From Chloroflexota bacterium (GTDB lineage Bacteria; Chloroflexota; Anaerolineae; Anaerolineales; Villigracilaceae), in contig VGNE01000006.1 of NCBI GenBank assembly GCA_016866215.1, positions 1 through 36,630 of the forward strand: a DNA stretch of 36,630 nucleotides, given 5' to 3'. Shown here piece after piece: positions 1-36,630 of the stretch. The stretch's first letter is position 1. Every line of letters starts with the position of its first letter. Under the pieces are notes generated by a model. It was not told the origin of the DNA and searched no databases. It saw nothing but the letters and a program-made list of their open reading frames with translations. The position numbers and the translations under genes were made by a program.

Positions 1-111
1 TCGGATCGTCGTGACTTGAGCATCTTTCAAATCGGTTTTCGCTTCATCCAAAGGAGTTTGACCAATGCTCTGCCTCTCTCGATTTCGCTGTGTTCCTATC
101 TCTGATACCAA
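1..111 (-). other. Possible C-terminal fragment with ankyrin-like motif
   Basis: An open frame on the minus strand runs off the left edge of the window. It contains the string GQTPLDEAKTDLKDAQ, which resembles the start of an ankyrin repeat helix pair. An in-frame TAG lies at 124-126, and a TTG at 109-111 is the only start candidate after it. It could be a remnant broken just upstream, or chance. Too short to be sure of. Confidence 0.2.
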
Positions 112-156
112 ACTGTCTGGTGGCTAGTTTTCTTCTTCATATTCTTTTTCGGCAGG

Positions 157-477
157 CTATTTCACAATTCCTCTATCATCTAAAAACTCAACGGGGTCTT
201 TGTCTTTGCCATGTTCCCACATCAGCGAGAAGAACCAGATTCCGCTTTCGCCAATCCAGAAGTCGGCGGGGGTGAAAGTCATTTTTGAATCTTCGGGCTT
301 CTTGTCGCTTTCGGGGGTGTATTCTGCCTGCCAGCCAAAAAGCTCTCCCCGCCAATATTTCCCAAGTGAATGTAAATGACTTGCAAATGATCTCACTTCT
401 TTAAAATCAGGGACAGCCAGTGGAAGAATTGTTTCATAATCCGCATGTGCAGGAATTTTTACTTTAACCGTTAACAT
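157..477 (-). CDS. Hypothetical protein, 106 aa, coupled to DUF4160 gene
   Basis: A small soluble protein with no signal peptide or membrane segment. I do not recognise the family. It begins MLTVKVKIPAHADYE and has a tryptophan-rich C-terminal half (KYWRGELFGWQAEY, ADFWIGESGIWFFSLMWEHG). An upstream ATG at 504 would add nine residues; I prefer the ATG at 477 because the extension (MHGRRRKAN) looks like read-through of the neighbouring gene. The start overlaps the end of the DUF4160 gene by 14 bases, so the two are probably translationally coupled. DUF4160 genes often sit beside a small partner, commonly DUF2442, in a toxin-antitoxin-like arrangement. This protein occupies the partner position but does not look like DUF2442, so any such role is inference. 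Confidence 0.6.
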   Translation of the reverse strand: MLTVKVKIPAHADYETILPLAVPDFKEVRSFASHLHSLGKYWRGELFGWQAEYTPESDKKPEDSKMTFTPADFWIGESGIWFFSLMWEHGKDKDPVEFLDDRGIVK

Positions 478-715
478 GTTTGCTTTTCTCCTTCTCCCAT
501 GCACTCAACAGAAATTCCAGATTGTCATCAATGATATGTTCGATGTCGCGTAAATCGTTTTTTCGAAATCTACCTTCACGAGCAACTCTTACAGGATTAA
601 GCCAGAACTTCGCTTCATTTCCTTCTTTACCAACGTGAACATGCGGCGGTTCATTCGCTGCATCTGCCTCATAGAAAAAGAATTTGAATCCATTCGAGCG
701 AAGGATAACAGGCAT
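464..715 (-). CDS. DUF4160 domain protein
   Basis: 83 residues, the usual length for DUF4160. Family features are visible: an N-terminal strand pair starting MPVILRSNGFKFFFY, the EPPHVHV motif near residues 22-28, and the KFWLNPVRVAREGRF segment followed by a helical tail. The biochemical function of DUF4160 is unknown. These genes are usually found as the first member of small two-gene modules, sometimes described as toxin-antitoxin-like. Here the stop overlaps the start of the 106-aa gene by 14 bases, which fits a two-gene unit. About 90 bases separate it from proC upstream on the same strand. A 77-aa frame at 589-822 on the same strand is a shadow of it. Confidence 0.75.
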   Translation of the reverse strand: MPVILRSNGFKFFFYEADAANEPPHVHVGKEGNEAKFWLNPVRVAREGRFRKNDLRDIEHIIDDNLEFLLSAWEKEKSKHVNG

Positions 716-802
716 GGGAACTCCAAATGATGAAAGGTGAAAATATTATAGCACTTCCTTGTTGACCAAAATCCTGGCATTGATATGTGCTTGCAGGCGG
801 TT

Positions 803-1654
803 TTATTTCTCTTCTTCATCATTTACATCCGCAATATGCCCAGGCTTTTCCTTGCCCAATTCCAATGATCTTTGATACGCTGCCCAGACTGCGCGTGAGA
901 TCGCTGTGCGGAAACCTGCCTTCTCGAGATAATACAATGCCTCGGCAGAGGTGCCGCCCGGTGAAGTGACTTGATTCCGCAATGTGGCGGGATGTCTGCT
1001 TGCGCCTTGATAGAAAGAGGCAGACCCTTTGATGGTCTGCAAGACCAATTGCTCGGCAATGCGGCGGGGGAATCCCATGTGCACGCCCGCGTCTATCAAG
1101 GCTTCGGTGAAGAGAAAAACATAGGCGGGACCAGAGCCTGATAATGCCGTTGCCATATCCAAATAGGATTCATCTTCCACAAAGACTTCCTCGCCCAATG
1201 CTCCGAGGATGGAACGGGTCATTTCCTGCTGTTCCTCGGTCACTTCCTTGGATGCAGTCCATACGGTGATGCCTTCGCCGATCTGCCCCGGTGTATTCGG
1301 CATCGAACGGACAATAGCTTTGTGTTTGAGGCCTGTGCTGATCTTTTTTATGGTCGCGCCCGCAATAATGGAAAGAACCAGTGCGTCACTGCGAATGCCT
1401 TTGAGTCCCTTCATTACTTCGGTAAGACGCTGTGGTTTGACCGACAGCACCACCACGTCTGCTTCGTGGATGGCGGATGCGTTATCTCTTGTTGTTTTGA
1501 TCCCGTATTTCTTCGCCAATTCCTGACCGCGTTCCTTGCGCGGACCTGATGCGATGATGTTCTTCGGGTTCGCGAGTTTCTGACGTAATAAGCCCGCGAT
1601 CATGGCCTCTGCCATAACGCCGGGACCGATGAAAGCGATGGTTTTTTTGAGCAT
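803..1654 (-). CDS. proC: Pyrroline-5-carboxylate reductase
   Basis: Catalyses the last step of proline synthesis, NAD(P)H-dependent reduction of pyrroline-5-carboxylate to proline, in the cytoplasm. The 283 residues match the family length. An N-terminal Rossmann fold begins TIAFIGPGVMAEAMIAGLL; the usual glycine-rich turn is G-P-G-V-M-A here rather than G-x-G-N-M-G. The RSMPNTPGQIGEG segment and the ALSGSGPAYVF motif of the dimerisation domain are present, and the C-terminal VTSPGGTSAEAL segment matches the substrate-binding loop. The start is ATG at 1654. The gene lies downstream of DUF402 and ruvA on the same strand, separated from DUF402 by a palindromic repeat. The short acidic tail (DVNDEEEK) is unremarkable. 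Confidence 0.95.
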   Translation of the reverse strand: MLKKTIAFIGPGVMAEAMIAGLLRQKLANPKNIIASGPRKERGQELAKKYGIKTTRDNASAIHEADVVVLSVKPQRLTEVMKGLKGIRSDALVLSIIAGATIKKISTGLKHKAIVRSMPNTPGQIGEGITVWTASKEVTEEQQEMTRSILGALGEEVFVEDESYLDMATALSGSGPAYVFLFTEALIDAGVHMGFPRRIAEQLVLQTIKGSASFYQGASRHPATLRNQVTSPGGTSAEALYYLEKAGFRTAISRAVWAAYQRSLELGKEKPGHIADVNDEEEK

Positions 1655-1673
1655 GGGGAATCTCCTGAGTATC

Positions 1674-1722
1674 GGTGGTCTCGATACGTCCCGCGAACTG
1701 CACGCGGGACTACTCGACCACC
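1674..1722. repeat. Palindromic intergenic repeat, GGTGGTC family, copy 1
   Basis: The arms ggtggtctcgata and tactcgaccacc are near-perfect reverse complements, and an inner arm gtcccgc/gcgggac continues the stem, giving a long hairpin between DUF402 and proC. A diverged relative with the same outer arms lies at 12413-12454. It is a REP-like element: the hairpin could stabilise or terminate mRNA between two co-oriented genes, but no long T-run follows. Confidence 0.75.
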
Positions 1723-1724
1723 AA

Positions 1725-2219
1725 TTAGTATTTAAACACAGGGAAGGGTCGTGCTTTCCAGTGGTTTGCTAATTCAATTACTTCTTCTGCGACCGAGTAC
1801 ATCCTGTCTTGAAATTCCTGTGTGTATTGATATTTTACAGCGGCTTCGGAGAATTCATCTTCGTCCACGATTTGCGCTTTGCCGGGGAATACCTTTGAAA
1901 CATCCAGTTCGTGGTCTTTGAAGCTCATTCCACCGTTTTCAAATTTAGGCGGCGCAGCGATGTTGATGTATATCTCAATCAGATTTCCCTGCGTATCAAA
2001 CACTTCGATCAGGTTGTAGAGTTTATCAAACCAGTAATAGCTTCTTAAGATGTATTCTGTTTGATATCTGACACGCACACGGTCTTCCACCATGCCGCCA
2101 GCAGGGGATATTGTAACAATCGAGTCTGCATCAACAGACTCGATCATAGTATGCCAGCTTCGATATACAGTTCCATCCGCTTTGCAGGCGCGGACGTGGA
2201 TTTTGTCGCCTGGTTTCAT
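1725..2219 (-). CDS. DUF402 domain protein (full-length copy)
   Basis: 164 residues, typical of DUF402 proteins. Some members of this family hydrolyse nucleoside di- and triphosphates using a cluster of acidic residues that bind metal. Visible features are the beta-rich N-terminal half (KIHVRACKADGTVYRSW, IVTISPAGG), the YYWFDKLYNLIEVFD segment, and the acidic core EIYINIAAPP...HELDVSKVFPG...VDEDEF that would supply metal ligands. The ATG overlaps the TGA of ruvA copy 1 by one base (TGATG), so translation is coupled. A second copy at 8622-8903 keeps only the first ~66 residues and lacks the acidic core. The exact substrate is not evident. Confidence 0.8.
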   Translation of the reverse strand: MKPGDKIHVRACKADGTVYRSWHTMIESVDADSIVTISPAGGMVEDRVRVRYQTEYILRSYYWFDKLYNLIEVFDTQGNLIEIYINIAAPPKFENGGMSFKDHELDVSKVFPGKAQIVDEDEFSEAAVKYQYTQEFQDRMYSVAEEVIELANHWKARPFPVFKY

Positions 2220-2797
2220 CAGCCTGTGAAATATCCCAATGCCAGCCTGAGACGTTCACCTGTGTCATCGGGCGAATCTTTTGGAATGGATTGGATCGCG
2301 GCTTGTGCTTCGACCACCGAGTAGCCCAGCGCAGTCAAAGCGGCGAGGACTTCACTGTCAGCATCGGACATCATGGCGAGTTTGGAGAGTCCGTCTCCGG
2401 GTTTGAGTTTATCTTTGAGATGCAGCGCCATTTTCTGTGCAGTCTTTTTCCCAACGCCGGGCACGCGGCTCAATACATCGGGTTCTTCAGAGAAGACTGC
2501 GCGTTGAATGGCGTCGAGGGTCATCGTGGATAGAACGGACAAGGCAACTTTGGGACCGACCCCGTCCACGCCGAGCAGGATGTTGAAGAGTTCGCGGTCA
2601 CCCTGCGATTCAAATCCGTAGAGGATGAGGGCATCTTCACGCACGACGAGATGGGTGAACAAAAATATTATTTCACCCGCTTTGGCTTGTCCGCGTAATG
2701 GCGCAGGGACAAAGACTCGCAGTCCCACACCGCCGACTTCGACGATTAGGGCGTTATCTTCAATTTGGGAGATTTCTCCGTGGAGGGTTGCTATCAT
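2219..2797 (-). CDS. ruvA: Holliday junction DNA helicase subunit RuvA, copy 1
   Basis: RuvA binds four-way DNA junctions and loads the RuvB motor for branch migration. At 192 residues it has the normal length, with an N-terminal OB fold (MIATLHGEISQIEDNALIVE), two helix-hairpin-helix motifs around LLGVDGVGPKVALSVLS and LSRVPGVGKKTAQKMALHL, and the small C-terminal RuvB-binding domain (DADSEVLAALTALGYSVVEA). It differs at only 8 of 192 residues from the second copy at 8903-9481. It overlaps DUF402 by one base. Its normal upstream partner ruvC survives here only as a short 3' remnant, so transcription of this copy must come from the altered upstream region, perhaps read-through from the IS remnant. 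No ruvB is in the window. Confidence 0.95.
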   Translation of the reverse strand: MIATLHGEISQIEDNALIVEVGGVGLRVFVPAPLRGQAKAGEIIFLFTHLVVREDALILYGFESQGDRELFNILLGVDGVGPKVALSVLSTMTLDAIQRAVFSEEPDVLSRVPGVGKKTAQKMALHLKDKLKPGDGLSKLAMMSDADSEVLAALTALGYSVVEAQAAIQSIPKDSPDDTGERLRLALGYFTG

Positions 2798-2810
2798 GCG
2801 CTAATTATAT

Positions 2811-2920
2811 GTCACTGCGAGCGTTTTTCCTAGCACTGCCGCTAGGCATGTGTGCGAAGCAGTCTCCTGTTAACATGGGGATTGCTTCGGGCGAAAAGAA
2901 AGAGCGCCCTCGCAATGACA
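2811..2920. repeat. MITE-like inverted repeat upstream of ruvA copy 1
   Basis: The outer arms are gtcactgcgag and cctcgcaatgaca. The inner arms are cgaagcagtctcctgtt and gggattgcttcgg. This layout is typical of a small non-autonomous palindromic element widespread in bacterial genomes. It fills the ruvC-ruvA intergenic gap. The related copy at 9495-9626 shares the first ~58 bases exactly and then diverges internally. Confidence 0.7.
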
Positions 2921-2925
2921 TCTAT

Positions 2926-2962
2926 TTATTCATATCGCTTCGTATTCAAATGTGTAATGGCA
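2926..2962 (-). pseudogene. ruvC: ruvC 3' remnant (last ~11 codons)
   Basis: The last residues AITHLNTKRYE and stop are nearly identical to the end of the intact ruvC at 9632-10114. Identity to the intact gene stops at about 2962, where the frame runs into a transposase orfB fragment. The remnant shows that a complete ruvC once lay upstream of ruvA copy 1, or that this end was copied together with ruvA. It has no catalytic residues and cannot function. Confidence 0.85.
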
Positions 2963-3174
2963 TACACTTCGCGCGGTGCCAGGTCTTGAAAGCGCGGGCA
3001 GTTGAGCATGTCCCGCACCGTATCTTTTTCTGCGACGCTGAGCGCGCGCGGAGAGGTTCGCGTGCTGGACGGGCGCGGTTTCTCTGCCCGATACAGGCTG
3101 CTACGCGGAACGCCCAGCGCCGCGCAGGCTGCCTTTAGCCCGATTTTTTTCGAGAGGTCTTTGGCATGTTGCAT
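2926..3174 (-). pseudogene. Truncated IS3-type transposase OrfB fused to ruvC tail
   Basis: 82 residues. Residues 1-72 look like the N-terminus of an IS3-family OrfB: helical, with ALGVPRSSLYRAEKPRP, then ALSVAEKDTVRDMLNCPRFQDLAPREVYA. The rve/DDE catalytic core (about 200 further residues) is absent. The frame continues directly into the last codons of ruvC. The start codon overlaps the orfA stop (TAATG), the usual arrangement when OrfB is made by coupling or frameshift. The product cannot transpose by itself. Confidence 0.8.
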
Positions 3175-3670
3175 TAGTTCTCCGCGTTCTCCTTCTGGGC
3201 TTCGAGCCCAACCAATTGCACAACTTTTTTTTGGACGTCTATGATGAGCTCGGCGCGCTCCAACCTCTCCCGCAAGCGCTGGTTCTCGCGTTGCAAACGC
3301 GACAACTCCGCGCCCGCTGGATCTGCCTTCGGCCCGCGCCGTTGCGTGCCCGCTGTCAGATAGCCGCGTTTGCGCTGCTCACGCCATTTACTGACCAGCG
3401 ATGAGTACAAGCCTTCCCGACGCAGGATCGCGCCTGCCTCGCCGCTATTCTTGCATTCATCCAGCTCGCGCAAAATGCGTAGTTTGTATTCTGCGCTATG
3501 TTGCCGCCGTTTGGCCCTGCCCTGGGCTTTTTCAGGGTTGACGACCACCTCGGTTTTCCTTACTGCTGCTTCCTGCATGTCGTTCTGTTCTGTGTTCATG
3601 CCTTTTCTCCTGCGCCCTGCTCACTAAATTATTGGATGCGCGTGTCTCACTATTATAGGCACAGAGGGCA
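2963..3670 (-). mobile_element. IS3-family insertion sequence remnant
   Basis: It contains a complete orfA and the first ~72 codons of orfB; the rest of orfB and one terminal repeat are gone. The surviving end is probably near 3650-3670, where the sequence beyond orfA (read on the minus strand as ggtcctgccctctgtgcc) would form the terminal repeat; I cannot confirm it without the partner end. The other side is joined directly to a ruvC fragment. It marks one breakpoint of the ruvA/DUF402 duplication. Confidence 0.7.
3174..3599 (-). CDS. IS3-family transposase OrfA
   Basis: 141 residues, basic. It has a helix-turn-helix (HSAEYKLRILRELDECKN...GAILRREGLYSSLVSKWREQR) and a C-terminal leucine-zipper-like coiled coil (SRLQRENQRLRERLERAELIIDVQKKV). 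OrfA binds the terminal repeats and regulates transposition. This architecture, HTH plus coiled coil immediately followed by an overlapping OrfB, is characteristic of IS3. The N-terminal ~25 residues are longer than in most OrfA proteins. Because OrfB is truncated the element is not autonomous. An upstream SD-like ggagaaaag precedes the ATG at 3599. Confidence 0.85.
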   Translation of the reverse strand: MNTEQNDMQEAAVRKTEVVVNPEKAQGRAKRRQHSAEYKLRILRELDECKNSGEAGAILRREGLYSSLVSKWREQRKRGYLTAGTQRRGPKADPAGAELSRLQRENQRLRERLERAELIIDVQKKVVQLVGLEAQKENAEN

Positions 3671-3928
3671 GGACCCAAAGGGTTGCAACGGCAATTGCTA
3701 ACCAGAAACGAGTTGCTCTTTCAGGGTCAATCATACGAGTATATTGCCAGCCGGGCGAAGATGATCGAACTTATGAACATGGCAGAATTTAGTTATCCGT
3801 TGAGAATATCCTTACAAGGGCAAGGGCATGTTGACAGTGGACACACTCATAATAATCTCTATATGGATGGAGCAGTTTTGGCTTGGAAGATCCTACTCCC
3901 GACCGTTAACCCTGAATTTTATAAATAA
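3659..3928 (+). pseudogene. 3' fragment of an unknown gene cut at the IS end
   Basis: The frame is open from a TAG at 3656-3658 through the presumed IS end to a stop at 3928 and has no ATG near its start. The C-terminal ~60 residues (YEYIASRAKMIELMNMAEF, GQGHVDSGHTHNNLYMDG) look like real protein rather than random frame, and the fragment is the only plus-strand coding candidate in this area. It may be the tail of a gene interrupted by the IS. I do not recognise the family. Confidence 0.4.
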
Positions 3929-4077
3929 CTTGCTTGTCAACTGTCTGATCATTTGTTAGGGTAATTTCATGAGATGTTTTTGGCAAAACCTTGAGATGAA
4001 AGAATTCGTCACGTGCGAGCAAAGCGCGGGAAGGTTGTTGTCTCAAGCGGTGTATGCGAGATGGGAAAGGCAATGAT

Positions 4078-4755
4078 TTAGGGCGGATTCACAGGGAAAG
4101 TAAATGACCAGGGGCCGTGGTAATAATCCCAACTCATGTCTTTGAAGATTCTTTTGTAAACCGGATCCCCCGAAAGGATTTCAACAGGAAACTTTAGATA
4201 AACCAGATCCTCGAAGCCTTCGATATTCATACAGTCAATTTCGATTTTGCTGTTCCGTTCCGCCATCTTCCGGCTCACTTCCAGGCAGCGATCGGATTGT
4301 CCCGGGGCTCTTGTGTATAATGTTTCCACTTTCAATGAAACCATATCGGTTTGCGGTGGGATACTTATCTTGAAAAGCAAATACTCACACCTTTGTGCTA
4401 CCATACCTTGCTCATCATATTTCCAGTACATCGTCCCCTCTTCCATGGGAGAAACCGTCACATCTCCAGCAGTTAAATTTGTCCCTGAGGGCATGTTGGA
4501 ATGAGCCAGCATCCAATCGCGTTGATCTGGAAGATCGTAGCATACCTCAACTCGATACCCATTACTTCCTTCTGTATGCGCGCTGATCAAGCTCATATTA
4601 ACATTATTGGCATATATTTCGATAACGACAGGAAGGGTCAAATTTTCCATTTTCCCAGTTCCTGTCTTTGACGTAATCAGGATGTAAGATAAAAGGATGA
4701 TGATTACAACCAGCAAAAACCCTCCTAACTTAGCCGCGTTTAGTTTATTTGTCAT
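4078..4755 (-). CDS. Membrane-anchored hypothetical protein, paralogue of 4972-5662
   Basis: 225 residues with one N-terminal signal-anchor (residues ~9-28, LGGFLLVVIIILLSYILIT) and an extracytoplasmic domain. Landmarks are YRVEVCYDLPDQRDWMLA near residue 67, QRCEYLLFKISIP near 120, a second cysteine pair (DRCLEV, IDCMNI), and a C-terminal DYYHGPWSFTFPV. The neighbour at 4972-5662 shares YQVDICYTLPDDRDWLLAY, ERCEYLLFPV and HPGPWEFDIPI, so the two arose by duplication. I do not recognise the family. No Shine-Dalgarno sequence precedes the ATG; instead a perfect 16-bp hairpin ends 11 bases before it. Co-directional with the paralogue and the DUF2690 gene. Confidence 0.8.
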   Translation of the reverse strand: MTNKLNAAKLGGFLLVVIIILLSYILITSKTGTGKMENLTLPVVIEIYANNVNMSLISAHTEGSNGYRVEVCYDLPDQRDWMLAHSNMPSGTNLTAGDVTVSPMEEGTMYWKYDEQGMVAQRCEYLLFKISIPPQTDMVSLKVETLYTRAPGQSDRCLEVSRKMAERNSKIEIDCMNIEGFEDLVYLKFPVEILSGDPVYKRIFKDMSWDYYHGPWSFTFPVNPP

Positions 4756-4766
4756 AAAATCGAATT

Positions 4767-4803
4767 CATCGAATGCGGAGTGTCACACACTCCGCATTCG
4801 ATG
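4767..4803 (-). terminator. Perfect 16-bp inverted repeat before the 225-aa gene
   Basis: catcgaatgcggagtg and its exact reverse complement are separated by 5 bases. On the minus strand the hairpin is followed by AATTCGATTTTATG, only a short T-rich stretch, and then the start codon at 4755. It may terminate the upstream paralogue or shape translation of the downstream gene. The role is uncertain. Confidence 0.55.
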
Positions 4804-4971
4804 TTAATATGTTTGGCTCTGTAAACGGAAAAACCAGAGACATTTCACCGCATCTATAAATCAATAATTGGTCCGGCACCGATTCACAGTCCGTCGCCAG
4901 TCTTGCTCATGATTTTGAAATCTGCTGCCTAGAGAATCCCGTAGTTGAAATGGGGAGACCATGATACGTTA

Positions 4972-5662
4972 TTAGGGAGAATTTATGGGAATATCAAATT
5001 CCCAAGGGCCGGGGTGAGCATCGATAATAACATCGTATACCATATCTCTCGCGGCGACATCTGTTAAATTCTCAGGTTTTGAAAGAATATCGACACCTGA
5101 ACTTCCACCTCCTACATTGCAATGAATCTTAATTTCGCTATTAACCTCATCCAGTTTTTTCTGAATCGCTGGACAATCTAACGCCTCTGGTGGGGAAACC
5201 GAAATTTGTTGAAGAGTAAGTTTTACTTTCATTATTTGTTCGTCAACCTACTGGAAAGAGAAGGTATTCGCAGCGTTCGGTCTTTGAACCGTCGGTAGAT
5301 GGTAACCATCCAATTGTTCCTTCTTCAACGGGAAGGAATACCCTATCTTGTACACCCAAAGTCACCTCATTGCCTCGATATGCAAGAAGCCAATCACGAT
5401 CATCCGGCAAGGTATAACATATATCCACCTGATAGTTTTCGCCATTCTGGTGACTGCCTAACAATCGAATCGTTATATCATTGACTGTAAGTTGAGTAAC
5501 TTGCTTGTCAAGATTTACATTTTCAAGATTAGGCTGGGTAAAATAACCAATGGCATCTCTCGCCGAGGCTTGACGTATTTGAAAGATCGCAACAGCAAGC
5601 CCCACGAAAACAAGAAACGGAAACACCCACCTTATCATTTTGACTTTCTGTGTCTTCAACAT
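4972..5662 (-). pseudogene. Frameshifted paralogue of the 225-aa membrane-anchored protein
   Basis: Two frames (5243-5662 and 4972-5232) together match the paralogue at 4078-4755 from end to end. The first carries a signal-anchor (MIRWVFPFLVFVGLAVAIF), ICYTLPDDRDWLLAY and RCEYLLFPV, then stops at TGA. The second continues VDEQIMKVKLTLQQISVSP...HPGPWEFDIPIN. Removing one G in the GTAGGTTGA stretch at about 5246-5253 joins them into one frame of about 230 residues. The start is ATG at 5662 behind AAGGAAGGAG. The frameshift may be a real mutation or a sequencing error; the rest of the frame is intact, which favours a recent event or an error. Confidence 0.8.
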
Positions 5663-5676
5663 ACTGGCTCCTTCCT

Positions 5677-6129
5677 TTAATAGGTAGATGTGCATTTCCA
5701 ACTGGGGCTGGTTACAGGCCATGTAATGGGTGATGTAGAAAAATCGCCGCATGCTTGAAACCCGCTACTCCCATATCTCTGCGCTGAATATGTTGAATCG
5801 CTGGGCGGAGAATATCTTTGATACCAGTACCAATTTTTCAATGTTGCATTTATATAATAGTAAAGGCCCGAATAATTCCACGAGCGCGCCCAGAAAGTGT
5901 TGCAAGTGTCTGAAAATCTTAATTCAACTTTCAGAGGACCCGGGTTTCCATAAGGCCATTTTTGACGAACTGTTGCTGCGCCAGCTGAGCATCCTGTTGC
6001 AAGAGGGTCAGTTCCATTGCATGCTGACCCGCTACATAACGCATAAGCAACACTGGCAAACGGAAAACCCAACACGACCACAATTATTATTGCGCTCATT
6101 GCAATCAGAGCGATTTTTACTTTTCGCAT
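5677..6129 (-). CDS. Secreted DUF2690 domain protein
   Basis: 150 residues. The N-terminal signal peptide (residues 1-30, IALIAMSAIIIVVVLGF then ASVAYA) is followed by the family signature CSGSACNGTDPLATGC and AATVRQKW...KVELRFSDTCNTFWARSW, typical of DUF2690 (YjfA-like) proteins, which are small cysteine-rich secreted proteins of unknown function known mainly from Actinobacteria. The remainder is aromatic-rich (YYYINATLKNWYWYQRY). It lies just upstream of the frameshifted membrane-anchored gene on the same strand (14 bases between them), so they are likely cotranscribed. The start ATG at 6129 has a ggagaaaac SD. Lateral transfer is plausible given its place inside the island. Confidence 0.75.
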   Translation of the reverse strand: MRKVKIALIAMSAIIIVVVLGFPFASVAYALCSGSACNGTDPLATGCSAGAATVRQKWPYGNPGPLKVELRFSDTCNTFWARSWNYSGLYYYINATLKNWYWYQRYSPPSDSTYSAQRYGSSGFQACGDFSTSPITWPVTSPSWKCTSTY

Positions 6130-6255
6130 GTTTTCTCCTTATGTAGACCAACCCAAGATTCGAAAGCAAAAACTTGTGATAACTCGCTGGTAACCACCTC
6201 CTTGAATTCGCAAAAGTAACTTACAAGGTGATTATGGCATTTTCAACTTTCTATT

Positions 6256-6903
6256 TCAAGTACGGAAATCCGTACCTTTTTCCACCCACCAGTGAACAGC
6301 CTCGGTTCTGGATGTTACACGCAACTTCTCATAAATATTCTTCAAGTGCTTTTCCACGGTATTGATTAAGATCGTGAGGGACTCAGCAATTCTATTATTA
6401 TCCTTTCCTTCAGTCAGGAGTTGCAACACGTCGCGTTCGCGCTTCGATAAACTTTCCCATATTGCAGTAACTTTCTCCCTCCAACGTTTTGCTCGTTCGA
6501 TTTGTTCCTTGTCATACAGAAACTCCCCTCGAGCCGCGCGGCGAATGGAAGAGAGTAACTGTGATGCTTGCAATTTTTTATCTAGGTATCCTACCGCGCC
6601 CGCCTCCATCATATTCGCAAGGTACGCGTCTTTATCGTGAGCAGTCAACACCAGCGTCAATGTTTCGGGGTAATTTTCCCGAACCCACTTTTCCATTTCA
6701 ACTGGGTCAAGGTTGGGCATCTTCAAATCTAGCAACAAGACACGCGGCTGAAATTTAACAATCATGGGTTTGATTTCATTACCGTCCTGCACTTCGCCCA
6801 CAATTCTTATTTCTGCCACTTTTTCGAGAATGGAACGCACCCCTTCAAGAGCAAGAGGGTGGTCATCTGCTACAAGCACTGTAATTTCATCTGGGGTTTT
6901 CAT
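6256..6903 (-). CDS. NarL/LuxR-family response regulator (island)
   Basis: Two-domain DNA-binding regulator: receiver at residues ~8-125 with acidic pocket VADDH and phospho-acceptor Asp59 in LLLDLKMP, then LuxR-type helix-turn-helix (LSKRERDVLQLLTEGKDNNRIAESL...NTVEKHLKNIYEKL). The ORF extends upstream to 6984, but ATG at 6903 has a strong AAGGAGG eight bases upstream, so I use it (215 aa). The usual conserved Lys of the receiver is seen in GYLDKKLQ. No histidine kinase is next to it. It lies upstream of the DUF2690 and membrane-anchored genes on the same strand and could control them. Eight consecutive cytosines (6961-6968) lie about 60 bases upstream of the start, in the promoter region. 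Confidence 0.9.
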   Translation of the reverse strand: MKTPDEITVLVADDHPLALEGVRSILEKVAEIRIVGEVQDGNEIKPMIVKFQPRVLLLDLKMPNLDPVEMEKWVRENYPETLTLVLTAHDKDAYLANMMEAGAVGYLDKKLQASQLLSSIRRAARGEFLYDKEQIERAKRWREKVTAIWESLSKRERDVLQLLTEGKDNNRIAESLTILINTVEKHLKNIYEKLRVTSRTEAVHWWVEKGTDFRT

Positions 6904-7038
6904 CGGCGAAGCCTCCTTCTTTTGCCTATTCGCAATAAATGAATATACAAATATTGTATACCCCCCCCATTTTTTGTCAACCAACGTTTTACCTACGATC
7001 TTCCAACATCCTCAGTCACTCCAGTTTTTTCTCCCACC

Positions 7039-8619
7039 TCATGGCTCATCACTCGCTTCGGGGGTAGGATGAATTCTTGATTCCAAATCCTTTAACCACT
7101 CCAATGGTTTTTCCCAGCGTTTGCGCGGGTCAATATTAAATAACTTATCGGGTCTGTCCCATTTCGGTCCCGGCGGACCCGATTCATCTTTCAACGCGCT
7201 CTTCACGCCCCATAGCCCTTTGTAGTTCACCCAATCAGGCTCGGGATTCAACACCACACGCCGCCATTCTTTGACAGTGGGGCGCGTCACCTTGCGATCA
7301 GACATGATCCGTTTCAGGTAACTGCTCGATTTGACGACCGGCTCGCGCAGGTTTTCTCCTTGATACCCAACGCGAAAACCGTCACCCGAAGCGATCTCCA
7401 ATGGCAGGCTGACCACGTAATGATCCGCTTCGTCGCGCATATATATGAAGGCATCCTCGGCAAGGAAGCTGGTGCGGCTGGCAGTCGATTCCTTGAGCGC
7501 GATCTGCCGCGCTTTTTGGCTCGGGTTGAAGAGAAGAAAGAGGTAGTGCATCAAGCCATCCACCCAGTAAATGAGGCGCTGGACGAATCCTGCATTGTAC
7601 AGTTTGGGTGAGCGGATTACCTCGGGCTTGCTGTAGTTGGCGTGCGATCCCAACGCCACATAAACGACAGGGTGCGTGGTGTCCATTTCATTTTTATCTT
7701 TCGCCTTGATAACCTTCTCCCGCATTTCGATGTTGCCCGCGCCGTGTTGCGAAAATAGCAGGGCGTATGGCGAATCATTTTTGAGGTAAACCGCCGTCAT
7801 TTCCCAATCGCCTTCGTGATGGTTCATGCCGTTCGCTGCAAGCCGCCAGTCGTTGAAGGCATAGAAGAAATGATATTGCAGAATCGTCCAGTGGTTCCCC
7901 TCCGCATCCTGCTCGCGCACGACGCGACCATAGTGCACCGGTTGCGGGTCTTTCTCCAGTATCTTTTCATATAAAAAATACGACTTGCGCGCGATGGTCT
8001 CCGTGGCTTGCGAGAGCATATCCATGACGAGACCGGGTCCTTCAGGGATGATGCGGTCGAAGATGAATTTCATCGTGCGGATTGAAAGATAGAATAACGC
8101 GACCAGATAGATCGGAAGCAGGACAAGATACTCAATCGCAACGCCGACTGTTTCATTCGGGCGAAGGAAAAACCAGATCGGCGCGACCATCAGCGCGCTA
8201 AAAAACAACACGGCAAACGCGGCAAGGAAGATCCGTAAACGGATGGTGGATGCCAACATAAAAAGAATCAACGCGGCGATCAGCGCGAGCGCGACAGCGA
8301 TCTGCACCCCAGCCCAACCGAGAAAATACCAACCAGCCCCCATCGCAACCAGCGACAGAACTCCCCGCCACACCCACGCATCCGAATCATACAATGGCTC
8401 GTTGATAAGGCGCAGATAATATTGTCCGCCTTCTAGTTTGCCGATCATGGTGGCGGGCGGTTCGTTCAAATGAAAAAGCAGTTCCGCCGCGCCGAGCGGA
8501 CCGTTCGGCAGGATGTGGCAGTGTTCGAGATAATGCTCCACCGCCATCGGAAAGAAGCGCTCGCTCCTCGCGAATCGCAACACGGGTTCGTACTGTGCAA
8601 GCAAGTCATAGTCGTTCAT
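7039..8619 (-). CDS. Large membrane protein with Vps62-like/HHEGDWE domain
   Basis: 526 residues. The N-terminal ~95 residues are soluble. Four to five hydrophobic segments follow at roughly 83-195 (WYFLGWAGVQIAVALALIAAL, IFLAAFAVLFFSALMVAPIWF, YLVLLPIYLVALFYLSI). The C-terminal half is soluble, with HWTILQYHFFYAFNDWR, NHHEGDWEMTAVYL, LFSQHGAG and HPVVYVALGSHANYSKP. The combination of HxEGDWE and a VALGSHA motif resembles Vps62-type domains; I infer a distant relation and no function. A proline-rich basic tail follows. It starts two bases after the truncated DUF402 stop, at the right breakpoint of the island, so its own promoter may have been lost or replaced by the ruvA operon promoter. Confidence 0.75.
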   Translation of the reverse strand: MNDYDLLAQYEPVLRFARSERFFPMAVEHYLEHCHILPNGPLGAAELLFHLNEPPATMIGKLEGGQYYLRLINEPLYDSDAWVWRGVLSLVAMGAGWYFLGWAGVQIAVALALIAALILFMLASTIRLRIFLAAFAVLFFSALMVAPIWFFLRPNETVGVAIEYLVLLPIYLVALFYLSIRTMKFIFDRIIPEGPGLVMDMLSQATETIARKSYFLYEKILEKDPQPVHYGRVVREQDAEGNHWTILQYHFFYAFNDWRLAANGMNHHEGDWEMTAVYLKNDSPYALLFSQHGAGNIEMREKVIKAKDKNEMDTTHPVVYVALGSHANYSKPEVIRSPKLYNAGFVQRLIYWVDGLMHYLFLLFNPSQKARQIALKESTASRTSFLAEDAFIYMRDEADHYVVSLPLEIASGDGFRVGYQGENLREPVVKSSSYLKRIMSDRKVTRPTVKEWRRVVLNPEPDWVNYKGLWGVKSALKDESGPPGPKWDRPDKLFNIDPRKRWEKPLEWLKDLESRIHPTPEASDEP

Positions 8620-8621
8620 GT

Positions 8622-8903
8622 TTATATTTGCTCAGTGCGCCATCCTCGGCGCAGGAATAATTTGAAAAACGCCGCCGAGGACGGCGGCTTGAGCAATTTT
8701 ATGAATTTATCGAACCAGTAATAACTTCTTAAGATGTGTTCGATTGTGTAGCTTTTGCGCGCACGGTCTTGCACCATGCCGCCAGCCGGGGATATTGTAA
8801 CAATCGAGTCTGCGTTAACAGACTCGATCATGGTGTGCCAGCTTCGGTATACAGTCCCATCCGCTTTGCAGGCGCGGACGTGAATTTTAAAACCGGGTTT
8901 CAT
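8622..8903 (-). pseudogene. Truncated DUF402 protein (second copy)
   Basis: The first ~66 residues (MKPGFKIHVRACKADGTVYRSW ... LRSYYWFDKF) match the full copy at 1725-2219 with a few substitutions. The frame then departs into ~27 unrelated residues (IKLLKPPSSAAFF...) encoded partly by a palindromic repeat at 8670-8695. The acidic metal-binding core is lost, so it is very likely nonfunctional. It still has the TGATG overlap with ruvA copy 2. The truncation point, about 8700, is a duplication breakpoint. Confidence 0.85.
8670..8695. repeat. Palindromic GC-rich repeat at duplication breakpoint
   Basis: A 26-base palindromic element with core gccgccgaggacggcggc and a cttgagca tail. An identical 26-base copy lies inside the ferredoxin gene at 25904-25929. 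It sits exactly where homology between the two DUF402 copies ends. Confidence 0.75.
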
Positions 8904-9481
8904 CAGCCTGTGAAATACCCCAGCGCCAGGCTGAGTCGTTCGCCTGTATCATCGGGCGAGTCTTTAGGAATGGATTGGATTGCGGCTTGCGCTTCCACAA
9001 CCGAATAACCCAACGCGGTCAATGCAGCGAGGACTTCACTATCGGCATCGGACATCGTGGCAAGTTTGGAGAAACCGTCTCCGGGTTTGAGTTTATCTTT
9101 GAGGTGCAGTGCCATTTTTTGCGCGGTCTTTTTGCCAACGCCTGGCACACGGCTCAACACCTCGGGTTCTTCGGCGAAGACTGCGCGCTGGATTACATCC
9201 AGTGTCATTGTGGACAGGACGGACAACGCAACTTTGGGGCCGACCCCGTCCACGCCGAGCAGGATGTTGAAGAGCTCGCGGTCACCCTGGGATTCGAATC
9301 CGTAAAGAATTAACGCATCTTCCCTGACTACGAGATGTGTGAACAAAAATACGGCTTCGCCGGCTTTGGCTTGTCCACGCAAAGGCGCAGGGACAAAGAC
9401 TCGCAGTCCCACGCCGCCGACTTCGACGATTAGGGCGTTATCTTCAATTTGGGAGATTTCTCCGTGGAGGGTTGCTATCAT
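8903..9481 (-). CDS. ruvA: Holliday junction DNA helicase subunit RuvA, copy 2
   Basis: 192 residues with the same domains as copy 1: OB fold, paired helix-hairpin-helix motifs (GVDGVGPKVAL, VPGVGKKTAQ) and C-terminal domain. Substitutions relative to copy 1 include II to AV near residue 43, S to A, D to E, L to F, M to T and R to S near the C-terminus; all look tolerable. This copy keeps the ancestral context: intact ruvC upstream and yebC beyond it, so it is probably the expressed one. The DNA diverges more in the 3' half (mostly silent changes) than in the 5' ~70 bases, which are identical to copy 1. Confidence 0.95.
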   Translation of the reverse strand: MIATLHGEISQIEDNALIVEVGGVGLRVFVPAPLRGQAKAGEAVFLFTHLVVREDALILYGFESQGDRELFNILLGVDGVGPKVALSVLSTMTLDVIQRAVFAEEPEVLSRVPGVGKKTAQKMALHLKDKLKPGDGFSKLATMSDADSEVLAALTALGYSVVEAQAAIQSIPKDSPDDTGERLSLALGYFTG

Positions 9482-9494
9482 GCGCTAATTATAT

Positions 9495-9626
9495 GTCACT
9501 GCGAGCGTTTTTCCTAGCACTGCCGCTAGGCATGTGTGCGAAGCAGTCTCCCTGTTACTTGGGGACTGCTCACCGCACTGGCGTATGGCGCAAGTGTCGG
9601 CGGAAGAGCGCCGCCTCGCAATGACA
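9495..9626. repeat. MITE-like inverted repeat upstream of ruvA copy 2
   Basis: The arms gtcactgcgag and cctcgcaatgaca bracket a 132-base element in the ruvC-ruvA gap. The internal section is different from, and about 22 bases longer than, that of the copy at 2811-2920, while the left ~58 bases are identical. Confidence 0.65.
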
Positions 9627-9631
9627 TGTGT

Positions 9632-10114
9632 TTACTCATAACGCTTCGTATTCAAATGTGTAATGGCAATCGCGAGCGCATCGGCGGCATCATCTGGTTT
9701 GGGAATTTTTTCCATTTGCAGCAACGTTCGCACCATATCCTGCACCTGTCTTTTATCTGCTCCGCCATAGCCGGCGACGGCTTGTTTGACTTCGTTGGGG
9801 GTGTATTCAAAATGCTCGATGCCAGCTTTTTGCAAACAGAGCATGATCACGCCGCGTGCTTGCCCCACTGCGAGGGCGGTTTTGACGTTGCTTTGAAAGA
9901 ACAATTTTTCAACTGCGGCGGTATCGGGTTTGTGTTTTTTGAGCAGAGCGTTGAGCTGGTCGAATAATATTTTGAGGCGTGCAGCTGGTGCCGAGTCTTT
10001 TGAGGTGGAGATAACGCCAAAGGAAACAGCAACCAGTTTCCCGTCAGGCATGAGGCGCACGAGTCCGTATCCAGTGGTGGCAGTGCCGGGGTCAATTCCT
10101 AGGGCAAGGGTCAT
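9632..10114 (-). CDS. ruvC: Crossover junction endodeoxyribonuclease RuvC
   Basis: Resolves Holliday junctions by paired nicks, working with RuvAB. 160 residues, normal length. The catalytic acidic residues are visible: Asp8 in LGIDPG, Glu69 in AAVEKLFF, and Asp142/Asp145 in PDDAADALAIA. FFQSNVKTALAVGQARGV and EYTPNEVKQAVAG are strongly conserved family segments. The protein is complete. Its last codons are duplicated at 2926-2962. It is followed on the same strand by the MITE-like repeat and ruvA copy 2, and preceded by yebC. The start is ATG at 10114. Confidence 0.95.
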   Translation of the reverse strand: MTLALGIDPGTATTGYGLVRLMPDGKLVAVSFGVISTSKDSAPAARLKILFDQLNALLKKHKPDTAAVEKLFFQSNVKTALAVGQARGVIMLCLQKAGIEHFEYTPNEVKQAVAGYGGADKRQVQDMVRTLLQMEKIPKPDDAADALAIAITHLNTKRYE

Positions 10115-10130
10115 TGTTTTTTAAATAATG

Positions 10131-10202
10131 AACCGCAAAGCCCGTTAAGAACGCGAAGAATCTTAAGGAAGAATCTTTGCGACCTTTGCGCTCTTCGCGG
10201 TT
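10131..10202. repeat. Imperfect palindrome between yebC and ruvC
   Basis: aaccgcaaagcc at one end and ctcttcgcggtt at the other form outer arms; inner segments (gaagaatctt, aagattcttcgcg-like) add pairing. It fills the gap between two co-oriented genes and resembles small dispersed palindromic elements. Confidence 0.5.
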
Positions 10203-10210
10203 AAAAGTTC

Positions 10211-10966
10211 TTAAGCAGCTTCGAGAGCAGCCAGCGCTTCGTCTGAAACTTTGACGTTGTGGAATACATCCGCCACATCGTCGAGTTCTTCGATGGCTTC
10301 AACCATCCTCATGAATTTCAAAGTTGATTCCACATCGAGTTCGATTTCCTGTTTGGGGATCATACGCAAGCCGGCTTCGTCGGGATGAACATGAACCTGA
10401 TGAAGCGCATCGGCGACAGTCTTGAAAGATTCAACGGGAGCATAAATTTCAATCGTGTCACCGCCATCCACCACATCGTCTGCGCCGACTACGATGCCGA
10501 GTTCAAATGATTTATCAAAAGAAAACTGGCTCGAGGGAAAAGCAAAATAAGATTTGCGGTCGAACTGCCAGCCTACTGCGCCCGGCTCTGCCATATTACC
10601 GCCATATTTAGTGAAGGCGTGACGCATATCCGGTACAGTGCGGTTGCGATTATCGGTGACGCAGGTGACCATCAGCGCCGAGCCGTGCGGACCGTAGCCT
10701 TCGAAAGTGATTTCTTCAAAAACTGTACCGTCTTTATCCTCGCCTGCGCCGCGTTTGATGGCGCGTTCGATATTATCCTTGGGCATGTTTTCTGCGCGGG
10801 CTTTATCTACTGCGAGACGCAGTCGAAAATTTGAATCTATGTCGCTTCCGCCTTCGCGGGCAGAGATGACGATTTCACGGGCGAGTCGTGTGAAAATGGC
10901 ACCGCGCTTTGCATCGGCAACGCCTTTTTTGCGTTTAATGGTTGACCACTTTGAATGACCTGACAT
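10211..10966 (-). CDS. yebC: YebC/PmpR family protein (TACO1-like)
   Basis: A conserved protein proposed in various bacteria to act as a transcriptional regulator or, more recently, to help ribosomes translate proline-rich stretches. It begins MSGHSKWSTIKRKKGVADAKRG, the invariant family start, with ATG at 10966 preceded by GAAGGAGAACGTC; I therefore reject the upstream ATG at 10990. 251 residues. Other landmarks are EGGSDIDSNFRLRLAVDKARAENMPKDN and the C-terminal ELDDVADVFHN. It lies immediately upstream of ruvC, a neighbourhood common in bacteria. Confidence 0.95.
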   Translation of the reverse strand: MSGHSKWSTIKRKKGVADAKRGAIFTRLAREIVISAREGGSDIDSNFRLRLAVDKARAENMPKDNIERAIKRGAGEDKDGTVFEEITFEGYGPHGSALMVTCVTDNRNRTVPDMRHAFTKYGGNMAEPGAVGWQFDRKSYFAFPSSQFSFDKSFELGIVVGADDVVDGGDTIEIYAPVESFKTVADALHQVHVHPDEAGLRMIPKQEIELDVESTLKFMRMVEAIEELDDVADVFHNVKVSDEALAALEAA

Positions 10967-11034
10967 GACGTTCTCCTTCAGAACAACCACGTTCCGTGGA
11001 AGTTTTTAACCAAGCAACGGGATTATACCATTGG

Positions 11035-11069
11035 AAAAAAGTCGGGATACAGCGCCGCTGTATCCCGAC
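11035..11069 (-). terminator. Rho-independent terminator of the MFS gene
   Basis: gtcgggatacag and ctgtatcccgac are exact reverse complements around a 5-base loop. On the minus strand the stem is followed by six T. It lies 4 bases past the MFS stop and insulates yebC. Confidence 0.9.
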
Positions 11070-11073
11070 AAGG

Positions 11074-12357
11074 TTACATTAATTTTGCGCGTTCTGCCAT
11101 TTGATGACGCAGGTCATGCGAGTCTTTGTCAATGGTGAAGATAGCGCCGAGGTAGAAGAAGAAGCACAGGAGCCATGCCACTGTGCAGATCAACAGGATG
11201 GCAGTTTTCAGGTCGAACGCATCTGCGATGATGCCGGTAATGATGGGAGCAAATGCCGCGCCTGCGTTCTCGATGAAATATTCCGAGGCTTGCGCGGTGG
11301 AGCGGACTTCCGGTGCGGTAATGTCATAAACGGTTGCAATGACGTTCGCAGAGGAAAGCGGCATGAAGACGGCGGTCAGGCACATAAAGATGAAGAATTG
11401 ATTCCTGGCTTCGATGGGTGTGGTGATGGCAAGGTACATGAAAAGTGCGCCCATCAAAACGCCAATGCTTGAAACAATGATGCGTCCTTTGTTGGTGTAT
11501 TTGAAAGCGAAATCACCGAGCGCGCCGCCGATGAAATAGCCGCTGGCGAGGATCAGGATGACGGGCGCCATGGTGAACAAAATGCCATTTGCATCATATC
11601 CGCGTTCTTTTTCAAGATAGGCAAAGAAGAAAAAAGTAATCACGTTCCACGGAAAGACGCCCGCAAATCCCTGTAAAAAAACAAACCACATGGTTTTCTT
11701 TTTGAAGATTTCCTTTGCTTCCTTCCATGAGAATTTGAAGGTCTGCATTTCAGCCATATCCTCAAATTCGGGCTCGGCTTTGCCGCGCGGCATTTCCCTC
11801 ACACCGAAGTAGATCAATAAGGCAATCACCAATCCCAGCGAACCGGTGATGTAAAACACAGAACGCCAGCCGCCAATGGCAGGCGCGATAATTAATGCCA
11901 GGATCATGCCGACCAAATAACCGAGAGGCTGGGCGAGTTGTAAAATGCCGTAAATTTTTCCGCGCAGGTTGGGACCAAAATAATCGGCAATCAAAGTGTA
12001 CAAGCCGGGGTAGGAAGAGTCGTCAATGCCGGTGGATGCGCGTGTGACAAGAAATCCACTGAACGTGCGCACGATGGCGTTGAGCCAGGTGGTACTGCCC
12101 CAAATCAACGATGCAAGAGAAAGTAGTTTTGTGCGTGAGAAACGATCATATAAATATCCCCAGAGCGGGTAAAGAATGGTAGCCACGATCAATGCGCCCG
12201 AATTGATCAATCCCCATTGTTTATTGTTGAGTTCAAAATCCTCACTGATCTGCACTTGCAAGGAGCCGATCATTAATTTGTCGGTTTGATGCAAAAGCAT
12301 AAAGAAAAAGAATACAGCGACTACGAACCAGCGATAGCGTGAATTTTCTTTAGACAT
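11074..12357 (-). CDS. MFS transporter (ACS/spinster-like)
   Basis: 427 residues with about 12 predicted membrane segments, for example VVAVFFFFMLLHQTDKLMIG at the N-terminus and LLICTVAWLLCFFFYLGAIF near the C-terminus. The cytoplasmic loop between TM2 and TM3 has the MFS signature region (GYLYDRFSRTKLLSL). TM4 contains RASTGIDDSSYPG and a GKIYGILQLAQPLGYLVG stretch. The long central loop is charged (EMPRGKAEPEFEDMAEM). Sequence flavour is closest to the anion:cation symporter and spinster-type groups, but the substrate cannot be told. Single gene with its own terminator. Confidence 0.85.
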   Translation of the reverse strand: MSKENSRYRWFVVAVFFFFMLLHQTDKLMIGSLQVQISEDFELNNKQWGLINSGALIVATILYPLWGYLYDRFSRTKLLSLASLIWGSTTWLNAIVRTFSGFLVTRASTGIDDSSYPGLYTLIADYFGPNLRGKIYGILQLAQPLGYLVGMILALIIAPAIGGWRSVFYITGSLGLVIALLIYFGVREMPRGKAEPEFEDMAEMQTFKFSWKEAKEIFKKKTMWFVFLQGFAGVFPWNVITFFFFAYLEKERGYDANGILFTMAPVILILASGYFIGGALGDFAFKYTNKGRIIVSSIGVLMGALFMYLAITTPIEARNQFFIFMCLTAVFMPLSSANVIATVYDITAPEVRSTAQASEYFIENAGAAFAPIITGIIADAFDLKTAILLICTVAWLLCFFFYLGAIFTIDKDSHDLRHQMAERAKLM

Positions 12358-12412
12358 GATGACCTCGAGGGGATTCGTGATTTTCGATTTTTGATTTTCG
12401 ATTTATGTGGTT

Positions 12413-12454
12413 GGTGGTCGAGTAGGCGGAGCACGAAACGATCCGCTGTATCGA
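12413..12454. repeat. Palindromic repeat, GGTGGTCGAG family, copy 2
   Basis: The outer arm ggtggtcgagtag is shared with the element at 1674-1722 (in reverse orientation) and the far arm is tgtatcgag. The centre (gcgga...tccgc) is different but also pairs. Just before it are two tandem copies of gattttcgattt (about 12379-12404). It lies in the 183-base gap between the SbcD-like and MFS genes; nothing else is visible there. Confidence 0.6.
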
Positions 12455-12540
12455 GCCCCGTGTTGCGTGTTCTGTTTAGCTGTCCCTGCATTTTACCTGT
12501 TTACGTGCTTTCCTGTATACGCGCTTCCCAGTTTTCGCGC

Positions 12541-13764
12541 CTATATGTCAAGTGTATCTTCGGAAATGATTTCCTGTGCGAGTTTTTGCAGCTCATTCGC
12601 ATCCTTTGTTTTTGCGGCATCGAAATATTGTGCCAGTAAATCCAGCGGGCTTAAACTGCTCACCGCCTTTCCCTCAGGGATGCGAACCCGCGCCTGGCTT
12701 TGCGGTTTTTTCAAGAAATGAAATTCGAATGCGTCCTCTGTATATTTTCGCAGAGCGGTTTCATCAATTAATGAATCCCATTCTCTTGGATATTCCACCG
12801 AAAGCCGCACAATCGCCTCAGACATTTCTCTGGGTTTGGGCAATGCGTCTTTAAGGGACTCGGTTACGTTCTCGCTGGACTTTAGGACTGCTCGGCGATC
12901 TATGAAAAATCTCACCCCTTTGAGTTCTCTCCATTCAACTTTGGTGTCTTTTCCTTTTTCAACATTTGCAATGACAAAGAATCTGTCTTCCTTTGCTTCA
13001 CCAAAATCCACACGCTCGATGGAGCCAGGGTAAATGACAGGCGGCTGATAGCCTTCATTTACATCCTGCGGTTTGTGAATATGTCCCATGGCAACATAAC
13101 TAAATTTTGGATTCTTTACCAAATTGCCTGAAAGCACAAGATCATTGCCGAGCATGACGAGCCTTTCACCGCCGAACTTCGCGCCCTCAATGGAGGCGTG
13201 AGCTGTCAGGATAATCGGTATGGATGAGTCAGCGCCTGCAATAAAATCTTCAATTAAACCCCCGATGTTTCCTTCGATGCGTAAAAATGCCTCTTTTGAA
13301 TCTAGCACACCTGTTGCGGCCATCAAACCCGAACGTGCGATCCACGGCATGGCGATGATTTGCAGGGGCAGTCCCCAAAGATCCTCCGGTCTTAGAAAAC
13401 ATGGCTGGTCCAGGACCCGCACATAAGGAACCTGTAAAGTTTTGAATTCCTGTACTGCATTTGCGCGCCCTGCCGCAGGGGAAATATCATGATTGCCGAT
13501 CAACAACAATGTAGGAATCTTCGTTTGCGATAAACGCATAATGCGTTTGCCCCACTCGCGTTGAAAGGTCGGTGTGGGTGAACGATCTTTATACGCGTCG
13601 CCCGCAAAGATGACCATATCCACTTTTTCTGAAATGGCAGTATCAACGATCGTATCGAGGGATTTGAGAAAGTCGAGAACACGGACAGGCAGGCCCGTTT
13701 CAGGGTCATGCCTGCCATAGTTGGCCATATCAATATGTGCGTCGGCGAAGTGGAGTAGTTTCAT
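12541..13764 (-). CDS. SbcD/Mre11-like DNA repair exonuclease
   Basis: A calcineurin-like metallophosphoesterase subunit that processes DNA ends, usually with the ATPase SbcC. All metal-binding motifs are present: FADAHID (residues 6-12), FAGDAYKDRSP (~53), LIGNHD (~90), LTAHAS (~188) and MGHIHKPQ (~227). 407 residues, a typical SbcD length. After the phosphoesterase domain there is a capping domain with a FGEAKEDRFFVI segment. No sbcC gene is found next to it: downstream is the MFS transporter and upstream the four-helix-bundle gene. The start is ATG at 13764, though no clear SD precedes it in the repeat-rich upstream DNA. Confidence 0.88.
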   Translation of the reverse strand: MKLLHFADAHIDMANYGRHDPETGLPVRVLDFLKSLDTIVDTAISEKVDMVIFAGDAYKDRSPTPTFQREWGKRIMRLSQTKIPTLLLIGNHDISPAAGRANAVQEFKTLQVPYVRVLDQPCFLRPEDLWGLPLQIIAMPWIARSGLMAATGVLDSKEAFLRIEGNIGGLIEDFIAGADSSIPIILTAHASIEGAKFGGERLVMLGNDLVLSGNLVKNPKFSYVAMGHIHKPQDVNEGYQPPVIYPGSIERVDFGEAKEDRFFVIANVEKGKDTKVEWRELKGVRFFIDRRAVLKSSENVTESLKDALPKPREMSEAIVRLSVEYPREWDSLIDETALRKYTEDAFEFHFLKKPQSQARVRIPEGKAVSSLSPLDLLAQYFDAAKTKDANELQKLAQEIISEDTLDI

Positions 13765-13830
13765 AGTTAGGTAGCTTGATAGTTTGATAGTTAAGTAGTT
13801 TGATAGTTGGATAGTTTTTTAGTTGGATGG
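13765..13830. repeat. Degenerate tgatagtt short tandem repeats
   Basis: About six imperfect copies of tagttNgatagtttgatag lie between the SbcD-like gene and the four-helix-bundle gene, running into the end of the latter. Related low-complexity sequence in the opposite orientation lies on the other flank (14207-14252, aaactacaaaactatgaaacc). These look like expanding simple repeats. Confidence 0.7.
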
Positions 13831-14199
13831 TTTGGATTTTCGTAAGTATCCAATCATACCGTTGATGAGACGTTTAGATTCAGTTGCAAGATTGTAAGCT
13901 GTTGTGAGTTCATCCTGGGTTATGTAATTGCGGTCAAGCGCAAGATACAACTCGGATTGCACCTCGCTTGCAGAACGCCTTGAGATTTTGAGGAAGCGAA
14001 TAAATTCAGGATTTGTCCCGGCGTCAAAACCTTCGGCAATATTGTGCATGACTGAACCAGCCGCATCTTGAATCTGACCGCTCAAACGAAGGTCTTTTGA
14101 AAATTTGGAGTGCTCAGTTAGATCGTAAATCAAATTAGTGAGTTGGCGAGCCTTTTGCCAGCTTTGCAAATCCTCAAACCTTTCAATCTTGGACATCAT
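13819..14199 (-). CDS. Four helix bundle protein (S23/IVP family)
   Basis: 126 residues, all-helical. The family signature is clear: FEDLQSWQKARQLTNLIYDL, DLRLSGQIQDAAGSVMHNIAEGF, FIRFLKISRRSASEVQSELYLALDRNYI. Members of this family were first described from intervening sequences in 23S rRNA genes and are now found as stand-alone genes and as accessory proteins of diversity-generating elements. No reverse transcriptase or variable repeat is nearby, so no such role is implied here. The gene is flanked on both sides by simple-sequence repeats, a common genomic setting for this family. The ATG at 14199 is followed by a second ATG; either could be used. Confidence 0.88.
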   Translation of the reverse strand: MMSKIERFEDLQSWQKARQLTNLIYDLTEHSKFSKDLRLSGQIQDAAGSVMHNIAEGFDAGTNPEFIRFLKISRRSASEVQSELYLALDRNYITQDELTTAYNLATESKRLINGMIGYLRKSKPSN

Positions 14200-14251
14200 A
14201 TCTCTTCTTAGTAAACTACAAAACTATGAAACCAACGCACTACCAAACTAA

Positions 14252-15601
14252 CTAAGGTTGCAATCCTAAATCCTGTAAGGCCTGCACAGCAGGAGCCCAA
14301 TTTACATGGACTTTTAATGCCGCACGGAAATCATCCACTGCATTTTTGGTGTTGCCAATTTGGTAATATGCACGTCCGCGCCAGATCAGGGATTCTTCAA
14401 GCGTGGGGGTCGCGATAGTGTCGTTCAATGTCGTGTTTGCCAGATTAATCACATCCTGATAACGGGCTGAGTAATAGTAGGCAAAGTACGGTCCAGTTTG
14501 ATACCACATCATGCGGAAGGGGCGGTTTCCCAGGTCTGTGTTCAAGTTTGCATACAAACGGAAAGCCTGATCGTATGCCATGGCGGCGTCCACATATTGC
14601 TGCAAAGCTACGTGGCTTGTGCCTTTGTTGAACCATGCAAAGAACAGATCGTTGCCACTTAGAGATTGGGTTTCTTTTTCAGCCAGTTCAAGCGCATGCT
14701 GGGTTGCCCATTTTTCATCTGCCCAGGGACCGAGCAATGCCAATACTTCCGCTTCTCGGTTTGCGGGATAAACGACCATAAAAAGATAATTGAAGGAGCG
14801 CCAGCCATCCAGATAGTTGGTATATTCACTCAAAAGATCCTTGCCTGGTTTGAGATAGGCATCCTGAACAATAAATCCGCCGCGCGCATTATCATAACCG
14901 GTGGTGAAAAGATAATGTCCGAGCCAGTCGATTTTTCCGTTGTAGTCGCGTTCGTAATATCCCTTTTCCGCTATTACGGGAAAACCAGCCGCGATCAAAC
15001 GTTTGACGAGCACTTCTTCGCCGCCATAGCGCATGAGGGCGCGATACTCCGTGTTCTCGTTGACGAAGTCCATGAGTTCATACGGCATGACATTTTTATC
15101 GGGCAAGCCTCGCTCAATAAAATCCTTTTTGAGATCACCTGAGCCCGGCTTAACGACTTTGGCGACATCATCACGATTTCCCTTCCAGCCCCAAAAATTA
15201 AGCGCCATTGTTAAATTGGCAGGACCGCAGTAATTCCAGCGATTGTGCTGGTCAACGTAGATCACTCCCGGCAGGATAACCGAAGCAGGCAGGGGCGTGG
15301 ATGTGATCGTTGACGTCGGACTAGGACCAAGCTTGGGTGTCGAAGTCGCCTGCGGGGTTAATGTCAGCAAGTATTCAGCGCGAGTCGTTGCAATGACGGT
15401 TTCAATGGTTAAGTCCGTTTTTTCGCTGGGTTGAAAGACGGCTTCGGCGGGCGGCTTGAAGAAGTAGACGATCCTTGTGCGCAGGCTTTCCACCCGCCAT
15501 GCGAGGTGTGAGTTAATCGACGGGAGATAATACAGCCCGATGGCAAGCATGAGCGCAAGCGGAATTAACCAGAGTTTATTAACTTTTGTAAATCTTTTCA
15601 T
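14252..15601 (-). CDS. C39-like cysteine peptidase with TPR-like C-terminus, membrane-anchored
   Basis: 449 residues from ATG at 15601; an upstream ATG at 15625 would add eight. A signal-anchor (LWLIPLALMLAIGLYYLPS) is followed by a threonine/proline-rich linker (~60-95). The peptidase_C39_2-like domain has the catalytic Cys in RWNYCGPANLTMALNFWGW and the His in LGHYLFTTGYD, then GGFIVQDAY. The last ~180 residues are helical with TPR-like repeats (FFAWFNKGTSHVALQQYVDAAMAYDQAF and LIWRGRAYYQIGNTKNAVDDFRAAL). C39-like domains of this type are thought to process extracytoplasmic substrates; no bacteriocin or exporter is nearby. Similar proteins are common in Anaerolineae. Confidence 0.85.
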   Translation of the reverse strand: MKRFTKVNKLWLIPLALMLAIGLYYLPSINSHLAWRVESLRTRIVYFFKPPAEAVFQPSEKTDLTIETVIATTRAEYLLTLTPQATSTPKLGPSPTSTITSTPLPASVILPGVIYVDQHNRWNYCGPANLTMALNFWGWKGNRDDVAKVVKPGSGDLKKDFIERGLPDKNVMPYELMDFVNENTEYRALMRYGGEEVLVKRLIAAGFPVIAEKGYYERDYNGKIDWLGHYLFTTGYDNARGGFIVQDAYLKPGKDLLSEYTNYLDGWRSFNYLFMVVYPANREAEVLALLGPWADEKWATQHALELAEKETQSLSGNDLFFAWFNKGTSHVALQQYVDAAMAYDQAFRLYANLNTDLGNRPFRMMWYQTGPYFAYYYSARYQDVINLANTTLNDTIATPTLEESLIWRGRAYYQIGNTKNAVDDFRAALKVHVNWAPAVQALQDLGLQP

Positions 15602-15639
15602 GGGAGGGATTATACATGCTTGCACAGTCCTTGTATAAC

Positions 15640-15676
15640 AAAAAGACCCTTGGGATTTTCAAAATCCCAAGGGTCT
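15640..15676 (-). terminator. Rho-independent terminator of dnaK
   Basis: agacccttgggatttt and aaaatcccaagggtct are exact reverse complements around a single base. On the minus strand it is followed by TTTTTG. It lies 10 bases past the dnaK stop and ends that transcript before the peptidase gene. Confidence 0.9.
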
Positions 15677-15686
15677 ACATCACTTT

Positions 15687-17576
15687 TTATTCTTTCACTT
15701 CACCATCGATCACATCGCCATCCTGCGGCGGAGGTGAGGATGGGCCGCCTTCCGGCTGTGCTTGTTGCTGACCCTGTGCGTATAACTGCTGGCTCAAAGC
15801 ATGGAAGGAGTTTTGCAAGGTCTCAGTGTGTTTCTTGATGTTGGCTACATCTTCACCTTGTGCAGCTTGCTTCAGATCGTTGATCTGAGTTTCTATGGAG
15901 CCGCGTTCTGCAGAAGGAACTTTATCACCAAGTTCGCGCAATGCCTTTTCGGTTTGATACACAAGATTATCGGCAGTGTTTTTCACCTCGATCACTTCCC
16001 GTCGCTGCTTATCCGCGGCTTCGTTCTGACGCGCTTCCTGCACCATGCGTTCGATGTCGTTCTTGTTCAAATTCGTCGAAGCGGTGATCGTGATCTTCTG
16101 TTCCTTGCCTGTGGCCTTATCCTTCGCGGTCACATGCAGGATGCCGTTTGCGTCAATATCAAAGGTTACTTCCACTTGCGGAATTCCGCGCGGTGCCGGT
16201 GGGATTCCATCCAAACGGAATCTGCCAAGACTCATGTTGTCATTCGCCATTGGGCGTTCACCTTGCAAGACGTGAATGTCCACAGCGGTCTGGTTATCTG
16301 CGGCGGTGGAGTAGGTTTCAGTTTTGCGAACAGGAATGGTGGTGTTGCGTTCGATCATCACTGTCATTACACTGCCCATCGTTTCCACGCCGAGTGAAAG
16401 GGGCGTGACATCCAGCAATAATATATCTTTGACGTCGCCGCCGAGCACACCGGCTTGAATGGCCGCGCCAATGGCTACAACCTCATCTGGATTGACGCCT
16501 TTGTTTGGCTCTTTGCCATTCGTCAAACTGCGCACCAGATCCTGGACCATCGGCATCCGCGATGAACCACCGACCAATACCACTTCGTCGAGTTTGTCTG
16601 CAGATAAGTTGGCGTCTTTGAGCGCGGATTCAAACGGCTTGCGACAGCGGGCGAGCAGGTCGCCGGTCATTTGCTCGAATTTGGCGCGCGTGAGTTTCAC
16701 TTGTAAGTGTTTCGGCCCGCTTGCATCGGCTGTGATGTAGGGCAGATTGATCTCAGTTTCCATGACTGTGGAAAGTTCGATCTTGGCTTTTTCTGCGGCT
16801 TCGCGCAAACGCTGTAGCGCTTGTTTGTCAGATCGCAAATCAATTCCCTGATCTCTCTTGAATTCATCCGCGGTCCAGTTGGTGATCTTCTGATCCCAGT
16901 CATCGCCACCGAGGTGGGTATCGCCATTCGTGGATTTGACTTCGATCACGCCTTCGCCGACTTCAAGGACAGACACGTCAAACGTACCGCCCCCTAGGTC
17001 GAAGACTAAAATGGTTTCATTCTTTTTCTTATCGAGGCCATAGGCTAGTGCGGAGGCTGTTGGTTCATTGATGATACGCAAGACTTCCAATCCAGCGATC
17101 TTGCCTGCGTCTTTTGTCGCCTGGCGTTGGCTGTCGTTGAAGTACGCAGGGACGGTGATAACCGCCTGTGTGACTGCCTGCCCCAAATAGGCTTCAGCAT
17201 CGGTTTTGAGCTTGCCCAATACCATCGCGCTGATCTCTTGCGGGGAGTATTCTTTCCCTGTAACAGGGATTTTGACGCGCACGTCATTGGATGGTCCTTC
17301 GATCACTTTAAATGGAACCATGCCGCGCTCGACACTGGTCTCTTCGAAGTGCCGCCCCATAAATCGTTTAATGGAATAAACAGTATTATCTGAATTTATA
17401 ACGCCCTGCCGTTTAGCGGTTTGTCCGACCATGCGTTCACCGTTCTTGTTGAACGCAACAATGGATGGAAGGAGGCGTCCGCCTTCTGCTGTTGTGATGA
17501 CGGTGGGTGTGCCGCCTTCCATAACAGCGACAACACTGTTAGTGGTGCCGAGATCAATGCCAATAATTTTTCCCAT
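15687..17576 (-). CDS. dnaK: Chaperone protein DnaK (Hsp70)
   Basis: 629 residues, complete. The N-terminal ATPase domain begins [21 protein letters not shown] and contains [36 protein letters not shown] and [11 protein letters not shown]. The substrate domain starts at about [20 protein letters not shown]. The lid is followed by a Gln/Pro-rich tail ending [11 protein letters not shown]. DnaK folds and refolds proteins with DnaJ and GrpE, but neither partner gene is adjacent here. I see no CIRCE operator (TTAGCACTC inverted repeat) in the 119 bases upstream, so HrcA control is not supported. The start is ATG at 17576 with an aaggagtact SD. It is monocistronic, with a strong terminator. Confidence 0.97.
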
Positions 17577-17695
17577 TTTAGTACTCCTTGCTGATGATTT
17601 TCAATAGGCGAATCTTAAGCGACTTGTGCAAGAATCCTGTTAACGGAACGTAGGTTTTTAATCAAAAAACTGGCCTGGTTGAGGAGAGGCTCATA

Positions 17696-18427
17696 TTATG
17701 GTTCTTCAACCTTAATCCATTCAAAGAATGCCTTCATCGGGGTTTCGCTGAAAGAGGCCGCGGCGATGCCGATATTGCCCTCCGTGAGTTCAAAGCGTTC
17801 AACATCCAATTTTTTCAGAGGCATCCCATTTACATATAAAATCAGGTTGTTATCCTGGCAGGAGAATCCAAATTCATGATCCAACTTCCCTGCTTCGAGT
17901 TGACCCGTTGGGTTGGTGTCAATCGGTTTGTATTGTGCAACCCCCGGTGCAAGCCATTGCCCAATTAGGACACTGTATGTTCCATCACTGGCAATATTGA
18001 ATTCAAACCATCCTTTTGATCCGTCATAACGGCAGACCAGGCCAATTGAACCTGTGGGCGATGCAGACGATTTGGCGGTGATAAGTATATTTGAATAGGT
18101 GTGCGCGTTATGGATTCCGAGAATCCAGGTGTCAGATGTTGGCATGTCAATGCGGAGAATGCCGTTTTCAAAGGAAGTCAGTGGGGTATCCATTCCACCG
18201 GTTTGGAAGAATTCCCAGAATGATGAGGGTGTGTCGAATTCTTCTGTGAAGTAGAGCGGAGGAGGAGATGCTGTGGGGGTCGCGGAGCCTACCAGTGTCG
18301 CAGTGGCAGGCGCAGGCGGAGTCAGAGTCACCGCTCTGGGTGCGGATTCTACTGGAAGTGTGGCGCTTTGGCAGGCAACTGTGAGGGTGAGACATCCAAT
18401 TAAAATAAGTTTATTCATGTTTTCCAT
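17696..18427 (-). CDS. Lipoprotein with concanavalin-like domain
   Basis: 243 residues. The signal peptide and lipobox (LTLTVACQ) show a lipid-modified, exported protein. A Thr/Pro/Ala-rich linker (APATATLVGSATPTASPPP) leads to a beta-rich domain with YFTEEFDTPSSFWEF, GSIGLVCRYDGSKGWFEFNI, YVNGMPLKKLDVERF, NIGIAAASF and a terminal FFEWIKVEEP. This pattern is that of a LamG/DUF1080-like jelly-roll domain, which often binds carbohydrate; the ligand is unknown. Start could be 18427 or the ATG at 18418; neither has a strong SD. It stands alone between ssrA and dnaK. Confidence 0.8.
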   Translation of the reverse strand: MENMNKLILIGCLTLTVACQSATLPVESAPRAVTLTPPAPATATLVGSATPTASPPPLYFTEEFDTPSSFWEFFQTGGMDTPLTSFENGILRIDMPTSDTWILGIHNAHTYSNILITAKSSASPTGSIGLVCRYDGSKGWFEFNIASDGTYSVLIGQWLAPGVAQYKPIDTNPTGQLEAGKLDHEFGFSCQDNNLILYVNGMPLKKLDVERFELTEGNIGIAAASFSETPMKAFFEWIKVEEP

Positions 18428-18434
18428 TTAATGA

Positions 18435-18467
18435 ACTTAGACCAGCAGTACAGTTGCTGGTCTAAGT
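18435..18467 (-). terminator. Hairpin after tmRNA
   Basis: acttagaccagca and tgctggtctaagt are exact reverse complements around a 7-base loop, five bases past the tmRNA 3' end. The T-run after it on the minus strand is weak (AAGTTCATT). It probably terminates ssrA. Confidence 0.75.
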
Positions 18468-18471
18468 CTTG

Positions 18472-18848
18472 TGGAGATGGCGGGAATTGAACCCGCGTCC
18501 GAAAGATTCGACCCTCGGAACTCTACGAGCGTAGCCTGCCGAATTTAGTCACTGTAGGGATCTCGGCGGGCAGGTAACCCTACAGCCATCTGCTTGTCTT
18601 TCGCTCAATTAGCAGAATCAGGAGCGGCACTCAACCTTTGTTTCGCCCGATCCGTCACCCGGTGGAGGACGGTGCCGGCGGACGTGACATCCGAGGATGT
18701 CAACCGTTACGATCTCGCCTAGGCGGCGAGGGGCATAGCGGCGTATGAAGTGCGATTGGCACTTAAAGTTTGCGCTGAGTTTACGAGTTCGGCGCGCGCT
18801 CGGCTCGCATTCCGGAACCAGCTTCTCCCGTCGAAGCCTGTCATCCCC
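18472..18848 (-). ncRNA. ssrA: Transfer-messenger RNA (tmRNA)
   Basis: tmRNA rescues stalled ribosomes. The 5' end reads GGGGATGACAGGCTTCGACG, the conserved start, and pairs with the 3' end CATCTCC A, forming the tRNA-like acceptor. The 3' T-arm reads GACGCGGGTTCAATTCCCGC. The 3' CCA is not encoded. Inferred tag reading frame at 18719-18760: TTAAGTGCC-AAT matches the standard resume site, giving tag ANRTSYAAMPLAA and stop TAG. The 3' half is single-piece, not permuted. About 377 bases long, a usual size. A TATAAT at 18916-18921 lies ~70 bases upstream and might be the -10 box of a precursor, though no convincing -35 is seen. Confidence 0.95.
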
Positions 18849-18930
18849 ATAAATAAAGATTTTTCCCAAAAATCGGGGTTATTCTCGCCTTGGGGAAGAT
18901 TCCTGATGCGTTATTATTATAGCATTGATT

Positions 18931-18958
18931 AACTGAGGAATAAGAACTGAGGAATAAG
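18931..18958. repeat. 14-bp tandem duplication upstream of ssrA
   Basis: aactgaggaataag occurs twice in tandem, about 85-110 bases upstream of the tmRNA 5' end. It partly overlaps any -35 region for the candidate -10 box at 18916-18921. Confidence 0.7.
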
Positions 18959-19050
18959 AGGTTTTTTTGACTACTGTTTTTATGACTATGAGTAGATAGC
19001 AGGACATTATGTCATATGTCATTCCCCTGACAATTGGTCCTGCTGTGCAA

Positions 19051-19221
19051 TTACCCCATCATGATCTTTGGACGATATTGCAAGGCTTCCGCAAGATGCG
19101 TGGACTGGATCTCCTCACTCTCCGCAAGATCCGCAATCGTACGCGCAAGTTTCAGGATACGATGGTAGGCGCGCGCGGACAACTGCAACTGACTCATCGC
19201 CGCGCGCACGAGACTTTCGCT
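19051..19221 (-). pseudogene. comM: comM (Mg-chelatase-like ATPase) 3' remnant
   Basis: Residues [38 protein letters not shown] and the tail AEALQYRPK match the C-terminal domain of ComM/YifB AAA+ proteins (about 50 of ~500 residues). The rest of the gene is missing: the frame continues upstream into an IS30 transposase N-terminus. ComM acts as a branch-migration helicase in natural transformation, but this fragment cannot work. The motif [18 protein letters not shown] is highly diagnostic. Confidence 0.85.
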
Positions 19222-19495
19222 GGCTTTTTCATCCGCCTGCTTCGGACGATAACCGCGCTCGCCTGCATTTCTGCAAAGTTCACGACTGATTGTCGATTTA
19301 TGCACTTCAAGTTCTTTGGCTATTTCCGTCAGATTGTGTCCCATTCTCTTCAAGGCAGAAATCTGGTATCTTTTTCCCGAGGTAAGCTGTTTGTAGGTTC
19401 TCATAGCGCTCCTTTGACTTGGCGGTCTAAAGAGCGCTATCCTACCTCAGCTTATCTCTTTTGACTGCTTTCAAAGTTGCACTTGATAGTTGAAT
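19222..19495 (-). mobile_element. IS30-family insertion sequence remnant
   Basis: It contains the transposase N-terminus (residues 1-61 of the frame starting at 19404): [40 protein letters not shown], an HTH_38-type DNA-binding domain with the IS30-typical [11 protein letters not shown]. The catalytic DDE domain is absent. Upstream, minus-strand sequence ATTCAACTATCAAGTGCAAC near 19480-19495 resembles an IS30 terminal repeat. Its other side is fused to the comM tail, so the right part of the element and most of comM have been deleted together. Confidence 0.8.
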
Positions 19496-19513
19496 CCAAG
19501 ATCTTTAATAACC

Positions 19514-19551
19514 AGACTTCGGATGTCTTATTAAAGAAAGCTCCGAAGTCT
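19514..19551. terminator. Inverted repeat between IS30 remnant and NTF2-like pseudogene
   Basis: agacttcgga and tccgaagtct are exact 10-bp arms with an 18-base loop. It could terminate the decayed NTF2-like gene on the minus strand. The T-rich tract after it is on the plus side (TTTG), so direction is unclear. Confidence 0.5.
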
Positions 19552-19572
19552 TTGTAATCCCCATTAATCATC

Positions 19573-19892
19573 CTATTTCACAGAAGAATCGATTATGAAT
19601 TCCTTCGGCGGGTCAAACCTGTCCGTGCGGATGTTCGCCTTGATCTTTCCATTCACAATCACTGCTGTGTATCGTTCACCTGCGAGACCGCCTGTGTCAG
19701 TAATAACATACAGACAGTCGTAAGTAACCTCCCTGCCGCCACGAAGTAATTTCCGCAATCAATGGTAAATTCGCCGACCATCGCCTCGAATAGACTACGA
19801 AGTTCTGCTTCGCCATAGTATGTCCCCCTGCCATTGATATCAATCGCGTCATCAGTTTACAAGGCGAGAAGCGCATCCGCAAACTTAGTCAT
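19573..19892 (-). pseudogene. Decayed NTF2/SnoaL-like gene
   Basis: Translating the minus strand from ATG at 19892 gives MTKFADALLAL, an in-frame TAA, then TDDAIDINGRGTYYGEAELRSLFEAMVG..., a one-base frameshift near GNYFV, then GREVTYDCLYVITDTGG...AGERYTAVIVNGKI and a tail. This arrangement (helix, then cone-shaped beta sheet ending with VNGKI) is typical of SnoaL/NTF2-like proteins. One nonsense codon and one frameshift make it a pseudogene; the two halves are otherwise well preserved. The exact function cannot be told. Confidence 0.65.
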
Positions 19893-20004
19893 TCGCAAGA
19901 GTTGCGGGTGCGCATGAAAAATCAATCATCATATATTGGGCGGCTATGGATTAATCAAGATGTTATAAAAGAGATCGAACCTCATATCTGCCAAAGGATG
20001 TTTG

Positions 20005-20178
20005 TCATACGCCATTTGGCGTATGCGTTGTTAAGCTATCCTGCGCTGACAGTTGGTCCGCGCGCGCCTGCCATTGCAGACCTTCCTTCGGCATACAGTA
20101 AATGCAGCGCAGATTGAAGCGATCGGTGAGCGAGATGCGGAGGTAGGTGATGGCACGGCCAAACGGATCAATGAACAT
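20005..20178 (-). pseudogene. moaA: Truncated moaA (N-terminal ~48 codons)
   Basis: It begins [20 protein letters not shown], the conserved MoaA start, followed by [13 protein letters not shown]. MoaA makes cyclic pyranopterin monophosphate, the first molybdopterin intermediate, and normally has a CxxxCxxC iron-sulphur motif here. The first cysteine is Phe (F-N-L-R-C-I-Y-C), so even the surviving motif is defective. Homology ends at about 'QLSAQD' and the frame stops 10 codons later, beside a perfect 8-bp palindrome (20006-20025, catacgcc/ggcgtatg). It overlaps yqeB by 11 bases, showing it was the last gene of the Moco operon. Confidence 0.85.
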
Positions 20179-20971
20179 GATTTGCTTCCCAGGTTTGAAT
20201 TGCAGTGACGACGCCCTCGGCAATGCGTGCGGGGCGTTCGCCAATGCCAAAGACCTGTGCATTGTGTATGCGCGGATCAACTTCGATGACTTTGGTTTTT
20301 TGAGTAATCGGTACGCCGTCGCGAGTCAGTCCGCGCAAGATACCAGTGATCGGCGCGAAAAGCGGGGTTGAATCAACGCGCGCAACTTCTTGCCCGCTTT
20401 CAACCATATCGCCTATTTGAAGCGAAGTGTGAAATATGCCAGCGATGGGAGCATACACGTATCGGTCACGCGCGTGTCCGTCAATTTCACGCGGTTCACC
20501 TTGTAATGGATTCGTCGCGCCGTGTTCGATGATTTTCCCAAGCGATTCACCCCAGTTCGTTTCGATGGCAAGGTCAGTGGTTTCACCCGCGATGAAGTTG
20601 GGGCCAAGACCGATGGTCAGTTCTGCAAGCCCTCGCTGAACTTCGGGTTGCAGATGTTTCCGCATACGGGCATCCACGAGAATAGCGGGATGAAGTATTT
20701 TCAGAAGTTCATAGAAATCCTTTACTACAATGGGAATAACTTGATGCGATACCAGCATGCCCCGTAAAAGGTATAATCTTTTTATGAATTGCGCCTCAAT
20801 GCCATCCAGCTTGGCGCGGCCGTCGAAGACGGCGTCAGTGAAGGACATCCTGCGGCGCGTGGTCGCAGGCTCGGGCGAATCATGGATGACCACTTCATAA
20901 CCGGATTGAAATACGCGGTACGCAACTGCGGAACCGATATCACCACTGCCGCGCACGAGGACCCTGAGCAA
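20168..20971 (-). CDS. yqeB: YqeB/EF2563-type molybdenum hydroxylase system protein
   Basis: A protein of the selenium-dependent molybdenum hydroxylase accessory set, thought to act in Mo-enzyme maturation. It starts [21 protein letters not shown], with a Rossmann-like glycine motif ([11 protein letters not shown]) and the family segments [42 protein letters not shown] and [16 protein letters not shown]. The ORF extends to 21028, but I place the start at TTG 20971 because the upstream part overlaps the TSUP gene and TTG has a GGAG six bases ahead, two bases after the TSUP stop. 268 residues. It overlaps the moaA remnant. Confidence 0.85.
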
Positions 20972-20972
20972 G

Positions 20973-21713
20973 TTATCTCCAAAAAGCGAGCCAGAAATTC
21001 GAGACCGCAAAAGACATAACCATGCCAAGCGCGCGGCGCAGGTTTAAGTTGCTGAACCGCTGTGCACCAAACCAACTGCCTGCCAGCGCGCCGAATAAGC
21101 CAAACGGTAAAAGAGATAAACTAAATGTATCAAGGATAAGCGTGTCGCAAGCGAGACGTCCAAGCAACCCACTGGTAGAGTTCAAGACGATAAATGCCGC
21201 GCTGACTGTGGCCGCTTGTTTGGAATTTCCCCATCGGGCATAAAGGATAATGGGCGAGAGGAAAATTCCGCCGCCAATGCCGACCATGCCGGAGAGCAGG
21301 CCAATTCCAAAACCGATGATGAGAGCGGGCCAGAATGGTACAGCATGAACAGCCTTAATGTCATCCTTCTTTTTGCTGAAGAACAAGAGACGAATGGCGA
21401 CAAAGGTCAAGACACCGTAAAGAAGGATGTAATAGGTCTGGTCAGTGAGCTTGTAGGACCCTCCCCAGAATGCCGCTGGCACGGAAGTGATCAGAAACGG
21501 CCACAGCAGGCGCGGGTTGAGATGTCCTGCGCGATAATATGAAAGAAAGGAAATGCCAGCCACCAGAATGTTCAGAGCCAGGGCGGTGGAGGCCATGACC
21601 TGCGGCTCAATGCCGAACAGACTCATGACTGCGAGGTATCCCGTCGCGCCGCCGAAGCCTACACTGGCGTAAATGAAAGCGATGAGAGGGACAAATACGA
21701 ATAGAAGTGACAT
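20973..21713 (-). CDS. TSUP (TauE/SafE) family membrane transporter
   Basis: 246 residues with about seven to eight membrane segments. It begins with LLFVFVPLIAFIYASVGFGG, and the central GFGIGLLSGMVGIGGGIFLSPII stretch is the diagnostic TauE/SafE repeat. These proteins export or import sulphur-containing anions such as sulphite and sulphonates. It lies in the Mo-cofactor operon between MoaD and YqeB (2 bases to YqeB, 10 to MoaD), so a role in sulphur or oxyanion handling for the molybdoenzyme is possible but not shown. Confidence 0.9.
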   Translation of the reverse strand: MSLLFVFVPLIAFIYASVGFGGATGYLAVMSLFGIEPQVMASTALALNILVAGISFLSYYRAGHLNPRLLWPFLITSVPAAFWGGSYKLTDQTYYILLYGVLTFVAIRLLFFSKKKDDIKAVHAVPFWPALIIGFGIGLLSGMVGIGGGIFLSPIILYARWGNSKQAATVSAAFIVLNSTSGLLGRLACDTLILDTFSLSLLPFGLFGALAGSWFGAQRFSNLNLRRALGMVMSFAVSNFWLAFWR

Positions 21714-21722
21714 GGACTTGAA

Positions 21723-21971
21723 TTATCCTCCACTGACAGGCGGGAAAAGGGCGATCTTGTCGCTGGCATTTATCGCCTGATCGGGAAATGCAAATTCGCT
21801 ATTCACCGCAACCAGAACTGATTTCATGGACGATTCCAGGGAAGGTATTTGAACGATGATCTCTGTCAGTAAATCCTTCACGGTGGGATGTTCTTTCTGA
21901 AGTTCGAGCGCAAAGTGACTGGTCTGCGCTTTTTCTTTAAGGGTGGCAAAAAGTTTGACATCCAATTTCAT
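21723..21971 (-). CDS. moaD: MoaD/ThiS family sulphur carrier
   Basis: 82 residues from ATG at 21971. The C-terminal Gly-Gly (PPVSGG), preceded by DKIALFPP, is the hallmark of MoaD, which carries sulphur as a C-terminal thiocarboxylate for molybdopterin synthesis. The N-terminal part (MKLDVKLFATLKEKAQTSHF) is the usual ubiquitin-like start. A longer frame to 22109 overlaps FmdE and is rejected. ATGA overlap with the FmdE stop (21968-21971) means the two are translationally coupled. Confidence 0.9.
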   Translation of the reverse strand: MKLDVKLFATLKEKAQTSHFALELQKEHPTVKDLLTEIIVQIPSLESSMKSVLVAVNSEFAFPDQAINASDKIALFPPVSGG

Positions 21972-22585
21972 GACGCAGCTTCCTGCTCGACAGCGTAGGA
22001 TAAGATAACATTTTGCCCTGCCTGATAATAGCCGCCGTGCGCGCAGACGTGGCAGAGGCTTAATCCATTTTGATGGATCTCGCGTTCGTTCATGATCTCT
22101 TCGCCGCATACGTCGCAGTCCACGCGCAGGTTGGGCCGTGAGACGATCTGTTCGATGGGGGTGTTCAAGATGACATCCTGTACGGTCAACAACTCGTCAT
22201 CAGGCATGATCTGATAAGCCTGCATTTGCGCGAAGTAATGACGCGGCTCATTGGGAGCATAGGCGTATGCACGCTGGCGAATACCCAGCACAGGCGCGAC
22301 GCGCACGGCGCGGCTTGTTTTTACATCCACAAACACCGCAGCGGCTTTGCCATAATCCTCCACCCGCAAGGTGCGATGACCGACGGTGCAACCCGTTGCG
22401 GCGGAGAGACCATCGGCAAAACAACCGTCCGTCTCGGTGATAGTGATGAGGCGCTTGTCGCCACGATTCGGCTTGAGATGCAATGAACAGATTCCCCTGA
22501 GTCCGATGCGGATCCCAAGTATCTGTCTCGGGCAGAGGTGCGAGTGGCCGCGGGATGAGATGTCGAAAAGAGGTTGGAGATTCAT
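21968..22585 (-). CDS. FmdE family protein
   Basis: 205 residues. FmdE domain proteins are found with molybdenum formylmethanofuran dehydrogenase and other Mo-enzyme genes; the role is unclear but linked to molybdenum enzymes. Visible are the domain start (SRGHSHLCPRQILGIRIGL), ETDGCFADGLSAATGCTVGHRTLRVEDYGKAA, and a C-terminal zinc-ribbon-like CDVCGEEI...GLSLCHVCAHGGYYQ. Start ATG at 22585 has AGGAGAACCACCC upstream. It is the first gene after the Moco-riboswitch-like leader and its terminator, so it should be controlled by cofactor level. Confidence 0.9.
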   Translation of the reverse strand: MNLQPLFDISSRGHSHLCPRQILGIRIGLRGICSLHLKPNRGDKRLITITETDGCFADGLSAATGCTVGHRTLRVEDYGKAAAVFVDVKTSRAVRVAPVLGIRQRAYAYAPNEPRHYFAQMQAYQIMPDDELLTVQDVILNTPIEQIVSRPNLRVDCDVCGEEIMNEREIHQNGLSLCHVCAHGGYYQAGQNVILSYAVEQEAAS

Positions 22586-22624
22586 GGGTGGTTCTCCTGT
22601 TATTTGTAATCAGTGAACAGTGAG

Positions 22625-22662
22625 TGAAAAAACAAAAAGGCTGTCTTGAAAAGAGACAGCCT
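22625..22662 (-). terminator. Terminator/attenuator before FmdE
   Basis: aggctgtct and agacagcct are exact arms with a seven-base loop, followed on the minus strand by TTTTGTTTTTT. It lies about 40 bases upstream of fmdE and just after the riboswitch-like aptamer, so it is an intrinsic attenuator. An alternative pairing, GGAGAC (22682-22687) with GTCTC (22653-22657), would disrupt it. Confidence 0.9.
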
Positions 22663-22680
22663 CGCGAAAGGCTTGAGCCT

Positions 22681-22873
22681 GGTCTCCTTTCCAATTCAAT
22701 CCCGCTTTAGGGGATTTCGGGAGGTCATCAAGTTTCCATAATGACCTTGGTCTCCTGCTGGAGACTGTCCATCATGCCCTGGCGCATTGCTTTAGGCAGA
22801 ACGGATCGGAGCGTTTCTTGGGGATTGAAGTCTTTTTCGAATTCAATCCGTCTATATACTAGCAGATTGACCC
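22681..22873 (-). promoter_or_regulatory. Moco (molybdenum cofactor) riboswitch-like leader
   Basis: The minus-strand RNA has the conserved motifs of the Moco motif, as I recall them from the E. coli moaA leader: CCUAAAGCAAUGCGCCAGGGC (E. coli has ..GUAAAGAUUGCCACCAGGGC), GACCUCCCGAAAUCC and UUGGAAAGGAGACC (E. coli GCCUCCCGUAUCUGGAAAGG). A terminator follows and the downstream genes are Mo-cofactor genes (FmdE, MoaD, YqeB), which agrees. Proposed P1: GGUC at 22873-22870 with GACC at 22684-22681. When P1 forms, GGAGACC is sequestered and the terminator is free, implying an off-switch; direction is inference. Confidence 0.8.
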
Positions 22874-22944
22874 TGATCTTTCATCATCATTCAGGGTAAT
22901 CTTTTTCTCACTCACTTGGGTGAGAAATGAATGGCAATTTGTAA

Positions 22945-23163
22945 CTATTTTGTCAGGTCTTTCTTCACTTTTTCCAGCTCATCAAGAACATCGAGTTCGG
23001 CTTTTAGTTCACTGGATAGCGAAGAAAAATATGCCTTCGCGTTGCGAACGAACTTGCCAATCTCTCTTGCGGAGCGAGCTAATCGTTCCGGTCCAAGCAC
23101 AATTGCCGCTAGTAACACGATAACGATCAATTCGTTTCCACCGATGCCAAAAATACTATCCAT
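22945..23163 (-). CDS. tatB: TatA/TatB-like twin-arginine translocase subunit
   Basis: 72 residues from ATG at 23163. A single N-terminal membrane helix (ELIVIVLLAAIVLGP) with the Tat hinge PERLARSAREIGKFVRNAKAYF, then an amphipathic helix and a charged coiled-coil tail (ELKAELDVLDELEKVKKDL). The PERL hinge is more typical of TatB than TatA, so I call it tatB-like. It sits one base after the tatC stop, on the same strand. A longer start at 23190 lies inside tatC and is rejected. Confidence 0.85.
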   Translation of the reverse strand: MDSIFGIGGNELIVIVLLAAIVLGPERLARSAREIGKFVRNAKAYFSSLSSELKAELDVLDELEKVKKDLTK

Positions 23164-23164
23164 A

Positions 23165-23959
23165 TCAACCTCTGCCAACAATTGCAGCAAGGATAATACT
23201 GATCACATACAGTCCCATCAGCGGAGCCATGACCAGCCCCATATTGACCGGGTCAACTGTCGGCGTCACTGCCGATGCAACAATAGCGATGATGACGATG
23301 GCGTAACGCCATCCACTTGCCAGTTGTTTTGCTGTGACAAACTTGAGTTTTGCCATGAACATGATGACAAGAGGCATTTCAAAACAAATACCGATCCAGA
23401 ACATCAGGCGGGTAATGAAATCGAAGTAGTTCGCAGGACGCACTTGCGTGGTGATGCCCATGAAATTGGTCAGGAAAGGCACAGCAGTCGGCAGCATGAC
23501 AAACCATGTGAAGGCCACGCCTCCCGCGAACAGGATGGTTGCGAAAGGAACCATGACGATGAGCCAAACGCGTTCGCGTCGGTTCAATCCGGGCATCACA
23601 AAACGAATTATCTGATACACCACGAACGGCATGCCCAGCACAAAACCGCCCAGAATGGACACCTTCATGAAGATGGCGATATTCTCGGTGATTTCAATCG
23701 AAACCAGTTTTTCGGTTCCGCCGATGGGCTGGGCAAGATATTCGATGATCTGTCGCACGAAAGTAAAACAGATTCCCGTCGTGACTATTAATGCAAAAAA
23801 CGCTTTGAAAATCCTCTTCCGCAGTTCATCGAGATGCTGGAGGAGAGGCGCGGAACTTTCCATCTGCGCGCTGGCCTTGCGATGGGCGCGGCCAAATGCA
23901 CGAAAAACATCCCGCCAGTTGCGTTTGTTTTTTTTCGCGACTGTCACGTTTACGCTCAC
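23165..23959 (-). CDS. tatC: Sec-independent translocase TatC
   Basis: 264 residues with six membrane segments. TatC is the receptor for twin-arginine signal peptides. The signature regions are QHLDELRKRIFKAFFALI, FMKVSILGGFVLGMPFVVYQIIRFVMPGL and NYFDFITRLMFWIGICFEMPLV. It has an extra basic N-terminus of ~35 residues (KKNKRNWRDVFRAFGRAHRKA). It lies between tatA (23970-24143) and the tatB-like gene, forming a complete Tat cassette in the same strand and operon as the Tat substrate DmsA. Stop to next start spacing is 1-2 bases. Confidence 0.95.
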   Translation of the reverse strand: MSVNVTVAKKNKRNWRDVFRAFGRAHRKASAQMESSAPLLQHLDELRKRIFKAFFALIVTTGICFTFVRQIIEYLAQPIGGTEKLVSIEITENIAIFMKVSILGGFVLGMPFVVYQIIRFVMPGLNRRERVWLIVMVPFATILFAGGVAFTWFVMLPTAVPFLTNFMGITTQVRPANYFDFITRLMFWIGICFEMPLVIMFMAKLKFVTAKQLASGWRYAIVIIAIVASAVTPTVDPVNMGLVMAPLMGLYVISIILAAIVGRG

Positions 23960-23969
23960 GGTGAAAAAG

Positions 23970-24143
23970 TTATTCCTTATTCTCTTCGGCTTCGGCTGAT
24001 TCGCCTTCGCCTTTTAATCCACTTCGAAAGCTGCTTATCCCTTTGCCTAATTCGCCGGCGATCTTGCCAATTCGTCCCACGCCAAACAGCAGAAGGACGA
24101 TGACAAGGATGATGATCAATTCAGTGGTTCCTAGATGAAACAT
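23970..24143 (-). CDS. tatA: TatA translocase pore subunit
   Basis: 57 residues from ATG at 24143, preceded by GGAGAAAAAC. One membrane helix (LIIILVIVLLLFGVGRIGKIAGELGKG), the TatA hinge FGxGRIGKIAGELGKGISSFRSGL, and an acidic tail (EGESAEAEENKE). The longer frame to 24197 overlaps the radical SAM gene and is rejected. Second, smaller partner of the TatC next to it. Confidence 0.9.
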   Translation of the reverse strand: MFHLGTTELIIILVIVLLLFGVGRIGKIAGELGKGISSFRSGLKGEGESAEAEENKE

Positions 24144-24153
24144 GTTTTTCTCC

Positions 24154-25479
24154 TTATACGTCTTTTGAAAGACGGAATGTTTGTGGAGTTGTAACATCCA
24201 CTTTGAGTTCGCGCAGGACTTCTTCGCCTTTGCGCGTTTCGATCACATGGCTGGAGATCCCAACGTCAACAGCCATTTTTCGCAGACTGCCGATCTTGTT
24301 GACGTGGAATTCCAGGCTGTTGTGCTGTTCGCTGATGGAATAATCGCGATAGCCTGCTTTGTCAAAAACCCGCTTCACTGGCGGAATATCCTCTCCGAAG
24401 ACCTTGGCGGTCTTCAGGAAATAATCCCTTTGCGAGAAGTACATGCGGCTTGGCAGGCGGTGTTCGCCGTTTTGTTTGTAGAGCTGACCCGTGTGTTTGT
24501 TCTCAAGCGAGCAGTAATGCACGCCGAGTTTCAAACCTTCATCCAGCGCGAAATCAATTAGATCAAGGCAGACCGTTTCGCTTCCTGCGATGGGAAGTCC
24601 ACCCGCATACCAGTACTCGTACAACACACGGAAGGGGTGGACTTTGACCTTGTAGCCCTTTTCCCGATAGATTTCGACCTTGTTCAGCGGGAAGCAAAAC
24701 TCCAGCAGGTTGATCCCAAAAATTCCCATGCGGTCCAATTCAAGCAGGATTTCCTTCATCTCGTCCAACGTGTTTGGCAGGATGGGCATCTCAACCATCA
24801 CATTCGGGATGTATTCGCGCGCAAGGGCGATATTGTCGTGGGTGTTGCGGTGCCCCTTTGCCAGATCATGCATGCGGATGCTGAAGCGGATTTCCTTCAA
24901 ACCTGCCTTTTGCAGAGATTCGAGTGTTGCACGGTCAATGTGATCGCCACAGGTGTACAAACGTGTATGGGCGGAGGGAAATAACTGTCGCGCGCGCTCA
25001 AAGAAACGATAAGTCTCTTCTTTGTATAAAAGCGGCTCACCACCAGTTAATGCCACATGCTGGACCCGCTGATTGGATGCATACAAGGCATCCAATTCTG
25101 CGGCCGTATCACGAGTATGCTCCCGATAATAATCGTAATCCTGTTGATTGGGATTGAAACAATAAAAACAATCACGGTGACATTTCAATGAAATAAAGAA
25201 CGTTGAACTTCCGATCCCGGTCTGGCAGGCCTGGCAGGAAGGAGAAATGCCATTGACATAAATGCTCTTATCGTCATTTCGCACGACTGCACCCTTTTTT
25301 CGCAAGTCCGCAGTTTTTTGCGCGGCTTCGACGGTCGTATCTTCTACTTCGACTTCGAGGCCCATCTGCCGCACTTGATCCATAAAATCCTGATAGATCT
25401 GCACGTAGATATTGGCGTACTCGCGCAGGGCGGGATTTTTTATTTCATTCAAAGTGGATTGTGTGATATCCAGGATCAT
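24154..25479 (-). CDS. Radical SAM protein of the molybdoenzyme locus
   Basis: 441 residues. The radical SAM motif CHRDCFYC (Cys100, Cys104, Cys107) follows LKCHRDCFYCFNPNQQ; HVALTGGEPLLYKEE contains the SAM-binding GGE motif. Before it, YVNGISPSCQACQTGIGSS (Cys82, Cys85) may hold another metal or cluster. The ~100-residue N-terminal helical extension and the C-terminal domain from about 340 (SRMYFSQRDYFLKTAKVFGEDI) are not part of the barrel. Its ATG overlaps the ferredoxin stop (ATGA), so the two are coupled. I infer a maturation role for the Mo-enzyme, such as modifying a peptide or cofactor, but family precedents differ and the substrate is unknown. Confidence 0.85.
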   Translation of the reverse strand: MILDITQSTLNEIKNPALREYANIYVQIYQDFMDQVRQMGLEVEVEDTTVEAAQKTADLRKKGAVVRNDDKSIYVNGISPSCQACQTGIGSSTFFISLKCHRDCFYCFNPNQQDYDYYREHTRDTAAELDALYASNQRVQHVALTGGEPLLYKEETYRFFERARQLFPSAHTRLYTCGDHIDRATLESLQKAGLKEIRFSIRMHDLAKGHRNTHDNIALAREYIPNVMVEMPILPNTLDEMKEILLELDRMGIFGINLLEFCFPLNKVEIYREKGYKVKVHPFRVLYEYWYAGGLPIAGSETVCLDLIDFALDEGLKLGVHYCSLENKHTGQLYKQNGEHRLPSRMYFSQRDYFLKTAKVFGEDIPPVKRVFDKAGYRDYSISEQHNSLEFHVNKIGSLRKMAVDVGISSHVIETRKGEEVLRELKVDVTTPQTFRLSKDV

Positions 25480-26681
25480 GTGCGCGGCTCTTTCTGGATT
25501 TTCTTCGGCATCATGGAACCAAACGGATGCATGCGGCGATATTCACAAAGTTGACATAATTTCATTCCATCGCGTGCCGCCATCAGCGTTTTGCAGCGCT
25601 CACATCGGACCATCGAGCCTGATTCTACGACGACGGATTCCTTCACGCTGAAAACTTTTCCAAAGGTCGGCGCATGGTCGAGGGTGATCGCATCGGGCAG
25701 GCAGACGTGTTCGCACAAGTCACAGCCGATGCAGTTCTGCGCGGAGAATGAGATGGAGAAGGTCATCTTGTCCTCGTTCTTCTCGAAACACAATGCCTTG
25801 GTGGGACAGACTCGTCCGCACGCGCCGCAAGCGGTACAGGAGTCAGAGATGGTGAGGGTGGCGAAATTGAAACCTTCAAGATAACCGCTTGAGGCGGCGT
25901 CCCCGCCGCCGAGGACGGCGGCTTGAGCAGATGGTAAATGCGAAACCGCGGACAGCAATCGTAATCTGTCGCGCCCCGGCTGGCGTTTGGATGCTGTCAC
26001 GCCGTTCTCCATTGCGCGCGCAAGAGCGACTTGTCCCTGCTTTGCCATCATGCGGAACAGGTCGCGGCGTGAGAGCGGGGGATTGGTCGCCTTCCATGCC
26101 ATACGTTCAACGGGTGCTTCGAGTTCATCCAAACAAATGATTGGATCAACCTTGTCCCATGCGGCAAGGAAGCGGCTTGCCCGTTCGGTTTGGGAGTGAA
26201 TTTCACGGTGGAGGGAATGCCACTCGCAGGCAGAACAGGCATCGGCGCGGACAATGAGGCGTTCCAGTCCAAGCGCGGAAAGGGTCAGGTAGGCGCCAGT
26301 TCCCAAGCCCGCGAGACATCCATGAATTTGAATCCCGATGGATTCTGAATCCGCGCCGGTTTCGGGGTGAGGGTGAAGTCCGCAGAGCAATTCGACGGGC
26401 TGGTCTTCGATATGTGTGGCGCAATTGAGTAAAATCGAAACATCGTCATCTGCGCGATACGCGCCAACAGGACAGGCGGGGATACAAGCAAGACACGATT
26501 GGCAAAGTTCTGTATTGATTGAAGGCGGCTTTCCAGTGGAGATCGCTTCAACAGGGCAAATGCTAAAACACGCCGCGCACTCCGAGTACTGATCCTGCGA
26601 GTGCAGGCAACGTGCGGAATCCATGAGGACTTGCGAACGGTCAATCGAAGCGAACCGTTCCGCGGCATTAAGCAGACTCAC
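25476..26681 (-). CDS. Polyferredoxin-like 4Fe-4S protein
   Basis: 402 residues from GTG at 26681, which overlaps the TorD stop by four bases (GTGA). I reject the upstream M at 26819, which lies in TorD. Four-cluster cysteine motifs: CAACFSICP and CQSCLACIPACP near the N-terminus, CTACGACGRVCP and CIGCDLCEHVCLP near residues 290-330, plus a C-terminal zinc-ribbon-like CERCKTLMA...CQLCEYRRMHPFG. The central part contains a DACSACEWHSLH segment. Residues ~252-267 (AQAAVLGGGDAASSGY) are encoded by a palindromic repeat. Electron carrier or cluster donor, probably to the radical SAM protein; this partner role is inference from overlap. Confidence 0.85.
   Translation of the reverse strand: MSLLNAAERFASIDRSQVLMDSARCLHSQDQYSECAACFSICPVEAISTGKPPSINTELCQSCLACIPACPVGAYRADDDVSILLNCATHIEDQPVELLCGLHPHPETGADSESIGIQIHGCLAGLGTGAYLTLSALGLERLIVRADACSACEWHSLHREIHSQTERASRFLAAWDKVDPIICLDELEAPVERMAWKATNPPLSRRDLFRMMAKQGQVALARAMENGVTASKRQPGRDRLRLLSAVSHLPSAQAAVLGGGDAASSGYLEGFNFATLTISDSCTACGACGRVCPTKALCFEKNEDKMTFSISFSAQNCIGCDLCEHVCLPDAITLDHAPTFGKVFSVKESVVVESGSMVRCERCKTLMAARDGMKLCQLCEYRRMHPFGSMMPKKIQKEPRT
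25888..25929. repeat. Palindromic repeat inserted in the ferredoxin reading frame
   Basis: Contains arms cttgaggcggcgtcc and ggacggcggcttgag and an exact 26-base match (25904-25929) to the element at 8670-8695. It encodes a Gly/Ala/Ser-rich linker of about 14 residues without breaking the frame. It is therefore an in-frame repeat insertion in a real protein. Confidence 0.8.
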
Positions 26682-27376
26682 AACCTGACCTCTTTCGGCA
26701 TTTCGATCTGGAGGGTTTCGGCAATCGCCTGCAGGGAGCCATGCACCAGGTGGGCGATGCCGCGATAGAAATCGGTGGTGGCATGTTGCTTGACGAGTTT
26801 CGCCCATGCGGGTCCCCAACGCAGCAGATGTTCGGAGAGAAAATCGCGCTGGGCTTGAAGGATTTCGTTTAGTTTGTTTTCGTCATCTTGTTCGATGGCT
26901 TGCAAAGCCAGTGAAGCTAGATGCGCGACGAACAGCATTTCAAGACCGATATGATCATCAGGTTCGCGATTTATTTTTTCAGCCTGCAAGCCGAAGCGTG
27001 CGTACCATTCGCGCACCTGTAATGTTTGTTCCTGAAAAAGCAGTTTCTTCTCGCTGAAAAAGACCGAGGCCCACATGGGTGCAAGTACCTTTCCCAGCCC
27101 GATAAACAAATGCAAATGGTCGTCCTGCAATGCTTTGAATTGCGGTGTTTCCAAGCCGCCGCAATTTTCATTTGTCCAGCGTTGCAGCAGTTCAATGCCA
27201 TGCCGGGTTTCAGTTTGCTCCGCGCCAAACGGAGACTCGCTAAATACATCGTCGCGAATCAGCGTATCAAGCCAGTCTTTGTCCAGGTCGGCGTAAAGTA
27301 TTCTTCCCAATAAACCGAACAACAGCGATTCCCCCAGGATGGTGGGTTTCAGCTCTTTAAGGGTGTTTGTCAGCAT
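26678..27376 (-). CDS. TorD/DmsD-type molybdoenzyme chaperone
   Basis: 232 residues, mainly helical. TorD-family chaperones bind the Tat signal and help load cofactor. Recognisable features are the start LTNTLKELKPTILGESLLFGLLGRIL, the ESPFGAEQTETRHG segment, LHLFIGLGKVLAPMWASVFF, REWYARFGLQAEKINREPDDHIGLEML and a C-terminal AWAKLVKQHATTDFYRGIAHLVHG. E/PxDHIGxE is a typical TorD motif. Its start overlaps the WD40-haem gene by 20 bases, and its stop overlaps the ferredoxin start by four, so the whole set is tightly packed. It would chaperone the DmsA-like subunit at 31940. Confidence 0.9.
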   Translation of the reverse strand: MLTNTLKELKPTILGESLLFGLLGRILYADLDKDWLDTLIRDDVFSESPFGAEQTETRHGIELLQRWTNENCGGLETPQFKALQDDHLHLFIGLGKVLAPMWASVFFSEKKLLFQEQTLQVREWYARFGLQAEKINREPDDHIGLEMLFVAHLASLALQAIEQDDENKLNEILQAQRDFLSEHLLRWGPAWAKLVKQHATTDFYRGIAHLVHGSLQAIAETLQIEMPKEVRL

Positions 27377-30350
27377 CAGGTTTCTCCTCAGCGGGTGATG
27401 ATTTTCTCATTAAGAATAAACCACGAAGGACGATTGCCAATAGGGTCGCAAGTGAGAGAATATAGGTGATAAATGTAATCACTTGCAAAATCCCAATACC
27501 GGCCTTTGTAAGCCAGGCATGAACCCTTGCGACAAGCGTCGGCTCGATGGTTTCAAACACCGGCAAAATTTCAGGGCCTGGATGCAGCGCCAAGATTACT
27601 GCCGATTCTATCTGGATGGGGTTTGCCCCACCCGTCAATGCGACCATTTCCCCGCTTCGGACTGCGACCTGGGGCTGGTTGCTAAGACCCGAAACTTTTG
27701 CCTCCCCCTTATGGATGTACAGCCAGCCTGTTCCCACAACAGGGTATTCCAATGCGAAACTTCCGCTTGTGATTTCCACATCCAGATTCGGAAGGTGAAT
27801 TTTCAGCGGATTCACAGCCGTATTGCTTTCCCCCCACAGCCAGCCAGAGGTCAATTCGAATTTCAATCCGTTTACGGTGACTGCCGATTCCGGCGGCATA
27901 ATAACCTGACCGTCATTCCATGCGATGAACTGCGTCTCTGGGCGCGGTACAAGTTGAAATGCCAGGGTGGAGGCGGAGTCTGAAATCCCTTGCGGTTGGG
28001 CATAATACCCCGGTGCAGAAGCGGTGATGAATTCAGCTTCGGGCGGCAGGTTGGGAATCAGGAATCCGCCTGATGATGGATCAACTGCCTGGATGATTTC
28101 ACGGTCACCCACGCTGACCCATGCAAACGGAAGAAAATTTTCATTCTCTGTCGTTACGGAACCCATTAGCGGTTTGGCGGCGGCAGGGACAATTTCAATT
28201 CGCATTTCAGGCGATTGGAATAAATCAACCCGCTGCGCGGGCGCGAAAAGATTTTTTTCAGCCAGCATGAAGGCATCGGCTGTGAGCAGGTATTGCCCAA
28301 CGGGAATATCCTCGAATGTGAACGTATTCTGCGGCGTGGATGCGGCCTGATACACAGGACCCGCCGGTAATTGAATTGCCCACAGTTTCGTTGAATCCCC
28401 TGCGGTAAGGCTGCCTTCGATGCGCCCTTTCATGGCATGGGCGGTCAACGTGACTGACGACTCATCTGTGCTGGGATTGAGTGTGACGTGTATAACTTCC
28501 GGGCTGGCATACAACATCCCGTTCAGCATTTGAGGCGGAATGATCAGGTCGTACGTTGTAACAGCCTGGGATAACTTCTCCAATTCCAGCAGCATGGTTC
28601 CATCTATGCCAGAGATTCCATTTCCAAATCGCTCACGCCACCCATACAAAATTGTTGTTGCTTCAATCGAAAGACCAGCCAGCGGCTCATTTGTATCGGC
28701 ATCCACAACTTGAACGGGAAGGGCGGCTTTTTCGCTTGAGTCAACCCGCGCCCAGCGCGAATCGGTTGCCTCTTGTCCATCGGGAGCAATGGCAGTAACC
28801 ACAAAGCGCACCGTGCCGGTTGGAATGCCCGCTTGAGCCAAAGAGTCATCGTGACATTGAGTGCACTGCCGTGTGGCAGGTTTGGATGAATAGGAAGGCG
28901 GAGAGTTTGGGTTGATGGCAACGTTGAAAGTGAAATCGCCGCTTGCCGATGGGGTGGTTTCGAGCGTAGCTGTCACCTGCCCATTCGAGATAATATCGAG
29001 GCGGACGTTTACTTTCGCAACACCGGTTTCATCCGGATAGTACACCCTGCCGCTGATGATCTCAGGCGCCAGGGAATTTCCGATTGTGTAAAATGTCTCA
29101 CCGTTTCCGGGTGAGGCAAGTACGATGGCGATGTCGCTGTTATTGACGGGCACGCCGGAGACATCATAAGCGGCGTTGTAGTTGATTGGCGTTCTCTCCA
29201 CCAATGAAGAGCGCGGGAATGCTGTACACCAGGAAAGCCCGATGCCACCCGCATGACAGGCTTCGCAGCTCAAATCTATGACGCGCGCGGGTTCGTTTTG
29301 TCCGCGGCGGTGATGGCATTGACGGCAATCCGATGGCACGTCAAGGACTGCTTCGTCGGGATACGCTGTCAGGTCTTCCAAACTCCACAGGCGCACGGTG
29401 TTGTCTCCGCCGCCGGATGCGAGAGTTTTTCCATCCGGAGAAAAAGCAACAGCATAGACGAAATCTGAGTGTCCCTGCAAGACTTTCAATGCGCTGCCAT
29501 CGCGAACGTTCCATAAGCGCACGGTCTGATCCACAGAACCGGATGCAATCGTTTGACCGTCCGGTGAAAACGCAATTCCCAGAATGCTCGATTTGTGCCC
29601 CTCCACAACCCGCATCAGACTCCCATCGGATAGATTCCACAAACGGATGGTTCTATCAAACCCGCAGGAAGCGAGAGTCTGTCCATTCGGCGAGAAGGCG
29701 AGGCAGCGCGGCCAGTCCGTGTGACCTGTGAACGTGTAAAGCAGTTCGCCGTTCGCGACATTCCACACACGGACGGAATTATCTGAAAGCGCCCCGGCAA
29801 TCAAATTTCCATCCGCTGAAAGCGCAGTTGCACGGATGCCTGTAACATCGTTCAAGACAAGCACCAACTTGTCATTACTGGTTTGCCAAATGCGAATCGT
29901 ATCATCGTCTGATGCGGCGGCGATCAGCGAGCCGTTCCGCGAGATGGAAAGGCTACGCACCCAGCCTTCGGGTTCCTCCAATTTTTTGAGCGCTTGTGGG
30001 TTTGAGATGTTCCAGAATTTGACGCTATTGTCGAACAGCCCCGCGGCAAGCTGGCCGTTTTGCGGTAGAAAGACGAGGCTGCGTACCCATACGCCGGTTT
30101 GAATAATTTCCGGCTCGGATGATTGCTGTGTATCGAAAAGATAAATTCCAGATGTACCGCCGACGGCAAGCCGGGTTCCATCTGGAGAGAATGCCAGGGC
30201 GTGTGCTCTTTCGTATCCGCTGGAGGAAAGCTCAAAAACCCGAACCAGTTCCCCGGTCTGGGCAGATGCGGTGTTGGAAGTCACCAAAAGAACCGCAGTG
30301 ATTAAGATGAGGGTCAAGAGCGGGATGATCCGAAGTTTCATAGTTTTCAA
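27357..30350 (-). CDS. Exported WD40 / c-type haem / FecR-like protein
   Basis: 997 residues with a Sec signal peptide (residues 1-30, LLTLILITAVLLVTSNTASA). Residues ~47-325 form seven WD40 blades, the last six ending in motifs like NTVRLW, and the GDNTVRLW/FDRTIRLW repeats are regular. Then come haem-binding CRQCH (342-346), CEACH (362-366) and CTQCH (496-500). Two carboxypeptidase-regulatory-like beta domains follow, around 430-620. Near the C-terminus GWLYIHKGEAKVSG...VRSGEMVALTGG looks like a FecR-type domain, and a membrane helix at ~950-980 anchors it (VITFITYILSLATLLAIVL), with the tail in the cytoplasm. Located directly after DmsC, its position implies an electron-transfer or sensing subunit. 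No known full-length relative comes to mind. Confidence 0.85.
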   Translation of the reverse strand: MKTMKLRIIPLLTLILITAVLLVTSNTASAQTGELVRVFELSSSGYERAHALAFSPDGTRLAVGGTSGIYLFDTQQSSEPEIIQTGVWVRSLVFLPQNGQLAAGLFDNSVKFWNISNPQALKKLEEPEGWVRSLSISRNGSLIAAASDDDTIRIWQTSNDKLVLVLNDVTGIRATALSADGNLIAGALSDNSVRVWNVANGELLYTFTGHTDWPRCLAFSPNGQTLASCGFDRTIRLWNLSDGSLMRVVEGHKSSILGIAFSPDGQTIASGSVDQTVRLWNVRDGSALKVLQGHSDFVYAVAFSPDGKTLASGGGDNTVRLWSLEDLTAYPDEAVLDVPSDCRQCHHRRGQNEPARVIDLSCEACHAGGIGLSWCTAFPRSSLVERTPINYNAAYDVSGVPVNNSDIAIVLASPGNGETFYTIGNSLAPEIISGRVYYPDETGVAKVNVRLDIISNGQVTATLETTPSASGDFTFNVAINPNSPPSYSSKPATRQCTQCHDDSLAQAGIPTGTVRFVVTAIAPDGQEATDSRWARVDSSEKAALPVQVVDADTNEPLAGLSIEATTILYGWRERFGNGISGIDGTMLLELEKLSQAVTTYDLIIPPQMLNGMLYASPEVIHVTLNPSTDESSVTLTAHAMKGRIEGSLTAGDSTKLWAIQLPAGPVYQAASTPQNTFTFEDIPVGQYLLTADAFMLAEKNLFAPAQRVDLFQSPEMRIEIVPAAAKPLMGSVTTENENFLPFAWVSVGDREIIQAVDPSSGGFLIPNLPPEAEFITASAPGYYAQPQGISDSASTLAFQLVPRPETQFIAWNDGQVIMPPESAVTVNGLKFELTSGWLWGESNTAVNPLKIHLPNLDVEITSGSFALEYPVVGTGWLYIHKGEAKVSGLSNQPQVAVRSGEMVALTGGANPIQIESAVILALHPGPEILPVFETIEPTLVARVHAWLTKAGIGILQVITFITYILSLATLLAIVLRGLFLMRKSSPAEEKPDADKHP

Positions 30351-30353
30351 TAA

Positions 30354-30383
30354 ATCGGGGGTGAGCCAGCGCCCACCCCCGAT
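30354..30383 (-). terminator. Hairpin between DmsC and WD40-haem gene
   Basis: atcgggggtg and cacccccgat are exact arms with a 10-base loop; on the minus strand TTTATTG follows. Because the genes on both sides are co-oriented it may be a partial terminator or mRNA processing hairpin that lowers expression of the downstream accessory genes relative to dmsABC. Confidence 0.7.
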
Positions 30384-30405
30384 CCTTGATATATCTTATG
30401 CCGGG

Positions 30406-31305
30406 TTAGATTCCGATGCGGTAGTGTGTGGCATAGAAGATGAAACGTCCCAGAACTTCGCCGAGAAGCGCGAGAGCAAAGGCGCTGTAGGCAAGGGTTG
30501 TCAGTGTTTTCTCCTTTTCAGCGACAGAGGCGTTTCGGTAGAGATATGCCGCCAGCACACCTGCCCCAACGAACAAAACCAGCAGGCGGAAGAAGAACAC
30601 TGCGCCATAGGGACCGACCATCATGGTTAGGGATTGCAGGGCTGCGCCTCCCTGGGTGGCGAGGTATCCCATATATATCGGCAGGACAATGAACTCAATG
30701 CCGAGCAGGACGATGGCGCTCAAGGCGAGACCTTGCAGAGCCGTGCTGATGGCTTTCATCTCTTCGCCCTTGAGCCCGGCGTAACCAACGGCAAGCCCAG
30801 CCGCCATACCCAAAACGCCAATTAACAGGCTGCCGGCTATGAGTGTCACGGGTGTGGCGAGTGTGTTCCATGAGGGCTGGGTCACGATCATGTACACCAT
30901 GCCAATGGCATAGATGTAGACCGCGGCAATGATTACAGTGATCCAACCGATGACTACACGGAAACCTTCGCCCCCGGCTTTTCGCCATTGCAGGTAAGTG
31001 TATAGCGCAGCAAAGACCAGGAAGGTCACAGCAAGAACCACTTCACGGCTCAGCCATGATGAGGCGATGTTTGGTACAGCGCGGACGATGTTCAGCGGGC
31101 TGCCGAGGTGGAAGAGAGAGGCGAGGAGCGCCAGCGCCATGATGGGAACAACCATAAAAAGCGGGCGGTTGGTCAGGCGGTCTGCTACTTCATTGCCGGC
31201 TTTTCCGGCAAGATAGGCTCGCACGATCATCAGCACGATCATCAAACCGGCTGCCGTTTGCCCGAGGATTGTGAAGGCTAACAAAGCCCATTCTCGAGTA
31301 TTCAT
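30406..31305 (-). CDS. DmsC-like membrane anchor (NrfD/DmsC type)
   Basis: 299 residues with about eight transmembrane segments. It starts NTREWALLAFTILGQTAAGLMIVLMI, a typical DmsC N-terminus, and includes LFHLGSPLNIVRAVPNIASSWLSREV. The C-terminus LGEVLGRFIFYATHYRIGI is strongly reminiscent of DmsC. It anchors the DmsAB catalytic dimer in the cytoplasmic membrane and oxidises menaquinol. It follows dmsB after one base gap (31305/31307). The partial gene at the right window edge (36288-36630) shares the C-terminal signature GRFLFYATHIRIGL, so the organism has at least two such anchors. Confidence 0.92.
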   Translation of the reverse strand: MNTREWALLAFTILGQTAAGLMIVLMIVRAYLAGKAGNEVADRLTNRPLFMVVPIMALALLASLFHLGSPLNIVRAVPNIASSWLSREVVLAVTFLVFAALYTYLQWRKAGGEGFRVVIGWITVIIAAVYIYAIGMVYMIVTQPSWNTLATPVTLIAGSLLIGVLGMAAGLAVGYAGLKGEEMKAISTALQGLALSAIVLLGIEFIVLPIYMGYLATQGGAALQSLTMMVGPYGAVFFFRLLVLFVGAGVLAAYLYRNASVAEKEKTLTTLAYSAFALALLGEVLGRFIFYATHYRIGI

Positions 31306-31306
31306 G

Positions 31307-31927
31307 TTAGAGCTCCTCCAGGTTCATCAAGCGACCATTTGCGTTGCGGGAAGACTTGGTGACCTTGTTTGGTGTGTAGACCACGGCGGGTTCGGTGATG
31401 CTGGGGTCGGGCAATGGGGCGGGGTCTGCAAACGTACCGTGCTTCGCCTGAAGTTCATCGAGGGCACCAAAGTCCATGGCACGGTAGGGGCACGCTTCGA
31501 CGCAGGCAGGACGTTCGCCCATATCCACGAGGTCATGGCACATGTCGCATTTGGTCATTACACTCAGTTCTTCGTTGAACTGCGGAGCGCCGTAGGGGCA
31601 TGCCCACGAGCAGTACCGGCAGCCAATGCACATATCCGCGTTTATCAGGACGATGCCGTCATCGCGCTTGGAGATCGCACTCGTCGGGCAGACATCCATG
31701 CAGATCGGTTTCGCACAGTGCATACAAGCGGACGAAACGGAATAAGCATACACATTGCTGGGGATCATCTGCCCGCTCTGATCGATCCACTCGCCGCCTT
31801 CGTATTGGAACACCCGGCGCCAACGTACGCCAACGGGGAGGCTGCTCTTATCCTTGCAGGCAACCTGGCACGCTTTGCAGCCGGAACATTTGTTTATGTC
31901 TACATAAAAAGCAAGTTGTTTAGCCAT
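31307..31927 (-). CDS. DmsB-like 4Fe-4S electron transfer subunit
   Basis: 206 residues. Four ferredoxin-type cysteine groups are visible: CSGCKACQVACKD (~15-27), CMHCAKPICMDVCP (~69-82), CIGCRYCSWACP (~102-113) and CDMCHDLVDMGERPACVEACP (~126-146). This is the DmsB/PhsB/NrfC pattern, which passes electrons from the membrane anchor to the molybdenum subunit. ATG at 31927 has AGGAGAATGAACC ahead of it, 12 bases after the dmsA stop. It stays without a signal peptide, as is normal, and is exported with DmsA. Confidence 0.95.
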   Translation of the reverse strand: MAKQLAFYVDINKCSGCKACQVACKDKSSLPVGVRWRRVFQYEGGEWIDQSGQMIPSNVYAYSVSSACMHCAKPICMDVCPTSAISKRDDGIVLINADMCIGCRYCSWACPYGAPQFNEELSVMTKCDMCHDLVDMGERPACVEACPYRAMDFGALDELQAKHGTFADPAPLPDPSITEPAVVYTPNKVTKSSRNANGRLMNLEEL

Positions 31928-31939
31928 GGTTCATTCTCC

Positions 31940-34405
31940 TTATAACCTTTCGACCTGAACCAGGTTGGTGTGCGCTGTGAAACCCTTTGCCATCGGGGTG
32001 GGGCGATAGTTTGTCAGCGTGTTGCCGCAACCGCGGATATCCACGCCATCCGCATTGGGAGTGTAGTGGGCGCCCTGCGGTATGTTGGTTGTACCGGGGC
32101 GGATGCGATTCGTCACATACGCCGGGATATGGACAATCCCGCGGTCGTTGTAAACCTTGACTGTATCGCCGTTCTTGATGCCGCGTGCCTCCGCGTCCAG
32201 CGGATTGATCCAAATGCATTGCGGATGCGCCTCGCGCAGGATGTCGACGTTTTCGAAGGTCGAATGTGAACGCGCAATGAAGTGCGTCGTCATCATCATC
32301 AACGGATATTTTTCACGCAGCGGGTCACTCACACCTTCCCATTCGGGGATGTAGATCGGGATGGGGGGGATTTCCTCGTTCTTCAGGTTTGCCAGCACAG
32401 GCGAGTAGATCTCGATCTTGCCGGTGGCTGTGCCGAGGGGATTCGCTTCAGGGTCCGCCCGGAAGGCTTCGAAGCCGACGAAGGGCTTGCCGCCCGGAAG
32501 TTTGAAGTAACCCTTCTCTTTGAATTCTTCGAGGGAGGGGAAGTTCGAGACGCTCGCTTGAGCGCCCGCCACCATATCCCGCATCCAGTCTTCACGGGTG
32601 GCATGTCCGTCGCGGAATTTGTCACCGAATCCAAGCCGCTCCGCCAATTGTTCAGCAATCCAGACATCGTCTTTGGCTTCGAACATCGGCTCGATGACCT
32701 TGTGGTTATACAGCGCCCAGGCATGATTGCCCTTGATGCCGTGACCTTCACCGGTGATGATATTGTCAACTTCAAAGCCGGTTGTGCCGGGCAGGATGAT
32801 GTCCGAGTATACGGCGCTGGGAGTCATACCCACTTCCACCGTGACAATCATTTCCAGCTTGGAGTCATCCTCAAGTACCTTGCGGGTATAGTTCACATCC
32901 GCATGCTGGTTGATGATGCAATTGCCGCCGTGATTCCACATGAACTTCATGTTGGATTTCAAGCGTAAGTCCTTGTTCGCCTGGGTGGTTGTCGTATCGC
33001 CCGCGGTGGCGTTCCAGCCGGTGCTGGCTCCGCGAATGTAATCCTTCTCCACGGTCATTTCAGTGCCACGTGTGACAAAATCAGGCCACATGAAGCATGG
33101 AATGGAGATTTGGACAGGGTTGGGAGGAACCGGGATGCCGCCCATCGGGCAGTACCCACCGCCGGGGAGTTGCCCCGTATTGCCGCCGCTGATGCCGAAG
33201 TTGCCGGTCATGGCAGCCAGGATGGGAACCGCGCGGACGAATTGCTCGCCGTAGGCGCGTCTCTGTGGACCCCAGCACTGGATGATGGCACACGGTTTGA
33301 CAGATGCAATTTCGCGCGCCAGGTTTGCAATACGTTCCGCTGGAATGCCGGTGATGGCAGCTGCCCATTCGGGGGTCTTTTCAACTTTATCGTAGCCCTT
33401 GCCCGTCAGGTACGCCATGTAGGACGAATTGCGCGGCGCGCCTTCCGGCAGGGTGCTCTCATCGAAACCAGCTGCATGGGTAGCCATGAATTCCTTGTCG
33501 TACAGGTTTTCCTTGACCATCACATACGCCATGGCGGCAATCAGTGCCGTATCGGTTCCGGGGTTAATCGGAATCCATTCGCCTTGGGTCGCAGCAACCG
33601 TATCGGTCAGCATCGGATCCACGACGATGAATTTTGTTCCTTTTTCGGCGGCTTTCATGTACCAATACCCGCCGTTGTCACCGCCGGAGCGGGTGACAAG
33701 TGAGTTGTCACCGAGCAGCAAAACCAGTTTGGAGTTGACCACATCATCGGCGGAATTTCCTGTATATCCGCCTAAAATGTACGGCATGGCAACGCCGTAT
33801 GCGGCTTCACTGTACGTGCCATAGTAGCCGACGTACCCGCCAAAGAGGTTCAACATTCTTTGAATGATCGAAGAGCCGTCGGGGCCGTTCCAGGTGACAC
33901 CCCACGCATAATTGAAATAAAACGCTTCGTTGCCGTAGCTTTCCTTAATGCGCTTCATTTCACTTGCGATGGTGTCCAGCGCCTCTTCCCAACTGATGCG
34001 CTCGAATTTGCCTTCACCACGTTTACCAACTCTCTTCAAGGGATATTTCAGGCGGTCTGGGGCGTATACGCGCCTGATCTGCGAACGTCCACGCACACAA
34101 GGGATGGCACGCGGAACTTCGGCAGTTTCCTCCTCCACAGGTGTGGGATCGGGGACAATGCGTTGGAGTGTGCCATCCTTAACCTTAGTTGCCAGAATAC
34201 AGCGGCCACCGCAGTTGTGATAGCACCCTACTGTGAGTGTTTGTTCCTCACCCGCCGCAGCGGCGCCCTCAATTGCTTTGAGACCGAAATCGACGCCGCC
34301 CGCAAGAGCTGCCGTCCCGCCGATTGCGGCGCTCCACTTAAGGAAACTGCGCCGGGTCATCACGGTATCATTCAGGGCTTTTGTGAGGAAATTATTTTGG
34401 GTCAT
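31940..34405 (-). CDS. DmsA-like molybdopterin oxidoreductase catalytic subunit
   Basis: 821 residues from ATG at 34405, which has CCGGAGGAAAGC ahead. The longer frame to 34510 is rejected. A Tat signal (TRRSFLKWSAAIGGTAALAGG) shows folded export. The N-terminal CYHNCGGRC with a later IPCVRGRSQ supplies a 4Fe-4S cluster. The Mo-ligand region contains YYGTYSEAAYG, where the Ser would coordinate Mo as in DMSO reductases. Further motifs are SKLVLLLGDNSLVTRSGG, WIPINPGTDTALIAAM and NPVQISIPCFMWPDF. The C-terminal domain includes MTTHFIARSHSTFENVD. Substrate could be DMSO, TMAO, tetrathionate-like or another oxyanion; the sequence does not decide. It is the first gene of the operon. Confidence 0.93.
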   Translation of the reverse strand: MTQNNFLTKALNDTVMTRRSFLKWSAAIGGTAALAGGVDFGLKAIEGAAAAGEEQTLTVGCYHNCGGRCILATKVKDGTLQRIVPDPTPVEEETAEVPRAIPCVRGRSQIRRVYAPDRLKYPLKRVGKRGEGKFERISWEEALDTIASEMKRIKESYGNEAFYFNYAWGVTWNGPDGSSIIQRMLNLFGGYVGYYGTYSEAAYGVAMPYILGGYTGNSADDVVNSKLVLLLGDNSLVTRSGGDNGGYWYMKAAEKGTKFIVVDPMLTDTVAATQGEWIPINPGTDTALIAAMAYVMVKENLYDKEFMATHAAGFDESTLPEGAPRNSSYMAYLTGKGYDKVEKTPEWAAAITGIPAERIANLAREIASVKPCAIIQCWGPQRRAYGEQFVRAVPILAAMTGNFGISGGNTGQLPGGGYCPMGGIPVPPNPVQISIPCFMWPDFVTRGTEMTVEKDYIRGASTGWNATAGDTTTTQANKDLRLKSNMKFMWNHGGNCIINQHADVNYTRKVLEDDSKLEMIVTVEVGMTPSAVYSDIILPGTTGFEVDNIITGEGHGIKGNHAWALYNHKVIEPMFEAKDDVWIAEQLAERLGFGDKFRDGHATREDWMRDMVAGAQASVSNFPSLEEFKEKGYFKLPGGKPFVGFEAFRADPEANPLGTATGKIEIYSPVLANLKNEEIPPIPIYIPEWEGVSDPLREKYPLMMMTTHFIARSHSTFENVDILREAHPQCIWINPLDAEARGIKNGDTVKVYNDRGIVHIPAYVTNRIRPGTTNIPQGAHYTPNADGVDIRGCGNTLTNYRPTPMAKGFTAHTNLVQVERL

Positions 34406-34510
34406 TGCTTTCCTCCGGAAAATGGATTGAAAGTTCGATATGGTTTGGAAAAGTGATATGCCTGGGGGGCATGGAATACGGGGCGAACGCGGATTTCCTT
34501 CAATAAGCAC

Positions 34511-34693
34511 TCTCCTGACGGCGGGATGTATGGCGGCAAACGCCTAGTTTGCGTCATTTATTCACTATCAGGATAGCATTCCAATCCATTTTGCACATCC
34601 TCCCAGCGGGCAATTTCCTCTCACCCATAAGGATGATCTAAATAGGATAATTACGATCTGATTTTCAATCCAATAATAATTTTTGACTTATCC
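34511..34693 (-). promoter_or_regulatory. Promoter region of the dmsABC operon with AAGGAT-like sites
   Basis: This 183-base gap, plus the dmsA 5' leader, separates dmsA from the multihaem gene. It holds repeats of ATAAGGAT and AATAGGATAA (34627-34634, 34641-34650) and an inverted CTTATCC at 34687-34693. They could be binding sites for the response regulator at 35613-36269, but I cannot tell; no clear -10/-35 pair is evident. Confidence 0.3.
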
Positions 34694-35563
34694 TTAATTG
34701 TCAAATTCATTCCCCGTTATAGTCGGTAGATTCCAAGTGTTATTGCTAAAATGGCAGCGCTTGCAATCAACTTTAAGTTGAATGGAATGGGATGAATATG
34801 GTTCTGTAAGAGAACTTCCTCCTTCGGAAATCATCCGCCAGGTAACCCATAATCCTCCAATTTGATGCCGGCCGACCTGAAGTCCGCTGGCATCATGACA
34901 TGCTACGCACGTTACGCCAGCATGGGTAAAACCATGGATGGAATGAGGTTTGTAGGCAGCCTGAGTCGCGGCCGGATGGCAGCTTGGACCTCCACAAAAC
35001 GGATTGCCCTCATCAGGATGGCCGCCAATCGGAGTCGCTGGCGGTTGATCATCAATCTGAAGAATATTCGCGTGACAGGTTGAATTTGAACAGCTTGCAG
35101 CTGTACTATGCGGCTCATGGCAATCGATACATTCAAAGCCTTGATGCGCCAGGTTGTTTGAAGCTCCTTGACGAGTGGGTGCTAAGAAATCGGCATGGCA
35201 TTTCTGACAGAGTGTATTACTATTTGGAACAGACTCGTAGGCTTGTGTTTCAGGGTTCCACCAGGCAATTGTCGCACTTATGACGCCACTCTTGTTTTCA
35301 TGGCACTGGTCACAGCGAATTTTCTCATTTGTTTCTTGAGGCAACAGTGAATTATGCTGTAAATTATTTGCATGGGGACTATTTTCCCAAGTATTTTGAA
35401 CATCTAGATACTGTTTCCCGGTATCCCTATCCGGAACGGGCGTAGGCATACCTTCAGGAGGATGCAAAGAAACCGATGGTGTCACAGTAATAGGTACGGT
35501 TAATGTATTATTCTGACATGCACAGAGAATGATAACAAAAGCGCTGATTATCCATCGCTTCAT
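34694..35563 (-). CDS. Multihaem c-type cytochrome lipoprotein
   Basis: 289 residues. A lipoprotein signal (FVIILCAC, Cys16 lipidated) is followed by a low-complexity linker. Five canonical haem motifs are present: CDQCH (84), CQKCH (119), CIDCH (145), CVACH (219) and CKRCH (267). Two further CxxxxCH motifs, CSNSTCH (158) and CGGPSCH (190), are also present, as in some Geobacter-type cytochromes. Many distal histidines are available. It would sit on the outside of the membrane and could pass electrons to or from the DmsABC-like enzyme or an external partner. It has its own ATG at 35563 and lies upstream of dmsA, on the same strand. Confidence 0.9.
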   Translation of the reverse strand: MKRWIISAFVIILCACQNNTLTVPITVTPSVSLHPPEGMPTPVPDRDTGKQYLDVQNTWENSPHANNLQHNSLLPQETNEKIRCDQCHENKSGVISATIAWWNPETQAYESVPNSNTLCQKCHADFLAPTRQGASNNLAHQGFECIDCHEPHSTAASCSNSTCHANILQIDDQPPATPIGGHPDEGNPFCGGPSCHPAATQAAYKPHSIHGFTHAGVTCVACHDASGLQVGRHQIGGLWVTWRMISEGGSSLTEPYSSHSIQLKVDCKRCHFSNNTWNLPTITGNEFDN

Positions 35564-35612
35564 GGTAATAATATTCCTTAGGATTTAATTCGCTGAATAT
35601 GCGATGGAAACC

Positions 35613-36269
35613 TCATTTTTCTCGGGGTGAAATTAATCCATGTTTAAAAGCATACGTAGCGGCTTGAGTGCGATTCTCCAGGTGAAGTTTTTCCAGAATA
35701 TTTTTTAAGTGGCTCTTTACAGTATTGATGGAAATGGAAAGTTTCTGTGCTATCGCTTGATTGCTGGCTCCGCTGGCTACCAACCGGAGAACGAACAATT
35801 CTCTTTCGGTCAGAGGCTGTTCCCCTTTTTCCTCGTCTGCCAGGCGATTTGCCACTGCTTTCAAGAGTTTCCCTGCCATGGTGCGTGTCATAGCTGTTTC
35901 CCCTTTGATAACACCGCTTAACAAATCAAATAGCTCTGTTGCATCAAGGCTTTTCAATAAATAGCCTGAGACTCCAAGTTGAACAGCCTCATAGAGATGA
36001 CCATCTCGTTCGGATGATGTGAGCATCACGATGGCGATTTGAGGGAATCGAGCGCGTATCTCCTTGGCGGCTTGAAGACCGTCCATTTGCGGCATGTAAA
36101 TATCCATGAGGATGACATCAGGATTTAGTTTTTCCGCCATTTGGATGGCTTCCTCGCCTGTTTCCGCCTCGCCTACCACTTCAACAAAATCCTCACGAGT
36201 TTTCATCAGGCCGATCAGGCCCTGGCGGAAGAGTTTGTGGTCATCTGCGATCAAAACTTTAATGGTCAT
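35613..36269 (-). CDS. NarL-type response regulator of the molybdoenzyme locus
   Basis: 218 residues. The receiver at 1-120 has IADDHKLFRQG, phospho-acceptor Asp56 in VILMDIYMP, and the conserved Lys in GYLLKSLD. The LuxR-type HTH is LTERELFVLRLVASGASNQAIAQKLSISINTVKSHLKNILEKL. The NarL group controls anaerobic respiratory genes. It lies upstream of the multihaem and dms genes, on the same strand, so it probably regulates them; the sensor kinase is outside the window. Confidence 0.93.
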   Translation of the reverse strand: MTIKVLIADDHKLFRQGLIGLMKTREDFVEVVGEAETGEEAIQMAEKLNPDVILMDIYMPQMDGLQAAKEIRARFPQIAIVMLTSSERDGHLYEAVQLGVSGYLLKSLDATELFDLLSGVIKGETAMTRTMAGKLLKAVANRLADEEKGEQPLTERELFVLRLVASGASNQAIAQKLSISINTVKSHLKNILEKLHLENRTQAATYAFKHGLISPREK

Positions 36270-36287
36270 GTTTTCACCATGGGTTAT

Positions 36288-36630
36288 TTATAATCCGATG
36301 CGGATGTGCGTGGCGTAAAAAAGGAAGCGACCGATGATCTCTCCCACGAGGATCAGCAGGCAGGACACGTAAACCGGCGTCATCAACCATTGTGGTTTAA
36401 TTTGCAGCCTGTACATTCGAATAACGGCATACACAAGCGTAACGGATGCACAAACAAGGAGTATCAGCCTCATTACGAACAACGGCAGATACAGATCAAG
36501 GAGAAGACTCAGGCTGGTGCGGGCAATCAAGTCTCCCTGAGCCAGGAGGCGGGTTTGAATGTAAATGATCGCCATGCTCAGGATGACCAGCACAACCGTC
36601 AAACACGTCAATCCTGCCGATGAATAACGA
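36288..36630 (-). CDS. Second DmsC/NrfD-like membrane anchor (C-terminal part)
   Basis: The gene runs off the right edge of the window in frame. 113 codons are present, with three membrane segments (TCLTVVLVILSMAIIYI, YLPLFVMRLILLVCASVTLVY, WLMTPVYVSCLLILVGEIIG) and the tail GRFLFYATHIRIGL, like the end of the DmsC at 30406. A TTG at 36611 is not needed as a start because the frame is open upstream. It precedes the response regulator by ~18 bases, so the regulator may belong to a longer operon. Confidence 0.8.
   Translation of the reverse strand, partial: RYSSAGLTCLTVVLVILSMAIIYIQTRLLAQGDLIARTSLSLLLDLYLPLFVMRLILLVCASVTLVYAVIRMYRLQIKPQWLMTPVYVSCLLILVGEIIGRFLFYATHIRIGL

Follow-up and report, generated by a model that had tools for sequence, protein, structure and literature searches.

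Gene neighborhood and domain architecture

The window (the whole stretch of 36,630 nucleotides analyzed here) carries a minus-strand gene in which a WD40 propeller, c-type haem motifs and a membrane anchor are joined, and this gene is flanked by molybdoenzyme genes (Table 1). In the neighboring operon DmsA and DmsB score above their curated cut-offs and are encoded together with a DmsC-family anchor, which classifies this operon as DmsABC-type. When DmsA of the relatives was scanned, six of nine sequences scored below the family cut-off, and one of these six is cut by a contig end. The lipoprotein cytochrome of the window matched the DmsE-family model TIGR03508 weakly (E=3.1e-4, 20.3 bits vs. 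a cut-off of 192.2 bits).

Table 1. Positions of genes and protein features in the window
Feature	Position	Strand	Remarks
Radical SAM protein	24154..25479	-	Present in many related loci
Multi-cluster 4Fe-4S protein	25476..26819	-	Listed ORF overlaps chaperone gene; true start probably further in
DmsD/TorD-like chaperone (PF02613)	26678..27376	-	Overlaps 3' end of WD40 fusion gene by 20 bases
Whole fusion gene: exported, membrane-anchored WD40/di-haem/Ig-like/CarboxypepD_reg/FecR-like protein	27357..30350	-	997 aa
C-terminal helix region, ~residues 939-997: membrane helix 954-983 and short tail	27357..27536	-	Model and sequence
FecR-like fold, ~residues 806-932	27555..27935	-	Predicted structure
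CnaB/transthyretin-like and CarboxypepD_reg domains, ~residues 540-805	27936..28733	-	Pfam and predicted structure
Ig/FnIII-like domain, ~residues 404-539, third haem motif C496xxCH500 in loop	28734..29141	-	Alignment and predicted structure
Di-haem segment, ~residues 337-379, C342xxCHH and C362xxCH	29214..29342	-	Homologous to last two haem motifs of nine-motif cytochrome
Seven-bladed WD40 propeller, ~residues 36-325	29376..30245	-	PF00400 and model
Signal peptide, ~residues 4-31	30258..30341	-	Sequence reading and N-termini of relatives
DmsC-type membrane subunit (PF04976)	30406..31305	-	84 vs. 22.3 bits cut-off
DmsB	31307..31927	-	Above TIGR02951 cut-off, 235.5 vs. 214.1 bits
DmsA, Tat signal, Ser at presumed Mo-ligand position	31940..34510	-	Above TIGR02166 cut-off, 896.4 vs. 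777.7 bits
Multihaem cytochrome c, lipobox-like signal, 5 CxxCH and 2 CX4CH	34694..35563	-	CX4CH and lipobox read by eye
NarL-type response regulator	35613..36269	-	DmsC-like gene and histidine kinase then follow past window edge

The initial annotation had reported a frame of this extent, leaving its strand open. The open reading frame is present on the minus strand with a TTG start, and the plus-strand translation is full of stops. However, the true start is probably the ATG at codon 4 (30341), three codons in, since the proteins of the relatives L014 and L017 begin at the residue matching this codon. The proposed domain order within a single 997-residue frame (signal peptide, seven WD40 blades, three CxxCH motifs, CarboxypepD_reg segments, membrane helix) was recovered; for this purpose, signal peptide and membrane helix were assigned by reading the sequence and the predicted model.

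The WD40 part matched PF00400 with an E-value of 4.7e-62, and in the full-length predicted model 28 strands at residues 36-323 form seven four-stranded blades. Thus, the protein has the repeated blades closing a propeller that are expected for the WD40 repeat family. Blades 2-5 each have a conserved arginine at the equivalent position of the repeat (R90, R132, R173, R215). Trp-Val-Arg is not an unusual sequence at this position of bacterial WD40 repeats, and we consider the arginine set as a lead only.

CarboxypepD_reg matches were obtained for all 22 rows of the C-terminal alignment at E<=0.5. For the FecR-like region the two lines of evidence differed. In the predicted model residues ~806-932 adopt a FecR-like periplasmic fold when compared with FecR-family structures (6ovk: Z 13.0, 115 residues, 2.7 A; 4m0h: Z 12.6), a comparison whose list, as the tool itself warns, hardly tests anything outside model residues 74-397. 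Foldseek returned no more than loose multidomain matches for the whole C-terminal model. In contrast, no FecR family was found in the complete Pfam lists for the C-terminal part of the window protein, among the families listed for the 22 rows (25 of 36 families) or among the matches listed for the window genes. The FecR-like assignment of the initial annotation is therefore retained by predicted fold only, without Pfam support.

Haem-binding motifs

The window protein involves CxxCH motifs at residues 342, 362 and 496. In 20,000 residue shuffles a single CxxCH appeared in 21 cases and two or more in none. All three motifs are invariant in 11/11 fusion proteins sharing 38-75% identity with the window protein. 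The cysteines and the histidine of the third motif are aligned in all 22 C-terminal rows (23-73% identity to the window), with CxxCH spacing in 20 of them and CX3CH in two (L047, L051). L053, which is cut by a contig end and stands outside these rows, has eight residues between the third-motif cysteines. L045 and L053 (both cut by contig ends) were excluded from alignments A1 and A2 and from the tree, L047 was excluded from A2, and L057, a 65-residue fragment, was not aligned. Thus, an exported protein carries CxxCH motifs that are conserved among its relatives, as expected for c-type cytochromes, with the third motif reading CX3CH in 2/22 rows. The genome also contains three PF01578 cytochrome-assembly matches. 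In the predicted structure the haem-motif loops were modeled without haem and mostly at pLDDT <50.

Linkage to DmsABC and distribution

To define the genomic context, 23 related copies outside the window were examined; L045, whose contig starts inside the gene, was set aside, and the fragment L057 was not counted. L018, which is apparently the same contig as L014 (equal length and ORFs), was counted once here, and both were kept in the shuffle test described below. Homologues of DmsA and DmsB were detected within 5 kb of 21 of the 22 assessable copies. This result rules out a stand-alone protein and makes the association with a DmsABC-like enzyme, as put forward in the initial annotation, a strong one; the copies do not show the opposite picture of a common stand-alone protein never near Mo-enzymes, which would have spoken against it. 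The exception, L051, encodes the anchored protein, both cytochromes, the regulator and a kinase with two CxxCH motifs, and no DmsABC was present in 20 kb.

Among 25 genomes of the same genus the gene was found in five (its own included), four of which also contain DmsA at E<=1e-60. In the fifth, G012, DmsABC adjoins the gene at a contig end (L021). Neither the gene search nor the DmsA search was passed by the remaining 20. The linkage is not reciprocal, since G033, G034 and G037 have DmsA homologues and lack the fusion gene, and G017 has a second DmsA copy without it. When 400 genomes of the phylum were searched, matches outside the family of the window covered only parts of the protein, mainly the CarboxypepD_reg region, and this negative is not exhaustive, as genomes of f53, f26 and f62 from the class search were absent from the matches and had probably not been drawn. 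A peptide-pattern scan of genome contigs retrieved five close relatives and nothing else.

The Dms genes of the window, of L013-L017, of L019 and of most WD40-less loci are accompanied by multihaem cytochrome genes. A local cytochrome partner is not general, because the stretches of 17-20 kb around the WD40-bearing loci L020, L044, L046 and L047 showed no further multihaem cytochrome. Both the window and several relatives have a response regulator close to the gene, and a DmsC-like membrane protein lies beside the regulator in nine neighborhoods (eight related loci and the window). The stretches of L020, L044, L048, L049, L054 and L056, some of which are cut by contig ends, showed no homologue of the regulator.

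Relation to a nine-motif cytochrome

In three other Anaerolineae families the product of the gene is anchored, has a single haem motif and lacks the WD40 part. Seven of the 11 WD40-less copies adjoin a cytochrome gene whose product contains two CxxCK motifs along with five to seven CxxCH. When 21 local multihaem sequences were searched, the di-haem segment of the window protein aligned with the tail of this nine-motif cytochrome at 42% identity over 45 aa (E=1.8e-10). Shuffles preserving the haem-motif residues gave Z-values of 5.7-9.6 for six of the seven nine-motif cytochromes and at most 1.1 for 14 other multihaem rows (including the L014/L018 duplicates); the seventh, from L050, has an altered tail and failed (Z 2.1). 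A chance similarity of haem motifs is ruled out by these shuffles. The homology is confined to the last two motifs, and the family's full set of CxxCK and CxxCH motifs is not present in the window protein. The fusion lacks the SHN that precedes the last motif pair of the cytochrome, and outside the propeller a single invariant histidine, H347, does not belong to a CxxCH motif, so that the distal haem ligands are uncertain. The cytochromes of L120-L123 (G131, G255, G270 and a second G346 locus) are nearer to the lipoprotein cytochrome and were not counted as members of the nine-motif family; no DmsABC and no anchored protein were found in the stretches examined there.

In a class sample the full cytochrome was detected at E<=1e-20 in 6/6 WD40-less genomes and in 0/6 f1 genomes (WD40 was seen in five of the latter, and the sixth contains a fragment). 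In L047 the WD40-di-haem part and the anchor are two adjacent genes, each with its own signal peptide. Thus, present-day genomes contain three forms: a separate cytochrome, a separate WD40-di-haem gene and the fusion. The tree suggested one or two changes for the WD40 form, with 52% of the bootstraps giving one, and a single clade is not settled. Since the cytochrome form is spread across more families, we read the direction of change as displacement of the cytochrome. Taken together, the sequence comparisons support well that the propeller displaced most of a multihaem cytochrome.

Discussion

We propose that the window protein is an accessory subunit that serves as haem relay and docking site in a DmsABC-type complex, and that it originated when a propeller displaced a multihaem cytochrome and the resulting unit was then fused to the anchored protein. 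We put the probability of this reading at about 0.55, reduced on rechecking from 0.60 in view of the third-motif spacing and of the four loci in which no cytochrome was seen nearby. The subunit would be located at the outer side of the cytoplasmic membrane in Villigracilaceae-type Anaerolineales together with the DmsABC-type molybdoenzyme. In other Anaerolineae families DmsABC-like genes are accompanied by genes for multihaem cytochromes and for a beta-rich protein that is anchored in the membrane and carries a single haem motif. In the family of the window the front of the nine-motif cytochrome is gone; its last two haem motifs follow a WD40 propeller, and propeller and haem pair together are fused with the anchored protein. 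The propeller may dock DmsAB and, where encoded, the lipoprotein cytochrome, and the retained haems would transfer electrons between the two, with the FecR-like and transthyretin-like domains presumably forming a stalk above the membrane helix. We give about even odds to the more specific scenario that the propeller displaced most of the nine-motif cytochrome within the electron-transfer apparatus of the molybdoenzyme, the terminal haem pair being kept before fusion to the anchor, and that docking by the propeller, with its conserved arginine in four neighboring blades, replaces conduction by the lost haems. For the proposed relay subunit, we infer docking partner, direction of electron flow, haem loading and substrate.

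The loss of most cytochrome haem motifs and of at least one conserved distal-His element is also compatible with a pure scaffold, in which DmsAB would be tethered by the propeller and the beta-rich stalk, and the haem sites that are left would be relics or have a structural role. The low-confidence modeling of the haem-motif loops, the CX3CH spacing in two rows and the four WD40-bearing loci with no other multihaem cytochrome nearby point in the same direction. However, relics would not be expected to keep three invariant CxxCH motifs in all fusion proteins at such divergence, nor the third-motif residues in every aligned row, and we consider a function as scaffold or anchor only as possible but rather doubtful. 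An extracellular electron conduit that includes the protein and connects the enzyme with partners that are insoluble or intercellular, and not with the quinone pool alone, has in its favor the multihaem cytochromes encoded with many of the Dms gene sets and the analogy with Shewanella DmsEFAB, as far as the available text on that system goes. Since a quinone-linked subunit of the DmsC type is present and the wire is shortened in the WD40 forms, four of which have no other multihaem cytochrome nearby, this is the least probable of the readings and in our view very unlikely.

The initial annotation had suggested docking of a redox partner or sensing of the redox state outside the membrane. Docking fits the history of displacement and fusion, but the partner remains inferred. 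Sensing, in which the haem-propeller would report the outside state to the histidine kinase and the NarL-type regulator or act via its FecR-like part, found no specific support. The nearby regulator, the FecR-like fold and L051, where anchored protein, cytochromes, regulator and two-CxxCH kinase are retained without DmsABC, would suit such a role. Against this, the protein has a short tail and no cytoplasmic anti-sigma part, the matches listed for nine window genes in the Pfam scan included no sigma factor, and the fusion gene adjoins dmsC, away from the kinase. Moreover, the DmsC-like protein adjoining the regulator in nine neighborhoods is a likelier sensor partner, and a regulator homologue was not seen in the stretches of the six loci named above. 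We therefore regard a sensor as improbable.

The relay and docking reading suggests that a multihaem wire may be exchangeable for a protein-binding scaffold as long as the terminal haems are kept. Since different genomes represent the three stages, the number of haems needed by such a conduit, and the role of the others, become testable. In addition, a recurrent extra subunit is identified for a group of DmsABC-like enzymes of uncultured Chloroflexota.

Comparison with known systems

In the open-access literature searched we found no description of a fusion of WD40 propeller, haem motifs and anchor. Cytochrome cd1 nitrite reductase also combines a propeller with c-type haem; its propeller is catalytic and binds a cofactor, whereas that of the window protein is of the WD40 type and has no known cofactor site. 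In FecR anti-sigma regulators a cytoplasmic anti-sigma domain is followed by a single membrane helix. The window protein shares its predicted fold at residues ~806-932 with members of this family (PupR, 6ovk; BDI_1681, 4m0h), but it lacks the regulator architecture: the N-terminus is a signal peptide, no cytoplasmic anti-sigma domain and no Pfam FecR match are present, and the membrane helix follows the FecR-like part, with a short tail. In Shewanella DmsEFAB, an extracellular DMSO/iodate reductase, DmsE is a decahaem cytochrome and DmsF an outer-membrane protein. As far as the available text on this system goes, the likeness consists in DmsAB being served by a multihaem cytochrome, whereas the window has DmsC, and a propeller-anchor protein instead of the decahaem DmsE.

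Planctomycete-type PSCyt proteins are listed among bacterial domain combinations with c-type haem domains and WD40 (PMC5615132), but in the accessible part of that paper they accompany other planctomycete-specific domains, and the Pfam matches listed for the C-terminal part of the window protein include no PSCyt family. Closer to the cytochrome-bearing relatives are operons of the Chloroflexi genome RBG-9, for which octahaem cytochromes were predicted together with subunits of the DMSO-reductase family (PMC3971608); the accessible part of this description contains no WD40 fusion. The closest likeness is to the DmsABC-type complex iron-sulfur molybdoenzymes (DMSO/selenate reductase family), as the genes of DmsA, DmsB, DmsC and a DmsD-like chaperone lie together. 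Classical DmsABC consists of three subunits, according to the accessible part of its description (PMC8076601), whereas the window adds a haem-propeller-anchor protein and a lipoprotein multihaem cytochrome.

Architecture of the fusion protein

The fusion gene comprises 997 codons from a TTG start, and in an alignment of relatives an ATG three codons past this TTG matches the start residue of the related loci L014 and L017. Predicted models of the full-length protein (pLDDT 77.3, pTM 0.52) and of its C-terminal part (pLDDT 80.5, pTM 0.62) have low pTM values, and thus the mutual placing of the domains in these models is not reliable.

Coordinates of the fusion protein and of other genes discussed in the text (residue ranges beyond 330 are C-terminal model positions plus 330)
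Feature	Sequence	Position	Strand
Fusion gene	window	27357-30350	-
Signal peptide	fusion protein	residues about 4-31	-
Seven-bladed WD40 propeller	fusion protein	residues 36-325	-
Di-haem segment, C342xxCHH and C362xxCH	fusion protein	after propeller	-
Ig/FnIII-like domain, C496xxCH500 in loop	fusion protein	residues 404-539	-
Transthyretin/CnaB-like and CarboxypepD_reg domains	fusion protein	residues 540-805	-
FecR-like fold	fusion protein	residues 806-932	-
Membrane helix, then short tail	fusion protein	residues 954-983	-
Radical SAM protein	window	24154-25479	
DmsC-like membrane protein	window contig (mostly past window)	36288-37208	
Histidine kinase	L051	13142-15148	
CxxCK-bearing cytochromes and partners	L049	17602-18714	
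	L050	12453-13454	
	L051	11477-12472	
	L052	6530-7759	
	L054	8572-9561	
	L055	10627-11598	
	L056	11857-12816	

The haem motifs are not a product of chance. Residue shuffles of the fusion protein contained one CxxCH in 21 of 20,000 cases and more than one in none, and all three motifs are unchanged in 11/11 fusion proteins. For the third motif, C, C and H were aligned in all 22 C-terminal rows (23-73% identity to the window protein), with CxxCH spacing in 20 of them and CX3CH in L047 and L051. H347 is the sole invariant histidine of the 11 fusion proteins that lies beyond the propeller and outside CxxCH. PF01578 cytochrome-assembly genes are encoded in the window's genome. In the propeller, arginines occupy equivalent positions of blades 2-5 (R90, R173 and R215 in all 11 proteins, R132 in 10) and because of the propeller symmetry they would form an arc on a single face.

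Distribution and genomic neighborhood

Matches to the protein were obtained in 5 of 41 relatives and, at class level, in 12 of 396 genomes; both counts contain the window's own genome. Copies from the window's own family, to which L015 (named Candidatus Villigracilaceae) belongs, carry the WD40 part wherever the contig extends to it. The copies of three other Anaerolineae families (f26, f53, f62) lack this part; their reading frames, when complete, span 610-715 amino acids, and most have a signal-like N-terminus.

On the same strand of the window we found genes for a NarL-type regulator, a multihaem cytochrome with a lipobox-like signal, DmsA, DmsB, DmsC, the fusion protein, a DmsD-like chaperone, a multi-cluster ferredoxin and a radical SAM protein. 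Window DmsA and DmsB score above curated cut-offs; DmsA of relatives fell below the family cut-off in 6 of 9 scanned, and Ser is retained in the 14 aligned DmsA rows at the position which we take to be the Mo ligand. DmsA and DmsB homologues lie within 5 kb of 21 of 23 related copies outside the window, a count that omits the L057 fragment and includes L045, which is cut by the contig end. At L051 no such homologues were found across 20 kb, and an aldehyde ferredoxin oxidoreductase-type gene lies about 5 kb from the anchored-protein gene. The fusion gene occurs in 5 of 25 same-genus genomes (own included), four of which have DmsA at E<=1e-60; in the fifth (L021), DmsABC adjoins the fusion gene at the contig end. 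In G033, G034 and G037, and for an additional G017 copy, DmsA matched without the fusion gene, and thus DmsA is not dependent on it. Next to the fused form, the lipoprotein cytochrome is encoded in the window and in L013-L017 and L019. In the locus stretches of L020, L044, L046 and L047, all WD40-bearing, we saw no further multihaem cytochrome gene.

Several neighboring genes were also recorded. The radical SAM protein, with HxsC as best NCBIfam match far below cut-off, is encoded beside the ferredoxin and the chaperone in many related loci. A DmsC-like gene (28-32% to DmsC), followed in the window contig by a GAF-type histidine kinase, adjoins the NarL-type regulator gene there and in L013-L017, L019, L046 and L050; the pair is possibly a quinone-sensing module. 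At L051, where DmsABC is lacking, the gene of a histidine kinase adjoins those of cytochromes and the anchored protein; this kinase has two CxxCH, which probably belong to the sensor region. L013 and L016 are two diverged whole-operon copies on separate contigs of one MAG (LaPlata_bin-4228), which may mix two organisms.

Relationship to a multihaem cytochrome

In 6 genomes, 7 of the 11 WD40-less copies adjoin a cytochrome in which two CxxCK accompany five to seven CxxCH (the nine-motif cytochrome; some last motifs are CX4CH). The best-known carriers of CxxCK are NrfA-type enzymes. In L049-L052 and L054-L056 the cytochromes have two conserved CxxCK and their partners one or two, and most adjoin DmsABC-like genes. 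Multihaem cytochromes also occur as pairs in L120-L123, where each member has one CxxCK; this is another recurrent setting, with no DmsABC in the stretches read.

The fusion protein and the multihaem cytochrome share ancestry. The window di-haem segment aligns with the final two motifs of the nine-motif cytochrome and the subsequent WCxxF (42% along 45 residues; E=1.8e-10 when the 21 local multihaem sequences were searched); the SHN preceding this last haem pair is absent from the fusion protein. Measured against shuffles with motif residues fixed, the similarity of this segment had Z 5.7-9.6 for six of the seven nine-motif cytochromes, Z 2.1 for the seventh (L050, altered tail) and Z <=1.1 for the 14 other multihaem rows. 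Among 396 class genomes, the full cytochrome as query matched at E<=1e-20 in nine, including all six WD40-less genomes and none of the window's family; the remaining three hold relatives closer to the lipoprotein cytochrome. In L047 (same family, other genus) the WD40-dihaem gene ends with TGA and is followed by an anchor gene with a GTG start and its own signal peptide. The simplest order is that a separate cytochrome had its front replaced by the propeller and was then fused to the anchor. The tree gives one to two state changes and leaves the placement of L047 unsettled, and thus we base the polarity on the cytochrome form being spread more widely among families.

Proposed role and comparison with known systems

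Co-localization with DmsABC, fusion to an anchored partner and conserved haem motifs are observed. The fusion protein is somewhat more probably than not (about 0.55) an accessory subunit for electron transfer in a DmsABC-type complex, where the WD40 propeller would serve as docking platform, the haems as short electron relay and the stalk and helix as anchor. We lowered this figure from 0.60 because no other multihaem cytochrome was seen at four WD40-bearing loci; a partner common to all loci would then be either the enzyme or a cytochrome from another part of the genome.

In the literature searched, we found no description of a WD40/di-haem/anchor fusion. PMC8076601 describes DmsABC and other NrfD-type complexes, and PMC5615132 names WD40 among the domain combinations of PSCyt proteins. 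Closest to the window locus among the reports found is a Chloroflexi genome in which operons for subunits of the DMSO-reductase family also encode predicted octahaem cytochromes (PMC3971608).
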